From: Thiocapsa marina 5811
GTDB lineage: Bacteria; Pseudomonadota; Gammaproteobacteria; Chromatiales; Chromatiaceae
Reading direction: 5' to 3'
DNA: 64,000 nucleotides
Assembly: GCF_000223985.1 (NCBI RefSeq)
Contig: NZ_AFWV01000011.1
Span: 62,001-126,000 of the forward strand
Part shown: positions 1 through 64,000 of the stretch, piece by piece
Numbering within the stretch: the stretch's first letter is position 1
Layout: each line of letters opens with the position of its first letter
Made by a program: the position numbers and the translations under genes
Notes under the pieces: generated by a model
Database searches by the model: none
Seen by the model: only the letters and a program-made list of their open reading frames with translations
What the model was told of the DNA's origin: nothing

Positions 1-960
<960 letters not shown>

Positions 961-987
961 TCAAACCCGGGCGAGAAAGGAAACGGC

Positions 988-1344
988 TTAGGCCAGTGCG
1001 GTCTTCGCTTGCTCGGCCAGCGCGGCAAAGGCGACGCTGTCGTGGTAAGCGATGTCGGCAAGTACCTTGCGATCGACCTCGACCCCGACCTTCTTCAGCC
1101 CGTCGATGAAGCGGCTGTAGGAGAGACCGTTCTCGCGAGCGGCTGCATTGATGCGCGCGATCCAGAGCGCACGGAATTGGCGCTTTTTCTGGCGGCGGTC
1201 ACGGTAGGCATATTGACCGGCCTTGATGACGGCCTGCTTGGCGACCCGATAGACCTTGCTGCGGGCACCGTAGTAACCCTTGGCCTGATCGAGGACCTTC
1301 TTATGACGAGCGTGGGCGGTTACACCCCGTTTAACGCGTGGCAT
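988..1344 (-). CDS. rplT: 50S ribosomal protein L20
   Basis: Binds 23S rRNA early in large-subunit assembly and, in enterics, represses its own operon at the rpmI leader. The 118-residue product has the expected basic N-terminus ([16 protein letters not shown]) and the family's full length. It lies 36 bp downstream of rpmI in the same orientation, in the conserved infC-rpmI-rplT-pheST order. Starts at an ATG. Confidence 0.98.
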
Positions 1345-1380
1345 TCTTTGACTCCTGGGATTCGTTCAAGCGCAATGCGA

Positions 1381-1578
1381 TCAGCAGTATGGGATCATCC
1401 GCAGCGCGGCCCGCACATCCGCCTTATGGAGCCGCTTGGGCGCACGTAATTGGCGCTTCCGCTTGGTGCTCTTCTTGGTCAGGATATGACGCCGATGAGA
1501 TGAATTGCACTTGACCGAACCGGAGGCAGTGCGCTTGAAGCGCTTCGCCGCCCCGCGATTTGTTTTCAGCTTGGGCAT
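1381..1578 (-). CDS. rpmI: 50S ribosomal protein L35
   Basis: Small basic large-subunit protein of 65 residues, the normal length, starting [15 protein letters not shown] and carrying the typical [12 protein letters not shown] core. It sits between infC and rplT on the minus strand. The 150-bp infC-rpmI gap is where L20 autoregulation acts in enterics; I did not identify the binding structure here. Confidence 0.98.
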
Positions 1579-1728
1579 GGGTTTTGTACTCCGCGATTTG
1601 CCGAATGATTGTATTGCGACGCACGTCGAGCCGAGGTTTTTTCGAAGACGACATCGGCCGTATCGACCGATGACCGCCCTCTCGAGACACTCAGTGTGAT
1701 TCGCCCGCTGGCTTGACGATGCGCGTCG

Positions 1729-2247
1729 CTATTTCTTTTTGGGGCCCAGCACCATGACCATTTGGCGTCCTTCCATCTGGGGTTGTTGTTCCACGACACT
1801 GAGGGCTGCAAGGTCGTTTTCGATCCGCTTCAAAAGCTCTAGACCGAGCTCCCGGTGCGCATGCTCGCGCCCGCGAAACCGCATGGTGACCTTGCCCTTA
1901 TCCCCTTCGTTGAGGAAACGCGTCAGGCTGCGTAGTTTGACCTGATAGTCTCCTTCGTCCGTTCCCGGACGAAACTTCACTTCCTTGATCTGAACCTGCT
2001 TCTGCTTTTTCTTGGCTTCGTTCTTCTTCTTCTTCTGGTCGAAGAGAAATCTGCCGAAGTCCATGAGACGACACACCGGGGGCTCCGACGTCGGAACGAT
2101 CTCGACGAGATCGAGGCCCGCTTCCGTGGCCATCTCCAATGCCTCGCGCGTATTGACGACTCCGACCTGGTTTCCGTCCGCGCCGATCAGACGTACTTCC
2201 GGTACGTTGATCTCCTTGTTGACGCGGTTTCTCTTTGGTGCAGCGAT
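1729..2247 (-). CDS. infC: Translation initiation factor IF-3 (apparent AUC start)
   Basis: IF-3 binds the 30S subunit, prevents premature 50S joining and proofreads the start codon. The homologous protein begins [20 protein letters not shown] and ends in the conserved [10 protein letters not shown] tail (172 residues). The frame is open further upstream, but the family N-terminus begins at an ATC codon (2245-2247), preceded at 8-nt spacing by GGAGG. The only upstream alternatives are a GTG overlapping this ribosome binding site and an ATG at 2281-2283 that would add 12 residues of unlike sequence. A rare start codon is the known basis of IF-3 autoregulation (AUU in E. coli), so AUC is my preferred start. 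It follows thrS by 73 bp. Confidence 0.95.
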
Positions 2248-2320
2248 AGCGGGTTCCTCCAAAAGCACTGATAGACACGACACGCACGACGCGCTCGCGG
2301 CCCCTTGGTCGGGCCGGGCG

Positions 2321-4240
2321 TCAGTGGGTCCGGTTCGCGATCTCTTCGCTCAGACGGTCGATAAAGGCATCGAGCTGAAGGATTCCGAGATCCTGGCCCG
2401 CACGGTCGCGGACGGCAACGGAGCGGGATTCGACCTCCCGATCACCGACGACGAGCAGGTAAGGTACTCGTTGCAGGGTGTGCTCGCGGATTTTAAAGCC
2501 GATCTTCTCGTTTCTCAAGTCCGTCTCGACCCGGAAGCCCTTCCCGCGCAAGGTCTTAGAGACCTCTTTGACATATTCCGCTTGCCGGTCCGTGATATTC
2601 ATCACGATCGCTTGGGTCGGCGACAGCCAAACCGGCAACTGACCCGCATAGTGTTCGAGCAGAATACCGATAAACCGCTCCACCGAGCCCAGGATCGCAC
2701 GATGGATCATCACCGGGACCTGCTTGCTGTTGTCCTCGGCGATGTAGTGCGCACCCAAGCGCCCGGGCATCGAGAAGTCCACCTGGATGGTGCCGCACTG
2801 CCAGGCGCGACCGATGCTGTCGTGCAGGGTGAATTCGATCTTGGGGCCATAGAAGGCGCCCTCGCCCGGCTGCACCCTGTACTCGAGCCCCTTCGCCTGG
2901 AGCGCCTGATCGAGCGCCGCCTCGGCCTTGTCCCAGAGATCGTCGCTGCCGACGCGCTTCTCCGGCCGCAACGACAGGGCCAGCTCGATCTCGGTGAAGC
3001 CGAAGTCGCGATAGGTCTCGAAGACCATGTCGATCAGGGTCGCGACCTCGTCCTGAAGCTGCGCCTCGGTGCAGAAGACGTGCGCGTCGTCCTGGGTGAA
3101 GCGACGGGCCCGCATCAGACCGTGCAGGGTGCCGGACGGCTCGTTGCGATGCACAACGCCGAATTCCGCAATGCGCAGCGGCAGGTCACGATGACTCTTG
3201 AGCCCTTGGTTGAAGAGCTGGATGTGACCGGGACAATTCATCGGCTTGATCGCGTAGTCGCGATCGTCCAGATGGGTCGTAAACATGCCGCCGGCGAACT
3301 TATCCCAGTGTCCGGAGCGCTCCCAGAGCGAGCGGTCCAGTACCTGCGGGGTCTCGACCTCTTGATAGCCATACTCGTCGAGCTTCTCGCGCATGTAGCC
3401 TTCGGCCAGACGGTAGATCACCCGCCCTTTGGCATGCCAAAAGGCCATGCCCGGCGCTTCGTCCTGGAAGTGGAACAGATCGAGCTGCTTGCCGAGCTTG
3501 CGATGATCGCGCTTCTCCGCCTCTTCCAGACGATGCAGATAGGCCGCCAACTCCTTCTTGTCGCGCCACGCGGTGCCGTAGATGCGCTGGAGCATGGGGT
3601 TCTTCGAATCGCCGCGCCAGTAGGCGCCCGCGAGCTTCGTCAACTTGAATCCGTTGCCCAGCTTGCCGGTGCTCGGCAGATGCGGCCCACGACAGACATC
3701 GAACCAATCGCCCTGACGATAGACGGAGACCGCCTCGCCCTCGGGGATGATGTCCTCGATGATCTCGACCTTGTAGTGCTCGCCGAGCTCCGCGAACACC
3801 TGTTTGGCCTGCTCGCGACCCCAAACCTCCCTCACGATCGGCAGATCCCGCTTCACGATCTCGTGCATGCGCGCCTCGATCGCCTCGAGATCCTCGGGCG
3901 TGAAGGGCTCGTCGCGAGCGAAGTCGTAATAGAAGCCGTTCTCGATGGCGGGGCCGATGGTCACCTGCGTGCTGGGATAGAGCTCCTGCACCGCTTGCGC
4001 CATCACATGCGCAGCGTCGTGACGCAGCAGCTCGAGCGCGGTCTCCTCGTCCTTGTTGGTGACGATCGCCAACGCGGCATCCTGCTCGAGGATGAACGAC
4101 GTATCGACCAAGACGCCGTCGACCCGACCGGCGAGAGCGGCCTTGGCCAGACCTGCGCCGATCGAGGCCGCGACATCCCGAACGGAGACAGGGGCATCGA
4201 ATTGACGCTTGGATCCATCGGGAAGGGTGACGAGAGGCAT
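2321..4240 (-). CDS. thrS: Threonine--tRNA ligase
   Basis: Charges tRNA-Thr and edits mis-charged Ser. At 639 residues it is full length. Domains in order: TGS (about 1-60), editing domain with HDAAH near residue 75 and the CRGPHLPST segment, class II catalytic core with MNCPGH and [11 protein letters not shown], and a C-terminal anticodon-binding domain. The start ATG (4238-4240) has an AAGG ribosome binding site. It is the first gene of the thrS-infC-rpmI-rplT-pheS series. The tRNA-Val terminator lies upstream, so it should have its own promoter, which I could not place. Confidence 0.98.
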
Positions 4241-4287
4241 AGCGAAACCTTAAAGCGTCAGTGGTGATCGATACGAGGGATCACATG

Positions 4288-4355
4288 AAAAAACCGCCAG
4301 CCCCAGCACGGTGCCGCCCGACGGAGATCGGGCGGCTGACGGCCGGAGCTGGCGG
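4288..4355 (-). terminator. Intrinsic terminator of tRNA-Val
   Basis: On the minus strand CCGCCAGC (4348-4355) pairs with GCTGGCGG (4294-4301), enclosing a second perfect hairpin GCCGCCCGA/TCGGGCGGC. A run of six T (4288-4293) follows at once. It starts 9 bp past the tRNA 3' end and separates the tRNA from thrS. Confidence 0.8.
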
Positions 4356-4363
4356 CTGATGTT

Positions 4364-4440
4364 TGGTAGGCGCGATTGGACTCGAACCAACGACCCCCAC
4401 CATGTCAAGGTGGTGCTCTAACCAACTGAGCTACGCGCCT
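4364..4440 (-). tRNA. tRNA-Val (anticodon GAC)
   Basis: A 77-nt cloverleaf reads on the minus strand: acceptor AGGCGCG pairs with CGCGCCT, D-arm GCTCAGTTGGTTAGAGC, anticodon loop TTGACAT with anticodon GAC, T-loop GGTTCGAGTCC, discriminator A and an encoded 3' CCA (4364-4366). The anticodon stem and T arm match the well-known enteric tRNA-Val(GAC). It has its own promoter and terminator. Confidence 0.97.
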
Positions 4441-4457
4441 GTCGTTGCGAGCCCGGA

Positions 4458-4486
4458 ATAATACAGGCCCCTACGATCTTTGCCAA
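4458..4486 (-). promoter_or_regulatory. Sigma-70-type promoter of tRNA-Val
   Basis: Minus strand -35 TTGGCA (4481-4486), 17-bp spacer, -10 TATTAT (4458-4463). The start point would fall about 10 bp before the mature tRNA 5' end, with a GC-rich discriminator as is usual for stable-RNA promoters. Confidence 0.7.
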
Positions 4487-4533
4487 GTCCTTTTTCTATC
4501 GACCCTGGACTGCCTGTACGGAGGATCGCGGCT

Positions 4534-4852
4534 ATGCTTGACTCGACCAAACCACGAGGCGGTGCCCGAGAGCACTCCGACATGACACGCGCGGCAAAGA
4601 TCGACGCACCCGCCACCTCGCCCGACACCGATTTTCATGCTTGGGCGCTCCACACGGCCGAGGCCATTCGTGCACGCCGGTCAGAACCCGAGCCTACGTC
4701 CACGTCTTCCCGAGATCGTGGCGGACGTCTACGGCAGCGCCCGTGCCATGGCCGAGCGCGACACCGGGATCGACGAATCGACCTTCCCGGTTTCCTGCCC
4801 GTGGAGCCCTGGCGAGATCCTGTCGGAATCCTTCTTGCCGGAGCACGACTGA
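4534..4852 (+). pseudogene. Broken DUF29-family gene
   Basis: Two fragments in different frames match the two ends of the intact DUF29 protein at 41117-41566. Frame 1 has DTDFHAWALHTAEAIRARR (compare DRDFYAWIARNVALLRAGR). Near 4665-4685 the match jumps to another frame with NPSLRPRLPEIVADVYGSAR, continuing to EILSESFLPEHD and the stop at 4850-4852. About 60 residues that contain the family's central MHLLKWQFQP region are missing. A good ribosome binding site (GGAGG) precedes the ATG at 4534. I read this as a decayed paralogue with an internal deletion and frameshift. The function of DUF29 proteins is unknown. Confidence 0.8.
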
Positions 4853-4928
4853 ATCATCGGGCGCCTTCTCGTCGCCCCCCCTTTGCCGCCTACCCGACGG
4901 CGCTCCGAATCGATCGCGAGTGGCTTGT

Positions 4929-4934
4929 TATACT
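4929..4934 (+). promoter_or_regulatory. Extended -10 element upstream of fumarase
   Basis: TGTTATACT contains an extended -10 (TG-n-TATACT) with no clear -35. The predicted start point is about 4941, on top of the upstream in-frame ATG. This favours the ATG at 4968 as the translation start of the fumarase. Confidence 0.45.
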
Positions 4935-4967
4935 GCACGGATGTCCGCAACGAGACGCCGCCGATCC

Positions 4968-6491
4968 ATGACCACCATCCGCGAAACCGATTTTGTCCAA
5001 AGCATCGCCGACGCGCTGCAATTCATCTCCTACTATCACCCGCGCGACTACATCCTGGCCCTGACTGCCGCTTACGACATCGAGGAATCGCCGGCCGCAA
5101 AGGATGCGATGGCGCAGATCCTGGTCAATTCCCGGATGTGCGCGGAGGGTCACCGCCCGATCTGTCAGGACACCGGCATGGTCGTGGTCTTTCTGAAGAT
5201 CGGCATGGAGGTGCGCTGGGACGCGACCTCGGGGATTCAGGAGATGGTCGACGCGGGTGTGCGCCGGGCTTACGGCCATCCCGACAATGTGCTGCGCGCA
5301 TCCATGGTCTCGCCCCCCATCGGTGAGCGCAAGAATACCGGGGACAACACGCCGGCCGTCGTGCATGTCGAGCTGGTTCCCGGCGACCGCGTCGAGGTGC
5401 GTCTGGCGGCGAAGGGCGGCGGCTCCGAGAACAAGGCGAAGTTTGCGGTCTTGAACCCGAGCGAAAGCCTGGTCGACTGGGTGCTCAAAACGGTGCCGAC
5501 CATGGGTGCCGGCTGGTGTCCGCCCGGGATGCTCGCCATCGGCATCGGCGGATCCGCGGAGAAGGCAATGCTGCTCGCCAAGGAATCCCTGATGGAGCAC
5601 ATCGACATCCACGAGATCAAGGCGCGCGGACCTGCGAACCCCATCGAAGCCCTGCGCCTGGAGCTGCACGAGAAGGTCAACGGGCTCGGCATCGGCGCGC
5701 AGGGCCTCGGCGGGCTCACCACGGTGCTGGATGTGAAAATCCTGACCTATCCGACCCATGCCGCCTCGCTCCCGGTCGCCATGATCCCGAACTGCGCGGC
5801 AACGCGACATCTGGAATTCACGCTCGACGGCACCGGCCCGGTTGCGCTCACGCCGCCGAGCCTGGACGATTGGCCCCCGATCACTTGGGACGCGGCCGCC
5901 GGGGCGCGTCGCGTCCATCTCGACGGCCTGACCCGCGAGGACATCGCGACCTGGCAGCCGGGCGAGCGCCTTCTGCTCTCGGGCAAGCTGCTGACCGGCC
6001 GGGACGCCGCGCACAAACGCATCGCCGATCTCCTGGACCGCGGCGAGCAACTGCCCGAAGGCGTGGATCTCACCAACCGCTTCATCTATTACGTCGGCCC
6101 TGTCGACCCCGTGCGCGACGAGGTCGTGGGTCCGGCCGGGCCGACCACGGCCACACGGATGGACAAATTCACCGACCAACTGCTCGAGCGTACCGGCCTG
6201 ATCGGGATGATCGGCAAGGCCGAGCGCGGTCCCGCGGCGATCGACGCCATCAAGAGGCACGGAGCGGTCTACTTGATGGCCGTCGGCGGCGCGGCCTTCT
6301 TGGTGGCCAAGGCGATCAAGTCGTCTCGACTCATCGCCTTCGAGGATCTTGGAATGGAGGCGATCCGCGAATTCGAGGTCGAGGACATGCCGGTGACCGT
6401 CGCCGTCGACAGCCGCGGCGATTCCGTCCATCAAACCGGGCCGGCCAAATGGCGCAGCAGAATCGGGCTGATCCCGGTGGAAGTCATCTAA
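4968..6491 (+). CDS. fumA: Class I (iron-sulfur) fumarate hydratase
   Basis: Interconverts fumarate and malate in the TCA cycle, using an oxygen-labile 4Fe-4S cluster. The 507-residue protein joins the two class I halves in one chain: an N-terminal alpha part with candidate cluster cysteines in CQDTGM, GWCPPGM and NCAATRH, and a C-terminal beta part with KLLTGRD, YYVGP and the TGLIGMIGKAERG region. The length fits single-chain fumarases of the Pseudomonas type. Start chosen at MTTIRETDF (4968); an in-frame ATG at 4941 coincides with the predicted transcription start. The stop codon TAA is the first three bases of the repeat beginning at 6489. Confidence 0.93.
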   Translation: MTTIRETDFVQSIADALQFISYYHPRDYILALTAAYDIEESPAAKDAMAQILVNSRMCAEGHRPICQDTGMVVVFLKIGMEVRWDATSGIQEMVDAGVRRAYGHPDNVLRASMVSPPIGERKNTGDNTPAVVHVELVPGDRVEVRLAAKGGGSENKAKFAVLNPSESLVDWVLKTVPTMGAGWCPPGMLAIGIGGSAEKAMLLAKESLMEHIDIHEIKARGPANPIEALRLELHEKVNGLGIGAQGLGGLTTVLDVKILTYPTHAASLPVAMIPNCAATRHLEFTLDGTGPVALTPPSLDDWPPITWDAAAGARRVHLDGLTREDIATWQPGERLLLSGKLLTGRDAAHKRIADLLDRGEQLPEGVDLTNRFIYYVGPVDPVRDEVVGPAGPTTATRMDKFTDQLLERTGLIGMIGKAERGPAAIDAIKRHGAVYLMAVGGAAFLVAKAIKSSRLIAFEDLGMEAIREFEVEDMPVTVAVDSRGDSVHQTGPAKWRSRIGLIPVEVI

Positions 6492-6574
6492 TCCGCGCCA
6501 GCTCCGACAGTCGTCGGAGCTGGCGTGTTCAATCCACTTCAATACGTAACGCATACCGCGCAGGGCGCGGTTTA
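6489..6574 (-). repeat. Single type A element after the fumarase gene
   Basis: An 86-bp element with ends TAATCCGCG and CGCGGTTTA, in the reverse orientation relative to 8499. The right part (GCATACCGCGC...GCGCGGTTTA) matches other type A copies. The left part carries a perfect 12-bp stem CGCCAGCTCCGA/TCGGAGCTGGCG with a 6-nt loop, without a U run. It provides the fumarase stop codon and ends 5 bp before the ribosome binding site of the next gene. Confidence 0.8.
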
Positions 6575-6588
6575 GCGGAGGTGATCGA

Positions 6589-7599
6589 ATGGAAACCTAT
6601 CGTGCATTCCGGATTCATCAAGACGCGCAGGGCCACCGCGCCGGTTTCGAGGCGCTCCCCAAGCAGGCCCCCGAGACGGGCGAGGTCCTGGTTCGAATCA
6701 CCCATTCGAGCGTCAATTACAAGGATGCACTCGCCGGCACCGGACGCGGCAAGATCCTGCGCACCTTCCCTCTGGTCGGCGGAGTGGATGCGGCCGGCAT
6801 CGTCGAGCAGTCCAACGATCCGGCCTACCGTGCAGGCGATGCGGTCCTCGCCACGGGCTGGGGCCTGAGCTTCGACCACGACGGCGGCTATGCCGAATAT
6901 CTGCGCGTCCCCGCGACCTGGCTGACTCCGATTCCGACCGGGATGGACCCGCGCTCGGCCATGATCCTGGGCACCGCAGGATTCACCGCGGCGCTCGCGA
7001 TGCACCGAATGCAGGTCAACGGCCAGCAACCCGAGATGGGGCCGATCCTGGTGACGGGCGCAAGCGGCGGGGTCGGCTCCATGGCGATCGCCATCCTGGC
7101 CCGACTCGGCTACGAGGCGGTCGCACTCTCGGGCAAACCGGAGCTCGAGGACTGGCTGAAGTCCATCGGCGCCGCGCGCATTATCGGACGCGATGCACTG
7201 GCCGAGGCGAAGCGTCCGCTGGAAAAGGCCCTCTGGGGCGGTGCCATCGATAATGTCGGCGGCGAGACCCTGGCGCAGATCACGCGCACCACGGTCCCGA
7301 ACGGAAACATCGCCAGCATCGGGCTGGCCGGTGGCCATCTGCTCGAGACCACCGTGATGCCCTTTATCCTGCGCGGGGTGAGTCTGCTCGGCTGCAACTC
7401 GGTGGACGTCCCGCAGGCGTTGCGCACCGAGCTGTGGCGGCATCTGGCGAGCGACTGGCGACCTGCCGACTTGGACCTGTTGCTCGGGGAGACCGTCGAT
7501 CTGGATGGACTGCCCGGGATCTTCGAGGCGATGCTCGCAGGGAAGACGCATGGGCGGATCCTGGTGGAGATCGCGCCAACGTCCCGGCGAAAAACGTAG
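6589..7599 (+). CDS. acuI: AcuI/YhdH-type acryloyl-CoA reductase-like oxidoreductase
   Basis: A medium-chain dehydrogenase/reductase of the zinc-free quinone-oxidoreductase branch. Family members (AcuI, YhdH) reduce acryloyl-CoA to propionyl-CoA with NADPH. 336 residues: N-terminal GroES-like fold with THSSVNYKDALA, Rossmann nucleotide motif TGASGGVGSMA near residue 148, and the family's VMPFILRGVSLLGCNSV segment near residue 255. The ATG is preceded by CGGAGGTGA immediately after a repeat. The stop TAG (7597-7599) is part of the next repeat. AcuI is an assignment by family, since close paralogues of unknown substrate exist. Confidence 0.85.
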   Translation: METYRAFRIHQDAQGHRAGFEALPKQAPETGEVLVRITHSSVNYKDALAGTGRGKILRTFPLVGGVDAAGIVEQSNDPAYRAGDAVLATGWGLSFDHDGGYAEYLRVPATWLTPIPTGMDPRSAMILGTAGFTAALAMHRMQVNGQQPEMGPILVTGASGGVGSMAIAILARLGYEAVALSGKPELEDWLKSIGAARIIGRDALAEAKRPLEKALWGGAIDNVGGETLAQITRTTVPNGNIASIGLAGGHLLETTVMPFILRGVSLLGCNSVDVPQALRTELWRHLASDWRPADLDLLLGETVDLDGLPGIFEAMLAGKTHGRILVEIAPTSRRKT

Positions 7600-7674
7600 G
7601 GTGGACGAGCGAGAGCGAAGTCCACCGAACTCCGCGCCGGCGCTGGTGGACTGCGCTGCGCTTGTCCACCCTAC
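7596..7674. repeat. GTAGGGTGGAC-type inverted repeat
   Basis: Ends GTAGGGTGGAC and GTCCACCCTAC form a long imperfect hairpin with internal AGCGAGAGCGAAGTCCACC and TGGACTGCGCTGCGCTT segments. Relatives lie at 27687-27779 and 30858-30974. Such elements are common in gammaproteobacteria. It contains the stop codon of the preceding gene. I see no gene in 7675-7858. Confidence 0.75.
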
Positions 7675-7858
7675 AACGCTTGTCCCTACAACGCGTGTCC
7701 AGCCCACAACGCCTGTTCACCCGACGGCGCGGAGTTTTCGACGTGGCCGGCGTGATGAGCACGGTTCAACAGACGGCGCAACTTGCGCCTGCTGTCCTCA
7801 GCACAACCTCCGGACTGGATTCGGGAACCGGCAACGCAAAGACGCGAAGGGCTCAACT

Positions 7859-7887
7859 AAAACGGCCCGAGCATGCGACTCGGGCCG
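7859..7887 (-). terminator. Intrinsic terminator of the BolA-family unit
   Basis: On the minus strand a 9-bp perfect stem CGGCCCGAG/CTCGGGCCG (79-87 with 63-71 of 7800) encloses a 7-nt loop and is followed by TTTTAG. It begins 13 bp past the stop of the 79-residue gene at 7900. Confidence 0.75.
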
Positions 7888-7899
7888 GTCTGCGCCCGA

Positions 7900-8139
7900 T
7901 CAGGACGCTTTCTTGTAATAGTGGTGAATCTCGTCGTCGCGATAATGGCTGTCGGTCCAGCAGCGCGGCAGCAACTCGTCCGAGATGAACATCAGCTCGG
8001 CCTTCTCGAACGACTCCGGCTCCTGGGCTTCTTCGCCGTAGTGATAACGCCCGACGATCTTCGGGTGCATCGGGTTGAACAGGTCCCGCTGACTCAGGAC
8101 CTCGATCATCTTGCCGGTAGTGCGATGTTTGAGAAACAT
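7900..8139 (-). CDS. Conserved small protein next to BolA, function unknown
   Basis: A 79-residue acidic, aromatic-rich soluble protein: MFLKHRTTGKMIEVL, then VGRYHYGEEAQ, a FISDELLPRCWTDSHYRDDE segment and a basic tail. One Cys, no membrane segment and no signal peptide. The AGGAGGTC ribosome binding site 7 bp before the ATG is the strongest in the region, so this is very likely a real gene. It follows the BolA-family gene by 106 bp and is closed by a terminator. I recall similar short proteins in related bacteria but no established function. Confidence 0.8.
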   Translation of the reverse strand: MFLKHRTTGKMIEVLSQRDLFNPMHPKIVGRYHYGEEAQEPESFEKAELMFISDELLPRCWTDSHYRDDEIHHYYKKAS

Positions 8140-8245
8140 GGCTTGACCTCCTGCGCAAGGGATTGACCCGTTATCCTTCAGTTCAAGTATGACACTGCGT
8201 CGGCCCTTCGCAAGGTCAGGCCATTCCGGGCCGGACCGGCTGGCA

Positions 8246-8488
8246 TCAGTTGCCTTGATCGGCCGCCTGTGCCGGTGTCAATGTCTTGATCGACAGGGCG
8301 TGCAGCTCCCCGCTTGCGATCTGCGGCTTGACGGTGTCCATCACCAGGCGCTGCTTCTTGATCGGCGTGAGGCCCTCGAAGACCTCGCTGACGACGACGG
8401 CGTCGAAATGGCTCCCGTCTCCGGAGACCTGGACCTCGGCGCCGGGGATACCCTGGCGGATGAGTTGTGCGACTGCTTCGATTTCCAA
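8246..8488 (-). CDS. ibaG: BolA family protein, IbaG-like
   Basis: 80 residues with the BolA fold: VAQLIRQGIPGAEVQVSGDGSHFDAVVVS, then LTPIKKQRLVMDTVKPQIASGELHALSIKTLTP (quoted in parts). BolA/IbaG proteins pair with monothiol glutaredoxins and take part in iron-sulfur trafficking and acid or envelope stress. The start is a TTG (8486-8488) with GGAG at 6-bp spacing. That ribosome binding site directly abuts the end of the composite repeat beginning at 8499, so the leader is largely repeat sequence. IbaG rather than BolA is suggested by short length and lack of an N-terminal extension. Confidence 0.88.
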   Translation of the reverse strand: MEIEAVAQLIRQGIPGAEVQVSGDGSHFDAVVVSEVFEGLTPIKKQRLVMDTVKPQIASGELHALSIKTLTPAQAADQGN

Positions 8489-8498
8489 CGGTAGCTCC

Positions 8499-8690
8499 TA
8501 AACCGCGCCCGGCGCGGTATGCGATGATTCTGGATGGGATTGGTTCCGGCAGACTTGGCGACTGCCGGAGTCGGCGCGGTTTAAGGTCTTCAACAATATA
8601 TCTTTTTAAACCGCGTCCCCGCGAAGGTCCGTGGACACACCAAAGGTCGATGTCGCTCGAAAGTGAGCATCTCGTTCCGGGCGCGGTTTA
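8499..8690 (+). repeat. 192-bp composite repeat, copy 1 (A + 23-bp spacer + B)
   Basis: Element A (8499-8583, 85 bp) and element B (8607-8690, 84 bp) each run from TAAACCGCG to CGCGGTTTA, separated by a 23-bp AT-rich spacer. A has internal GCGGTATGCGATG, TGGATGGGAT and GACTT...GCCGGAG blocks; B has CCCCGCGAAGGTCCGTGGAC and CTCGAAAGTGAGCATCTCG. Same total length and layout as copies at 14888, 43214 and 47356. The following 8691-8841 holds only a 7-bp-stem hairpin (8717-8736) and no gene. Confidence 0.9.
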
Positions 8691-8841
8691 ATCGCCTTGA
8701 TTCCTATTGACGATCCGGCGAGCGGGCGCGCTCGCCACCAATCCCGTTAGATGAGGCTTCCCCTGCACGGAGCAAGCATACGAGCTGGCCACGCGGAACG
8801 GGCAAGGCTCTTTCCGGCTCGTCAACGGACCCGCACACACA

Positions 8842-11800
8842 CTACCCCAAACGGTGGACCCAGACCCGCTCTTCGCCGGGATCGAGCTTCCTGGCCTGCG
8901 CGATGTCGCGGCCGTGGTGCGAAAAAAGGATCACCTGCGTCTTGGCGGAGAGGTCTGCTAGGGTCGCAAGGGTGGCGAGCGCGCGCTCGTCGTCGAATTG
9001 AATGAGGATATCGTCGACGACGAACGGCATCGGCTCGGCGGCTTGGAGATACTGCTCCAGGTTGGCGAGGCGCAGCGCCAGATAGAGCTGATCGCGGGTG
9101 CCCGTGCTCATCGCCTCCACGCGCAGTCGCTCCCCGCTGTTGCGCAGACCGACCAGGACGGGCTGGTCGGCTTCGTCGAAATCGGTCTCGACCGCGCTGA
9201 AGGCGCCGCAGGTCAGGCGCGCGAAATAGCGGCTGGTCCACCCGAGGATCGGGTCGCTGTTTTGGCGTCGGAAGCGTTCGATCTCGTCGCGCAGAATGCG
9301 CGCCGCGAGCTTGAGGCGGACATACTGCTCGGCATGGGTGCGGATGCCGGCGAGGAGCTGCTGGGATTCCTCGGCGAGCGCGGCGGCGGTACCCGCCCCG
9401 CCCATCGCCTTGAGTGCACGATCGGCATCGGCCTTCTCTTCGATCAGCACTCGGTGCGCGGGACGCAGCTCCTGCTCGAGGCGCGCGTCGATCTCCGCCA
9501 GCCGCATGACGACCCGATCCTGATCGACCGCAAACGCCTCGTGAGCGAGCGCCTCGATCCCGAGACCGTCACCGGCCCGCATGAGTGCGCGCTCGACATC
9601 CGCAAGCTCGGCGGCCAGTCGTCGTCGATCGCGAACGCGCTCCTCGATCAGCGGCAACTGCTCCGGCGCTTCGCAGGCGGCCTGGCGACACAGCTCGGCG
9701 AGGACGCGATCGGCTGCCGCGATTGCCGTCTCCGACTCGCGAATGTCCTCCTCGGCGCGCTCCTCCTGAGTCCGCAGCTCTTCGAGTCGCGTTTTGAGCG
9801 CCCGTTGCTCGCCGAGCCGCGCGTACAACGTCAAGATCGCCTCCTCCACCGGACGTCCAAGCAGATCCACCGCGAGCCGACCGAGACAGTCCTGGGTCTG
9901 CGCGAAGAAGGCCGCGGCATCCCGATCGATGCCGGCGATGCGCGTTCTCAAGAGCGTCGCGGCCTCGATCTTCGCCACCGCATCCGCGATCGCCTGAAGA
10001 TCGTCCGAGACCTCGCCGGGACCGGCATCCGGCGCGAGTCCGAGCTCGGACATGAGCGCCGTCCAGTCCGCCTGCCATGCGGCATGCGCCGTCTCGGCGT
10101 CCGACAGCTCGCGGCTCAGAAGTCGAGTACGCCCCTGCAGCTCCGCGACCTCGTGCTCCAGCGCAAGGCGCACGCGCGCGCCCTCCTCCGCGGCACGCCG
10201 TCGCGCCTCCGCCAACCCGATGAGCCCGCCAAGCTCGGGCACGGCGAGTGCCGGGGATCCAGGGTCGAGGGTCGTGTCAAGGGCGCCGAGAGCGCTCAGG
10301 AGCGCCGCGCGGTGCGATGCCCGCAACGCCTCGCGGGTCTCGATGCGTTCGCGCACCTCGTCGGCCTGGCGGATCCGCTCGCGAAGCCGCGTGGCGCGCG
10401 CAAGCCACGGCAGCATCTCGGACGGCGGCAGCGGTGTCAGGCCGCAGGGCGACCAGAGCCCATGCCATGCCTCCTCGAAACGGGTGACAGACACGGTCAG
10501 ATCGGCCAGTGCGCGCTCGGTCTCGTCACGCTCATGCTGCGCGACCTCCAGTCGTGCGCGGGTCGTCGCGCGCTCATGAACACGCCCGGCCTCGCGACGC
10601 AACCGATCGGCGACCTCGTCGGCCCCGTTCAACGCGCCCTCGAAGGCATCCGCAAGGGGAGCATCGGTGTCGTACAGCCGCGCCTCGGCGCCGACATCCT
10701 CGCCGCCGAGCCATGCCCGTTTCACGAGCGACCAGCCTCGATCGCGATGCGCGCGGGACTGCGTCAGATCCGCCTCGGACGGCACCGAGCCGCTCAGCTC
10801 CAGCACACGCAGCGCCTCCTCGCATCGCAGACACTCGGTCAGCGTATCCGAACGCTTCGATTCCAAGGCCTGTCGTTGCTCGTTCAGCGCGCGGGTGTCC
10901 TCCGCGAAGCGTCGCAGACTCTCCTCGTCCGGCAGCGGTGCAGCAAGCAGATCGGCCAACCCGCCCGACCACAGACCAAGTGCGGACAGTCCCTGCTCGC
11001 ACGCCTTGTGTTGCGCCGCCAGCGCCAGACGCTCCTCGATCAGCGTCTGATCCAGGTCTCCCGCGCGTCGCGCCGCATCGAGCGCGGTCTGCAGATCGGT
11101 CGAATAAACCTCTCCGGGCAACTCGGCCAGCGCCCCGGTGCGCAGCCCGAGGCGCTCTTGCGTCTCGGCGAGATCGGCGCGTGTCTTGGCGAGCGCGTCG
11201 ATCACGGCGGCCTTGCGGGCTCCGAGATCGGTCGCACGGCGTCTGCGCGCAAGCAGCGGCGTCAGTCGGGGCGGATCGGCAGACGCCGGATCGCGCGCAA
11301 GGTCCGGCCGCACCTGCTGCAACAGCGCGCTCGCCTCGGACTCTCGGCGCGCCAGCTCGGCGAGCAGCTCGGTGCGATCCTGCGCGGCCTTGCGATGGCT
11401 GCCGAAGCGCTCGCGCAGGTCGTCGATCGTCTCGGACTCCCGGAGCAGGTCCTCCGACACGGCATTGATCAGCTCGCGAACGAGCACGCGCAACCCGTCG
11501 AGCCGGCGTTGTGCATTGGCCCTGGCCTCGTCGGCACGGGCCTGTTTCGCGACCGCCTCCTCGCGGCGCGGCGCGAAATCCTCGGCAAGCACGGGCACGG
11601 GTCCGATCCCCTCCAACTGCTCCTGCAGCCGGGCCATGCGCACCAGATCCGGGAGGGTGCGCCGAATGCGTTCGAGCCGGCTGCGCTCGAGCGTCATCTG
11701 TGCGATCTCCGCGTCCATCGCCGCCAGCTCGCGAATCGCCCGATCAAGCGACGCCTTGGCCTGCTCCCACTCGCGCACCGAAAGGCTCGCCTCGCGCACA

Positions 11801-12384
11801 CGGCGCTCGGTCTCGCCGAGCTCGCCGATCAGGACGTTGATCCGCGGCTTGGACGCGCGCGGCAGAAAGAGTCCGTTGGCCTCTTGATCGAGTCGATCCA
11901 GCACCCGGCGAACCGCGGTGGCGCCGAGCGCGGCCCCGAACAGCGCCTCGGCCTCCCTGCCCCGCTCTTCGAGCAAGGTCTGACCGCCGCCGACCAGGCT
12001 CTCGTAATCGATCCCGAAGAGACGCTCGAACAGGCCGTCGTCGACATCGCCCAGGAAGGGCGAGAGCGCATCCTCGCCGATCGCCTTTCCGTCCGGATCG
12101 AGCAGGGTGCTTTTGCGGCCCTTGCGTCGGAGGAATGCAAGCTCCTCGCCGTTGCGGTTGCGCAGACGCCCGCCGAGACGCAGCTCCTGCTTGCCGTGTC
12201 GGAAGTCATCGCGGGTGCGCTCCTGGATCCCGAAGAGCAAGCCGCGCAGGGCCCGCAGGGCCGAGCTTTTTCCGGCCTCGTTGGGACCGAAGACCAGGTG
12301 CAAGCCCTCGCGGCCGCCGCTCAGATCGAGGCGATGGTCCGTGAAGGGGCCGAATGCGCGAAGGTCCAGCTCGAGGATCTTCAT
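8842..12384 (-). CDS. YhaN-type SMC-like AAA ATPase
   Basis: A 1180-residue SbcC/Rad50-like ATPase. N-terminal head: MKILELDLRAFGPFTDHR with Walker A GPNEAGKSS near residue 35. A long Arg/Glu/Ala-rich coiled coil follows. The C-terminal head has signature MSTGTRDQLYLALRLA, Walker B PFVVDDILIQFDDE and the VILFSHH switch region. The pattern fits YhaN proteins, which pair with a YhaO/Mre11-type nuclease. A CLRC motif lies near residues 518-521; YhaN proteins are not known to me to have a Rad50 zinc hook, so this may be chance. The start overlaps the stop of the nuclease gene by 4 bp (ATGA), so the two are co-translated. Likely role: DNA end processing. Confidence 0.9.
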   Translation of the reverse strand: MKILELDLRAFGPFTDHRLDLSGGREGLHLVFGPNEAGKSSALRALRGLLFGIQERTRDDFRHGKQELRLGGRLRNRNGEELAFLRRKGRKSTLLDPDGKAIGEDALSPFLGDVDDGLFERLFGIDYESLVGGGQTLLEERGREAEALFGAALGATAVRRVLDRLDQEANGLFLPRASKPRINVLIGELGETERRVREASLSVREWEQAKASLDRAIRELAAMDAEIAQMTLERSRLERIRRTLPDLVRMARLQEQLEGIGPVPVLAEDFAPRREEAVAKQARADEARANAQRRLDGLRVLVRELINAVSEDLLRESETIDDLRERFGSHRKAAQDRTELLAELARRESEASALLQQVRPDLARDPASADPPRLTPLLARRRRATDLGARKAAVIDALAKTRADLAETQERLGLRTGALAELPGEVYSTDLQTALDAARRAGDLDQTLIEERLALAAQHKACEQGLSALGLWSGGLADLLAAPLPDEESLRRFAEDTRALNEQRQALESKRSDTLTECLRCEEALRVLELSGSVPSEADLTQSRAHRDRGWSLVKRAWLGGEDVGAEARLYDTDAPLADAFEGALNGADEVADRLRREAGRVHERATTRARLEVAQHERDETERALADLTVSVTRFEEAWHGLWSPCGLTPLPPSEMLPWLARATRLRERIRQADEVRERIETREALRASHRAALLSALGALDTTLDPGSPALAVPELGGLIGLAEARRRAAEEGARVRLALEHEVAELQGRTRLLSRELSDAETAHAAWQADWTALMSELGLAPDAGPGEVSDDLQAIADAVAKIEAATLLRTRIAGIDRDAAAFFAQTQDCLGRLAVDLLGRPVEEAILTLYARLGEQRALKTRLEELRTQEERAEEDIRESETAIAAADRVLAELCRQAACEAPEQLPLIEERVRDRRRLAAELADVERALMRAGDGLGIEALAHEAFAVDQDRVVMRLAEIDARLEQELRPAHRVLIEEKADADRALKAMGGAGTAAALAEESQQLLAGIRTHAEQYVRLKLAARILRDEIERFRRQNSDPILGWTSRYFARLTCGAFSAVETDFDEADQPVLVGLRNSGERLRVEAMSTGTRDQLYLALRLANLEQYLQAAEPMPFVVDDILIQFDDERALATLATLADLSAKTQVILFSHHGRDIAQARKLDPGEERVWVHRLG

Positions 12385-13658
12385 CCGGCCTTCTCCTGCG
12401 GATCGCCTTGACCGCGCAACCGCTCCGCCAGGAGCGACTTCACGTCCTCGAGACAGCCCGAAAGATACTCGGGTTCCGACGGATCGAACGGGTCATCGCC
12501 CCCGCGCAAGGCGGGCGGCAGCTTGAGTGCAAGCGCCTCGAGCTCCGCGCTCAACGCGGCGAGACGCTCGCCGTCGACCTCCAAGGCGTGGATGGAGCGC
12601 AGCAAGCCCCCGAAGGCATCCTCGCGCGGGGATTCCGAGAGCGGCGCCGACGGACGCGTCTCAAGGACCAGCTTCTCGATCCAAACATCCGTCAGGCCCG
12701 CGGAGAACGCCAGGGCACGGCACTCGTTGACTAGGCGCTCGTGCTCGGCATGGAGGCGCGAATGGATCGGACTGCGCCCGACGAGACGCAGACGCGCGGC
12801 GAGAAGACGGCCTTCGGCCGCATCCGAGGCGTCGGCAAGCGCCTGTTCGACCCGCGGGAAGATCTGATCCAGGTTGTGCGCATCGGTCACGTCCACCGGA
12901 CAGATCGCCCAACGCACGACGTCGAGCGACCGCGGCTCGATCTCGACGACCCCGCCCGCTTCCACCCGCACCAGGGTGCAGCCTTTCGGACCGGTCTCCC
13001 GGATATGACGGCCCTGGATGTTCCCGGGGAAGAGGATGTGTGGGTCCTGCGCGATCAGCTCGCGCTGGTGGACATGGCCGAGCGCCCAATACTGGTACCC
13101 TTTCGCTCTGAGTCCGTCCGCGGTACAGGGCGCGTAGGGCTCGTGGCCGGGTCGCCCGTCGAGCGAGGTGTGGAGCAACCCGATATTGAAGAGTGCACGA
13201 TCGCCTTGCGGATAGGCCCGGCTCAGGTCGTCCGTCACCGCGCGGCTCGGAAACCCTTGACCGTGGATGGCCACGCCGAGGTGCTCGAGGACCCACGTCT
13301 CGGGCGCGCGCGTGGCGAAGACCGAGAGATTGGGCGGCGCTCGCAACGCCTTGGTGATCTGGCTCGCGGCATCGTGGTTGCCGGCGATCAGGAAGACCGG
13401 GATGCCGTGATCGTTGAGACGACCCATCTGGCCCGAGAAGAACAGCCCGGTGTTGTAGTCCCGCCAGTCACCGTCGTAGACATCGCCGGCCAGCAGGACG
13501 AAGTCGACCGACTCCTCGATCGCGAGTGCGACCAGATTTTCGAAGGCTCGACGGGTTGCCCCGCGGATCTCCTCGACGGGTGCACCCTCGTAGCGCTCGA
13601 GTCCGCGCAGCGGGCTGTCGAGATGCACATCGGCGGCGTGCATGAACTTAAAGGCCAT
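12381..13658 (-). CDS. YhaO/SbcD/Mre11-type DNA repair exonuclease
   Basis: 425-residue metallophosphoesterase. Metal-binding motifs in order: AADVHLD (about 8-14), LAGDVYDGDW (about 57), AGNHDAA (about 94), LLHTSLDG and ALGHVHQRE (about 195), as in SbcD/Mre11. The C-terminal 200 residues are the capping and ATPase-docking region. The ATG has GGAG at 8-bp spacing. It is the first gene of a two-gene operon with the YhaN-type ATPase. Expected reaction: Mn-dependent nuclease acting on DNA ends with its partner. Confidence 0.92.
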   Translation of the reverse strand: MAFKFMHAADVHLDSPLRGLERYEGAPVEEIRGATRRAFENLVALAIEESVDFVLLAGDVYDGDWRDYNTGLFFSGQMGRLNDHGIPVFLIAGNHDAASQITKALRAPPNLSVFATRAPETWVLEHLGVAIHGQGFPSRAVTDDLSRAYPQGDRALFNIGLLHTSLDGRPGHEPYAPCTADGLRAKGYQYWALGHVHQRELIAQDPHILFPGNIQGRHIRETGPKGCTLVRVEAGGVVEIEPRSLDVVRWAICPVDVTDAHNLDQIFPRVEQALADASDAAEGRLLAARLRLVGRSPIHSRLHAEHERLVNECRALAFSAGLTDVWIEKLVLETRPSAPLSESPREDAFGGLLRSIHALEVDGERLAALSAELEALALKLPPALRGGDDPFDPSEPEYLSGCLEDVKSLLAERLRGQGDPQEKAG

Positions 13659-13819
13659 CTACTCGCTCCGTGTGTTTCGGTCCGTGACATCGATGGCGGA
13701 CTGTGGTGAAGAGACCGACTTGCTCGGCTCGATTTTCGAGGCCGCAGCGCCATATCCGCGTTGTGCATGTGCGGTTCGAATGCGTGCTCAGCGATCAACT
13801 CAAACACGAGAGGCCGCCG

Positions 13820-14890
13820 ATGACCCGATCCCGGATGACTCAGCTCGAGAGATCGGAAACGCCGTCGCACGAGCGAGGGATCGACGCCGCGCGCGCCTGG
13901 TCGTTGATTTTGAGTGCCGCGCGACTGGCGCGCAACGCCGCCTGGTCTCTCGATCACCCGCTTGCCCTGCGCATCGCGCCCGACGGACGCGTATCGCCCG
14001 TCGACCCGGCGCATCGCGCGCAAGCGGATCTGCTGTGGCTGCCGCATGCGGGTTGGCAACCTGTTGCGCACGCCGACGATCGGCATCGCGACGATCAAGC
14101 ACTCGCCCTCTTCGAGCTCTATCTGCCCTTGTGCCGCCCGCAACCGGGCCCGGCGAACGTCATCGCCCACCTCGGACAGAGCATCGACGGATTCATCGCC
14201 ACGGCCGACGGGGATGCCCGCTTCGTGACCGGGGAGGCCAATATTCGCCACCTGCACCGCATGCGCGCACTCAGCGATGCCGTGCTGGTCGGGGCCGAGA
14301 CCGTCGCCGCGGACGATCCGCGCCTGACCACGCGGCTGGTCCCCGGGCCGAATGCAGTCCGGGTGGTTTTGGATCCGCGACGACGCCTGTCCAGCGAGCG
14401 TCATCTGTTCAACGACGGCGAGGCCGAGACCCTGCTCTGTTGCGATCTTGCCCGCATCCGGCGCGGAGAGACACGCCACGGCCAGGCCGAGCTGATCGGG
14501 GCGCCGGTCGCGTCCGACCGGCTCGATCTGGGCGCGCTCCTGAGCGCACTCGCCGCGCGGGGTCTGCGCAGGGTCTTCATCGAGGGCGGCGGGGCCACGG
14601 TCTCGCGGTTCCTCCAGGTCGGATTGCTGTCGCGCCTGCAGATCGCGGTCGCCCCGCTCGTGATCGGCAGCGGTCGGCCGGGGGTGCGATTGCCGCCGAC
14701 CGAACGCTTGGCGGATGCCTTGCGCCCGGCCACACGCATCTTCCGTATGGGCGAGGATGTGCTCTATGACTTCGATCTGAGCGCGGGAGCGCCTGAGCCT
14801 TCCGCCGATGCGATCCCCCAAAATACGATCAACGAAGACACGGTCACCCACGATGTGCTCAGCCGAGCGGAGCTCTCCCGCATCCGCTAA
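13820..14890 (+). CDS. RibD C-terminal-type (DHFR-like) reductase with N-terminal extension
   Basis: 356 residues. The C-terminal 220 or so residues match the pyrimidine reductase domain of RibD: VIAHLGQSIDGFIAT, HLHRMRALSDAVLVGAET, VAADDPRLTTR, VRVVLDP and VFIEGGGATVSRFL. No deaminase domain is present. The roughly 130-residue N-terminus (tryptophan-rich, ending in LFELYLPLC) has no domain I can name, but I recall the same architecture in uncharacterised alphaproteobacterial clusters with a PTPS-like protein. Start chosen at MTRSRMTQ (13820) with GAGAGG at 6-bp spacing; 13703 is the longest alternative. The true RibD is at 37807, so this should act on another substrate. It converges on the PTPS/glycosyltransferase operon. 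The stop TAA belongs to the repeat. Confidence 0.85.
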   Translation: MTRSRMTQLERSETPSHERGIDAARAWSLILSAARLARNAAWSLDHPLALRIAPDGRVSPVDPAHRAQADLLWLPHAGWQPVAHADDRHRDDQALALFELYLPLCRPQPGPANVIAHLGQSIDGFIATADGDARFVTGEANIRHLHRMRALSDAVLVGAETVAADDPRLTTRLVPGPNAVRVVLDPRRRLSSERHLFNDGEAETLLCCDLARIRRGETRHGQAELIGAPVASDRLDLGALLSALAARGLRRVFIEGGGATVSRFLQVGLLSRLQIAVAPLVIGSGRPGVRLPPTERLADALRPATRIFRMGEDVLYDFDLSAGAPEPSADAIPQNTINEDTVTHDVLSRAELSRIR

Positions 14891-15079
14891 ACCCCGTCCA
14901 GAGCGACATACTCGTTTTCGAGTGAGCTCAACGTGTGGCGCATCCACGACACTTGACGGGTAAACGGTTTAAAATGATATATGTTTTAGAATCTTAAACC
15001 GCACCGGCTCCAGCGGTCATCAAGTCCGACGAGGCCGATCCCATCCAAAAGCATCGCATACCGTTCCGGGCGCGGTTTA
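14888..15079 (-). repeat. 192-bp composite repeat, copy 2 (reverse orientation)
   Basis: Element B (14888-14971) and element A (14995-15079) flank a 23-bp AT-rich spacer; total length 192 bp, mirror image of the copy at 8499. The left end (TAAACCCCGTCC) supplies the TAA stop of the reductase gene. The right end (GCGGTTTAA) supplies the TAA stop, on the other strand, of the methyltransferase gene. The whole convergent intergenic region is therefore repeat. Confidence 0.9.
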
Positions 15080-15952
15080 AGCCCGCGACGGAATGGCGAG
15101 AAGATCGCGATGACCGACGTTGATTCGAGAACAGCCCCGCTCGACGGCAGCGAGCCGAACCGCCTCCCAGTGCGCGATCGCCGCCTGATCCGAGGCGGCT
15201 GCCTCCTCGCAGGCCGCCCGGGACCAGCCACGGATCAGAGCCGACTGGAGCTCCCGCTCGGAACGTCGAATCCGCCAGTCGCTCGTTCGAACCTCGACCC
15301 AATATCCCTGCGCGGCCGCCAAGATCGCCAGCCGAGCGTTCGCGCCCGGTCCCAGCGCTGGGCCGAAGCCCTTGTCGCGTCTCTGGTGGCGATTCACGGC
15401 CTCGATGACCTCGCGATCGCCGCTCAAGGCGGGCTCGAAGGCGACACGCCCGTCGTAGGTCAAGGCCATCAGGATCGGCGCTCGGGCCTTCGCGCACTGC
15501 GAGACCAAGCGCGTGAGCCAGGTCTCCGACACCAGGTCGAGCAGCGCCGAGGCCGTGACCAAGCCAATCCCGTCGATCGGAAGCTCGGCCGAATCGGGCG
15601 CGAGGTCGAATCGCCGGGTCGTCAGCGTGCAGTCCAGACGAGGCTCCGCCCCGGTGACCCGCCGAGCGGTCGCGTCCCAAGCAAACCCCGATGCCTGCGC
15701 CCAGGCTTGGGTCTCGTCCGCCAATCGATCCAAGAGCTCGGCATCCACATCCAGACAGAGCCACGCCTGGGCACCGCCCAAGGCCGGCGCCAGGGCACGC
15801 AGGTTGGAGCCGGTGCCGCACCCCAGGTCGAGCACCTTCAACGGCGGTCCCTTCGCGAGATGCGCACGCAACAAGACCGGAAGATCCGCCGCGCGAGCAC
15901 GCTCATCCGCGGGTCCGCGCAGTCTCAACCAATCGACGTCGAAGTCACCCAT
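15077..15952 (-). CDS. Class I SAM-dependent methyltransferase of the PTPS cluster
   Basis: 291 residues. SAM-binding motif I VLDLGCGTGSNLRAL near residue 39, acidic motif II LDVDAE, and a post-core LTYDGRVAFEPAL segment. The first residues ([20 protein letters not shown]) and the C-terminal RGWSRAACEEA match an uncharacterised family. The ATG overlaps the stop of the glycosyltransferase gene by 8 bp, implying coupled translation. Likely methylates the cluster's small-molecule product, but the substrate is not known. The stop is provided by the adjacent repeat. Confidence 0.85.
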   Translation of the reverse strand: MGDFDVDWLRLRGPADERARAADLPVLLRAHLAKGPPLKVLDLGCGTGSNLRALAPALGGAQAWLCLDVDAELLDRLADETQAWAQASGFAWDATARRVTGAEPRLDCTLTTRRFDLAPDSAELPIDGIGLVTASALLDLVSETWLTRLVSQCAKARAPILMALTYDGRVAFEPALSGDREVIEAVNRHQRRDKGFGPALGPGANARLAILAAAQGYWVEVRTSDWRIRRSERELQSALIRGWSRAACEEAAASDQAAIAHWEAVRLAAVERGCSRINVGHRDLLAIPSRA

Positions 15953-17009
15953 CGCACACCTCGTCGAGAACATCCATGAAATCGGCGCTCGCAGCCTCCC
16001 ATGAGCGGAGCTCGGCGCGCGCCGAGCGTGCGCCCGAGGCAAGCCCGGCGCGCCGCCTCGGGTCGTCGAGGACCTGCGCCAAGGCGGCGCGCAGGGCAGC
16101 AGGATCGTTCGGCTCCACCAAGAGCCCCGCATCCCGGGGCATCAGATTCGGGATCGGTCCGACCCGGGTACTGACGATCGGTAGACCGCGCGCCAGTGCC
16201 TCCGTCAAAACCATCCCATAACCCTCGAAGCGTGTCGGCAGGACGAAGAGATCGGCCCGATGATAGAGCGCCGCGAGGCGAGACTCGTCGACCTCGCCCG
16301 TGAATCGAACGCGCCCGCTCAGGCCCAAGTGCTCGGACAAACGCTGCATGGCCGCGCTCGTCGCGGGGCAGCGGCTCAGGCTCCCGACGCAGTCGAGCCG
16401 CCAGGCTCGGTCCGTCAGAGCGGCGAGCGCATGCAGGAGGATGTCGTGACCCTTGCGCGGTGTCACGGCGGCGACGCACAACAGGTTCGGCACGGACGCC
16501 CCGGATCCGACTGCAAGAGGCGCGGCATCCGTACCGGGCGCCACCACACGGATCCGGGCCCGCGAGACCCCGTACTCGCCGACGAGTCGATCCGCGGTGG
16601 CGCCGCTGGTCGCCACGACCATGCGCGCTGTGGCCAAGGCAGCGCTCTCGCCGCGGCGCAACGCCTCGACGCGCGCCGGGGAGAGGCCCGTTTCCAAGGC
16701 GAGAGGGTGATGGACCAGGGCGATCAGGCGTAAGCGGCCTTGATGGCGTGCTGCACTCTCGCTCAGCAACCCGAAGGCCAATCCATCGACGACAACCCCG
16801 GTGCCGTCCGGGATCCCGGAGAGACAACGTTCCGCATCCACCAATGCCGCGCCTGTCGGGCGTGGAAAGCTCTCGTCGAGGCGCTCGGTCTTCACCGACC
16901 GACCCGCACCGATCAGTCCGTGAATGATCCGTCGATCATAGCGATAACCGCCGGTCGGTGTGCTCGGATCGCCCGGTATCAGGAACGCAAGCGTACCCGC
17001 AGCGCTCAC
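15945..17009 (-). CDS. Glycosyltransferase family 4-type protein
   Basis: 354 residues, GT-B fold. N-terminal domain begins [21 protein letters not shown], a sugar-acceptor region typical of GT4 proteins. The C-terminal nucleotide-sugar domain has [17 protein letters not shown] and the E-x7-E motif in [19 protein letters not shown]. The start is a GTG (17007-17009) inside a GTGA overlap with the stop of the PTPS-like gene, so translation is coupled; ATG alternatives would lie inside the upstream gene. Encoded between PTPS-like and methyltransferase genes, it probably glycosylates a pterin or related heterocycle rather than a cell-wall polymer (inference). Confidence 0.87.
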
Positions 17010-17422
17010 GGGCGCGCCGCAGGCGGCAGCTCCGAGGCATAGGCCGCCCAAGCGACGTGCGACTCGCTCAACTGCACGCGCAGGGCCGTGATCGCCCCGG
17101 CGCCCTCGCCGAGCGCGCCGGCGCTCAACTGCGCGGCCATGCGATCGAAGATGACGCGCGCGAGGAACTCGGTCGAGGTGTTGCGGCCCTGAAAGGCCGG
17201 CTCCTCGTCCAGATTCCGATAATCGAGATCGGCCAAAATCGCTCGCAGCGTCTGACTGGCGAGACCGATGTCGACCACCAGGCCGTCCGCGTCCAGCTCG
17301 GGGCGACGGAACTCGACATCCACCACATAGGTGGCCCCGTGCAGTCGCTGTGCCGGTCCGAAGACCTCCCCTCGGAAACTGTGCGCGATCATGATGTGGT
17401 CGCGAACGCAAACGCTGTACAT
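17006..17422 (-). CDS. PTPS/QueD-fold protein with an altered active site
   Basis: 138 residues of the 6-pyruvoyl-tetrahydropterin synthase/6-carboxytetrahydropterin synthase fold. Family landmarks are recognisable: AHSF (H14), LHGATY (H28), LDYRNLDE (D67) and the substrate-anchoring glutamate near E120 (LSESHVAW). Compared with QueD, the catalytic Cys position is A24, the triad His is Y68, and the third zinc His (HGH) is A30. It therefore probably does not do the QueD or PTPS reaction as known. Start at MYSVCVRDH with GGAGA before the ATG. It is followed by the glycosyltransferase with a 4-bp overlap. Confidence 0.85.
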
Positions 17423-17572
17423 GGTGTCTCCTGTCCCGAACGTTGTAGATCCAGAAAAAACGACCGAAACGCATACCCTACCTCGGGCCAGCCGCTCCAT
17501 CGCGTGGTTGTCGCGCCCGGCCGCGAGAAACGCGCGGTGCTCGGATGCGAGGTCGAGGCCCCGAGCGCCCGA

Positions 17573-18586
17573 TCATGGGTAGCGGATGCGGTGCATCAGG
17601 GCATCGCTCGAACCCGTTGCCAGACGTGCCTGTACGGCGGGCAGATCATCGAAGCCATCCTCCCCGCTGATCAGATGATCCAGCGCCGGATCGGCGAGCA
17701 GCGACAGCGCAAGAGCCAGGCGCCGTCGATAATCCCAGCGAGCGCGCTGTGCCGTCGCGACCTGGCCGACTTGCGAGGAGCGCAAGGTCAGGCGGCGCCG
17801 GTGGAAGGCTGCGCCGAGCGGCAGGGTGACCTGCTTGGTGCCGTACCAGCTCAGCTCGAGGATGGTCGCCTCGAAGCCAGCCAGCTCGAGCGCCTGCTCC
17901 AGGCCTGCCGAAGAGCCGCTGGCGTGGATGACGAGATCGGCATCGCCGCGCGCATCCCCCGGCAGAGCAAAGTCGACACCGAGCCGCGCGGCGATCTCGG
18001 CACGGCGCGGGTCGATGTCGATCAGCTCGACCCGACAGCCCGGGATCCGCGCCGCCAGCCAGGCGCCGAGCACGCCCACCGACCCGGCGCCGATGACGGC
18101 GATGCGATCGCCGATCCGGGGCGCGGCATCCCAGAGCCCGTTGACGGCGGTCTCGAGGTTCGCCGCCAAGATCGCGCGCCCCGGCGGGACCCCGTCGGGA
18201 ATCCTCTGGAGGGCCTCGATCGGGACGCAATAAGCGCTCTGGTGGGGATAGAGACAGAACACGGTCCGCCCGATCCATTCCGCCGGACCGACCTCGACAC
18301 GGCCGACGTTGCAATAGCCGTATTTGACGGGCCACGGAAAGTCGCCGGCCTGAAAGGGAGCGCGCATCCCCGTGTATTCGCTCGGCGGAACCTCGCCGCG
18401 CAACACCAGCGCCTCGGTCCCCCGACTGATGCCCGAGTAGAGGGTCCGCACGAGTGCCTCGCCCGGACCGGGCGGGGCAAGCGGCTCGTCGCGCAGCTCG
18501 CCTTGCAGGCGGCCGGTGACCCAGTAGGCGCGTGCGGACAGCACCGGGGGCGATCGACTCGCGTTCCCACTCGACTCACCGGGCAT
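17573..18586 (-). CDS. Medium-chain (zinc-type) dehydrogenase of the PTPS cluster
   Basis: 337 residues, MDR superfamily. N-terminal catalytic domain has SGISRGTEALVLRGEVP and YGYCNVGRVEVGP; the Rossmann domain has IAVIGAGSVGVLGAWLA near residue 165 and ELIDIDPRR. The usual GHE zinc motif is not visible, so metal dependence is uncertain. A DLVIHASGSSAGLEQAL segment matches threonine/sorbitol-dehydrogenase-like proteins. Start at MPGESSGNAS (18586), overlapping the FkbM gene by 11 bp; a 150-bp gap follows before the PTPS-like gene. Probably oxidises or reduces an intermediate of the cluster. Substrate unknown. Confidence 0.82.
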   Translation of the reverse strand: MPGESSGNASRSPPVLSARAYWVTGRLQGELRDEPLAPPGPGEALVRTLYSGISRGTEALVLRGEVPPSEYTGMRAPFQAGDFPWPVKYGYCNVGRVEVGPAEWIGRTVFCLYPHQSAYCVPIEALQRIPDGVPPGRAILAANLETAVNGLWDAAPRIGDRIAVIGAGSVGVLGAWLAARIPGCRVELIDIDPRRAEIAARLGVDFALPGDARGDADLVIHASGSSAGLEQALELAGFEATILELSWYGTKQVTLPLGAAFHRRRLTLRSSQVGQVATAQRARWDYRRRLALALSLLADPALDHLISGEDGFDDLPAVQARLATGSSDALMHRIRYP

Positions 18587-19346
18587 AAATGTCTCCCGAG
18601 TTGGCGGTGTGCGGCAAGGCATCGAGCCAGCGGCCGATCGCCGCGGCGTCGACCCAAGCGTCGTGCGCGAAGACGTAGGACTCTCCGAGCGCGGCGTTGA
18701 ATCGCGCATAGCCCAGTCTCGAGCACTCTGCCAAGGCACGATGTCCGACGTCCCTTTGGATCGTCGTGAACTCGAACGATAGGGCATCCGCGGGTCGGGT
18801 CAATCCGCCGAGCACCTCGGCCTCGTAACCCTCGACATCGATCTTCACGAAGCGCGGCATGCCGTGGCGCTCGATCAGATCGTCCAACCGCGTACAGGCA
18901 ACCTCGATCGCACCGTCCCAATGCTGCGACTCCCACCCCGACGCACCCCGCGCCGCCGAGATGAAGCCCGTCGAGAGCGTACTCACCGTCGGATTGGCGC
19001 GATTCACTTGCAGCTGCGCCCGACCGGACGCGCGTCCGACCGCGCTTGCCTCGATCCGTACCGCCGGGTCGCGTCCGTAGAGCCAACGCAGCGTGCGCAC
19101 CATCATCGGCTGCGGCTCGACGGCCAACACCCGGGCACCGATGCGACGAAAGGCGCCGATGCGATCGCCGACATGACAGCCGATGTCGAAGGCCAGATCG
19201 TCCGGGTCGAGAAAGGCGCGATAGAAGGCGTCCATCCGCGAGCGACGCCGGTGCAGATAGTAGATCCTCAACGACCGCGCGACACCGAGGAGGGCGCGCA
19301 GGCCGTCTCTCGGGGCGTTGCCGCGATCAGTCGCCACCGATCGCAT
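18576..19346 (-). CDS. FkbM-family methyltransferase
   Basis: 256 residues. SAM-binding LAFDIGCHVGDRIGAF near residue 64, VLAVEPQP, and the FkbM hallmark VKIDVEGYEAEVLGGL near residue 170. FkbM enzymes O-methylate sugars or secondary metabolites. The ATG at 19344-19346 overlaps the end of mdoH by 20 bp; a GTG at 19337 is the alternative. The lack of any gap to mdoH and to the dehydrogenase argues for one transcript, but it may belong functionally to either the glucan or the PTPS group. Confidence 0.83.
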   Translation of the reverse strand: MRSVATDRGNAPRDGLRALLGVARSLRIYYLHRRRSRMDAFYRAFLDPDDLAFDIGCHVGDRIGAFRRIGARVLAVEPQPMMVRTLRWLYGRDPAVRIEASAVGRASGRAQLQVNRANPTVSTLSTGFISAARGASGWESQHWDGAIEVACTRLDDLIERHGMPRFVKIDVEGYEAEVLGGLTRPADALSFEFTTIQRDVGHRALAECSRLGYARFNAALGESYVFAHDAWVDAAAIGRWLDALPHTANSGDIYAR

Positions 19347-21171
19347 CCGCCGCCACCGTCTCCGTGGCCGCAACATAGGCGCGTCGACGGCCGGCCCCGG
19401 GAAGCCCGAGCGATTTGATCAATTCCGGCGGATCGACCTCCTCCGGGATCCGCCAGAGTCCAACCCGCGCCAGCCACGCGCCGAGGACCGGCCACGCGGT
19501 CAGCACGGCGATGGGCACGGCGAGGAGGGCGCCGAGGATGAAGGGTGACACGAGAACCGCCCCGCCGGCGTCGCTCGAGATCAACCAAAGCATCCCCGCG
19601 AACCCGAAGAGGGTTTGTGGCCAGAGTCGACGCAATGCCAGCGTCGGCTTCAATCGATGGGTGTCGCGACGCTGCGGCGACCAGACGATCGCCTTGCCGA
19701 AAACGAGCCCGACCATGAAGAGCGTGTGGGCCAAGGCCATGACGGGCGCAAGCAGGGTCGAGAAGAGAATCTCCCCGAAGGCGCCCGCCAACAGGCGCGG
19801 ACCACCGCCGAAACCCGCGCGGCCCTCCCGGGAGAGCAGCAGACTGCCCAAGGTCGCGAGCTTTGGCGCAAAGACCATCGTCATGACGAGCGCGAAGATC
19901 GACCAGCCGAAGATCGGATCGAAGACCGGACCGGACTGCGGCGCGTGTCCGATCTGCAGGGCGGCGAGCGTCATGAAGACGACCCATGCCGGCGAACCGA
20001 TGAACATGAGGATCGCAAGCACCAGCTGAACCCGCCCGATCGGATGCAGACCCGGCGTCCCGATCAGGCGCAGGTATTGAAGGTTGCCCTGACACCAGCG
20101 CAGGTCGCGTCGGATGAACTCGATCAAGGTCGGCGGATTCTCCTCCCAGCTTCCGCGCTCCTCGGGCAGCACCCGCACCTCGTAGCCGGCCCGGCGCATC
20201 AGCACCGCCTCGACCTGATCGTGACTCAGGATCCAACCGCCGAGCGGCGGGCAGCCCGGCAGCGGGTCGAGCCGGCAATGTGCACGAAAGGGCTGCACGC
20301 GCAGGAGTGCGTTGTGTCCCCAGTAGGGTCCGCTGTCGCCCTGCCACCAGGCGCTGCCGAGCGAATAGGAGCGCATCCCCAGACGCATCCCGAACTGAAA
20401 GATCCGCGCAAAGGCACTCGTGGCCGGCAGTCCGACGACAAGACTCTGCAGAATCCCCAGACGCGGGTTGCGCTGCATGATGCCCACCATGCGCAGGATG
20501 GTCTCGGGCGCCATCAGGCTATCGGCATCCAAGACCAAGGCGAAATCGAACCCGTCGCCCCCATGGGTCAGAAAATCCCGAATGTTTCCCGCTTTGAAAC
20601 CGGGGTTGTCCCGGCGGCGCCGATACCGGATGCTCATCTGCCGAGACCAGCGCTCGCGCAGGTGCTCTACCCCGGCCTCTTCGGCCGCGATACATTCGGG
20701 CCACGTGGAGTCGCTGAGCACGAAGATCTCGAATGCGTCGGCGTGTCCCGACTCGACGAGTCCCTGGATCATGTGATCCAGGTGACGCACGACCCGCTCG
20801 GCATCTTCGTTTCGGATGCAGCTCAGGATGGCGGTCTTGCCGGCGAGGGCGTTCGGCGGGTCACACTCGAGCGGACAGACCACGGCTGCGGGGTCGGGAT
20901 GACGACGCATCAGAGCGAAGCCGACGACGGCATTCCAAAAGCCGATAACGGTCCAAGGCAGCGTCAACCCGAAGCACAGGGTCAGGACCGCGTCGAGAAG
21001 GTCGAAACCGCCGCTCGACAGGGCTGCGATCATAAGGGCGAGGGCAAAAACGACCGTGGTCATCACCGAGAAGAAGAACAACGCGCGGCGGCGCGACATC
21101 GTTTCCGCATCGGCGCCAAAGCCGTCCGGTCCGGTGTCGTGCTCAGGGGTCGAGGCGCGATCCGTCAGCAT
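19327..21171 (-). CDS. mdoH: Glucan biosynthesis glucosyltransferase OpgH/MdoH
   Basis: Inner-membrane family 2 glucosyltransferase that builds the beta-1,2 backbone of osmoregulated periplasmic glucans. 614 residues, shorter than E. coli MdoH (about 850), mainly at the N-terminus. Two N-terminal membrane segments (about 30-95), a cytosolic GT-A domain with VLSDSTWPE, LVLDADSLM and RRDLRWCQGNLQYL (QxxRW-like), then several C-terminal membrane segments. Start at MLTDRAS (21171) with ACGGAG at good spacing. The usual partner opgG is not adjacent. It heads the minus-strand operon that runs to 15077. Confidence 0.9.
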   Translation of the reverse strand: MLTDRASTPEHDTGPDGFGADAETMSRRRALFFFSVMTTVVFALALMIAALSSGGFDLLDAVLTLCFGLTLPWTVIGFWNAVVGFALMRRHPDPAAVVCPLECDPPNALAGKTAILSCIRNEDAERVVRHLDHMIQGLVESGHADAFEIFVLSDSTWPECIAAEEAGVEHLRERWSRQMSIRYRRRRDNPGFKAGNIRDFLTHGGDGFDFALVLDADSLMAPETILRMVGIMQRNPRLGILQSLVVGLPATSAFARIFQFGMRLGMRSYSLGSAWWQGDSGPYWGHNALLRVQPFRAHCRLDPLPGCPPLGGWILSHDQVEAVLMRRAGYEVRVLPEERGSWEENPPTLIEFIRRDLRWCQGNLQYLRLIGTPGLHPIGRVQLVLAILMFIGSPAWVVFMTLAALQIGHAPQSGPVFDPIFGWSIFALVMTMVFAPKLATLGSLLLSREGRAGFGGGPRLLAGAFGEILFSTLLAPVMALAHTLFMVGLVFGKAIVWSPQRRDTHRLKPTLALRRLWPQTLFGFAGMLWLISSDAGGAVLVSPFILGALLAVPIAVLTAWPVLGAWLARVGLWRIPEEVDPPELIKSLGLPGAGRRRAYVAATETVAADAIGGD

Positions 21172-21429
21172 CCGATACTCCGTACAATTTAATGCCACAT
21201 CGGCGGGCCAAAGGGCCTGAATGATCGGTCTCACGGGTTCGGACCGCGACCGTATGTCGGCTTGGATCGAAAATCTCTTCGCCAGCGAGGTAGTTCGGTG
21301 CTAAGACGGGGAAGTCAAGAAAGAGTCGATCGGCGTGCCCTTCGACCTTCATCGCGCTATCCTTTAGACCTAATTGACCGATCGCAATGTTCCGGGCTTG
21401 GCCGGGACCCCTGCAAAGAACAAGACGCT

Positions 21430-22851
21430 ATGAGCCAGATGCAACGACGGGGCTTGCCCCACGCCTCATTCCCCTCCGTCAAGGTCCTGGGTGCCTGCGC
21501 GATGCTTCTGACCCTTACGGGTTGCACCGAGCTGGCGCGATTCATCGGCAAGGCCGAGCCGAAGCCGGAGGAGCCGGTCGTCGCCGAGCAGCCGACACCT
21601 GCGCAGACGGAGGAGCGCGTCGAAGGCCCCGTCGAGAAGCCGAAACCCTCCAAGCTCTACGAGTGGAACGGCGACGGGCGCAAGGTCTCGCGCATCGTCA
21701 TCGATACGGATAAGCAGCGGGCAAGCTTCTTTGTCGGCGAGGACGAGATCGGCTGGAGCACCATCGCCAGCGGTCTGCCCAAGCATCCGACCCCGACCGG
21801 CCGATTCGCCGTCATGGAAAAGGTCGAGAACAAGCGCTCGAACCTCTACGGCAAGGTCGTGAAGAACGGCAAGGTCGTCCGCTCGAACGCCAAGGCGGGC
21901 CGCGATCCGATCCCCTCGGGCGCAAGCTTCGAGGGCGCACGCATGCCCTATTTCATGCGCCTGACCTACGACGGGATCGGTCTGCATGCCGGGCCCATAC
22001 CGCGTCCCGGACAACCCGCCTCGCACGGCTGCATCCGTCTGCCGAGCACGCTCGCCCCGGTGCTTTTCAAACACGTCTCTCATGGAACCGAGGTCACCAT
22101 CGTCGGATCCGGCCCGAGCTACGGCAACTACGTCGAAAAACAGCGCATCGCCGCCGCGCGCGCCAAACGCGAGGCCGAAAAGCAGCGTATCGCCCAGGCC
22201 AATGCGGCGGCCGCGAACCCGGGCGCCGATGCCGCGCCGGCCGCTGCGAGCGCGACGCCGCGCCCGCCAGCCGATTCACGCCCCGCCCAGCAGGCTGCGA
22301 CGACCGCACCCGACGAGCCGCCAACCGTTTCCGACACAAGTGAGACGGCGACCGATCCGGCGACCGCACCAACGGCGTCGACACCGGAGTCATCGACCGC
22401 GGCGGCCGCGCCTCCGAGATCAAGCCCGACGTCCGACGCCACGCCGAGCGAGGTCGCACCGACGGCACCGGTCACTGCCGCACCTACTGCGCCGATTGCG
22501 TCGCCCGCGAACGCACCCCGAACCGTCGCGGAGCCGGCTGGAGCACCCGATCAGGCAGAATCACAACCCCGGCCGACTGAACCGCCCGAAACCAAGACAA
22601 CGACGATTGCGGAAACGGCCGGGCCGGCCGATGACACCGCCCCGCCGTCTCCTTCATCGGCGCCGACAGCGACGCAGACACCGGCAGCCCCCGCGTCGGA
22701 TCCAGCACCGGCGGCCGAGGCACAGCAGAGTCCGCCCTCGACCGGCAGCGAAGCCTCGCAGGCCCCCGCGCCCGCGGCTGCGCCACCGGCAGCGCCGCCG
22801 GCCCAAGCGCAGCAGGCGCCGGCTGCCGCGGCAGAGGGGAGCGAGGGTTGA
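21430..22851 (+). CDS. L,D-transpeptidase (YkuD) lipoprotein with low-complexity tail
   Basis: 473 residues. The signal sequence ends in a lipobox LLTLTGC, predicting a lipoprotein. The YkuD domain (about 80-225) contains the catalytic motif with HGCIRLP at residues 199-205, the Cys nucleophile being about 201. These enzymes make 3-3 cross-links in peptidoglycan or attach proteins to it. The remaining 250 residues start with a short coiled region (AKREAEKQRIAQA) and become an Ala/Pro/Thr/Ser-rich tail with no domain, possibly a periplasm- or wall-spanning linker. Start at MSQMQRRG; frames further upstream have no homology. The stop overlaps the next start (TTGA). Confidence 0.9.
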   Translation: MSQMQRRGLPHASFPSVKVLGACAMLLTLTGCTELARFIGKAEPKPEEPVVAEQPTPAQTEERVEGPVEKPKPSKLYEWNGDGRKVSRIVIDTDKQRASFFVGEDEIGWSTIASGLPKHPTPTGRFAVMEKVENKRSNLYGKVVKNGKVVRSNAKAGRDPIPSGASFEGARMPYFMRLTYDGIGLHAGPIPRPGQPASHGCIRLPSTLAPVLFKHVSHGTEVTIVGSGPSYGNYVEKQRIAAARAKREAEKQRIAQANAAAANPGADAAPAAASATPRPPADSRPAQQAATTAPDEPPTVSDTSETATDPATAPTASTPESSTAAAAPPRSSPTSDATPSEVAPTAPVTAAPTAPIASPANAPRTVAEPAGAPDQAESQPRPTEPPETKTTTIAETAGPADDTAPPSPSSAPTATQTPAAPASDPAPAAEAQQSPPSTGSEASQAPAPAAAPPAAPPAQAQQAPAAAAEGSEG

Positions 22852-23981
22852 GTCTCGGTCCGGATGAATTCGACCTCGACCCGACCCTCTGCCACCTGAA
22901 CCACGCGGCCGTCGGACCTTGGCCGCGGCGCGCCGCCGAAGCAGTATCGCGATTTTCAGAGGAGAACAGTCGCCTCGGATCGCTGCACTATCCACGGTGG
23001 CTCGCGACCGAACATCGTCTGCGCGAGCGCCTGGCGAGGCTCGTCGGAGCGGACTCGGCGACGGACATCGCGTTGGCGAAGAATACCTCCGAGGCACTCT
23101 CGATCATCGCCTACGGCCTGACATGGCAACCCGGCGACGAGATCGTGGGTATCGCGCAGGAGTTCCCGTCCAACCGGGTCGTCTGGGAGTCTCTGGCGAC
23201 TCGCGGCGTGGCCTGGAAGGCGCTCGACCTGGATGGATCCGCCGATCCCGAGACCGACCTCTTCGCACTCTGCACCCCGCGCACCCGAATGATCGCAGTG
23301 AGTTGGGTGCAATACGCGCGTGGCCTGCGGTTGGACCTGGCGCGTATCGGCGCCTTTTGCCGCGCCAACGGCATCCTCTTCTGTGTCGACGCCATCCAGG
23401 GCCTCGGCGCCCTGCCCTTCGACCTCTCGCGCGCCGATGTGGATTTCGTCGTGGCCGACGGACACAAATGGATGCTGGGTCCGGAAGGTCTCGCCCTGCT
23501 CTACGTTCGCCCCTCGCTGCGGCACACGCTGGTCCTGCACCAGTTCGGATGGCACATGCTCGAGCACTCGGGGAATTTCGACCGGCGGGACTGGGAGCCC
23601 GCCGAGGACGCAAGGCGCTTCGAGTGCGGCAGTCCGAACCTCCTCGGCGTCCATGCGCTCGAGGCGAGTCTCGCGGTGATCGAAGAGGTCGGCATCGAGC
23701 AGGTCTGGCGCGAGCTTCAGCTGCGCACCGCACATCTGATCGAGGGAATCGATCGGCACGGGCTCGAGCTCTTGTCCCCTCGCTCGACCGAACGTCGCGC
23801 GGGCATCGTCACCTTTCGAGTCCCCGGGAGACCCGCGGCCGAGATCTACCCCGAGCTGATGCAGCGCCGGGTCTTGTGCGCACAACGCGGCGGCGGAATT
23901 CGCTTCTCACCGCACTTCTACACCCCCTTCGAGGTCATCGACCGAGCGCTCGGCGAGGTCCTCTCCCTTGCGGCGCACTAG
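22848..23981 (+). CDS. Class V aminotransferase (cysteine desulfurase-like fold)
   Basis: 377 residues, PLP-dependent fold type I, class V. PLP lysine in VVADGHKWMLGPEGLALLYV (near residue 208); the aspartate that holds the PLP ring is in FCVDAIQGLGALPFD. N-terminus LNHAAVGPWPRRAAEAV resembles isopenicillin N epimerase/CsdA-like aminotransferases. No conserved cysteine loop of SufS type is apparent, so a desulfurase role is doubtful; substrate unknown. The start is TTG in a 4-bp overlap with the transpeptidase stop, preceded by GAGGGGAG. Confidence 0.85.
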   Translation: MSLGPDEFDLDPTLCHLNHAAVGPWPRRAAEAVSRFSEENSRLGSLHYPRWLATEHRLRERLARLVGADSATDIALAKNTSEALSIIAYGLTWQPGDEIVGIAQEFPSNRVVWESLATRGVAWKALDLDGSADPETDLFALCTPRTRMIAVSWVQYARGLRLDLARIGAFCRANGILFCVDAIQGLGALPFDLSRADVDFVVADGHKWMLGPEGLALLYVRPSLRHTLVLHQFGWHMLEHSGNFDRRDWEPAEDARRFECGSPNLLGVHALEASLAVIEEVGIEQVWRELQLRTAHLIEGIDRHGLELLSPRSTERRAGIVTFRVPGRPAAEIYPELMQRRVLCAQRGGGIRFSPHFYTPFEVIDRALGEVLSLAAH

Positions 23982-24163
23982 GCCGCGTTCGCCTTGGGTT
24001 TGATCTCGGCGGGCGGCAGAAAGACCGTACCCTTGCCGAAGCGGTTGATCGCCGTGTCTCGGACCCATTCCGGAGCATCGGCATAAAACCTGATGTACGT
24101 GAAACCGCAGTCGCCGCGCGACATCGATGCGATCCAGCCCTCCAATTCGCCTTCTTCGATCAT
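23978..24163 (-). CDS. Small conserved hypothetical protein (61 aa)
   Basis: Acidic start MIEEGELEGWIASMSRGD, then FTYIRFYADAPEWVRDTAINRFGKG and VFLPPAEIKPK. No signal or membrane segment. The ATG at 24161-24163 has GGAGG at 8-bp spacing, the best ribosome binding site for any start in this frame. It converges with the aminotransferase gene, the two stops overlapping by 4 bp. Function unknown. Confidence 0.6.
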   Translation of the reverse strand: MIEEGELEGWIASMSRGDCGFTYIRFYADAPEWVRDTAINRFGKGTVFLPPAEIKPKANAA

Positions 24164-24259
24164 CGTCCTGCCCTCCAAACCGAACCTTCGACAACCCGAC
24201 ACACCTCGACAACCCTCCTTCGGCACGGTGGCCACGCTCGCGCCTTCGCCCCGACACCC

Positions 24260-25006
24260 TCAGCGACGCTGCATGAGAAGCATATAGTTCACGCCCATCC
24301 AGCGGGTGACGCCAAACCTTCGATTGAACGGATTCACCCGGACACCGGTGCGGTCTTTGACCTGGAAGTCATCACCTAAGAAGGCCTCGACCTCGCCTGG
24401 AGGAACCAGCTTGCGATAGTGGTGCGTGCCTTTGGGCAGCCAGCGCAGCACATACTCCGCACCGAAAATCGCCACGATCAAGGCCGCGATCGTTCGATTG
24501 ATCGAGGCGATAAACATCACCCCGCCCGGTCGAACCAGACGACCGCAGTCGGCAAGAAACTCGGGCAGATGCTCCACATGCTCGATCACCTCCATGTTCA
24601 GCACGGCGTCGAACTGCTCGCCGGCGCGCACCAAATCCTCTGCGGTGCCCAGGCGATAATCGATCTCCAGACCGCTCCACTGGGCGTGGATCTGCGCCAC
24701 CCGAACGTTCTTCTCGGTAATCTCCACGCCCGTGACAGAGGCACCGAGTCGCGCGATCGACTCGCTGAGGATCCCGCCTCCGCATCCGATATCCAGAACC
24801 TTCAACCCTTCAAACGGGCGCTCGGCCCGCGGATCCCGCCCGAACGCTGCGGCAAGGTGTCTGCGAATATAGTCGACCCGAAAGGCGTTGAGACGGTGCA
24901 AGGGCCAGAACGGACCCTCGGAATCCCACCAACGGTGTGCGAGTCGCTCGAAATAGGCGACCTCCTCCGGATCGATCGTGGGCGCGCTTAAATGCACGAC
25001 GCTCAT
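24260..25006 (-). CDS. UbiG-like methyltransferase, second copy
   Basis: 248 residues, class I SAM methyltransferase with the UbiG signature: EVAYFERLAHRWWDSEGPFWPLHRLNAFRVDYI, then [20 protein letters not shown] and FDAVLNMEVIEHVEHLPEFL (quoted in parts). The C-terminal NRTIAALIVAIFGAEYVLRWLPKGTHHY and VNYMLLMQRR resemble alphaproteobacterial or mitochondrial UbiG more than the enteric type. UbiG O-methylates two catechol intermediates of ubiquinone synthesis. The canonical gammaproteobacterial UbiG is at 41663, so this copy may be acquired or specialised. Single-gene unit. Confidence 0.85.
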   Translation of the reverse strand: MSVVHLSAPTIDPEEVAYFERLAHRWWDSEGPFWPLHRLNAFRVDYIRRHLAAAFGRDPRAERPFEGLKVLDIGCGGGILSESIARLGASVTGVEITEKNVRVAQIHAQWSGLEIDYRLGTAEDLVRAGEQFDAVLNMEVIEHVEHLPEFLADCGRLVRPGGVMFIASINRTIAALIVAIFGAEYVLRWLPKGTHHYRKLVPPGEVEAFLGDDFQVKDRTGVRVNPFNRRFGVTRWMGVNYMLLMQRR

Positions 25007-25239
25007 TGGCCTGCTCCTGATGATCTGCGGTTCAGGTGCGAGATCGTGGTGAGCGTGCGGGATTCCAACGGCACGCTATCCGCCGCAGCGTTCGGTGACG
25101 GCACCGGCAGCGCCGGTTGAAAGGGTTCCAGTACCCCGTTGCAGCCCTTGGAAATAGGATCCACTATTCCCCGCGGCCTGTGCCTTGCCCTGGCGCCTTT
25201 GGGTGGCTCTGAGCATGCAAAATAAGGTGGAACGGTGTA

Positions 25240-26490
25240 CTAGGACCCGCGGTCGCTGCGCATCGCCGTCTTCAAGACGGCGATGCGTGCCGCTCGGATG
25301 TGCTCCGGGATGAAGCGCGGCTCGCGTGCGGCTCGCGCGACGGCACCGACGTCCACCGCCGCGACGGCGGCCTGCAACCGACGCAGGGTCTCGCCCTGCG
25401 GATAATCGCGGTCGGCATAGCCGGTTCGGCCTCGATAATCGGCCTCGCAGGCCGTCAGCATCCGGTGGAAGCGCTCCGGCCGGCGGAAGGCGTCGGCGCC
25501 TTCCAGGAGATCGAGGATGGTCGTCGCCCGCAGCTCGTCGACCTTGTGGACGAGGCCGTGGTAGCGCGCCGTGATGCGGGCGAGCTCGCGAAAGCGCACC
25601 GGGACACGCAGACGCTCGCACACCGCCTCGAGCAGATCGACACTGCGTTCCTCATGACCTCGGTGGCTCGGCAGGATCTCGGTCGGCGTGGTCCCCTTGC
25701 CCAAGTCGTGGCAGAGCGCAGCGAAGCGCACGCCGAGATCGGGGGACAGCCGCGCGGCCATGTCGATCACCAGCATGACGTGCACGCCGGTGTCGACCTC
25801 CGGGTGCCATTTGGCCGGTTGGGGTACGCCCCAGAGCCGATCGACCTCGGGAAGCAACCGGACCAGTGCGCCGCAGTCGCGCAAAACCTCGAAGAACCGC
25901 GAGGGTCGATCCTCGCAGAGTGCACGCGCCAGCTCCTGCCAGACGCGCTCGGGGACGAGCGCATCGACCTCCCCGGCCGCAACCATCTCGCGCATCAAAT
26001 CCATGGTCTCGGGCGCGATGCGGAAACCGAGGTCGTCGAAGCGGGCCGCGAAGCGGGCGAGACGCAGGATCCGGACCGGGTCCTCCGCGAAGGCGGGGGA
26101 GACATGCCGCAAGACGCGCGCCTGGAGGTCCGCAAGCCCTCCGTAGGGATCGATCAGGACACCGGAGGGATCCTCGGCAAGCGCATTGATGGTGAGATCC
26201 CGGCGCTGCAGGTCCTCCTCGAGCGTGATCTCCGGGTCCGCGTGCACCGCAAAGCCATGATAACCGGGCGCGGTCTTGCGCTCGGTGCGCGCCAAGGCGT
26301 ACTCGTCCTTGGTCTGTGGATGAAGAAAGACCGGGAAGTCCTTGCCGACCTGCTGGAAACCGCGGGACAGAAGCTCATCGGGTGTGGCGCCGACCACGAC
26401 GAAATCGCGCTCGCTGACCGCGCGCCCGAGCAGACGGTCGCGCACGGCGCCGCCGACCAGATAGGTTCTCAGACCATCGGTTGCGCTCAC
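25240..26490 (-). CDS. cca: CCA-adding tRNA nucleotidyltransferase
   Basis: 416 residues. Adds or repairs the 3' CCA of tRNAs with ATP and CTP, no template. Nucleotidyltransferase head: YLVGGAVRDRLLG, then SERDFVVVG (metal-binding acidic pair) and RRDLTINALAEDPSG (template Arg region). The C-terminal HD domain with AALCHDLGKGTTP is the phosphohydrolase part of enterobacterial-type bifunctional enzymes. Start chosen at the GTG 26488-26490, which puts YLVGG close to the N-terminus as in the family; no strong ribosome binding site is visible and an ATG at 26532 is the longest option. 25007-25239 holds no gene I can support. Confidence 0.93.
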   Translation of the reverse strand: MSATDGLRTYLVGGAVRDRLLGRAVSERDFVVVGATPDELLSRGFQQVGKDFPVFLHPQTKDEYALARTERKTAPGYHGFAVHADPEITLEEDLQRRDLTINALAEDPSGVLIDPYGGLADLQARVLRHVSPAFAEDPVRILRLARFAARFDDLGFRIAPETMDLMREMVAAGEVDALVPERVWQELARALCEDRPSRFFEVLRDCGALVRLLPEVDRLWGVPQPAKWHPEVDTGVHVMLVIDMAARLSPDLGVRFAALCHDLGKGTTPTEILPSHRGHEERSVDLLEAVCERLRVPVRFRELARITARYHGLVHKVDELRATTILDLLEGADAFRRPERFHRMLTACEADYRGRTGYADRDYPQGETLRRLQAAVAAVDVGAVARAAREPRFIPEHIRAARIAVLKTAMRSDRGS

Positions 26491-26684
26491 GGGGAGGATC
26501 CGGCGCGCGAGAACGCATCGGCGACGAAGCAAAGGCCCGCCCGGGGGCGGCGCCAGTCTCTAGCGGGAGTCGCGATCGGCATGGAGAGCCTCTTCTCTGC
26601 GGTCTGTCCGGTCGCGGGATTATACCGGGCAGAGGCTTGCAGGTAGAATTCACGGACCGTTTCATCACTCGAGACCCGAAGACC

Positions 26685-27167
26685 ATGCGACTGTTTGGAT
26701 ATCTGATCCTGTTCGCGCTGATCGGCTACGGCATCTGGCCCTATTTCACGGTCTTCCGTCTCGACGAGGCGATCAATCAAGAGGGCACGGCTCAGCTCGC
26801 CACCATGGTGGATCTGCCGGCGATTCGCGCGAATTACAAGGAACGCGTCACCGCGGACGTGGGCGGCATTCTCCCCTCCGCAGATCCGGACAGCGTCATG
26901 GGTTGGATCCGTCAAAACGTCGACCGCCTCGGCGACTCGGCGCTCGAGCAGGCGATCACCCTGCCCTGGGTGCGCGACACGCTGCGCGGCGCGGTCACGC
27001 GAGCCACCGGCCAGAGTCCGCCCTACCTGCTCGGCGGAATCGACTTCGCCTTTTTCGAGTCCTACAACCGCTTCCTGATCCGCATCGGCGATTTGGGCCG
27101 CTCGCCGACCCATGTTCGGATGACGTTGCAGGGCACGGACTGGAAGATCACCGACATCATCGACTGA
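26685..27167 (+). CDS. DUF2939 family membrane-anchored protein
   Basis: 160 residues. One N-terminal membrane anchor (LFGYLILFALIGYGIWPYF) and a periplasmic domain with the DUF2939 pattern: YFTVFRLDEAINQEGTAQLATMVDLPAIRANYKERV (in parts) and a C-terminal GIDFAFFESYNRFLIRIGD. Function unknown for the family. Diverges from cca; converges with the zinc-ribbon gene at 27217. Confidence 0.8.
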   Translation: MRLFGYLILFALIGYGIWPYFTVFRLDEAINQEGTAQLATMVDLPAIRANYKERVTADVGGILPSADPDSVMGWIRQNVDRLGDSALEQAITLPWVRDTLRGAVTRATGQSPPYLLGGIDFAFFESYNRFLIRIGDLGRSPTHVRMTLQGTDWKITDIID

Positions 27168-27216
27168 GTCGGCGCAGCCGCCTCGTCGGCCGCAATCCGT
27201 GGCGGCGGGATCGGTC

Positions 27217-27603
27217 CTAGACGGTGCCGCCCCGGCCGGCCGGTTTCACGAGCTTGCGGTGGTCGATCAGCAGGAGTCGGCAGCTCGGACATCGCCACGC
27301 CATGTTGGCCGCCGGCCGAAGTGACAAGCTGATGGTGTTGGGCAGGGCGCTGCCGATATGCGCGAAGGTTCCGGGCGGTCCCTTCCCGCGCGATGACCAG
27401 ATCGCACCCTTGCCGAGCATGACCCAGCCGGCCTCCATCGCGGTGCCGCAGTCAGGGCAGGCGTAGCGACGTCCCGACCAGAGCTCGGCGGTTGCGGGGA
27501 TCTCGAACGCCTTGCCTTGCAGATGGCGTACGATCGCCCAGAGGGCCAGCAAGGCCGCGATGGCGGCGCTTGCGCCGATCAAGATTGCCGAATTTGCCGA
27601 CAT
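27217..27603 (-). CDS. Membrane-anchored zinc-ribbon-like protein
   Basis: 128 residues. N-terminal membrane helix (SAILIGASAAIAALLALWAIV), then CPDCGTAMEAGWVMLGKGAIW and a distal CPSCRLLLIDHRK: two CxxC pairs about 60 residues apart, a probable zinc ribbon. The region resembles DUF6487-type proteins, but I hold that loosely. Start at 27603 with GAGGTAG upstream; 27666 would add 21 residues. Function unknown. Confidence 0.7.
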   Translation of the reverse strand: MSANSAILIGASAAIAALLALWAIVRHLQGKAFEIPATAELWSGRRYACPDCGTAMEAGWVMLGKGAIWSSRGKGPPGTFAHIGSALPNTISLSLRPAANMAWRCPSCRLLLIDHRKLVKPAGRGGTV

Positions 27604-27686
27604 CGCTCGGTCTACCTCATGCCACCCGATTTCACCTGGCGACCGCCCCTCGGCAGCGGCGCGCATCGCTCATTCAAGTCTTTTTT

Positions 27687-27779
27687 GTAGGATCGGCCGG
27701 CGCTGTTGGACAAACGCAGCGCAGTCCATCCGCGCCGGCGCAGGGATTGGTGGACTTCGCTCTCGCTCGTCCACCCTAC
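27687..27779. repeat. GTAGGGTGGAC-type inverted repeat
   Basis: Left end GTAGGATCGGCC is degenerate; the right end GTGGACTTCGCTCTCGCTCG with TCCACCCTAC matches the element at 7596 inverted. It contains AAACGCAGCGCAGTCCA and TGGTGGACTTCGC blocks. It lies between the zinc-ribbon gene's upstream region and the TetR gene's stop. Confidence 0.65.
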
Positions 27780-27787
27780 CCGTCCGA

Positions 27788-28429
27788 TCAGCGCAACGGC
27801 GAGGTTGGAGCGCGACCGTGGCTTCGATCGGCGTCGACCATCCCGTCCAGGTAACGCCCGATCAGCTCGGCCGTCAAGACCTCCGCCGGGGCGTCGCCGC
27901 CGATCGCGAGCTTGCCGGTCAGCGCCAGAACGGTGATCCCGTGGACCCCGCCCCAGAGCGACTGGGCCGAGCGGCGTACCTCCGCCGGACTCGCCCGCGG
28001 ATTCAAGGCCGCAATGGACTCCGCGACCTGGAGGAAGAACGCCTCGATCTTGCGCACGAGCGGTTCGGGCAGATCACTGCCGGGCGCGCGGGTGTGCTCG
28101 AAGATCAGGCGCCAGCGGGTCGGGTGCGCGGACGCGAACGCCAGGTAGGCCCGTCCCATCGCCAAGAGGGATGCGCGCGGCTCGGAGACCTCGGCAAGCG
28201 CCGCGGCGATGTGCTCGCGTAGCTCGTCGAGGGTCCGTTCGTTGACCTGCAGGATCAGGTCCTCGCGATTCCGAAAGACGAAATAGAGGCTGCCGACCGT
28301 GTAACCGATACGCCCGGCCACCGCACGGGTCGTCAACCGCTCCGGCCCCTCCTCCTCGAGCAGGGCGACGGCCGCATCGAGCGCCATCGCCGCCAGCTCG
28401 TCCTTGGTGTGCTCGCCGCGTCTGCCCAT
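27788..28429 (-). CDS. TetR family transcriptional regulator
   Basis: 213 residues. N-terminal helix-turn-helix (about 10-60) with RLTTRAVAGRIGYTVGSLYFVFRNREDLI. The C-terminal ligand domain has AYLAFASAHPTRWRLIFEHTR and LWGGVHGITVLALTGKL, resembling the WHG-type TetR C-terminal domain. Divergent from the VIT/vWA gene, whose upstream region carries palindromes suited to a TetR dimer, so that gene and the regulator's own promoter are likely targets (inference). Confidence 0.87.
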   Translation of the reverse strand: MGRRGEHTKDELAAMALDAAVALLEEEGPERLTTRAVAGRIGYTVGSLYFVFRNREDLILQVNERTLDELREHIAAALAEVSEPRASLLAMGRAYLAFASAHPTRWRLIFEHTRAPGSDLPEPLVRKIEAFFLQVAESIAALNPRASPAEVRRSAQSLWGGVHGITVLALTGKLAIGGDAPAEVLTAELIGRYLDGMVDADRSHGRAPTSPLR

Positions 28430-28465
28430 GGGGTTGTCTCCGGTCTTGGTTCGTGGTGTAGGGAG

Positions 28466-28495
28466 CTTCCTGCCTCCTGCTTCCTGCTTCCTGCC
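28466..28495. repeat. Heptamer tandem array, CTTCCTG type
   Basis: Four consecutive 7-bp units (CTTCCTG, CCTCCTG, CTTCCTG, CTTCCTG) and a partial fifth, in the divergent region between tetR and the VIT/vWA gene. The same unit recurs at 58117-58138. The 28430-28749 gap also holds a second heptamer array, a promoter and operator-like palindromes, listed separately. Confidence 0.75.
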
Positions 28496-28582
28496 AGCAA
28501 TCAGCTATCAGTGTGGGCGTCCTCAGATGCAGAGGAACCCAACGCAACAAGGCTATCGCTTATCCCGCTGTTAAGCACTTGA

Positions 28583-28607
28583 GGCTGGCGGCTGGCGGCT
28601 GGCGGCC
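28583..28607. repeat. Heptamer tandem array, GGCTGGC type
   Basis: Three perfect copies of GGCTGGC plus a partial copy, about 90 bp from the CTTCCTG array in the same intergenic region. Confidence 0.7.
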
Positions 28608-28636
28608 AACCTAACCCCGAGCGCGAAAAATAATAT

Positions 28637-28665
28637 TTGAACACCGCTTAATTTTCGACTATATA
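28637..28665 (+). promoter_or_regulatory. Promoter for the VIT/vWA gene
   Basis: -35 TTGAAC (28637-28642), 17-bp spacer, -10 TATATA (28660-28665). The -35 lies inside ATTTGAAC (28635-28642), whose reverse complement GTTCAAAT occurs at 28676-28683 just past the predicted start point. A repressor bound there would block the promoter. Confidence 0.6.
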
Positions 28666-28719
28666 AATAAACGACGTTCAAATAGGTCGGCCGAGCCGGC
28701 CTTTTCGAGACGTCTCAAT

Positions 28720-28732
28720 TGAACACTGTTCA
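28720..28732. promoter_or_regulatory. Palindromic operator candidate for the divergent TetR regulator
   Basis: TGAACA-C-TGTTCA is a perfect 6+1+6 palindrome, 17 bp before the start codon of the VIT/vWA gene. Its half-site TGAAC also occurs in the ATTTGAAC/GTTCAAAT pair around the promoter. Spacing and symmetry suit a TetR dimer; binding is not shown. Confidence 0.6.
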
Positions 28733-28749
28733 GAATTCGGAGGTTTTCC

Positions 28750-30861
28750 ATGTACCGCACATCCCGCCTGTTGAGATCCGTCGGCCGGACGCTGGCCGTC
28801 CTCTTGCTCACAACATCGGTCGGTCAGGCCGCGGGGCTCTTGACCCCGAGCGACGGCTCCCTGCCCGCGCTCTCGATCCGCGATCATCAGGTCGACGTCC
28901 TGGTGCAGGACGGTTACGCCGTCACAACCGTCGAGCAGGTCTTCCACAACCCGCATGACAGGGACCTCGAGGCGACCTACTCCTTCCCGGTGCCCGAGCA
29001 CGGCACGGTGGCCGAGCTCACGGTCTGGATCGACGGCAAGCCCGTGAGCGGCGAGGTGCTTGCGAAGGAGCGCGCCGAGGAGGTCTACCAAAGCGAGCGC
29101 GCCGCCGGACGAGACGCGGGCATCGCCGTCAAGGACGCCTACCGGACCTTCGATATCCGTGTCGCCCCGGTGCGGGCCGTTCAGGACACACGTGTGCGCT
29201 TCGTCTATCTGCAACCGATCGGGATCGATCACGGGATCGGGCGCTATGTCTATCCGCTCGAAGAAGGCGGTGTGGACGAGGCCAAGCTCGCCTTCTGGAC
29301 GGCGAGCACCGAGGTGCAGGATCGCTTCCGCTTCGATCTGCGCCTGCGCTCGGGCTATCCGGTCGAGGCGGTGCGGATGCCGAACGCAAGCAATGCACGG
29401 ATCGAGAAGCTCGACGCGCAGCGCTGGGACCTGCGCCTGAGCAACGCCGTCCTGGATGCCGTGACCGAACCGGCCGATCCCGGCGAGCCGACTGCGGAGA
29501 ACGAACCCGGCACGCCCGGCGCAGCCACCCAGCCCTATCGCCTGGACAAAGACTTGGTCGTTTACTGGCGCCTCGCACAGGATCTTCCCGGCAGCCTCGA
29601 TCTCGTGACCTACAAACCGGACCCCGCCGGCCGCGGCACCTTCCTGCTGACCCTCACCCCGGGCGATGACCTTCAGCCGATCAGTCAAGGCACGGATTGG
29701 GTCTTCGTGCTCGATCTCTCCGGCTCGATGCAGGGCAAGTACGGAACCCTTGCCGAAGGGATCAGGCAGGCGCTCGGCAAGCTCCGGCCCGAGGACCGCT
29801 TTCGCATCGTCACATTCAACAACAGCGCACGCGAGCTGACCCGCGGCTATGTCCCCGCAACGGCCGAGGGCGTGCTCGAATGGGCGGATCGGGTCGCCGC
29901 CGAACAGCCGAACGGCGGCACCGATCTCTACTCCGGCCTCCAGCTCGGTCTGGATCGGGTCGACGCCGACCGCACGAGCGGCATCATCCTGGTGACCGAC
30001 GGTGTCGCGAACGTCGGCGAGACCGAGCAGCGCAGCTTCCTCCGCCTGATCGAGCAGAAGGACGTGCGGCTCTTCACCTTCATCATGGGCAACAGCGCCA
30101 ACCGGCCGCTCTTGGAGGCACTCACGCAGGCGTCCGACGGCTTCGCCCGCTCCGTCTCCAACGCCGACGACATCGTCGGCGAGATCCTCGCCGCATCGAG
30201 CAAGCTGACCCATGCCGCCCTGCACGGCATCCGAGTCGAGATCGACGGGGTGCGCACGACGGATCTCACCCCGAGCAAGCCCGGATCCCTCTATCGCGGC
30301 CAGCAGTTGATGTTGCTCGGCCATTATTGGGGCGACGGCGAGGCCACACTGACCCTGAGCGGTCGCCTCTCGGGCGCCGAGACCCAATACCGCGGGCGCT
30401 TCGCCTTCCCGGCCCGGTCGACCGCAAACCCGGAGCTGGAGCGCCTCTGGGCCTATGACCGAATCCGCGAGATGGAGCACGAGATCGAGACCTTCGGCCC
30501 GGACGCCGACATGGAGGACGCCGTCCGCGACCTGGGCGTCGCCTACGGACTGGTCACCGACCGCACCAGCATGGTGGTCCTGCGCGAAGAGGTCTTCGAG
30601 CAGCTCGGCATCGAGCGCCTGAACGCGACCCGCAGCGATCTGGAGCGAGCCGCTCGCGAGCAGCGCACCCATCAGGTTCCGACAAGCCCGCGGGTCGACC
30701 AGACCGAGCCCATGTTCACGGGCAATCGCGCGACCCATGCCGGCGGCGGATCGGGAGGCGGTGCCGGCGCACTCTCCCCGTGGGAGGTCGCGTTCATGCT
30801 CCTCGGTGTCGCCGCGATCCTCCTGATCCGCGCTCGAACCGGTCGGCGCGTCGCCCCGTAG
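28750..30861 (+). CDS. VIT and vWA domain surface protein with GlyGly-type sorting tail
   Basis: 703 residues. Cleavable-type signal peptide (about 1-27, ending VGQAAG), VIT domain (about 38-165: EQVFHNPHDRDLEATYSFPVPE), von Willebrand A domain with intact MIDAS DLSGS at 322-326 and ILVTDGVANVGE. The C-terminus has a glycine-rich GGGSGGGAGALSPWE, a membrane helix and a final Arg-rich RARTGRR, the three-part plan of GlyGly-CTERM sorting signals processed by rhombosortase. The next gene is a rhombosortase. VIT-vWA proteins of this type (marine proteobacterial sortase target) are normally paired with a true sortase. Ribosome binding site CGGAGG. The stop codon lies in the GTAGG repeat. Confidence 0.9.
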   Translation: MYRTSRLLRSVGRTLAVLLLTTSVGQAAGLLTPSDGSLPALSIRDHQVDVLVQDGYAVTTVEQVFHNPHDRDLEATYSFPVPEHGTVAELTVWIDGKPVSGEVLAKERAEEVYQSERAAGRDAGIAVKDAYRTFDIRVAPVRAVQDTRVRFVYLQPIGIDHGIGRYVYPLEEGGVDEAKLAFWTASTEVQDRFRFDLRLRSGYPVEAVRMPNASNARIEKLDAQRWDLRLSNAVLDAVTEPADPGEPTAENEPGTPGAATQPYRLDKDLVVYWRLAQDLPGSLDLVTYKPDPAGRGTFLLTLTPGDDLQPISQGTDWVFVLDLSGSMQGKYGTLAEGIRQALGKLRPEDRFRIVTFNNSARELTRGYVPATAEGVLEWADRVAAEQPNGGTDLYSGLQLGLDRVDADRTSGIILVTDGVANVGETEQRSFLRLIEQKDVRLFTFIMGNSANRPLLEALTQASDGFARSVSNADDIVGEILAASSKLTHAALHGIRVEIDGVRTTDLTPSKPGSLYRGQQLMLLGHYWGDGEATLTLSGRLSGAETQYRGRFAFPARSTANPELERLWAYDRIREMEHEIETFGPDADMEDAVRDLGVAYGLVTDRTSMVVLREEVFEQLGIERLNATRSDLERAAREQRTHQVPTSPRVDQTEPMFTGNRATHAGGGSGGGAGALSPWEVAFMLLGVAAILLIRARTGRRVAP

Positions 30862-30974
30862 GTCGGATAAGCGCAGCGCAATCCGACATCCCCCGTGCAA
30901 CGTCGGGTTGCGACGCGCGTCAGGCCATTGCGCCAAAGGAAAGCGCCGTGCCACGCGCGCCCAACCCGACCTAC
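30858..30974. repeat. GTAGGTCGGATAAGCGCAGCG-type repeat
   Basis: Ends GTAGGTCGG and CCGACCTAC are inverted; the interior has AAGCGCAGCGCAATCCGAC and a facing GCGCCCAACCCGACC. A variant of the repeats at 7596 and 27687. It contains the stop codon TAG of the VIT/vWA gene and fills the gap to the rhombosortase. Confidence 0.7.
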
Positions 30975-30993
30975 GGAGCCTCGGAGCCGTTCC

Positions 30994-31995
30994 ATGACGA
31001 CCAACATGCCCTGGACACTCGCCCTCGCCCTCGCGGCGGCCGGCGTCTATCTGATCCTCGGACCGGTTCCGGACGAACTGATCCTCGACCGATCGATACC
31101 GCTCGCGACCGAGCCCTGGCGTGCCTTCTCGGCCCATCTCGCGCACAGCGACCCGTCTCATCTCATCCTGGATGTCGCCGGTCTACTGCTGGTTGGCTGG
31201 CTTTACGAGCCGGCACTGCGAGGCCGGATGACCGCGCTCCTGTTGCTCGGCATGCCGAGCATCCTCGGAGCGGTCATGCTGCTGGAGCCCCGCGTCGTCG
31301 CCTATTGCGGTCTCTCCGGCATCGTCAATCTGATCGTGGGGGCCGGCTTGGCTGCGGCCTGGAGGGCCGAGCCGCGCGACCCGCTCCCGATCCTCTTCGC
31401 CCTCGCGGTCGCGGCCAAGATCCTGCTGGAGTCTCTCACGGGTCAGGCCGTCTTCAGCGACACCGTCTGGACGCCGGTGCACAGTGCCCATGCGGCCGGC
31501 TTTCTGATCGGGGTCATGTTTGAAACGGCCAGAACGACTAAGATTGGCGGCATCGCCAATCCACAAGGGGACACCTCGATGACGTCGAGCAGCGGTCCGC
31601 GTCACGCCAAGACCGGCAAGCCCATCGACAGTGCCAAGCTCGACCGCGTCGTCGCCGATGCCCGCAAGGCCAGCGACGAGCGCGCCGCCGGCTACCGGGA
31701 GCAAGCACTGAAACTCTACGACTGGGTCTGCGGGCGTTGCGCACGCACCTTCACCCGCGAGAACCTGCGCGAGCTCACCGTCCATCACAAGGACATGAAT
31801 CACGACAACAACCCGCCCGACGGCAGCAACTGGGAGCTGCTCTGCGTCTACTGTCACGACAACGAGCATCAGAAGTACGAAGAGCACCTCGCCGCGCTCG
31901 CCGGCGGCCGAGTCGCCAAGCCGGGCGTCGCCGGAAAGCAGACGACACACAACCCCTTCGAAGGGCTGGCCGATCTCCTGAAGAAAGACAGCTGA
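30994..31995 (+). CDS. rrtA: Rhombosortase, open in frame into a YajD-like HNH domain
   Basis: The first 190 or so residues are a rhomboid-family intramembrane serine protease: several membrane helices, HLAHSDPSHLILDVAGLLLVGWL, the catalytic serine in YCGLSGIVN (S109) and a histidine in PVHSAHAAGFLIG (H163 or H166). The short form without extra domains fits rhombosortases, which cleave GlyGly-CTERM proteins, and the gene directly upstream encodes such a protein. No stop codon separates it from the YajD-like sequence that begins at 31579, so the frame is 333 codons. Either a genuine fusion or a rhombosortase that lost its stop. Start at MTTNMPW with CGGAG upstream. Confidence 0.8.
   Translation: MTTNMPWTLALALAAAGVYLILGPVPDELILDRSIPLATEPWRAFSAHLAHSDPSHLILDVAGLLLVGWLYEPALRGRMTALLLLGMPSILGAVMLLEPRVVAYCGLSGIVNLIVGAGLAAAWRAEPRDPLPILFALAVAAKILLESLTGQAVFSDTVWTPVHSAHAAGFLIGVMFETARTTKIGGIANPQGDTSMTSSSGPRHAKTGKPIDSAKLDRVVADARKASDERAAGYREQALKLYDWVCGRCARTFTRENLRELTVHHKDMNHDNNPPDGSNWELLCVYCHDNEHQKYEEHLAALAGGRVAKPGVAGKQTTHNPFEGLADLLKKDS
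31579..31995 (+). CDS. yajD: YajD-family HNH nuclease-like protein (internal start)
   Basis: 138 residues if started at ATG 31579, which has AAGGGGA at 8-bp spacing. The body matches E. coli YajD: GYREQALKLYDWVCGRCAR, NLRELTVHHKDMNHDNNP, DGSNWELLCVYCHDNEHQKY and a C-terminal NPFEGLADLLKK. The CxxC pairs and HH...N form an HNH/zinc site. YajD's role is unknown. An independent ribosome binding site supports separate translation, although it is in the same open frame as the rhombosortase. The stop TGA is the first codon of the repeat at 31993. Confidence 0.85.
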   Translation: MTSSSGPRHAKTGKPIDSAKLDRVVADARKASDERAAGYREQALKLYDWVCGRCARTFTRENLRELTVHHKDMNHDNNPPDGSNWELLCVYCHDNEHQKYEEHLAALAGGRVAKPGVAGKQTTHNPFEGLADLLKKDS

Positions 31996-32076
31996 ACCGC
32001 GTCATGCGTGATCCGTGAGGTCTCGGGCGAGAGCGAAGTCAGCGAAACCGGCGAGCGCAGGAGCGGACGCGGTTTA
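31993..32076. repeat. TGAACCGCG...CGCGGTTTA element
   Basis: 84 bp, the same length as type B, but the interior is diverged (GTCTCGGGCGAGAGCGAAG...). Its first three bases are the stop codon of the YajD frame. Together with the element at 32244 it occupies most of the 31996-32358 gap; 32077-32243 shows nothing I recognise. Confidence 0.7.
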
Positions 32077-32243
32077 GGTTTTTCATTGATCGATCGTGTC
32101 GGCGTGCGTATGCGCAGGTCGCTATACCGATGCCAAGCGCGCCGCTCGCTCGAAGGCACGCGTGATCGAGAACCCCTGTTCGACGGCGACGAGCTGGTGA
32201 CATCTCGAAAGCCGATTACACTTGAAGAGTGTCTTCAATGACC

Positions 32244-32330
32244 TAAACCGCGTCGACTCCGACGCGCCCCCATGCGCGCCGGACCGGCCAAAAAGCTGCG
32301 CCGGCCCACGCCACTCCGGGACGCGGTTTA
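32244..32330. repeat. TAAACCGCG...CGCGGTTTA element upstream of the stress protein
   Basis: 87 bp, ends intact (TAAACCGCGTCGACTCC and GGGACGCGGTTTA), interior unlike A or B and containing GCGCGCCGGACCGGCC. It ends 28 bp before the ATG of the universal stress protein. Confidence 0.75.
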
Positions 32331-32358
32331 GGTTTAGCTACAGCCAGCGAGGTTTGCG

Positions 32359-32829
32359 ATGGACACCCACGACTATCAACGCCTGTTGCTCGCGGTGGAT
32401 TTCGAGAAGGAAAGCGAGCCGGTCGTCGCACGCGCGCAGCAGCTCAAGGGGTTGCTGGGGGCACGGCTTTTCCTGTTGCATGTCGTCGAGCACATTCCGC
32501 CGACGATGGAGTATATGCCGGTCGGTTATGCCGGCGACGTCGCTGTCCCGGAGAACCTGGAACTGGAAGAAGAGCTGCTGGCGATCGCCCGGCGCGAGAT
32601 CGATGCGCTGGGCGAGCGCATGGATGTACCGATCGCGGACCGGCTGGTTCGGGTCGGTCCGACCGGGCGCACCATCGACGAGGTTGCCGGCGAGCTCGAT
32701 ATCGACCTCGTCGTTATCGGCAGCCGCGGACGGCATGGGTTCTTGGGGCTCTTCGGCTCCACGGCGCGCTCGGTTCTGCGCAACCCGACCTGCGACGTGC
32801 TGTGCGTGAAGATCGACGAGGCCGACTAA
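32359..32829 (+). CDS. Universal stress protein, UspA family
   Basis: 156 residues, single Usp domain: RLLLAVDFEKESEPVV at the N-terminus and the ATP-binding pattern VVIGSRGRHGFLGLFGSTA near residue 118, typical of nucleotide-binding Usp proteins. The ribosome binding site GAGG is 8 bp before the ATG. The gene is bracketed by two TAAACCGCG elements; the downstream one supplies its stop codon. Confidence 0.92.
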   Translation: MDTHDYQRLLLAVDFEKESEPVVARAQQLKGLLGARLFLLHVVEHIPPTMEYMPVGYAGDVAVPENLELEEELLAIARREIDALGERMDVPIADRLVRVGPTGRTIDEVAGELDIDLVVIGSRGRHGFLGLFGSTARSVLRNPTCDVLCVKIDEAD

Positions 32830-32913
32830 ACCGCGGCCCCGGGGGTCTTCGTGATTGCCTTGGGTGAGTCGGGCCTCGGGCGAGACCTGCGCCCTCGGCG
32901 CCGCCGCGGTTTA
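32827..32913. repeat. TAAACCGCG...CGCGGTTTA element after the stress protein
   Basis: 87 bp, ends TAAACCGCGGCC and GCCGCGGTTTA, interior GC-rich and not clearly A or B. It begins with the stop codon of the universal stress protein. Confidence 0.75.
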
Positions 32914-33031
32914 GGAGTCGGGGAGATTCAGACGCGTCGACAAGCTACCGGACTCCGGGCGGTTCGCCCCTCGGTCCTCGGTGTTGAGGTCGGGGAGATG
33001 ATTGCCCCTGCGATTGTTTGAACGGCTCCCT

Positions 33032-33550
33032 TCAGGTCGGCATCCACGCGGCGGCGAGTGCCATGAGGACGCCGGCCATCGCTCCGGCGATCAGGTCGTC
33101 GAGCATAATCCCGAGCCCGCCGGGCACCTGACGGTCAGCCACACTCACCGGCCAGGGTTTCCAGATATCGAAGAGTCGAAAGAGGACAAAGCCGGCGAGG
33201 ATCCAGAGCCATCCGGCCGGTGCGGCGACCATGGTCAGGAGGAAGCCGACCCACTCGTCCCAAACGATCGCAGAGGGGTCTTTGGAGCCCAGCTCGCGTG
33301 CCGTGCGCTCGCAGGCCCAGATCCCGATGACGCTGAAAATGACCAGCAGGCCGACATAGAGCGGCCAGGCGAGCGGACTCAGGAGCAAATACAGCGGGAT
33401 CGCGGCAAGCGTGCCCGCTGTTCCGGGCGCACGCGGCGCCAATCCCGATCCGAAACCGAAGGCGATCCAATGATGGATGCGCCGCGGATTAAAGCCGGAC
33501 TTGAACCGGCTTTGGGGCATGCCGTCAGGTGTTGTTCGCGAAGTGGTCAT
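33032..33550 (-). CDS. pgpA: Phosphatidylglycerophosphatase A
   Basis: 172 residues, integral membrane. Removes phosphate from phosphatidylglycerophosphate in phosphatidylglycerol synthesis. Family motifs: FGFGSGLAPRAPGTAGTLAAIP near residue 28, DPSAIVWDEWVGF and FRLFDIWKPWPV, then GGLGIMLDDLIAG, which holds the catalytic acidic residues. The ATG at 33550 overlaps thiL by 26 bp, the usual thiL-pgpA coupling. Confidence 0.95.
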   Translation of the reverse strand: MTTSRTTPDGMPQSRFKSGFNPRRIHHWIAFGFGSGLAPRAPGTAGTLAAIPLYLLLSPLAWPLYVGLLVIFSVIGIWACERTARELGSKDPSAIVWDEWVGFLLTMVAAPAGWLWILAGFVLFRLFDIWKPWPVSVADRQVPGGLGIMLDDLIAGAMAGVLMALAAAWMPT

Positions 33551-34499
33551 AGCCGGTTCTCGACAAGCGCATCGGGGCACCGTCCGGCCCCTTCAGGATC
33601 AACCCCGGCTCTGCGTGGATGCGCCCGACAGCGGTCAGGGCGCAGCCAAGCCCAGCCGCCATCGATGCGATCAGCCCCGACCGCTCGGACGGCGCGCAGA
33701 AGCAGAGCTCGTAGTCGTCTCCGCTCGACAGCGGGAGCGACCAATCGCCATCGGATGCGATCCGGCTCGCCACGGCGGGAGACAGGGGCAGGGACGTAAA
33801 CTCGAGCTCGGCGCCGACACCGGAAGCCGCGAGGATGTGGCCGAGGTCCGCGGCCAGACCGTCCGAAAGGTCGATCATGGCCGTGGCGATCCCGCGCAAT
33901 GCCGAGCCGAGCTCGACGCGCGGGACGGGGCGTTCCAGCCGTGTCCGCAATGCCGGATCGACCGGGCGCCCCTCGCGTATGAGTCCGAGCGCGAGCCCGG
34001 CATCGCCCAGCGTCCCGCTGACCCACAGGATGTCGCCGGGGCGGGCACCGTCGCGCCGCACGGCCGCTCCGGCGCGCACCAGACCATGGACCTGGACGGT
34101 CACGCTCAGGGGACCGCGGGTGGTATCGCCGCCCACCAAACGCATCCCGTAGGTTCGAGCCAGGTCGCCGAAGCCGCGCGCGAATGCAGCGAGCCACGCG
34201 TCGTCGCGCTCGGGCAGGGTCAGGGCCAGCGTCGCCCAAGCGGGTGCCGCGCCCATCGCCGCCAGGTCGCTGAGCCCGACGGCCAGGGATTTGTGTCCGA
34301 GGCCCTCCGCATCGCAGTCGTGAAAGAAATGGGTCCCGGCAACCAGGGTGTCGATGCTGACCGCCATGGCGACATCGGCAGGGATCTCGAGCAAGGCACA
34401 GTCGTCGCCGACGCCGAGCAGGACATCGGCACGGGACGCGCCGAGATCGGCGAAGAAGCGGCCGATCAGATCGAACTCGGATCGCGATCCTTTAGCCAT
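33525..34499 (-). CDS. thiL: Thiamine-monophosphate kinase
   Basis: 324 residues. Phosphorylates thiamine monophosphate to the active cofactor TPP with ATP. Motifs: SEFDLIGRFFADL, LLGVGDDCALLEIP, SIDTLVAGTHFF and MIDLSDGLAADLGH. Part of the nusB-thiL-pgpA run typical of gammaproteobacteria; 114 bp separates it from nusB. Confidence 0.96.
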   Translation of the reverse strand: MAKGSRSEFDLIGRFFADLGASRADVLLGVGDDCALLEIPADVAMAVSIDTLVAGTHFFHDCDAEGLGHKSLAVGLSDLAAMGAAPAWATLALTLPERDDAWLAAFARGFGDLARTYGMRLVGGDTTRGPLSVTVQVHGLVRAGAAVRRDGARPGDILWVSGTLGDAGLALGLIREGRPVDPALRTRLERPVPRVELGSALRGIATAMIDLSDGLAADLGHILAASGVGAELEFTSLPLSPAVASRIASDGDWSLPLSSGDDYELCFCAPSERSGLIASMAAGLGCALTAVGRIHAEPGLILKGPDGAPMRLSRTGYDHFANNT

Positions 34500-34613
34500 C
34501 GGCAGACTCCGCGGGTCCGGCCGGCGCGGCCTCGCCCGACGGTGCTCGACACACGATCGGATCAGCCTGCAAATCCGCTCGCGACCCCGAGAAGCCCTGC
34601 GTCGCCACGCGCC

Positions 34614-35111
34614 CTAGACCGGCCGACCCGATATCGCCGCGTGCGCACGCGCGACCTTGTCGAGCACGCCGTTGACGTACTTGTGCCCTTCGTGGGCGCC
34701 GAGCAGCTTGGTCAGCTCGACCGCCTCGTTGATGGCGACACGATCGGGGATGGAGTCGGAGAAGAGGATCTCGAAGGCACCCAGACGCAGGATCGCGAGC
34801 TCCACCGGGTCGACCTGGCTGATGGGTCGGTCGAGGACGCGGTCAAGCTCGGTATCGATCTCCGTGACATGGATCGGAACGCCGGTGAGCAGTTGATCCA
34901 ACAGCTCCATGTTGAAGTTGAAGCGCTCTTTGGCATCGGGCGGTGCGGCGTCGTCCTCGGCGCCGTTCAACGACCCGGCGACGGCATCGAGCCACTCGGG
35001 GTCATCGAGGAGATGACGCTTGATCTCCATCGGGTCTTCGCCGGTCAGCCGCCATTGATAGAGCGCCAAGGCGGCGTAGCGGCGTGACTGGCTGCGCGGA
35101 TTGATCGTCAT
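34614..35111 (-). CDS. nusB: Transcription antitermination protein NusB
   Basis: 165 residues, helical RNA-binding protein that with NusE (S10) binds boxA in rRNA antitermination. Motifs: SRRYAALALYQW at the N-terminus, and VELAILRLGAFEILF, VAINEAVELTKLLGAHEGHKYVNGVLDKVAR (in parts) at the C-terminus. The ATG at 35109-35111 overlaps the ribH stop by one base (TGATG). Confidence 0.96.
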   Translation of the reverse strand: MTINPRSQSRRYAALALYQWRLTGEDPMEIKRHLLDDPEWLDAVAGSLNGAEDDAAPPDAKERFNFNMELLDQLLTGVPIHVTEIDTELDRVLDRPISQVDPVELAILRLGAFEILFSDSIPDRVAINEAVELTKLLGAHEGHKYVNGVLDKVARAHAAISGRPV

Positions 35112-35581
35112 CAATCGATCTGCCGCAAGAGGTCGACCATCTCGATGGCGGACATGGCGGCCTCGGCACCCTTGTTGCCGGCCTTGGTGCCCGCGCGCTC
35201 GATCGCCTGCTCGATGGTGTCGACGGTCAGGACGCCGAAGGCCACCGGAACGGCATATTTAAGGCTGACCTGCGCCATGCCCTTGACGCATTCGCCTGCG
35301 ACATACTCGAAGTGCGGCGTGCCGCCGCGGATCACGGCACCGAGCGCCAGGATGGCGTCGAAGTTGCCTTTCGCGGCGATGCGCTCGATGGTCACGGGCA
35401 TCTCGAAGGCGCCGGGCACACGTACGATCGTCAGCGCCTCATCCGTTGCGCCGTGGCGCTTGAGGGTGTCCAAGGCGCCTTTTTCGAGCGCCTCCACCAC
35501 GAAACTGTTCCAGCGCGACACCACCAGGCAGAAGCGCGCATTGTCGGCGCGCATGGCGCCCTCGATCGTCTTGATACTCAT
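35111..35581 (-). CDS. ribH: 6,7-dimethyl-8-ribityllumazine synthase
   Basis: 156 residues. Condenses the pyrimidine from RibD with 3,4-dihydroxy-2-butanone 4-phosphate from RibB; forms capsids or pentamers. Motifs: [33 protein letters not shown] and [17 protein letters not shown]. Between ribB and nusB. Confidence 0.97.
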
Positions 35582-35614
35582 GGGTTGGCTCGTCTCGATT
35601 CAAACCGCAAAGGT

Positions 35615-36760
35615 TCAGGTTGCTGGACCGCTCGCCGACTTCCCGCCGGTATACTCCACGACCTCCAGATCGAAGCCCGAGATGGCATGCATCGCCTTGG
35701 GCGCACTCATGACACGCATCTTGCGCACACCGATATCCGAGAGGATCTGGGCGCCGATCCCGTAGGTCCGCAGGGCATTGCGATCCTGGCGGCGTGCGGG
35801 CACCACGTCGTCTTCGTCGTGAAGCTGAAAGTCCTTCAGACGCGCCAGCAGGTCGGCGGCGCTGTCGCGGTTGCGCAGCACCACGATCACGCCCTCGCCC
35901 TCGGCCGCGACCTGTCGCATGACGTCCTGCAGAGGCCAGCCGCAGGCGTTGTGACGCGTGCCGAAGAGGTCGCAAAGGGTATTTTGAAGGTGCACCCGGA
36001 CCAGGGTCGGGCGTTCCGGACTGATCTCGCCGAGGGTCAAGGCGAGATGGATCTCGTTGTCGATACTATCCCTGTAGGCCACCAGGCGGAAGATCCCGTG
36101 ATCCGTGCGCAGCTCGCACTCGCACTCGCGCAGGACCGCCTTCTCGTGGCGAACCCGATAGTGGATGAGGTCCGCGATGGTGCCGATCTTCAGCCCGTGG
36201 ATCTCGGCAAAGGCCTCGAGATCCGGACGACGCGCCATCGAGCCGTCCTCGTTGAGGATCTCGACGATCACCGCGGCGGGACTGTAGCCGGCAAGCCGGG
36301 CCAGATCGCATCCGGCCTCGGTATGACCGGCACGCACCAAGACCCCGCCGGGTTGGGCCATGAGCGGGAAGATGTGTCCGGGTTGGACCAGATCCTTCGG
36401 CTGCGCATCCGGCGCGACCGCGGCTTGGATGGTCGTGGCCCGGTCGGCTGCCGAGATGCCGGTCGTCACGCCGCGCGCCGCCTCGATGGAGACGGTGAAG
36501 GCGGTCGAGTGGGCGGCCTGGTTATCGCTCACCATCATGGGCAGGCGCAGACGCTCGCAGTGCTCCTTGCTGAGGGTCAGACAGATGAGACCACGCCCGT
36601 ATTTGGCCATGAAGTTCACGGCCTCCGGGGTCACGCGATCGGCCGCCATGAGCAGATCGCCCTCGTTCTCGCGATCCTCGTCGTCCATGATCACGACCAT
36701 CCGCCCCGCACGGAGCTCCTCGATGATCTCTTCGGTACTGTGGAGGCCTGAATTACCCAT
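35615..36760 (-). CDS. ribB: DHBP synthase with degenerate GTP cyclohydrolase II half (RibBX type)
   Basis: 381 residues. The N-terminal half (about 1-205) is an intact 3,4-dihydroxy-2-butanone 4-phosphate synthase: MDDEDRENEGDLLMAAD, GLICLTLSKEHCERL and RAGHTEAGCDLARLAG. The C-terminal half has the RibA fold, but the zinc-cysteine region that should read like HSECLTGDVFGSLRCDCG is VHLQNTLCDLFGTRHNACG, so the metal ligands are lost and cyclohydrolase activity is unlikely. This matches the RibBX variant known in Proteobacteria. A separate RibA must exist elsewhere in the genome. Confidence 0.93.
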   Translation of the reverse strand: MGNSGLHSTEEIIEELRAGRMVVIMDDEDRENEGDLLMAADRVTPEAVNFMAKYGRGLICLTLSKEHCERLRLPMMVSDNQAAHSTAFTVSIEAARGVTTGISAADRATTIQAAVAPDAQPKDLVQPGHIFPLMAQPGGVLVRAGHTEAGCDLARLAGYSPAAVIVEILNEDGSMARRPDLEAFAEIHGLKIGTIADLIHYRVRHEKAVLRECECELRTDHGIFRLVAYRDSIDNEIHLALTLGEISPERPTLVRVHLQNTLCDLFGTRHNACGWPLQDVMRQVAAEGEGVIVVLRNRDSAADLLARLKDFQLHDEDDVVPARRQDRNALRTYGIGAQILSDIGVRKMRVMSAPKAMHAISGFDLEVVEYTGGKSASGPAT

Positions 36761-36810
36761 GGCTCAAATATCGTCCGAGCGAAAGCCCGCTAGTTTAACA
36801 AAGTCGGATC

Positions 36811-36894
36811 TAAACCGCGTCCGGAGCGATATGCGTCGTTTTCATTGTGCGTTTGGCTTCGGAGATATCCTCGATCCCGGTGCGACGCGGTTTA
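36811..36894. repeat. TAAACCGCG element, type B-like, between ribB and ribE
   Basis: 84 bp, TAAACCGCGTCCGGAGCGATATGCG at the left (first 20 or so bases like B) and GCGACGCGGTTTA at the right. Lies in the 198-bp gap between ribE and ribB of the rib operon. Confidence 0.75.
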
Positions 36895-36958
36895 GAGAAG
36901 CGGTCGACGCCCCCCTCTCGGTCAGGGTTCGGACCCTGAGGCCGCTTTCGAAGGGCGA

Positions 36959-37636
36959 TCATCCATCGCCGGGGCTCGCAAAACCATGCTGCGCGAGAAA
37001 CCCCATGGTGAGTCCAGACTTCGCCCGAGCACTCTCGGCGGCGGCATCGCCCAGCAACAACCGCTCCAGATAGCGCGCGATCAGGTCCACCTCGAGGTTG
37101 ACCGGGGTGCCGCTGCGGTAGCCGCCGATAATGGTCTCCTCGAGCGTATGAGGCACGATGTTGAGCTCGAAGACGGCGCCGTCCACCTGATTGACCGTCA
37201 GGCTGGTGCCGTCCACGCAGATGGAGCCCTTCGGCGCGATATAGCGGGCCAGCTCCGCCGGGGCCTGGATACGCAGCCGCCAGGATCGCGCATCCTCGCG
37301 CTGCTCGATGATCTGCCCGACACCGTCGACATGACCGCTGACCAGGTGCCCCCCGAGCGGGGTCGCCAAGGTGAGGGCCGGCTCCAAATTGACCCGGCTG
37401 CCGGGCGTGAGTGTGCCGAGCGTCGTGAGGGACAGGGTCTCGCGCGAGACATCCGCGGAGAAGCCGTGCGCATGGAGCTCGACGGCGGTCAGACAGACGC
37501 CGCTGACCGCGATGCTGTCACCGAGCGCCGCGTGCGAAAGATCGAGCTTCCCGGCATCGATCGACAGGCGCACGTCGCCGCCGCGCGGCTCGAGCCGCTG
37601 GATGCGGCCGATGGATTGGATGATTCCGGTGAACAT
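36959..37636 (-). CDS. ribE: Riboflavin synthase alpha chain
   Basis: 225 residues, trimeric enzyme that dismutates two lumazines to riboflavin. Starts MFTGII as in the family, with two lumazine-binding barrel repeats (about 1-97 and 98-200). No Shine-Dalgarno sequence precedes the ATG: the upstream bases are a tandem ACTCACC array (reverse complement of the plus-strand repeat). Between ribD and ribB in the rib operon. Confidence 0.96.
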   Translation of the reverse strand: MFTGIIQSIGRIQRLEPRGGDVRLSIDAGKLDLSHAALGDSIAVSGVCLTAVELHAHGFSADVSRETLSLTTLGTLTPGSRVNLEPALTLATPLGGHLVSGHVDGVGQIIEQREDARSWRLRIQAPAELARYIAPKGSICVDGTSLTVNQVDGAVFELNIVPHTLEETIIGGYRSGTPVNLEVDLIARYLERLLLGDAAAESARAKSGLTMGFLAQHGFASPGDG

Positions 37637-37640
37637 GGTG

Positions 37641-37710
37641 AGTGGTACGTGGTGAGTGGTGAGTGGTGAGTGGTGAGTGGTGAGTGGTGAGTGGTGAGTG
37701 GTGAGTGGTG
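37641..37710. repeat. Heptamer tandem array (AGTGGTG)8 at the ribE start
   Basis: Eight perfect AGTGGTG units (37655-37710) preceded by two imperfect ones (AGTGGTA, CGTGGTG). The array begins 4 bp upstream of the ribE start codon, filling the position expected for a ribosome binding site. Confidence 0.9.
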
Positions 37711-37750
37711 AGGCTAAGCAACCGCGTCACTAACAAGTGATCCATCTTAG

Positions 37751-37775
37751 CCCCTCTCCCCTCGCGGGAGAGGGG
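37751..37775. other. Perfect hairpin between ribD and ribE
   Basis: CCCCTCTCCC and GGGAGAGGGG form a 10-bp stem with a 5-nt loop, followed on the plus strand by a third related copy (GGGGAGAGGGGG). No U run in either direction, so not a standard terminator. Such CCCTCTCCC hairpins are scattered in many proteobacterial genomes. Confidence 0.65.
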
Positions 37776-37806
37776 TTGGGGAGAGGGGGAGAATGAACCG
37801 GAATGG

Positions 37807-39009
37807 CTAAAGTTGTTTCTGAGCCGTTACTAACCCGTTTCGCGCGCTTTCGGTCGGCTCGGGGCGCGCCGTGATGCGAAGATCTCGACCGACGGAGCGG
37901 ACGTCGACGATCGCGAGCGGGATGCGATCGCGCATCCGATCGAGTCCGGGCAGGCTGAACAGGCCCCGTCCTGAATCGCCCATGAGGTGCGGGGCCAGAT
38001 AGACCAGGATCTCGTCGACCAGACCCGCCGAGACGGCGGCCCCGGCAAGGGTCGGCCCGGTCTCCAGGAGCACCTCGTTGATCTCGCGCCGGCCCAGCTC
38101 CTTCAGAAGCGCATCGAGATCGACCTGCGCCGAGTCCCCGGGGCACAGATAGAGCTCGGCACCCGCGCTCCGCAGCTCGGCCATCCGCCCGAGGTCGTCG
38201 ACCGCACCCACGATCAGGGTCGTCCCGGGCAGGGTCAGGATGCGGGCGCCGGGCGGCGTGCGCCAGCGGCTGTCGAGGACGACTCGCAGGGGCTGGCGAA
38301 TCACCTCGCCGGGACCCATCCCGGGCAAATCCTCCGCACCGATACGGACATTCAGACTCGGATCGTCAGCCAGCAGGGTGCCGATCCCGGTGAGGATCGC
38401 GGAGCTGCCTGCGCGCAGACGCTGCACGTCGCGGCGCGCCGCCTCGCCGGTGATCCACTGACTCTCGCCGCTCGCCATCGCGGTCCGCCCGTCCAGGCTC
38501 GCCGCAAGCTTACAGCGCACATAAGGGCGGCCCTGCTCCATCCGGGTGATGAAACCCGGATTGAGCGCACGCGCCGCGGTCTCGAGCAGCCCGGTCTCGA
38601 CCGTCACGCCGGCCTCGGCCAACAGTCGCAAACCACGCCCGGCGACCAGCGGATTCGGGTCGACCATCGCGCAGACGACCCGCGCGACCCCCGCCTCCAG
38701 CAGACCGTCCGTGCAGGGCGGCGTGCGGCCCTGATGGCAACAGGGCTCGAGCGTCACGTAGGCGGTCGCGCCGCGGGCACGCTCGCCGGCCTCGGTGAGC
38801 GCATGTCGCTCGGCGTGCGGCTCGCCGGCGCGCCGGTGCCAGCCCTCTCCGACGATGTGGCCGTCGCGAACGATCACGCAGCCGACACGTGGGTTGGGGT
38901 CGGTCGTGAAACGCCCGAGCTCGGCGAGCTGAACGGCGCGCGCCATGTAGGCATGATCGGAGCGCGGCGCCGGGGCGCCGCCGGGCTCGGCCCGGGACCG
39001 GGACGTCAA
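37807..39009 (-). CDS. ribD: Bifunctional riboflavin deaminase/reductase RibD
   Basis: 400 residues. N-terminal zinc deaminase (about 18-165): HAERHAL and the ligand pattern [12 protein letters not shown]-terminal reductase (about 165-385): [33 protein letters not shown] and [12 protein letters not shown]. Converts the GTP cyclohydrolase II product in two steps. The ATG overlaps the nrdR stop by 4 bp. Confidence 0.97.
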
Positions 39010-39518
39010 GGCTTGAGCTCCAGCTCCTGGAGCAGATCCAACTGCTGACGCTTCGCCTCGGGCGTGGGCTGCTGCTCGAGCCGCTCGATCTCTTCACGGA
39101 AGGCGGCAACGTCCTCGAACTTGCGGTATACCGAGGCGAAGCGCACGTAGGCGACCTGATCGAGCTGGCGCAGCTCCTCCATCACCAGCTCGCCGATGCG
39201 CAGGGCCGGGACCTCGCTCTCGCCGCTGGACATCAGCTTACGCTGGATCCGCCACATGGCGCTGTCGATCTCGTCCGTGCTCACCGGCCGCTTCTCGAGC
39301 GCCCGCATCATCCCGGAGCGCAGCTTGCGCCCGTCGAAGGGCGCACGGCTGCCGTCGCGTTTCACGACCCGGGGTAGATTCAGCTCGGCCGTCTCGAAGG
39401 TCGTGAAGCGCTCGTGACAGACCACACACTTGCGCCGCCGCCGCACCTGATCACCCTCACCGGAAAGACGCGAGTCCACCACCTTGGTGTCTTGGGCGCC
39501 GCAGAAGGGGCAGCGCAT
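39006..39518 (-). CDS. nrdR: Transcriptional repressor NrdR
   Basis: 170 residues. Four-Cys zinc ribbon: MRCPFCG and [16 protein letters not shown], then an ATP-cone (about 49-139). Represses ribonucleotide reductase genes in response to ATP/dATP at NrdR boxes. Directly abuts glyA, its start codon being the three bases before the glyA stop. Confidence 0.97.
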
Positions 39519-40775
39519 TCAACGCTCGTAGACGGGAAAGCGTTTGCAGAGCGCCAGCACCTTGGTCTTGACCGCATCGATGGTGGCTTGATCGCCGCGC
39601 GCATCGATCAGATCGCACATCCAGCCGGCCAGATCGCGCGCCTCGTCGGTCCCGAAACCGCGCGTCGTGATCGCCGGGGTGCCGACACGGATGCCGCTGG
39701 TGACGAAGGGCGATTGCGGATCGTTGGGCACTGCGTTCTTATTGACCGTGATGTTGGCCGCGCCCAGCCAGGCGTCGACGTCCTTGCCGGTCAGACCCTG
39801 CTCGATAAAGCTGACCAGGAACAGATGATCGTTCGTGCCGCCCGAGACCACATCGTAGCCGCGCGAGAGAAAGACCTCGGCCATCGTCTGGGCGTTCAAC
39901 AGGACCTGCTGCTGGTAGGCCTTGAAGCCGGGCTCCAACGCCTCCTTGAAGGCCACCGCCTTCGCGGCGATCACGTGCATCAGGGGGCCGCCCTGGGTAC
40001 CCGGGAAGACCAGCGAGTTGAACTTCTTTTCAAGCTCCGGGTTGGCCTTCGCGAGGATCAAGCCGCCGCGCGGACCCCTCAGGGTCTTGTGGGTGGTGGT
40101 CGTGGTGACGTCGGCGATCTGCACCGGGCTCGGGTAGACGCCGGCGGCGACCAGACCGGCCACGTGTGCCATGTCGACCATCAGGTAGGCACCCACGGCA
40201 TCGGCGATGGTGCGAAACCGCGCCCAGTCGACGATCCGCGAATAGGCCGAGAAGCCGGCGATGATCATCTTCGGGCGGTGCTCCCGGGCCAGACGCTCGA
40301 CCTCGGCGTAATCGATCTCGCCCGTCGCGGGATCCAGCCCGTACTGGACCGCGTTGTAGATCTTGCCCGAGAAGTTCGGCTTGGCACCGTGGGTGAGGTG
40401 GCCGCCGTGCGCAAGGCTCATGCCGAGGACCGTGTCGCCGGGCTCGCACAGGGCCATGAAGACCGCCGCGTTGGCCTGCGAGCCGGAATGCGGCTGGACG
40501 TTGGCATAGTCGGCACCGAACAGCTGCTTGGCGCGATCGATCGCCAACCGCTCGGCCACGTCGACATGCTCGCAACCGCCGTAGTAGCGCTTGCCGGGAT
40601 AACCCTCGGCATATTTGTTGGTCAGGACGCTGCCCTGAGCCGCCATCACGCGCGGGCTGGCGTAGTTCTCCGAGGCGATGAGCTCGACGTGCTCTTCCTG
40701 ACGACGCTCCTCGTCCTGGATTGCACCCCAGAGCTCAGGATCATAGTCGCTGATCTGCATGCTTTTCTCGAACAT
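39519..40775 (-). CDS. glyA: Serine hydroxymethyltransferase
   Basis: 418 residues, PLP enzyme that converts serine and tetrahydrofolate to glycine and methylene-tetrahydrofolate. PLP lysine in [16 protein letters not shown] (near residue 229); [13 protein letters not shown] and the C-terminal [12 protein letters not shown] match. First gene of the glyA-nrdR-ribD-ribE-ribB-ribH-nusB-thiL-pgpA series. Confidence 0.98.
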
Positions 40776-41116
40776 CGTTCATTCCCCCGGCGGCGCAAAG
40801 CCGCACAGTGTATCGAGTTTTCGGTGTCGCGTCGCTATCCGAACCGCCCAGATCCGTTGAAATGAGGGATGTCGTGAGGATCGGCAATCCCGCGGACGGT
40901 CGGATTCGAACGGAATCGGTCTCGCTCCGAGCAAAAACCGTTGCCGATCGAGATAAGGCGGAACCTGTGCCCCTCAAAGATGGCATGACTATAGATACGT
41001 CAAGTGAGGGCGGCAAATCCCACCGGGCCCGGAAGGGATCCCGGCCGCCGCGTCGGCTGGACGAACCATGCCCGGCATGCGAGATTTCGACAGTCTGACC
41101 CACGGGAGGATACGCG
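40776..41116. other. Divergent intergenic region glyA / DUF29
   Basis: No supported gene. It holds an inverted pair GATCGGCAA (around 40878) and TTGCCGATC (around 40945) about 60 bp apart, around a smaller ATTC/GAAT hairpin. No T runs and no recognisable riboswitch. Confidence 0.4.
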
Positions 41117-41566
41117 ATGACGCCCGATGCCGATTACGACCGAGATTTTTATGCCTGGATCGCACGCAATGTGGCGCTGCTGCGCGCAGGCCGCGTCGCG
41201 GAGGTCGACGCGGAACATATTGCCGAGGAGCTCGAAAGCATGGGAAAGCGTGACCTGAGGCAGTTGCGGAGTCGCTTGCAGGTGCTGACCATGCACCTGC
41301 TGAAATGGCAATTCCAACCGGACCTTCGGAGTAAAAGCTGGCTCGCAACCATCGATCACCAGCGCGACGAGATCGAGTCGTTGCTGCTGGACAGCCCGAG
41401 CTTACGTTCGTCCTTGGACGATGCGCTGACAATGATCTATCCCAAGGCCGTCCGCGATGCCTCCCGCGAGTCCGGTCTGCACGAAACGGCCTTTCCGAAC
41501 ACCTGCCCCTACACGCTCGAAGAGATCCTTTCGCCCGGTTTTCTGCCCGAGAGCGGCCCAAGCTGA
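41117..41566 (+). CDS. DUF29 family protein
   Basis: 149 residues: YDRDFYAWIARNVALLRAGR, AEHIAEELESMGKRDLRQL, then LTMHLLKWQFQPDLR, DSPSLRSSLDDAL and a C-terminal EEILSPGFLP. All DUF29 landmarks are present, no signal or membrane segment. Function unknown; the family is abundant in cyanobacteria and some proteobacteria. Ribosome binding site GGGAGGA. A broken paralogue is at 4534. Confidence 0.88.
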   Translation: MTPDADYDRDFYAWIARNVALLRAGRVAEVDAEHIAEELESMGKRDLRQLRSRLQVLTMHLLKWQFQPDLRSKSWLATIDHQRDEIESLLLDSPSLRSSLDDALTMIYPKAVRDASRESGLHETAFPNTCPYTLEEILSPGFLPESGPS

Positions 41567-41662
41567 TCCGACCGGGGGGCTTCGCGGTGTAGAATTGCCG
41601 CCCGATCAGACCGACATGGCGATCATAGACATGTCGACAGCACACCGCCGGGGCCGCAGACG

Positions 41663-42382
41663 ATGACCGAAACCATCCACAACGTCGATCACGCCGAGAT
41701 CAGCAAGTTCGAGGAGCTCGCCTCGCGCTGGTGGGATCCGCACAGCGAGTTCAAGGCGCTGCACGAGATCAACCCGTTGCGCCTGGACTATATCGAGCGC
41801 GCGGCGGGCGGACTGGACGGCAAGCGTGTCCTGGACGTCGGCTGCGGAGGCGGCATCCTCTCCGAGTCCATGGCGCTGCGCGGCGCCGAGGTGACCGGAA
41901 TCGACATGGGCGCCATGCCGCTGCGCGTCGCCGAGCTTCACACGCTCGAAAGCGGCGTGGAGGTCAGCTACCGGCGCGTGCCGGTCGAGGTGCTCGCGGA
42001 GGAGCAGCCGGACAGCTTCGACCTGGTCACCTGCATGGAGATGCTCGAGCACGTCCCCAGCCCGGCCTCGATCGTCGATGCCTGCGCGCGTCTGGTGCGC
42101 CCGGGCGGGACGGTGGTCTTCTCGACCCTCAACCGCAACCCTAAGTCCTATCTCTTCGCCATCCTGGGCGCCGAGTACGTCATGGGACTCCTGCCCAAAG
42201 GCACGCACGACTACGCCCGCTTCATCCGTCCCTCCGAGCTACACGCCTGGATCCGCCCCACCGACCTGCGCACGACCGACATGACGGGCATGACCTACAA
42301 CCCGCTCACCCAAACCTATCGACTCGACCCCGATGATCTCGACGTCAACTATCTCGTGACCTGCGTGCGCGATTCCGATTGA
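41663..42382 (+). CDS. ubiG: Ubiquinone biosynthesis O-methyltransferase UbiG
   Basis: 239 residues. Methylates both catechol oxygens in ubiquinone synthesis. Signature: [33 protein letters not shown] (in parts), [40 protein letters not shown] and [18 protein letters not shown] canonical gammaproteobacterial UbiG. Its stop overlaps the next start (TGATG). Confidence 0.95.
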
Positions 42383-43248
42383 TGCCCGGCTCGCAGGCGG
42401 CGACCGAGTGGGCCTTCCCGAATCCCGCGACCCCGCCCGGCTCGTCCGCGTATTACAGCGTGCGCTTTGCACCGGCCGGACTGCGCGATGATCTGGCCGT
42501 GTTGCTCGGCTGGCGTCATCTGGTGCGATCCGTCTTCGATGAGGTGTCGGACCGCGGTGTGGCGACACGCAAGCTCGAATGGTGGAGCAACGAGCTCGAG
42601 CGCATCGTCGCGGGCACGGGTCGGCATCCGCTGGGATTGCCGCTCGGTCGGCTGATCGCGCGGGCCGAGCTGCCGCGACAACCCTTCCTCGACATCATCC
42701 GGGGGACGGAGGCACTCCTGGCCGATCGGCGGGTGGAGGACGTCGCCGGACTCGCGGCCCTCGGCGACCTGGATCTCGGGGCGCTCTGCGAGCTGATCGC
42801 CCGCGTCCACGCCGCGTCCGCGCCGGCCGGTCTGAGCGCTGCCCGACGCGCCGGGAGCTATTGCGCACTGGTCGAGCTCGTTCGGGACAGCGGCCGCATG
42901 CTCCGCCGGGACCGCTGCGGCTTCCTGCCGGAGGATCGATTGCAGCGCAACGGGATAAGTCACACCGGACATGAACCGACCGAGATCCGCAAGCACCTCT
43001 CCCCGCTGCTCGCCGATCTCGCCGAGGATCTGGATCGCCATCGTGCCGACCTAAGCCATGACCTCCCTCGCCTGCCCGCCACGATCCGGATCCGCGTCCG
43101 TCTTGCGGATCGCCTGCTCGCCGAGCTCGCGGCCAGCGACTTCGAGGTTGCCGACCAGCGTATCGCCCTGACCCCGATCCGCAAGCTCTGGAACGCTTGG
43201 CGCGAGAGCCGGCTAAACCGCGCCCCGCGCGGTAAATCCTGTTTTTGA
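42382..43248 (+). CDS. Squalene/phytoene synthase-like protein
   Basis: 288 residues in the head-to-head prenyl synthase fold, closest by eye to the NDUFAF6-like branch: YYSVRFAPAGLRDDLAVLLGWRHLVRS (in parts), a first Asp motif DEVSD, TRKLEWWSNELERI, and a second motif region VELVRDSGRMLRRDRCGFLPEDRL. The second DxxxD has lost its second Asp (DSGRM), so catalysis is doubtful. Position after ubiG suggests a role tied to quinone or respiratory assembly (inference). The C-terminal 11 residues (LNRAPRGKSCF) are encoded by the repeat starting at 43214. Confidence 0.75.
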   Translation: MPGSQAATEWAFPNPATPPGSSAYYSVRFAPAGLRDDLAVLLGWRHLVRSVFDEVSDRGVATRKLEWWSNELERIVAGTGRHPLGLPLGRLIARAELPRQPFLDIIRGTEALLADRRVEDVAGLAALGDLDLGALCELIARVHAASAPAGLSAARRAGSYCALVELVRDSGRMLRRDRCGFLPEDRLQRNGISHTGHEPTEIRKHLSPLLADLAEDLDRHRADLSHDLPRLPATIRIRVRLADRLLAELAASDFEVADQRIALTPIRKLWNAWRESRLNRAPRGKSCF

Positions 43249-43405
43249 TCGGGATCGGCCCCGGCGGACTTGACGACAGTCGGAGCCGGCGCGGTTTAGG
43301 AGACCCCAAAAAAGATTGATTTAAACCGCGTCCCCGCAAACATTTTTAGATGCACCGAACGTCGGGCTCACGCGACAACGCGCACATCGCTCAGGACGCG
43401 GTTTA
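43214..43405 (+). repeat. 192-bp composite repeat, copy 3 (A + spacer + B)
   Basis: Element A 43214-43298 (85 bp), spacer 23 bp, element B 43322-43405 (84 bp); same orientation as the copy at 8499. It starts inside the upstream coding frame and fills most of the gap to the next gene. 43406-43479 shows only the leader of the next gene. Confidence 0.9.
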
Positions 43406-43479
43406 ATCGTCAATGCCGCTTCGCGCGATCGCGGCGATAATCCCGAATCTTTAAAATCGAGCAAGAGGCATTTCAACCC

Positions 43480-44229
43480 ATGGACCAAGGACAACCCGAC
43501 GCCGATCGACTGGACGGGCGTGTGATTCTGGTGACAGGCGCAGCCGAGGGCATCGGACGCGCCGTCGCGCTTGCCTGTGCCGCTGCCGGGGCGACCGTCG
43601 TCTTGTCGCAATCGAAGGAGTCGGATCTCGCCGAGGTCTACGACCGCATCGAAGCGGACGGCGGGCCCGAGCCGGCGATCCTGCCGCTCAACCCGGAGAC
43701 CTCGACCGAGGACGACTTCCTCGCCGCCGCCACCGTCCTCGGCGACGCCTTCGGGCGTCTCGACGGACTCGCCCATTGCGCCTCCTACGCACCCTTCCTC
43801 AGCCGCATCGACGACTATGACGCGAGCGAATGGGATCGCGTGATCCGCATCAATCTCACCACGCCCTTCCTGCTCACGCAGGCCTGCATGCCCTTGCTGC
43901 GCGCCTCCGAGGACGCCTCGGTGGTCTTTACCTCCGACCGCGTCGGCCGTCAGGGATTGGCCTATTGGGGCGCATACGCCGCGGCCAAGTTCGGCATCGA
44001 GGGACTCATGCAGGTCCTGGCCGCGGAGATGCGCGAGAACGGGAAGATCCGGGCCAACAGCATCGACCCCGGCATCGTGCGAACCGCCTTGCGCGCCCGC
44101 TTGTATCCCGGCGAGAACTCGCTCAACAACCCCTTGCCCGAGACCATTACCGGGATCTACGTCCGCCTGCTCGGCCCGGGCGGACGGGGAACCAACGGGG
44201 CGGCGCTTCAGGCGCAAGCACCGGTTTGA
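43480..44229 (+). CDS. Short-chain dehydrogenase/reductase, YciK-like
   Basis: 249 residues. Cofactor motif VILVTGAAEGIGRAVALA, the NAG-equivalent HCASYAPF, and the catalytic YAAAK (near residue 167). The LNPETSTEDDFLA segment and RTALRARLYPGE tail fit YciK-type SDRs, of unknown substrate. Ribosome binding site AGAGG. Upstream of bioF in the same direction by 35 bp. Confidence 0.85.
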   Translation: MDQGQPDADRLDGRVILVTGAAEGIGRAVALACAAAGATVVLSQSKESDLAEVYDRIEADGGPEPAILPLNPETSTEDDFLAAATVLGDAFGRLDGLAHCASYAPFLSRIDDYDASEWDRVIRINLTTPFLLTQACMPLLRASEDASVVFTSDRVGRQGLAYWGAYAAAKFGIEGLMQVLAAEMRENGKIRANSIDPGIVRTALRARLYPGENSLNNPLPETITGIYVRLLGPGGRGTNGAALQAQAPV

Positions 44230-44264
44230 GGCTCGCGTGCCCGAACGCCGCCGATGCGTAAGCC

Positions 44265-45434
44265 ATGACCGCTGACCTGGATCAAGCCCTCGAACGGCTT
44301 CAGGCCGCCGGGCTGTACCGACGCCGCCGCGTGCAGGACCGCCCGCAGCAACCGGAGGCCCTCGTGGACGGCCGTCCCATGCTGAGCTTCTGCAGCAACG
44401 ACTATCTGGGCCTCGCCAATCACCCCGAGGTCATCGCGGCATTGCAACGAGGCGCGGAACATTGGGGCGTCGGCAGCGGTGCCGCCCACCTGGTGAACGG
44501 ACACAGCGCCGCCCATCATGCCTTGGAAGAGGAGCTGGCCGACTTCACAAGGCGACCCCGCGCGCTCCTCTTCTCGACCGGCTACATGGCGAACCTCGGG
44601 ATCATCTCGGCGCTGACCGGGCGCGGCGACACACTCTGGCAGGACCGGCTCAACCACGCCTCGCTGCTCGACGGCGCCCTCCTCTCGCGCGCCGCGTTAC
44701 GCCGCTATCCGCATGCCGATGCGGCCGAGCTCGGCCGCCTGATCGGCGAGCAAGACACGCGCATGATCGCCACCGACGGCGTCTTCAGCATGGACGGCGA
44801 TCTCGCGCCCCTGCCTGCGCTCGCCTTGATTGCTCGACACGCGGGCGCCTGGCTCCTGGTCGACGATGCCCACGGGCTCGGGGTGCTTGGCCGCGAAGGA
44901 CGCGGAACACTCGATCATTTCGGGCTCGACGCCGAGCAGGTACCGATTCTAATGGGCACGCTGGGCAAGGCGTTCGGCACCTTCGGCGCCTTCGTGGCCG
45001 GCTCCGAGACCCTGATCGAGACCCTGATCCAGCGTGCGAGAAGCTACATCTACACCACGGCGACGCCCCCGGCCCTTGCCGAGGCGACGCGCACGAGCCT
45101 CGCGCTGGCACGCCGCGAGGACTGGCGACGCGAGCACCTGCAGGCCCTGATCGCCCGATTCCGTGCGGGAGCGAACCAGCTCGGCCTTCCGTTGTCCGAA
45201 TCGCCGACGCCCATTCAGCCTCTGATCGCCGGAAGCAGCCACCAGGCACTGGCCTGGGCGGCAGAACTGGAGACCCGGGGGATCCTCGTCGGCGCCATCC
45301 GCCCGCCGACCGTCCCCGAGGGGAGCGCACGTCTGCGGGTCTGTCTTTCGGCCGCCCACACAGAGACCATGGTCGACCGGCTGCTCGACGCCCTCGGAGC
45401 CCTGAGACCCGAGACGCCGAATGCATCACCCTGA
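44265..45434 (+). CDS. bioF: 8-amino-7-oxononanoate synthase
   Basis: 389 residues, PLP enzyme of the alpha-oxoamine synthase family. Condenses pimeloyl-ACP with alanine in biotin synthesis. [15 protein letters not shown] near residue 40, [18 protein letters not shown] near 200 and the PLP lysine in [15 protein letters not shown] near 239. First of bioF-bioH-bioC-bioD. bioB, often upstream, is absent here. Confidence 0.95.
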
Positions 45435-45633
45435 GAAGAGCGGTTGAACCGCAAAGGTGCGCGAACCCATCGCTCGGACGAGCGTCGCGAGATCCGACAT
45501 TCGGCCTCGCGGGGGAAACGCCGGCGCCGGGCTGCCGCCGCCGCGGAGCCAATAGGTTAGAATCGAGCGCCGAGCCGCGCGATCCGGAAAGACCGACGCG
45601 CCCCCCAATTTCGGACGGACGACCAAGCACCGA

Positions 45634-46446
45634 ATGACCGACGCCACACACGCACATCACACTGACCGCCACTTGGTTCTGCTCCATGGATGGGGGATGA
45701 ACAGCGCAGTCTGGGACGGTCCGGCCGGCGATCTCCCGCCCGGCATCATCCCCTGCCCCGTCGACCTGCCCGGTCACGGCAATCGACCCTTCTCGCCGCG
45801 ACTCGGAGACCTCTGGTCCTGGGCCGAGGCATGTCTGGAGGCCGCCCCGGAGCGCGCGACCTGGCTCGGCTGGTCGCTCGGCGCACTGGTCGCCTTGGCG
45901 GCTGCGGTGCGAGCGCCCAAGCGGGTCGAAGGCTTGATCCTCATGACCGGGACCCCGCGTTTCGTGCGTGCCGCAGACTGGACGCCGGCGATGCTGCCCG
46001 AGACGCTCGAGCAGTTCCATGCCGGTCTGCTCGCCGATCCCGCCGAGACACTCGCGCGCTTTCTCGCACTCCAGGTGCGCGGCAGCGACGACGCACGCGA
46101 GACCCTGCGGAGCCTGCGACGACGCATCGCCGAGCGGCCGCAGCCGAACACGGATGCGCTCTCGGTCGGCCTGGACATCCTTCGGGACGAAGACATGCGC
46201 GGCCGGCTTCCGGACATCCACTGTCCGGCGCTTTGGATCTTCGGCACCCATGACGCCCTCGTGCCGTCGGCCGTCGCCGAGCGTGTCGAGATCCTGATGC
46301 CCGGCGCGCGCACCGCCGTCGTTCAGGGTGCCGCCCACGCGCCCCATCTTTCGCACCCGGATCGCACCGGCGAGATCATTCGGAGCTTCCTGACCCACAT
46401 CGAAGATCCCGATGTCGGCGCGAGCGCGGCTCGCCCCACGCCATGA
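45634..46446 (+). CDS. bioH: Pimeloyl-[ACP] methyl ester esterase BioH
   Basis: 270 residues, alpha/beta hydrolase. Frees pimeloyl-ACP from its methyl ester, ending the BioC-primed fatty-acid detour. LLHGWGMNSAVWDG near the start, nucleophile in LGWSLGALVAL (near residue 86), Asp in IFGTHDALVP and His in GAAHAPHLSHP. Overlaps bioC by 4 bp. The 199-bp gap to bioF holds no gene. Confidence 0.92.
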   Translation: MTDATHAHHTDRHLVLLHGWGMNSAVWDGPAGDLPPGIIPCPVDLPGHGNRPFSPRLGDLWSWAEACLEAAPERATWLGWSLGALVALAAAVRAPKRVEGLILMTGTPRFVRAADWTPAMLPETLEQFHAGLLADPAETLARFLALQVRGSDDARETLRSLRRRIAERPQPNTDALSVGLDILRDEDMRGRLPDIHCPALWIFGTHDALVPSAVAERVEILMPGARTAVVQGAAHAPHLSHPDRTGEIIRSFLTHIEDPDVGASAARPTP

Positions 46447-47348
46447 ATCCCCTCGACCACAGGATCGACAAAGGTCGGGCCCGACGCAATTTCGAGCAGG
46501 CCGCCGAGCGCTACGACAGTGTCGCCGTGCTCCAACGCGAGATCGCCGACCGACTGCTGGAACGCCTGGACTACGTGCGCCTCGAGCCCGAGCGCGTGCT
46601 CGACCTCGGGGCCGGCACCGGCTATGCCGTCGATGCCCTGCACCGCCGTTATCGCAAGGCGCGGGTTATCGCGCTGGACTTCGCACACGCGATGCTGTTG
46701 CACGCGCGCCGACGCGGTCGTTGGCTCAGGCGTCCGCTCTGTCTCTGCGCGGATGCCGAATCGCTCCCGCTTGCCGACGGTGCGGTCGATCTCATCGTCT
46801 CCAACGCCACCTTTCAATGGTGCAACGGCCTGGATCGGACCTTCGCCGAGTGTCTGCGTGTCCTGCGTCCGGGCGGACTCCTGATGTTCACTACCTTCGG
46901 ACCCGACACGCTGAAGGAGCTGCGCCACGCCTGGGCACGGGTCGACGGCGCTTCCCACGTGAGCCCCTTCCTCGACATGCACGACGTCGGCGACGCCCTG
47001 GTGCGCGCCCGCTTCGCAGACCCGGTCATGGACACCGAGCGGATGACCCTGACCTACCCGGCCGTTCGCGAGTTGATGCAGGACCTCAAGATCCTGGGCG
47101 CCGGCAACGCAACCGCCGCTCGCCCGCGTGGTCTCACGGGACGTACCCGGCTTGCGGCCTTGGACGCGGCCTACGAGAGCCACCGCAGCAACGGTCGACT
47201 GCCGGCCAGCTACGAGGTCGTCTACGGCCACGCCTGGGTGCCCGAGCAGAAACCCGCGCAGGGCGGAATCGCCGTCCCCGTAAGCGCCATCGGACGCCGC
47301 AGCCGCGAGATCTCGCCCGCGAATCGCGCCGTGGAGAGCGGGGACTGA
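46443..47348 (+). CDS. bioC: Malonyl-[ACP] O-methyltransferase BioC
   Basis: 301 residues, SAM-dependent. Starts biotin synthesis by methylating malonyl-ACP. N-terminal KGRARRNFEQAAERYD, SAM motif VLDLGAGTGYAVDAL, LIVSNATFQWCNGLD and the BioC-typical FTTFGPDTLKELRHAW. Coupled to bioH by an ATGA overlap. Confidence 0.94.
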   Translation: MNPLDHRIDKGRARRNFEQAAERYDSVAVLQREIADRLLERLDYVRLEPERVLDLGAGTGYAVDALHRRYRKARVIALDFAHAMLLHARRRGRWLRRPLCLCADAESLPLADGAVDLIVSNATFQWCNGLDRTFAECLRVLRPGGLLMFTTFGPDTLKELRHAWARVDGASHVSPFLDMHDVGDALVRARFADPVMDTERMTLTYPAVRELMQDLKILGAGNATAARPRGLTGRTRLAALDAAYESHRSNGRLPASYEVVYGHAWVPEQKPAQGGIAVPVSAIGRRSREISPANRAVESGD

Positions 47349-47355
47349 CCCCACC

Positions 47356-47547
47356 TAAACCGCGTCCAGAGCGAGATGCTAACTTTCAAGTGAGTTCGAC
47401 GTTTGGTGCATCCACGTCCGTTAACGTGGACGCGGTTTAGAATAATTTATTCTCTAATGTCTTAAACCGCTCCGGTACCGGCGGTCGTCACGTCCGCCGC
47501 AGCCGATCCATTCAAAAACATCGCATACCGCGCCGGGCGCGGCTCAA
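47356..47547 (-). repeat. 192-bp composite repeat, copy 4 (reverse orientation)
   Basis: Element B 47356-47439 (84 bp), 23-bp AT-rich spacer, element A 47463-47547 (85 bp, last bases GGCTCAA instead of GGTTTAA). Same orientation as the copy at 14888. It separates bioC from bioD and ends 1 bp before the GGGAGG ribosome binding site of bioD. Confidence 0.9.
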
Positions 47548-47565
47548 GGGAGGATTTGCATCGCA

Positions 47566-48333
47566 ATGCACGGACTCTTCGTGACAGGAACGGATACCGG
47601 CTGCGGCAAGACCGAGATCAGTCTCGGACTGATGGCGGCGATGCAGGCGTCGGGGCCAAGCGTCCTCGGGATGAAGCCGGTTGCCTCCGGTTGCGCACAC
47701 GGCCCCGACGGGTTGCGCAACGACGATGCGATGCGCTTGCGCGCACAGGGCAGTACCGAGGCGCCTTACGGCTTGGTCAATCCTTACGCCTTCGCGCCCC
47801 CCGTCGCACCGCACATCGCGGCCGGAGAGGCCGGCGTCGAGATCCGTCTTCCGGCCATCGAGCAGGCGTATCGCACGCTCGCCGGGGAGGCCGACCGGGT
47901 GATCGTCGAAGGTGTCGGCGGCTGGCGTGTGCCCTTAGGCCCGAAGCTTTTCGTCAGCGACATCCCCAAGGCGCTCGGCCTGCCGGTGATCCTGGTGGTC
48001 GGCCTAAAGCTCGGATGCATCAACCACGCCCTGCTGACGGTGGAGAGTATCCAGTGCACGGGGGGCGTCCTGGTCGGCTGGGTCGCCAATCAGCTCGACC
48101 CGACGATGCTCTCTCGCGACGCCAACCTCGCCACCCTCGCCGCCCTCGTCGATGCGCCTTGTCTCGGCGTCCTGCCCTGGCTGGAGGCGCCGACCCCGAG
48201 CGAGCTGGCCGGATACCTCCACCCCGAGCTGATCGATCTGCAGCCGCGGCATACCGCCAAGCTCGCCACGGCCCAAACGCGGACAGAGACCCGGCCGGGG
48301 GCGGGAACGCGGACGATAAAGCGACGCGCATAG
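47566..48333 (+). CDS. bioD: Dethiobiotin synthetase
   Basis: 255 residues. ATP-dependent ring closure of diaminopelargonate with CO2. Walker A GTDTGCGKTEIS at the N-terminus, MKPVASGC and RVIVEGVGGWRVPL. A short basic C-terminal tail is extra. Ribosome binding site GGGAGGA just after the composite repeat. Confidence 0.95.
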   Translation: MHGLFVTGTDTGCGKTEISLGLMAAMQASGPSVLGMKPVASGCAHGPDGLRNDDAMRLRAQGSTEAPYGLVNPYAFAPPVAPHIAAGEAGVEIRLPAIEQAYRTLAGEADRVIVEGVGGWRVPLGPKLFVSDIPKALGLPVILVVGLKLGCINHALLTVESIQCTGGVLVGWVANQLDPTMLSRDANLATLAALVDAPCLGVLPWLEAPTPSELAGYLHPELIDLQPRHTAKLATAQTRTETRPGAGTRTIKRRA

Positions 48334-48399
48334 CCGGGCGTTGTCGGCTATTCTTTGGCCTCGACGCCTCGCATCCCCCTCACCTTGATCGGATCCGGA

Positions 48400-49647
48400 A
48401 TGATCGCCTTCTCGATACCACCTCAAAGCCGCACTCGGCCCCCGTCGACGCCCCTGGGTCTAGTCAGGCTCGGGCTCACCTTCAGGCTCGCCCTCGTGCT
48501 CGCCGCCGTCCTGGCCGCACCGACGGCGCTCGCGGATCCGGTGGCGCAAGTCCGGGCCCTTCCGCAAGCAAGCCTGCTCCTTCAAGAGAACGGCCGTGAT
48601 CTGATCGCGACCCGTGCCGATACACCGCGCATCCCGGCCTCGACCATGAAGGTGCTGACCGCCTTCGCCGCGCTCGAGACCTGGGGACGCAACCACCGCT
48701 TCGAGACCGACTTCTACACCGACGACGCCGGCTGGCTCTGGGTCAAAGGTTATGCCGACCCCTATCTGGTCTCCGAGGAGCTCGACAAGGTGGTGAGCGC
48801 GCTCTCGGCCAAGGGCCTGCGCCGGATCACCGGCATCGGTCTGGACGACAGCTTCTTTAGCCCGGACGTCGAGATCGCAGGACGCTCCTCGACCGACAAT
48901 CCCTACGACGCGCCGGTCACCGCCTTGGCAGCCAACTTCAACACCCTGAACCTGATTCGCACCGGCGACAGCATCAAGAGCGCCGAGCCGCAGACTCCGC
49001 TGACCGACTCGGCCCGGCGCTTCGGCATGGCCGGCGCCGCCGGCAAGCAGCGCGTGAATCTGCGCGAGCGCGACAAGGCGCTGCGCTACTTCGGCGAGCT
49101 GCTCGCCGCCAAGCTCGAAGGCGCCGGCATCCAGGCCGGCGAACAACAACGTATCGCGCCCATGCCGCGCAACGCCAAGCGCATCTACCGCCACGCCAAC
49201 AGCCGCACCCTCGCCGAGATGGTGTCGCCGATGCTTAAGTATTCCAACAACTTCATCGCCAATGCGCTCTTCTTGCGGCTGGCCGATCCGAAGGGCACCG
49301 GGCAGGTCACCATGGGCGGCGCGAAACGCGCCATGACCGACTTCTCGCGCAAGCGCTTCGGGTGGCGTGATTTCACCATCGACGACGGCGCCGGTCTCTC
49401 GCGCGCCAATCGGCTCAGCGCCCGCCAACTCGTGGAGCTGCTCGACGCCTTCGTGCCCTATCGGGATCTGATGCCCCAGCAGGACGGAAACCCCGCCGTG
49501 CGCGCCAAGACGGGAACCTTGCGCGGCGTCAGCACCTATGCCGGCTATGTCCGCCGCGGCGGGAGCTGGGAACCCTTCGCCCTGATGATCAACGAGCCGG
49601 TCGACGGCGCCATCAGACAGCGCGTCGCGAGCAGCTTGGCGCGGTGA
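48400..49647 (+). CDS. dacB: D-alanyl-D-alanine carboxypeptidase/endopeptidase (PBP4-like, S13)
   Basis: 415 residues, periplasmic. Signal peptide (about 25-45, RLALVLAAVLAAPTALA). Penicillin-binding motifs SxxK in PASTMK, SxN in YSNNF, KTG in AKTGTL; the class C insert between the first two contains the GLDDSFF segment. Trims peptidoglycan stem peptides and cleaves cross-links. Start at ATG 48400; 48355 is the longer option. Downstream serine protease gene begins within 50 bp. Confidence 0.9.
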   Translation: MIAFSIPPQSRTRPPSTPLGLVRLGLTFRLALVLAAVLAAPTALADPVAQVRALPQASLLLQENGRDLIATRADTPRIPASTMKVLTAFAALETWGRNHRFETDFYTDDAGWLWVKGYADPYLVSEELDKVVSALSAKGLRRITGIGLDDSFFSPDVEIAGRSSTDNPYDAPVTALAANFNTLNLIRTGDSIKSAEPQTPLTDSARRFGMAGAAGKQRVNLRERDKALRYFGELLAAKLEGAGIQAGEQQRIAPMPRNAKRIYRHANSRTLAEMVSPMLKYSNNFIANALFLRLADPKGTGQVTMGGAKRAMTDFSRKRFGWRDFTIDDGAGLSRANRLSARQLVELLDAFVPYRDLMPQQDGNPAVRAKTGTLRGVSTYAGYVRRGGSWEPFALMINEPVDGAIRQRVASSLAR

Positions 49648-49694
49648 CTGTCCGACCGGACCCAGTGTACCGCGTCGGCCATCGGGAGCTTGCC

Positions 49695-50558
49695 GTGAAG
49701 AGTTCGACAGCTGCGACCCTGCCCCGGCGCAAAACCGGCTTGATCGCAACCTCGGCGTTCATCGCACTGCTCGCGACGGGTTGCGCAATCTCGCCGAATA
49801 CCGACCGCGAGTCGGGCCTACCGACCACGATCGCTGGCGCCCCGGTCCTCGGCACCGCCTCCGGCTTCCCGTCGCTCGCGCCCCTGATGCGGCGTGTGAC
49901 CCCCGCGGTGGTGAACATCTCGGTGAAGTCCGAGGTTCCGATGGAGGACCATCCCTTCCTGCGCGATCCGGAGTTCCGCGCTTTTCTCGATCGCTTCGGT
50001 CTACCCGCGCCAGAGGAGGGCGAGATCGAGCAGCGCCAGAGCGTGGGCTCGGGGATCATCGTCGATGCGGCACGCGGCTATGTGATGACGAACGATCATC
50101 TGTTGCGCAATGCGACCGAGATCCGGGTCACCCTCAAGGACAGGCGCAGCTTTCGCGCACGACGACTGGGTTCGGACGGCGCCTCCGACATCGCCATCCT
50201 CGAGATTCCGCCGGTGGACGTGCGCCCGCTCAAGCTCGGCGACTCCGATCGGCTCGAGGTCGGGGACTTCGTCATCGCCATCGGCAATCCGTTCGGCTTG
50301 GGCCAGACCGTCACCTCCGGCATCGTCAGCGCGGTCGGACGCAGCGGGATCGCCGGCAACCGTCTCGGCGAGCTGATCCAGACCGACGCCTCCATCAATC
50401 CCGGCAACTCGGGCGGCCCGTTGATCAACCTCGCGGGCGAGGTCGTCGGTATCAACACCGCCCTTATCGGGCCGAACGGCGGCAACGTCGGGATCGGGTT
50501 CGCGGTGCCGAGCAACCGCGCCCGGGTCGCCTTGGATCACGTGATGCGCGGGCGATGA
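49695..50558 (+). CDS. DegP/HtrA-like trypsin-fold serine protease lipoprotein without PDZ
   Basis: 287 residues. A lipobox (LLATGC) follows a hydrophobic signal, predicting an outer- or inner-membrane lipoprotein. The catalytic triad is intact: His in MTNDHLL, Asp in ASDIAIL, Ser in NPGNSGGPL. The protein ends after the protease domain, without the PDZ domains usual in DegP/DegS. Start at GTG 49695 with CGGGAG at 8-bp spacing; the GTG at 49644 is weaker. Likely envelope quality control. 50559-50688 shows no gene. Confidence 0.85.
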   Translation: MKSSTAATLPRRKTGLIATSAFIALLATGCAISPNTDRESGLPTTIAGAPVLGTASGFPSLAPLMRRVTPAVVNISVKSEVPMEDHPFLRDPEFRAFLDRFGLPAPEEGEIEQRQSVGSGIIVDAARGYVMTNDHLLRNATEIRVTLKDRRSFRARRLGSDGASDIAILEIPPVDVRPLKLGDSDRLEVGDFVIAIGNPFGLGQTVTSGIVSAVGRSGIAGNRLGELIQTDASINPGNSGGPLINLAGEVVGINTALIGPNGGNVGIGFAVPSNRARVALDHVMRGR

Positions 50559-50688
50559 CCCTGCGGCTTTGCGGTCGGCCGCCCGGTGCATGTTCAAGGC
50601 GCCGCCTCGGGATAAGGACAGGACATGTCCGCTAAAACCGGTGCACCTTGACATCGTGCAAGCAGCCGAGCGTCTGGCTCCCGCGGGC

Positions 50689-52083
50689 TCAGTCGCCGCC
50701 CTCGCCGTAATAGTTGCCGATATAGTTCTCGAACTTGGTGTATTTGCCGAGAAAGGTCAGGCGGGTGGTCCCGATGGGTCCGTTGCGCTGCTTGGCGATG
50801 ATGATCTCGGCGACACCCTTGTCCTTCGTATCCTCGTGATAGACCTCGTCGCGATAGATGAAGACGATGAGGTCTGCATCCTGCTCGATCGCGCCCGATT
50901 CCCTCAGATCCGACATCACGGGCCGCTTGTTCGGACGTTGCTCGAGACTGCGGTTGAGCTGCGACAGTGCGATGACCGGGACGTTGAGCTCCTTGGCGAG
51001 TGCCTTGAGCGAGCGGGAGATCGCGGAGATCTCGGTCGCCCGATTCTCGCCGACACCCGGGGCCTGCATGAGCTGGATGTAGTCCAGCACGATGAGACCC
51101 AGGTCGTCTTGATCGCGCTTGAGACGGCGTGCGCGTGCACGGACCTCGGTCGGCGAGAGGGCCGGCGTGTCGTCGATGAACATGGATGCGCCGGCCAGGA
51201 TGTTGACCGCCGAGGTCAGGCGCGGCCACTCGTCGTCCTCCAGCCGCCCGGTTCGGACGCGGTGCTGATCGATACGCCCGAGCGAAGACATCATGCGCAT
51301 CGCCAGCGCGTCGCCCGGCATCTCCATACTGAAGACGGCCACCGGGCGCTTGGATTGAATAGCGACATGCTCGGCCATGTTCATGGCGAACGAGGTCTTG
51401 CCCATCGAGGGCCGTCCCGCGACGATGATGAGATCCGCCGGCTGCAGCCCCGACGTCATCATGTCGAAGTCGGTGAAACCGGTCGCAAGGCCCGTGATGG
51501 GCTCGTCGCGCTGATAGAGTGCATCGATACGCTCGACCGCGCGCCCGAGCAGGGTCTTGATCGGCTGGAAGCCGCCTCCCCCGCGCGCCTCCTGCTCGGC
51601 GATCTCGAAGACGCGTCGCTCGGCCGCATCGAGCAGCTCCGAGGCGTCGCGGCCCATCGGGTTGTAGCCGCTGTCGGCGATGTCCGTCCCGGCGGCGATC
51701 ATCTGGCGCAGCACCGAGGTTTGCCGGACGATCTTGGCATAGGCCTTGATATTGGCCGCGCTGGGTGTCTCGTTGGCGATGGTGCCGAGATAGGGGAGCC
51801 CGCCCGCGCCTTCGAGCTGCTCGGTGCGCTCGAGGGTCTCGGCGAGGGTCACCAGATCGAAAGGTTGGTCCTCCGCAGCCAGTTTGGCGATGGCGCGAAA
51901 GATGAGGCGGTGCTCGCGTCGATACAGGTCACGCTCGGTAACCATGTCGGCGATGCGGTCCCAGGTGCTGTTGTCCAGCATGAGACCACCAAGCAGGGAT
52001 TGCTCGGCATGAATGTTGTGCGGCGGGACGCGGAGCTCATCGAAGTCCGCACCGGGAGGGCCTTGGGAATCCGAGTCGAACAT
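50689..52083 (-). CDS. dnaB: Replicative DNA helicase
   Basis: 464 residues, hexameric 5'-3' helicase. N-terminal primase-interaction domain (about 1-150: NIHAEQSLLGGLMLDN), RecA-like motor with Walker A GRPSMGKTSFAMN (near residue 225), LIVLDYIQLM and ALSQLNRSLEQR. Last gene of rpsF-rpsR-DUF2232-rplI-dnaB. Starts at ATG 52083. Confidence 0.97.
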   Translation of the reverse strand: MFDSDSQGPPGADFDELRVPPHNIHAEQSLLGGLMLDNSTWDRIADMVTERDLYRREHRLIFRAIAKLAAEDQPFDLVTLAETLERTEQLEGAGGLPYLGTIANETPSAANIKAYAKIVRQTSVLRQMIAAGTDIADSGYNPMGRDASELLDAAERRVFEIAEQEARGGGGFQPIKTLLGRAVERIDALYQRDEPITGLATGFTDFDMMTSGLQPADLIIVAGRPSMGKTSFAMNMAEHVAIQSKRPVAVFSMEMPGDALAMRMMSSLGRIDQHRVRTGRLEDDEWPRLTSAVNILAGASMFIDDTPALSPTEVRARARRLKRDQDDLGLIVLDYIQLMQAPGVGENRATEISAISRSLKALAKELNVPVIALSQLNRSLEQRPNKRPVMSDLRESGAIEQDADLIVFIYRDEVYHEDTKDKGVAEIIIAKQRNGPIGTTRLTFLGKYTKFENYIGNYYGEGGD

Positions 52084-52204
52084 CGATCACCTCGGCCGAA
52101 TGACTCACGCGAAGTCGCGTTTCTTGTCAGAGCCTTGGCCAGAGCTGTGGCCAGAGCTTCGAGTCGATTCGTTTGACGTGCCCGGCGGTCCGGGCGCGGC
52201 TCGT

Positions 52205-52240
52205 CTTCGATCCGGCGGACGCACGCCGCCGGATCGAGAA
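52205..52240. other. Strong hairpin between rplI and dnaB
   Basis: CGATCCGGCGG (52208-52218) and CCGCCGGATCG (52226-52236) form an 11-bp perfect stem with a 7-nt loop, just downstream of rplI on the minus strand. No U run, so more likely an mRNA-stability or partial attenuation element than a terminator. Confidence 0.6.
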
Positions 52241-52251
52241 GGTCTAGCGTC

Positions 52252-52701
52252 TCAGTCCTCGGGGACGACGTCCACCGTGATGGTGGCATCGACCTCCGGA
52301 TGCAGGTGCAGGGTCACCTCGTATTCGCCCGCGGCGCGAAAAGGCCCACCGGCGAGCTTGATCTCGCCCTTCGACAAGGCGAAGCCCGCGGCGGTCACCG
52401 CCTCGGCAATGTCGCCGGTGCCGACCGAGCCGAACAACCGCCCCTGCTCGCCGGCACGGCGCGCGATGGTGACACTCATCCCTTCGAAGTGATCGCGACG
52501 AGCACGCGCCTCGGCAAGTTGCTCCGCTGCGGCCTGCTCGAGCTCCGCGCGTCGGGACTCGAACGCTTCGAGATTGGCATCGGTTGCCGATACGGCGAAC
52601 CCGGAGGGAATCAAATAATTCCGGCCATAGCCCGGACGGACACTGACCTTGTCGCCGAGCGCTCCGAGGCGACCGACATTCTTCAGCAGGATGACTTCCA
52701 C
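52252..52701 (-). CDS. rplI: 50S ribosomal protein L9
   Basis: 149 residues, normal length. Starts MEVILLKNVGRLGALGDKVSV from a GTG (52699-52701) with GAGAGG at 8-bp spacing; RPGYGRNYLIPSGFA and a C-terminal RGEVGRLFGSV-like segment (RLFGSVGTGDIAEAV) match. Between DUF2232 and dnaB. Confidence 0.97.
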   Translation of the reverse strand: MEVILLKNVGRLGALGDKVSVRPGYGRNYLIPSGFAVSATDANLEAFESRRAELEQAAAEQLAEARARRDHFEGMSVTIARRAGEQGRLFGSVGTGDIAEAVTAAGFALSKGEIKLAGGPFRAAGEYEVTLHLHPEVDATITVDVVPED

Positions 52702-52849
52702 GTGTGTATTCCTCTCAAAAGTTCTTCGAGATCCGGGCATTACACCCTTGATCCTCGGTTGATCCGCCGGGCCGGGCGCATCATGCGCCGGAGCCGTATT
52801 CATCCGGTCACGATCTTTCGACCAAAAGGTTTTGATCAATCCGCTCGGG

Positions 52850-53779
52850 TCAGGCGCCCGGTCCGCTCTGGCCCGGAGGCGGCGCCGATGGGGCGACTCG
52901 TGACCGGATGTCGGCCCAGATGTCGACCAAACCGATACAGGCGATCAGGAGCAGTGCCTGCGGCATGAAAAACACCACCAGGACATAGAGCCCGACCAAC
53001 CACGCCTGCCGTGCTTGCTTGAGCGCACGGACCTGATGAGCGACCGCGAGACCCTGAAACACCAGCAGGACCCCCGGCACCAACAATAGATTGGCTGCGA
53101 GGCTCGCGCCCTCGCCGAAGGGGAGAAGCGCCAACAGCAACGCCACGAGGACCCCGAACGCTCGCCCCAGCCTTAGGTCCCGGAATTCCTCGCCGAACCC
53201 GCCGGGGTTGTAGAGCTGTGCCTGCCACCAGCGAGCGATGAAGAGCCCGAACAGCAGCTGTGCAACCAAGGCCGCGGCGAATGCCCCTGTCATCCAACCG
53301 GCGAGCTCGGCGAATAGGGCAGCGCTCGACGGATCGTCCAGCACGCCGTCCTTCACCAGGACATCCCGGAACGGCTCGAGGATCTGGAGCCAGGTTGCGC
53401 TCGGGTCACCCGTCGTGGCGTACACCACCAGGACCAGCAGCACGCCCAACGCCCCTGCCGCCTGAATCGTCAACGCCAGAGAGCGGCTGTATCGCAGCAT
53501 GAGCGCCAGGGCCAGGATCGGCATCCAGAGCATCAGCAAGACGCCGAGCGCAGCCAAAGGCGACCCCAAAGCCACCCAGGCGATGATTCCCATCCCGAGG
53601 GTTGCCGCCGCACTCACGAGCAAGCCGTAGACCGGCCCGTTGCGCAGGGCGACCAGACCGATCGAGCCGGCGCTGAGCAAACCCAACGGCGGAACCAAGA
53701 TCGACAACAAGGCCGTCGCGGCGGCGACCAGCGCCGCCTGCGACGGGCCGCGCATCACGAAGGCCGCAAGCGCCTTCAT
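52850..53779 (-). CDS. DUF2232 family polytopic membrane protein
   Basis: 309 residues with about eight predicted membrane helices (for example ALLSILVPPLGLLSAGSIGL, LLVLVVYAT and VPGVLLVFQGLAVAH). The family is widespread between rpsR and rplI in gammaproteobacteria; function unknown. Starts at ATG 53779, 8 bp after the rpsR stop. Confidence 0.85.
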   Translation of the reverse strand: MKALAAFVMRGPSQAALVAAATALLSILVPPLGLLSAGSIGLVALRNGPVYGLLVSAAATLGMGIIAWVALGSPLAALGVLLMLWMPILALALMLRYSRSLALTIQAAGALGVLLVLVVYATTGDPSATWLQILEPFRDVLVKDGVLDDPSSAALFAELAGWMTGAFAAALVAQLLFGLFIARWWQAQLYNPGGFGEEFRDLRLGRAFGVLVALLLALLPFGEGASLAANLLLVPGVLLVFQGLAVAHQVRALKQARQAWLVGLYVLVVFFMPQALLLIACIGLVDIWADIRSRVAPSAPPPGQSGPGA

Positions 53780-53787
53780 GCCGCGGA

Positions 53788-54024
53788 TCAGTGACCGTCG
53801 GTGTACGGAAGCAACGCCAGATAACGGGCGCGCTTGACCGCTTGGGCGAGCTGTCGCTGATACTTCGCCGAGGTTCCGGTGATCCGGCTCGGGACGATCT
53901 TGCCGGACTCGCTCACGTAGGCCTTCAACAGGTTGAGATCCTTGTAATCGATCTCGGTGATGCCTTCGGCGGTGAAGCGGCAGTAGCGCTTACGACGGAA
54001 AAAACGTGAATTGCTGGATTCCAT
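53788..54024 (-). CDS. rpsR: 30S ribosomal protein S18
   Basis: 78 residues. [17 protein letters not shown] at the N-terminus, then [50 protein letters not shown] (in parts), the full S18 pattern. 15 bp after rpsF. Confidence 0.98.
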
Positions 54025-54039
54025 GGATGGCGTCTCGTC

Positions 54040-54456
54040 TTATTCGCTCGAGGATGTGCTGTCGGCGTCGCTGCTGCTGCGAGGGGAATCATCCCGCCGG
54101 CTGCTGCCCTCGGGTGCATCCGAGCGCTCGCGCTCTTCACCCGTCTTGACCAGAGGGGAGGGTTCCGTCACGGCATCGTCGCGGCGAACGATGAGGTTAC
54201 GCAGGACCGCGTCGTTGAAGCGGAAAGCGCTCTCGAGCTCGTCGATCGCCTCTTGGTCGCACTCGACGTTCATAAGGACGTAGTGCGCCTTGTGCACCTT
54301 GTTGATCGGGTATGCCAACGGCCGACGCCCCCAATCCTCCATGCGGTGGACGATGCCGCCACGCTTTTGCAGATTCGTCTGGTAGCGCTCGATCATACTC
54401 GCCACCTGCTCGCTCTGGCTCGGATGAACCATGAAGACTACTTCGTAATGTCGCAT
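54040..54456 (-). CDS. rpsF: 30S ribosomal protein S6
   Basis: 138 residues. [18 protein letters not shown] start and [20 protein letters not shown] match. The C-terminal 30 residues are an Asp/Ser/Glu/Arg-rich tail, where enteric S6 is glutamylated. A Ser-rich acidic tail of this length is longer than usual. Ribosome binding site AAAGGAG. First gene of its operon. Confidence 0.97.
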
Positions 54457-54546
54457 TGAAGCTCCTTTCGGATTGACAGCCTCCCGTCGTGGCAAGATGG
54501 CCGAAACGGTGAGACAAGGAGTTCCCCGGAGCCCGGGGAATCGCGC

Positions 54547-54574
54547 ATTATACGGAGTCCGGCCGTTAGGTCAA
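54547..54574 (-). promoter_or_regulatory. Sigma-70 promoter of the rpsF-dnaB operon
   Basis: Minus strand -35 TTGACC (54569-54574), 16-bp spacer, perfect -10 TATAAT (54547-54552). The predicted start is about 85 bp before the rpsF ATG. Confidence 0.8.
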
Positions 54575-54616
54575 AGGTTTGCGGACGCGGGCCCGGCGCC
54601 GCAGCGCACGCCGTGC

Positions 54617-55069
54617 TCACGCGGGGGCACCGAGCTCGGCTTCGATGAGACCTTTCAGGTTACGGGTCACGCGCTCGGCACCGTCCTGAGCGGCCACGCG
54701 AATCAGTTTTTCGAAGGGACGAAGCGCCAAATTGAGCTTCGCGAGCTCGAAGATGAATGTGAGATGCGTATGCTCGCCCAAGGGGTCGAACCGATACTCG
54801 ATGACGTAGGGGTCTGTCGTTCCCTTGAAGGACACGCGGCGGCCCGGCTCGAGCGCGACTACACGGAATCGACTGTCGGTGCGGCGCCCTTGATCGACAC
54901 GAATCTGTCGGCCGATCCACCCGACCCGGATCGGACCTTCGGTCACGGCCTGAAGACTCTGCACCTCGGGCGACCAGCGCGGATAGTTGCGGAGAAAGTC
55001 CTCGGCCACGAAGCTGTAGACCTGCGCGGGCGGAAGACGAATCAGCGTCTGTACTTGGGTTTTGACCAT
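54617..55069 (-). CDS. SRPBCC/START-domain protein, COQ10-RatA type
   Basis: 150 residues, a single polyketide-cyclase/START-like fold: IRLPPAQVYSFVAEDFLRNYPRWSPEVQSLQ, a GRRVSFKGTT strand and FELAKLNLALRPFEKLI (in parts). It resembles polyketide cyclase/START-like sensors more than RatA. The ligand is unknown. The ATG at 55069 overlaps the leader region of the divergent acyltransferase. Confidence 0.75.
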   Translation of the reverse strand: MVKTQVQTLIRLPPAQVYSFVAEDFLRNYPRWSPEVQSLQAVTEGPIRVGWIGRQIRVDQGRRTDSRFRVVALEPGRRVSFKGTTDPYVIEYRFDPLGEHTHLTFIFELAKLNLALRPFEKLIRVAAQDGAERVTRNLKGLIEAELGAPA

Positions 55070-55139
55070 GTGTAGTACCGTCCCCCGGTGCGCGCTGTAT
55101 AACGATGCAAGCAGGACCGAACACGGATCTTCGCAGAGA

Positions 55140-56393
55140 ATGGGGTCTTTCGGAACCTGTCCAAACCCGAAATTCGTCGAGGCCCCGAGCTTGAATCCGA
55201 CTTCAACCGACAGGAACCGCGCGCTCGACGGCATTCGCGGTCTTGCGATCCTCTGGGTCTTCGCCTTTCACGCGAACGCCCTCTTGATCGGAGCATCCGC
55301 CGACGCAACGGCCGGCTGGGGCACATCACTGGCCGAGAAGGGCATGCTCGGTGTTCAGCTCTTCTTTGTCTTGAGCGGCTTTCTGCTTGCACGCCCCTGG
55401 ATGAGGGCCGCCGCGATCGGCGCACCCTACCCGTCCATCGGACGTTTCTTCACGCGCCGGGCTCGACGGATCTTCCCGACCTACTGGCTCCATCTTGCCC
55501 TCTTGATCGGGTTGATCCTTCCGATCCTGCACGGCAGCTTTGCCGTCCTGGGATCCGAGATCGGGCGGACAAGCCTCTGGCTGCACATCCCTTTGCTGCA
55601 TTTTCTGCACCCGGGAAGCTCCAGCTCGCTCGGGCTGAACATGGCCCTATGGAGTCTGAGCATCGAGGCCCAGTTTTACTTACTCCTGCCGCTGCTGGCC
55701 CCGTTGTTCGTCCGAAACCGGGTCCTGATCGCACTCCCTGCAGCCGTGCTGATCGCACTGGCGTGGAAGACCTACGCGCCCGGCCTCCTGATGGAGTGGG
55801 TCTACCTGAATGTCTCCCCGTCCGGATTGGTCTTCTTCGACCCGGTGTCGGGACACGCCGGCCCCTTTCCGCCGCAGATGATGCACTTCTTTCTGGAGCG
55901 CCAGCTGCCGGGCGAGATCATCGCCTTTGCACTCGGGATGGCGGCGGCCAACCTCTATTCGCGACTGCGCCGGGGCGAACCATCCCCGCAACCGCTGAGC
56001 GCGATCGACATGGCCGCATTCGCCTTCCTGGTGCTGGCGACGCCGGCCCTGATCCACCTCTCGTTCGGCGAGATCTTGACGGGCGTCGGATGGCGACTCT
56101 TGGGAATGCCGCTCTTCCTCGTTGGCTGCACCCTGCTCGTCCTCGCCGCCGCGCTTCGAACCCCGTTGATCGACGGGATCTTCGCAGGCCCGATTCTGGT
56201 GCCGATCGGCATCGTCAGCTACAGCCTCTTCCTGTGGCACGAGCCCATACTGCGGCTCGTCGCGACGGGCCGGCTGCTGCCTGACGCATGCGACGGCGCA
56301 CCCTGCCGAATCGCACTCGCACTTGGGCTCGCCCTGCTCGTCGCAGCGGCTTCGTACGTCCTGACCGAGCGACGCAGGTCGCCACGCGTGTAG
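55140..56393 (+). CDS. Acyltransferase 3 (OafA/YrhL-like) membrane protein
   Basis: 417 residues with about ten membrane helices. The N-terminal RNRALDGIRGLAILWVFAFHANALL and the HHH-like FFVLSGFLLARPWMR are acyltransferase 3 landmarks; RFFTRRARRIFPTYW and SLSIEAQFYLLLPLL follow. These proteins acylate surface glycans or lipids. Start at ATG 55140 puts the family N-terminus about 34 residues in; no strong ribosome binding site, so the start is uncertain. Substrate unknown. Confidence 0.85.
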   Translation: MGSFGTCPNPKFVEAPSLNPTSTDRNRALDGIRGLAILWVFAFHANALLIGASADATAGWGTSLAEKGMLGVQLFFVLSGFLLARPWMRAAAIGAPYPSIGRFFTRRARRIFPTYWLHLALLIGLILPILHGSFAVLGSEIGRTSLWLHIPLLHFLHPGSSSSLGLNMALWSLSIEAQFYLLLPLLAPLFVRNRVLIALPAAVLIALAWKTYAPGLLMEWVYLNVSPSGLVFFDPVSGHAGPFPPQMMHFFLERQLPGEIIAFALGMAAANLYSRLRRGEPSPQPLSAIDMAAFAFLVLATPALIHLSFGEILTGVGWRLLGMPLFLVGCTLLVLAAALRTPLIDGIFAGPILVPIGIVSYSLFLWHEPILRLVATGRLLPDACDGAPCRIALALGLALLVAAASYVLTERRRSPRV

Positions 56394-56434
56394 GGTATTC
56401 CGTCATCCGTTGCGGCATTCTTCTTTCGCAATCC

Positions 56435-56519
56435 TAAACCGCGCCAGCTCCGAGGTTCTTGGATTCAGCCCCAAGCCGACCCGACCCGAAACAACGAAAA
56501 TCAAACTCTGCGCGGTTTA
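56435..56519. repeat. TAAACCGCG...CGCGGTTTA element after the acyltransferase
   Basis: 85 bp, ends TAAACCGCGCCAGCTCC and TCTGCGCGGTTTA; interior CCCAAGCCGACCCGACCCG unlike A or B. On the minus strand its right end supplies the TAA stop of the DnaJ-like gene. Confidence 0.75.
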
Positions 56520-57278
56520 GTCCGCAAGCAACAAGCGCTTGGCCTCGTTGATCTTGGCGGCCAGATAGTCCGACCCGCCGCGATCGGGATGCAGGCGTTG
56601 CATGAGCCGCCGATGGGCCGCGCGGATCGCATCGGCATCGGCGCCCGGCTCCAAGCCGAGGATCGCCCATGCCTCGGTCTTGGTCAGACGCTCGCCGTGC
56701 GGCGGTGCGCGACCCGCACGGCCGCTTCCCTCGTCGCTTGCGCGCCAGTCGGTCTCGCGCTCGCGATCGAGATAGGCTTCCAGCACCGCGGCCGACTGCG
56801 CATCGGCGTCCCGATAGAACTCGAGGATGCGGATGAGCTCGTCGAGCGTGAGATCAGAGAGCCGGCGATCCTTGAAAGGGCCGTCGAGCACCGTGCCGTC
56901 CATCGCGCCCGTGGCGTGATCGAGTGTCATCTCGAGGTACTTCGTCCGAATGCTCGAGGCCTGAGCGCCGCTGCCGGCACCGGCTCCGCCCGGTCCTGCC
57001 AAGCCTCCCAGACCGAGACCGCGCAGCATCTGCTGGATGGCGGGGAAGAGCCGCACGACGGCGGCCGCGCGCAGCAACAGCGGGATCGCCGCGCCGATAG
57101 CGGCAAAGATGGGGTTCATCCGTCCGGTCGCCGCGGCAAGGACCAACACGCCGACGACACCCCAGAGCGCGCCCTTGCGCAGAACCCGGCTGACCCGGTG
57201 CGCCGGGGTGACGCGAAACCAGTGAAGAAACCACAGCACTGCACCCAGAATTCCGAGCAGGATCAGCAAACGCGCCAT
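56517..57278 (-). CDS. Membrane-anchored J-domain protein
   Basis: 253 residues. Two N-terminal membrane helices ([18 protein letters not shown] and [14 protein letters not shown]), a middle region with a [22 protein letters not shown] segment, and a C-terminal J domain (about 200-253) with [39 protein letters not shown] (in parts), HPD intact. TIM14/DjlA-like co-chaperone for DnaK. The stop TAA comes from the repeat. Eight bases after the VWA gene. Confidence 0.85.
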
Positions 57279-57285
57279 GCGAACC

Positions 57286-58005
57286 TCAGGTCCTTTTCGT
57301 CGTCATTTGGTGGGTCAGCTGAAGGACGGCCCCGCCGTGGGTTTCGCCGTAGTGCGTCAGCGCGGCGCGACCACCGGCGGCATAGACGGCCACCGCGGCA
57401 AGCAAATCGTGAAGCATCCGCGGGCTGCTCGCGTCGAAGGGGCACCAAGCGCCGCCGCTCAAGCGAGCGATCTCGCGAAAGCTGCGCTCGGTTGCCGGGT
57501 CGCGGCCTTCCTGGAACACGAATGCCGGCACGCCCGAGAGTCCGAGCCGTCCGGCCAGGTCGGCGAGACGATCGCGACTCTCCTCCATACAGTCGCCGAC
57601 GAACACCAGGGCATCGACACGCCCCTTCTCGGCCTCGTCCAGGGCATGTTTCAGGACACGACCGATCTGGGTCAGACCGGCCTCGCAGAAGACCCTGTTC
57701 ATGCGTTTGAGCAACGCCTCCGAGTCCTGAAGCCAAGGCGATGCCGAGAATTCCCGGAAGCCGCGATAGTAGCAGAGCTGAACCTCGAGTCCGCCCAGGT
57801 CGCGCGTCTCGATGAACATGCCGGATTGGATCTGCGCCGCCCGATCCCAGGTCGGCTCGCGGCTCGCCGTGGCGTCCATCGCGAAGATGAGTCGCCCGCG
57901 TGCGCCGGGCGGACCGACGCGCGGTGTCGCGGCGACCTGGCGCAGGAAGTCACTGACATCGGTGGCATTGGCGGGTGATTCGAGATCGGTTCGTTTCGAG
58001 GTCAT
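57286..58005 (-). CDS. VWA domain-like protein next to the J-domain gene
   Basis: 239 residues with a von Willebrand A-like core: [17 protein letters not shown] (MIDAS reads DATAS rather than DxSxS), [17 protein letters not shown] and [12 protein letters not shown]. No signal or membrane segment. Probably co-transcribed with the J-domain gene (8-bp gap), suggesting a joint role in protein handling (inference). Function unknown. Confidence 0.8.
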
Positions 58006-58116
58006 CTCAGATCGTTTCCGTCGTCATGGTCGCGGCGACGCCCTCTCGCGCGCCGCGGATTCCGAGCCTTCGACCGGCGCACGTGGCAAGCATTCCCGCG
58101 TGGGCGGCGGTCCGCG

Positions 58117-58138
58117 CTCCTGCTTCCTGCCTCCTGCC
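58117..58138. repeat. Heptamer tandem array, CTTCCTG type (second site)
   Basis: CTCCTG, CTTCCTG, CCTCCTG and a partial unit, 7-bp period, in the 218-bp gap between the VWA gene and the helicase. The same units as at 28466. The rest of 58006-58223 shows nothing I recognise. Confidence 0.6.
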
Positions 58139-58223
58139 GCGAATTTCCGTCAATGCCATCGCTGCGCGTTGCTCGATATGGGAGAAATGCCGGCATCGTC
58201 GGCCCCGATCAAGCGCTCGGAGG

Positions 58224-60197
58224 TCAGACCGGGGCCTCGACGGGCGCGACTTGCGCCGCATCGGCTCGGTCCGGCGCGTCATCGGACTGCGGCACGGTCT
58301 CGAAAAAAGCCCTCACGTCGTCGATCGAGCGCGTGCGGGCCATCGCAGGCAGGCTCTCCAGGAAACGATGGCCGTAGGATCGGCCCAGAAGACGCGGGTC
58401 GCAAACCACCAGGACCCCGCGATCCTCGCCGTCGCGGATCAGACGCCCGGCGCCCTGCTTCAGCGCGATGACGGCCTGCGGGAGCTGATGGTCGTTGAAG
58501 GGATTGCCGCCGCGGCGACGCACCGCGTCGATGCGCGCGGCCAGGACCGGATCGCCGGGAGAGGCAAAGGGCAGGCGGTCGATCAGCACGCAGGAGAGCG
58601 CCTCGCCCCGCACGTCGACGCCTTCCCAGAAGCTTGATGTCCCCAACAGGACGGCGTTGCCGAGTGCACGGAAACGCTCGACCAAATCGGCGCGCGGTGC
58701 CGTACCCTGGACCAGGATCGGATAAGGGATCCGGCCCTCCAGGCCCTCGGCCGTCTCGCGCAGTGCGCGATAGCTCGTGAACAGCAGAAAGGCGCGCCCG
58801 CGGCTGTAACCGATCACCTCGCAGGCCAGCTCGAGGAGATGGCTGTTGTACGCCGGATCGGACGGCTGCGGCAGGCCGCGCGGGACGAACCAGAGCGCTT
58901 GGCTCGCATAGTCGAAAGGACTGTCCCAGCGCTCGGTTTGCGCCTCTTCGATCCCGAGCTGGCGCGCGAAATGATCGAAGCGCTCGCCCACGGCGAGCGT
59001 CGCCGAGGTGAAGACCCAAGCGGTTTGGGGTCTCCCCATCTGGGCGCGGAAGGGCTCGGCCACCTCGAGCGGTGTCTCGTGCAGCCGAAACCCGCGCCCC
59101 TGGGTCTCGAACCAGCGCACGGCCTCGGGCGACTCGACGCAGGTCAGGCGCTGCAGGGCGTCACCGAGATCCTCGGCCCGTCCCAGGCAGGCGTCCAGAC
59201 CCTTGCCGCGACCCTCGACGGCCTTCAGACCCTCGGTGACGGATGTCAGACGCCGCACCAGGGTTTCCAGCGCCTTCAACACCTCGGGCGCGCCGGCGAG
59301 CTCGCTCCAGGGTCCGCGGCGATCGATCTCGCCGAGGCCGAGGCGCATGTCCTGAACCGCTCGACGCAGCGCCCCGAGACGCTTCGGCAGCTCGGGCATG
59401 TCCCCGGCCTCGCGACGATATTCGAGCTCGCTGTCTCGAACCAGATCAAGCAGTTGCCGAGCGCTGACGCGGACACCGAAGAAGCTCGTCGCCGTCTCGG
59501 GCAGCTGATGCGCCTCGTCGAGCACGAAGCAGTCCGCACCCGGCAGGATCTCGCCGAAACCCTCGTCCTTGAGCGCCAGGTCGGCGCAAAAAAGATGGTG
59601 ATTCACGACCACCAGATCCGCGGCTTGGGCCTCGCGGCGCGCGGCGACGAGGTGGCAACCTTGCCAGTCCGGGCAGTCCTGGCCGAGACAGTTGTCGCTC
59701 GTCGAGGTGACGATCGGCCAGACCCGGGCGTCCTCGGGGATCGACAGCTCGGCGATATCGCCGCGTGTGGTCGACTTCGACCAGTCCTGAACCTGCTTGA
59801 GACCGCCGCGCGACTCGGGATCCAGGTGTGTGATGTCGTCGATGGCGAGCTTCAGGCGATGGCGACAGAGATAATTGGCGCGCCCTTTCAGCAGAGCGGC
59901 CCGCACCGGCACGCCGAGCGCCGCCGCCACGAGGGGCAGATCGCGGTGAAAGAGCTGATCTTGGAGGTTACGCGTGCCGGTCGAGATCAGCACCTTGCGC
60001 CCGGAGAGGATGGCCGGGACCAGGTAGGCAAAGGTCTTGCCGGTACCCGTGCCTGCCTCGCAGATGAGTGTCCCGCCCTCCTCCATGAGGGCGGCGATGC
60101 GTTCGGCCATCGCCTGTTGTTGTGCCCGGTGGGCAAAGCCCGGAAGCCGCTCGGAGAGCCGACCATCGGGGCCGAAGATGTCGCCGAGATCGGCCAT
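58224..60197 (-). CDS. DinG/YoaA-type iron-sulfur DNA helicase
   Basis: 657 residues, XPD-like superfamily 2 helicase. Walker A EAGTGTGKTFAYL (near residue 48), the Fe-S cysteines in NYLCRHRL and NCLGQDCPDWQGC, DEAH box LDEAHQLPE (near residue 235) and C-terminal motif VLLGTSSFWEGVDV with QGAGRLIRDGEDRG. The spacing suggests YoaA rather than enteric DinG, but the two are hard to separate by eye. Role: unwinding of damaged or blocked forks, R-loops or D-loops. Confidence 0.92.
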   Translation of the reverse strand: MADLGDIFGPDGRLSERLPGFAHRAQQQAMAERIAALMEEGGTLICEAGTGTGKTFAYLVPAILSGRKVLISTGTRNLQDQLFHRDLPLVAAALGVPVRAALLKGRANYLCRHRLKLAIDDITHLDPESRGGLKQVQDWSKSTTRGDIAELSIPEDARVWPIVTSTSDNCLGQDCPDWQGCHLVAARREAQAADLVVVNHHLFCADLALKDEGFGEILPGADCFVLDEAHQLPETATSFFGVRVSARQLLDLVRDSELEYRREAGDMPELPKRLGALRRAVQDMRLGLGEIDRRGPWSELAGAPEVLKALETLVRRLTSVTEGLKAVEGRGKGLDACLGRAEDLGDALQRLTCVESPEAVRWFETQGRGFRLHETPLEVAEPFRAQMGRPQTAWVFTSATLAVGERFDHFARQLGIEEAQTERWDSPFDYASQALWFVPRGLPQPSDPAYNSHLLELACEVIGYSRGRAFLLFTSYRALRETAEGLEGRIPYPILVQGTAPRADLVERFRALGNAVLLGTSSFWEGVDVRGEALSCVLIDRLPFASPGDPVLAARIDAVRRRGGNPFNDHQLPQAVIALKQGAGRLIRDGEDRGVLVVCDPRLLGRSYGHRFLESLPAMARTRSIDDVRAFFETVPQSDDAPDRADAAQVAPVEAPV

Positions 60198-60239
60198 GAC
60201 GGGGGCGTGGGCGCCCTGAGCGAGCCGACCCGGGCTCGC

Positions 60240-61157
60240 TCAGTTCCCGCTCGCGCGCTGCTCCGCCGCAGTCGCGCCGGCGATGTCCCCGGAGCGACGC
60301 TTGGACTCCGCGATCACGCGCCAGTTGTCCTGCTTGATCAGCGGCGTATCGCCCGCGAGGTCGTTCGAGCGCGAGGCGAGATTGCCGGCCTGACCGGCTT
60401 GTCCTTGCTCCAGACGCACCCGAGCGAGACGGTTCCAGAGGTAGGCCTCGCGCGGGGCGATCCGTAAGGAACGCTCGAGCGACGCCGCCGCACCCGCATA
60501 ATCACCCGCCTGACGCTGCTGCTCGGCTTGGCGGGCCAAGGCGTCCGCTGCCGGCGGCAGACCCGGCGCAGCCAGCGCCGGTGCCGGCGGGACCGCGGCG
60601 ACCTGAACCGGGGGAGCGGGAGGCACGGCGGGAGGCACGGCAGCCGGTACCGGAGCAGACGGCGTCGGGGGTGGAGTCGCCTCGGGCCGCGCGGGGGCGG
60701 GCGGGGTCGGCGGCGCCTTGACCTCGGGTTTGGACGGCGCCTGCGCGACCTTCGTCGCAGGCGCTGCGGACGCGGGAGGCTTCGTCGCGGCTGGTGTACG
60801 GGCCGCGCCACCCGCACTCGCCTGCGTCGGCGAGGGCTTCACAGCCGGCGCCGACGTCGTCGGGGCCACTGTTTGAGCAGATCCTGCGGCATCCGCGGCG
60901 GTCGCCGGCTGCGGATTCGGCGGCGGATCTTGCGGGGCATCCGGCTCGGCGGCCGGATCCCGATAGGCAAAGACCCTGGTCTGCTGTTTCTTCGGCGCTG
61001 CGGGCTTCTCCGGCTCGGGCGCCGCCGCGGGCTTCGGCGCCTCGGCAACGGATCCGCGCGGGGTCACCTGGACCACCGGCGCCGCCTCCTCGCGTTGAGT
61101 CGTCGCGCATGCGCTCAGCACAAGCCCTGCGATCAAGATCGTCGGCACTCTGGTCAT
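60240..61157 (-). CDS. Lipoprotein with Pro/Ala-rich linker and C-terminal TPR-like repeats
   Basis: 305 residues. Lipobox LVLSAC near residue 16, then a 180-residue Ala/Pro/Thr-rich linker, and a C-terminal helical module (ALARQAEQQRQAGDYAGAAASLERSLRIAPREAYLWNRLARVRLEQGQ in parts) with TPR spacing. Starts at ATG 61157, overlapping the PBP1b stop by one base (TGATG). Adjacent to PBP1b, a role in peptidoglycan synthase control is possible, comparable in placement to LpoB-like activators (inference only). Confidence 0.78.
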   Translation of the reverse strand: MTRVPTILIAGLVLSACATTQREEAAPVVQVTPRGSVAEAPKPAAAPEPEKPAAPKKQQTRVFAYRDPAAEPDAPQDPPPNPQPATAADAAGSAQTVAPTTSAPAVKPSPTQASAGGAARTPAATKPPASAAPATKVAQAPSKPEVKAPPTPPAPARPEATPPPTPSAPVPAAVPPAVPPAPPVQVAAVPPAPALAAPGLPPAADALARQAEQQRQAGDYAGAAASLERSLRIAPREAYLWNRLARVRLEQGQAGQAGNLASRSNDLAGDTPLIKQDNWRVIAESKRRSGDIAGATAAEQRASGN

Positions 61158-63532
61158 CAGTTGTAAAAATCGCTCATAAAAAGGTTCTTGCTGGACGACG
61201 CCTTGGGCGCCGCCTTGGGTTCGATGGCGGGTTTCGGATCCGCCGCCGGCTCCGGCTCGGCCTGCGCGATATCCTGCTCGCCCCCGCTCTCGCCGCCCGT
61301 TTTTTTCTTTCCGCCGCCAGCCCCGCCGCTCGGGGTCGTTCCTGCTACATAAGGGGCCTCGCCGCGACCGGCGAGCACCACACCGTCCGGCGGGACATCC
61401 GACAACGGCTCGTTGGGGATCGCCAGCATGAAATCGCCCCACACCCGCAAGGCGCCTGTGCCTCCGGCGAGGCCCATCGGCTGATAATCGTCCCTGCCGA
61501 CCCAGACCACGGCAACCTTGTCGCCGCTGAACCCGGCAAACCAGCTGTCGCGCATGTCGTCCGTGGTGCCGGTCTTGCCGGCCATCGTCATGTCCTTGGG
61601 CAGCTTCGCGCCGAGCCAGCGTGCGGTGCCGTGCGTGACCACGCGCTGCATCGCCCAGGTCGTCAGATAGGCCGCCCGAGGATCGACAACGGCCTCGACG
61701 GCCAGCGGGTAGCGGTTGAGCGGTCGTCCGTTGGGATCCATGACCTCGCGAATGGCGCGCAGCGGCGCCCGGTATCCGCCTGCGGCAATTGTCTGATAGA
61801 TCTGCGCGACCTCCAAAGGCGACAACGACACCGCACCGAGCAACATCGCCGGCACCTTGCTGATCCGCCGTTGCGCACCGAGCCGATAGAGCGTCTCCGT
61901 CACTTCGGTAATGCCGAGACTCAGTCCGAGATTGACGGTCGCCAGATTGAGCGAGCTGCTGAGCGCACGATGCAGCGGCACCGCCCCGTTGACCCGGTGG
62001 TCGTAGTTCTTGGGCGCCCAGATCTTGTCGCCCACCCGCATACTGACCGGCGTGTCTTGGATGCTGGTGGTCAAGGAATAGCGCTCTGGCTTGGACAGGG
62101 CAGCCAGATAAACCGCCGGTTTGACCAGCGAGCCGATCGAGCGCACCGAGTCGAGTGCTCGATTGAACCCGGCGTAGCCGGCCTCGCGGCCGCCGGCGAG
62201 CGCAAGAACCTCGCCCTGGGCGACGGATGTGACCACTGCCGCGGCTTCGAGCGCGCCGGCCTTCATGCGCCGGGTCTTCTCCAACTCCGCAAGACGCGCG
62301 GGAAGCGCCTTTTCGACCTCGGCCTGGACGGAAGGGTCGAGCGTCGTGAAGATGTTGAGCCCCTCCGACCTCAGATCCTCCTCGCGATAGTCACGTTGCA
62401 ATTGGCGCCGCACCAACGAGATGAAATCCGGATAGGCGCCGACCACCCGCCCGCCACCCTCGGCGATCCCGAGCGGAGCGGCCTTCGCGGCCTGCGCATC
62501 CGCGTCGCTGATCACCCCGTCGCGGGCCATGAGGTCCAGGACCAGATCGCGTCGCTTCTGCGCAGCCTGCGGATGACGACGCGGATCCAAGCTCGAAGGT
62601 GCCTGGACCATTCCGACCAGGAGGGCGGTCTCGGGAACCCCGAGCTCTTCGAGTGGCTTGCCGAAGAAAAAGTCGCTCGCCAGACCGAAGCCGTGGATGG
62701 CGCGGCTGCCGTCCTGTCCCAGGTAGATCTCGTTTGCATAGGCCTCGAGGATCTCGTCCTTGCTGTAACGACGCTCGAGCAGGAGCGCCATCAGGGCCTC
62801 GTTGAATTTGCGCTCGAACGTCCGATCCGCGCTGAGGTAGAAGTTCTTGACCAGCTGCTGCGTCAGGGTGCTCGCACCCTCGACCACGCCGCCGGCGCGC
62901 AGGTTACTGAACGCGGCACGCGCGATCCCTCGGGGGTCCACGCCGAGATGCCGATAGAAGCTGCGATCCTCCACCGCGATGAGGGTACCGACGAGCAGAT
63001 CCGGGATCTCCTTGCGACGCACCAGGACCCTGTCTTCGTTGTGCGTCGGGTAGATACTGGCGATCAACATCGGATCGAGCCGCACCAATGCGGGGGCGGG
63101 ACCGCCGGACACGTCCGCGAGCTGCGCCACGCGCCCGTCGGCGAGGTCGACCTGCAGTGTCCCACCGGGCTCTTCGCCATCCCAGAACCGGAAGGAGCGC
63201 GTGCGGATGAGAAAGCGGTCGCCGTCTCGACTGTAGCTCCCGGGTGCGGAAGGTGCCGCCGCGCGCCGGTAATTCAGACGATCCAGCTCGGCTTGGAGCT
63301 GATCGGCGAGCAGAGGCCGATCCGCGTAGAGCTCGAGCGGGCGCGCATAGACACGCGCAGGAAGCGCCCAGCGTTGCCCCTCGAACTTTCCGCGGACGAT
63401 ACGATCGAGATGGATACTGTAGAGGGTCCCGGCAAGGCCGACCCCGACAGCGATCAACAGAGCCCAGCGGAGCAGAAATCCGCCGAACCCGCGGCGCTTG
63501 CGCGCAGGTGCGGAACCTGGACGTCGGGCCAC
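61157..63532 (-). CDS. mrcB: Bifunctional penicillin-binding protein 1b
   Basis: 791 residues. Short cytoplasmic start, one membrane anchor (LLRWALLIAVGVGLAGTL), UB2H-like region, glycosyltransferase 51 domain with VEDRSFYRHLGVDPRGI and GGASTLTQQLVKNFYLS-like GASTLTQQLVKNFY, and transpeptidase domain with SIGSLVKP (SxxK), SSSLN (SxN) and KTGTT. Polymerises and cross-links peptidoglycan. I prefer the GTG at 63530-63532 with GGAGG at 8-bp spacing; the ATG at 63577 would add 15 residues and lacks a ribosome binding site. Gly/Lys-rich C-terminal tail. Confidence 0.94.
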   Translation of the reverse strand: MARRPGSAPARKRRGFGGFLLRWALLIAVGVGLAGTLYSIHLDRIVRGKFEGQRWALPARVYARPLELYADRPLLADQLQAELDRLNYRRAAAPSAPGSYSRDGDRFLIRTRSFRFWDGEEPGGTLQVDLADGRVAQLADVSGGPAPALVRLDPMLIASIYPTHNEDRVLVRRKEIPDLLVGTLIAVEDRSFYRHLGVDPRGIARAAFSNLRAGGVVEGASTLTQQLVKNFYLSADRTFERKFNEALMALLLERRYSKDEILEAYANEIYLGQDGSRAIHGFGLASDFFFGKPLEELGVPETALLVGMVQAPSSLDPRRHPQAAQKRRDLVLDLMARDGVISDADAQAAKAAPLGIAEGGGRVVGAYPDFISLVRRQLQRDYREEDLRSEGLNIFTTLDPSVQAEVEKALPARLAELEKTRRMKAGALEAAAVVTSVAQGEVLALAGGREAGYAGFNRALDSVRSIGSLVKPAVYLAALSKPERYSLTTSIQDTPVSMRVGDKIWAPKNYDHRVNGAVPLHRALSSSLNLATVNLGLSLGITEVTETLYRLGAQRRISKVPAMLLGAVSLSPLEVAQIYQTIAAGGYRAPLRAIREVMDPNGRPLNRYPLAVEAVVDPRAAYLTTWAMQRVVTHGTARWLGAKLPKDMTMAGKTGTTDDMRDSWFAGFSGDKVAVVWVGRDDYQPMGLAGGTGALRVWGDFMLAIPNEPLSDVPPDGVVLAGRGEAPYVAGTTPSGGAGGGKKKTGGESGGEQDIAQAEPEPAADPKPAIEPKAAPKASSSKNLFMSDFYN

Positions 63533-63778
63533 CTCAGCGCCTCCGCTCGGGGCGGGAGCCGAGCACGGAGGCGGCACATGGCCACGGGTCGCTCAACAAC
63601 GAAAACGGTACGAAACGCGAGCCGGAGAACATCGAATGGCCGGTCCTTTTCTGGAAGTTTCAGGTGCTTATGGTCCCACTTGCCGCAGAAGGATACAACC
63701 TGCACAGAGAAGTGGACGAGCGCGCAGGCCCTGCTGTAAGCGGTTCGAGCCAAGGGCAACGAGGCGCGGGGCAGACGC

Positions 63779-64000
63779 TCAGGTCTTGATGCCGACCCCG
63801 CGACGAAGGAGATACAAGCTGAACGCGCCCAACACGAGGATGAAGATCGCAATGATCCCGAAAGCGATCCCCACGGGGATGTCGCTGACCCCTTGTAGCC
63901 CGTAGCGGAAGGCGTTGACCATGTAGAGAACCGGATTGGCGAGCGACACGCCCTGCCAAAAGCCCGGCAACAGCTCGATCGAATAGAACACCCCGCCTAG
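63779..64000 (-). CDS. ABC-2 type transporter permease, C-terminal end (cut by window)
   Basis: The last 73 residues only. GGVFYSIELLPGFWQGVSLANPVLYMVNAFRYG and a final membrane helix (in parts) match the C-terminus of YadH/NodJ-like ABC-2 permeases. The gene runs off the window. Substrate cannot be judged. 63578-63778 shows no gene. Confidence 0.85.
   Translation of the reverse strand, partial: LGGVFYSIELLPGFWQGVSLANPVLYMVNAFRYGLQGVSDIPVGIAFGIIAIFILVLGAFSLYLLRRGVGIKT

Follow-up and report, generated by a model that had tools for sequence, protein, structure and literature searches.

In Thiocapsa marina 5811, we identify a VIT-vWA protein, the rhombosortase encoded beside it and a divergent TetR-family regulator as what is likely (a probability of roughly 0.78) a self-contained surface-anchoring module of a known kind, probably repressed by the TetR protein. 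The VIT-vWA gene and the adjoining rhomboid gene had been picked out in an initial annotation of the window, i.e., the whole 64,000-nucleotide stretch of DNA that we analyzed, and both are present where it placed them, confirming that the pair is real (Table 1). In the mechanism that we propose, Sec would export the VIT-vWA protein, its C-terminal tail would keep it in the inner membrane, and the co-encoded rhombosortase would cut within the Gly-rich motif of this tail via S108 and H166. A lipid-derived group would probably be attached to the new C-terminus; the type II secretion system (T2SS) would then be the probable route by which the protein reaches the cell surface, where its MIDAS-bearing vWA domain would bind a partner. 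Repression would probably come from the TetR regulator, bound to palindromes between its own gene and the VIT-vWA gene.

The pairing of protein and protease, presented as a novelty in the initial annotation, has been known since 2011 and is mostly ordinary. Haft and Varghese (PMC3237569) describe VIT-vWA homologues with GlyGly-CTERM, LPXTG or PEP-CTERM tails, those with GlyGly-CTERM tails appearing in their Figure 3C, and one-target rhombosortases that sit beside their target. The Thiocapsa pair resembles these dedicated pairs in having one target adjoining one rhombosortase, and differs in having a tail that scores under the TIGR03501 cut-off; the TetR regulator with its operator-like array and an in-frame run-on into YajD are further features that the available portion of that paper does not mention. 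To this picture we add the TetR circuit, a rhombosortase subfamily and the YajD run-on. More tentatively, and at somewhat less than an even chance, we propose a widespread, regulated surface-display module in which a dedicated TetR repressor and a tandem operator array accompany a VIT-vWA protein and its own rhombosortase clade, a clade other than that of the cell's general rhombosortase; this module would run parallel to a sortase-anchored VIT-vWA paralogue, and in Thiocapsa translation of the protease would also run on into an HNH nuclease. For asking what a rhombosortase does to its substrate, and why, one-target systems are the simplest case, and the Thiocapsa module adds a candidate switch, i.e., the TetR regulator and a single genomic operator region.

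Table 1. Location of the module, its putative control elements and the adjoining nuclease gene in the window.
Feature	Coordinates	Strand	Basis
TetR-family regulator (TetR_N + TetR_C_33), divergent from the VIT-vWA gene	27788..28429	-	Pfam
Operator-like palindrome, weak copy, TTGAACACCGCTTAA	28637..28651	no strand	11/14
Operator-like palindrome, weakest copy, ATAAACGACGTTCAA	28667..28681	no strand	10/14
Operator-like palindrome, best copy, TTGAACACTGTTCAG	28719..28733	no strand	13/14
VIT-vWA protein, 703 aa	28750..30861	+	Pfam matches; residues read directly
GlyGly-CTERM-like sorting tail, residues 665-703	30742..30858	+	Architecture and homology; TIGR03501 not reached
Intergenic inverted-repeat segment, VIT-vWA/rhombosortase	30858..30976	+	Conserved in three Thiocapsa species; predicted RNA fold
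Rhombosortase domain, 195 aa, S108 + H166	30994..31578	+	TIGR03902; GlpG fold
YajD-family HNH nuclease	31579..31995	+	NF008448; in frame with rhombosortase, no stop between

The predicted surface protein, its tail and its protease

The VIT-vWA protein begins with a signal peptide, read by eye, and shows the order that defines its class, i.e., a VIT domain (residues 44-153; PF08487, 94 bits) followed by a vWA domain (about residues 315-475; several Pfam models over threshold) with a MIDAS. This MIDAS is intact (D322, S324, S326, T391 and D417), and its residues are invariant across an alignment of 68 proteins. The 39 residues that close the protein (GGGSGGGAGALSPWEVAFMLLGVAAILLIRARTGRRVAP) run from a Gly-rich motif through a transmembrane segment at 677-693, the most hydrophobic stretch in the whole protein, to a basic end, and so have the tripartite architecture (Gly/Ser motif, transmembrane segment, basic residues at the extreme C-terminus) of a GlyGly-CTERM tail; the window has 294 open reading frames of 100 aa or more, and the VIT-vWA protein alone has such a C-terminus. 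The rhombosortase that a GlyGly-CTERM protein calls for is encoded in the same genome.

The formal model, TIGR03501 (22 positions; cut-off 15.5 bits), gave zero matches in the whole genome, the tail of our own VIT-vWA protein included. Homologous VIT-vWA tails from two family members score just under the cut-off (12.9 and 13.3 bits), and that of one more distant homologue passes it (15.8 bits vs 15.5). Across 80 loci from named genomes (genome_contigs), the Gly-rich motif, transmembrane segment and basic end are present in all complete relatives; the incomplete loci are L142 and L158, cut by a contig end, and L106, interrupted by Ns, where the tail is still visible in another frame. The GlyGly-CTERM-like tail of the initial annotation therefore stands by architecture and homology of sequence, and not by the formal model.

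The adjoining gene, which starts at an ATG at 30994, is a true rhombosortase: it scores 91.4 bits against the TIGR03902 cut-off of 84, as its earlier placement in this family implied, and has the rhomboid fold with a Ser in GxSG and a catalytic His. S108 (GLSG) and H166 are invariant in six sequences, and the structure model matches E. coli GlpG (E 5e-6), with pLDDT mostly 88-98 in the rhomboid part. Of the catalytic residues first proposed, H163/H166 is correct, H166 being the conserved one, and the serine is S108 rather than S109.

We infer cleavage by the Thiocapsa enzyme, lipid conjugation and the surface location by analogy with VesB and RssP of Vibrio cholerae. VesB is cleaved by a rhombosortase, receives a glycerophosphoethanolamine-containing group on the new end and is then exported by the T2SS (PMC6219818). 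The likeness to Thiocapsa (PMC6219818, PMC13393428) lies in the tripartite tail, the rhombosortase and a T2SS host; the V. cholerae enzyme differs in having several targets, and the Thiocapsa target, for which processing would follow the same course, is a vWA protein and not a protease. The evidence for a T2SS in the host genome is its secretin, GspD (501 bits vs a cut-off of 351). According to later work (PMC13393428), membrane association requires no more than the tail and RssP, and passage through the outer membrane needs a second signal, so surface location of the Thiocapsa protein is presumed.

A dedicated pair and a rhombosortase subfamily

Because TIGR03501 did not match even the tail of the window, it could not be used for a genome-wide count, and we used a lineage-specific tail profile of 30 positions built from 29 VIT-vWA tails. 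The initial annotation had proposed that few such tails in the genome would mark a dedicated pair. In the 5.59-Mb host genome (G000), this profile finds one significant C-terminal tail, that of the VIT-vWA protein (E 2.6e-5), the next matches (E of at least 0.33), among those inspected, not being C-terminal tails of this kind, and only one rhombosortase scores over the cut-off. With one detected tail and one rhombosortase, the pair is, on this sequence count and within the sensitivity of the profile, dedicated. It is improbable that the rhombosortase has more substrates in Thiocapsa with tails too divergent to detect, which would make the pair non-exclusive: general GlyGly tails could escape a profile this short and drawn from VIT-vWA tails alone, but this profile does pick up non-VIT GlyGly tails in three genomes that each have a second, general rhombosortase (G017, G125 and G213) and none in the Thiocapsa genomes, and adjacency is a known mark of one-target systems (PMC3237569).

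Linkage of the two genes is the rule in this subfamily. In 194 family genomes, a rhombosortase lies directly downstream and on the same strand in 31 of 33 VIT-vWA loci (the exceptions are in G093 and G176, and a fragment in G001 is not counted); in the wider sample of named genomes, it is adjacent in 46 of 71 evaluable loci. Linked loci occur in Gamma-, Beta- and Alphaproteobacteria, in a Desulfobulbaceae MAG and in an Omnitrophota MAG (a MAG contig may be misbinned), and other loci, e.g., in Alcanivorax and Microbulbifer, keep the GlyGly tail with no adjacent rhombosortase. This distribution bears on whether the tail is merely an ordinary C-terminal membrane anchor, left unprocessed by the rhomboid, with the VIT-vWA protein staying in the inner membrane and facing the periplasm. 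Such an anchor would suit a tail that TIGR03501 does not recognize, and the proposed cleavage is drawn by analogy; we nevertheless consider it very unlikely, given that tail and rhombosortase subfamily are linked across all of these groups and that complete relatives retain the Gly-rich motif without exception.

For the sorting reading, the phylogeny of the proteases is also informative. Of 86 rhombosortases placed in a tree, 62 are VIT-linked, and their distribution on it requires two label changes vs 21 in shuffles, the exception being one very long row. When the five longest rows are left out, the VIT-linked rhombosortases form one side of a branch with an SH-aLRT of 99, and in the full set an AU test does not reject a single clade (p 0.355). 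The genomes G017, G125 and G213 each have a VIT-linked and an unlinked rhombosortase, and in each case the two lie on opposite sides. By sequence, the VIT-paired rhombosortases are one subfamily once the long rows are omitted, in a tree whose sample is not unbiased, the linked and unlinked sets having been gathered by different queries. This suggests a split between a VIT-dedicated lineage and general rhombosortases, which bears on substrate specificity. Separately, L029:7207-7821 (genome G035) encodes a rhombosortase-like protein whose branch is very long and whose grouping with the VIT-linked clade is weak; neither a VIT gene nor an obvious GlyGly-tailed protein is encoded beside it.

The initial annotation had viewed the rhombosortase as an unusual partner, i.e., a different route for a class normally served by a marine proteobacterial sortase (TIGR03784, with its target TIGR03788). 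Our comparison does not support this. The protein in the window scores 196.2 bits on TIGR03788, below the cut-off of 551.65, and is not the equivalog; rhombosortase-type VIT-vWA proteins score about 196-227 bits, and three sortase-linked paralogues score 722-814 bits. No TIGR03784 match was found in the 11 of 11 Thiocapsa genomes searched, the host included. An intact VIT-rhombosortase-type locus is present in 32 genomes, of which 20 also carry the sortase, at a separate locus; this is above expectation (odds ratio 8; Fisher p 5.7e-7, uncorrected for relatedness). The sortase target is a distinct VIT-vWA paralogue, and the single one inspected ends in an LPxTA-like tail. The two systems are alike in setting a VIT-vWA target beside its own sorting enzyme, and differ in enzyme, tail and target; given the separate loci, distinct paralogues and distinct scores, the two routes are parallel systems for two paralogues and not alternatives for one protein. 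Relatives with both systems probably anchor two VIT-vWA paralogues by unrelated enzymes in one cell, which offers a natural comparison.

The TetR regulator and operator-like palindromes

Both domains of the regulator score above cut-off (PF00440, 44.9 bits; PF13305, 58.1 bits), and a homologue lies divergently upstream of the VIT gene in 31 of 72 evaluable loci (genome_contigs). The best of the three operator-like palindromes, at 28719, lies 16 bases before the VIT start codon and is the one instance in the whole genome of the exact pattern TTGAACRNYGTTCA; the copy at 28667 is below the threshold used for palindrome counts. Palindromes near TTGAACRNYGTTCAA are present around the VIT start in all 32 TetR-linked loci, at a mean of 3.0 per locus and often 29-34 bases apart, vs 0.48 copies in loci without TetR and 0.0125 in mononucleotide-shuffled regions; where no TetR gene is adjacent, 15 of 48 loci still have such palindromes. 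Proteobacteria of three classes have related loci that combine TetR with palindromes, and a literature search found no report of this repressor circuit. The recurrence is consistent with the TetR protein probably being a dedicated repressor of the module, a role in which both binding and the direction of control are read from sequence arrangement. The regulator is not essential to the module, as it is absent upstream of VIT in T. roseopersicina and in about half of the rhombosortase-linked loci. A consensus scan of the + strand before the VIT gene found no sigma-70 promoter; by eye, TTGAAC-N17-TATATA overlaps the first operator-like copy, and we do not claim it as a promoter.

The in-frame continuation into YajD and decay of the module

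The rhombosortase gene had been taken to end at 31578, which proved wrong: there is no stop codon at this point, and one open frame spans 30994-31995, through a YajD domain that scores 159.5 bits against the NF008448 cut-off of 87. The same stop-less frame is present in T. roseopersicina and Thiocapsa sp. KS1, giving three Thiocapsa species in which a protein of the YajD family is joined in frame to a rhombosortase, and a literature search found no report of a rhombosortase running on into a nuclease gene. We rejected a sequencing error as the source of the missing stop, the frame being common to three genomes.

Translation that begins at the rhombosortase start must yield a fusion, and a six-TM rhomboid is expected to have its C-terminus in the cytoplasm, so the fusion could be the functional product, i.e., an HNH nuclease tethered to the membrane on the cytoplasmic side. 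The open frame through both genes in three species accords with this, as does a dN well below dS in both domains. We judge it unlikely all the same, since yajD has its own ATG with a Shine-Dalgarno-like stretch upstream, is kept where the rhombosortase has been deleted and stands alone, away from any rhombosortase, elsewhere in the family (135 of the 194 family genomes encode YajD, and only in Thiocapsa does it adjoin a rhombosortase). Linkage of the two outside Thiocapsa was sought in the family genomes and named loci and was not found. The structure model, moreover, has no confidence past about residue 183 of the rhombosortase frame, and the 19-codon linker, which lacks the dN/dS signal of the two domains, shows conservation of its DNA without clear conservation of its protein sequence: the DNA is identical between T. 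roseopersicina and KS1, whose rhombosortases differ at a dS of 0.29. As most of the linker is also kept in Thiocapsa species that lost the rhombosortase, its sequence looks like a yajD leader, and free YajD is likely made from its own start as well.

In the spacer between the VIT-vWA and rhombosortase genes, the arms of the inverted repeat (GTAGGTCGG...CCGACCTAC) give a strong predicted RNA fold (z -4.65), and the exact left unit has no second copy in the genome. Remnants of a decaying module are visible upstream of yajD in other Thiocapsa genomes (L100, L101, L102 and L103): VIT fragments in several frames and a rhombosortase with an internal deletion in G001, a deletion in G004 that joins VIT to the end of the rhombosortase, and, in G007 and G010, no more than the last rhombosortase codons. 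The module is thus dispensable in this genus. In a Sedimenticola MAG, the frame of a further rhombosortase (L164:6976-8691; 572 aa) runs on for about 370 residues into a P-loop-like protein, where no domain scores over cut-off and AAA matches fall below it, and this is possibly a second rhombosortase run-on.
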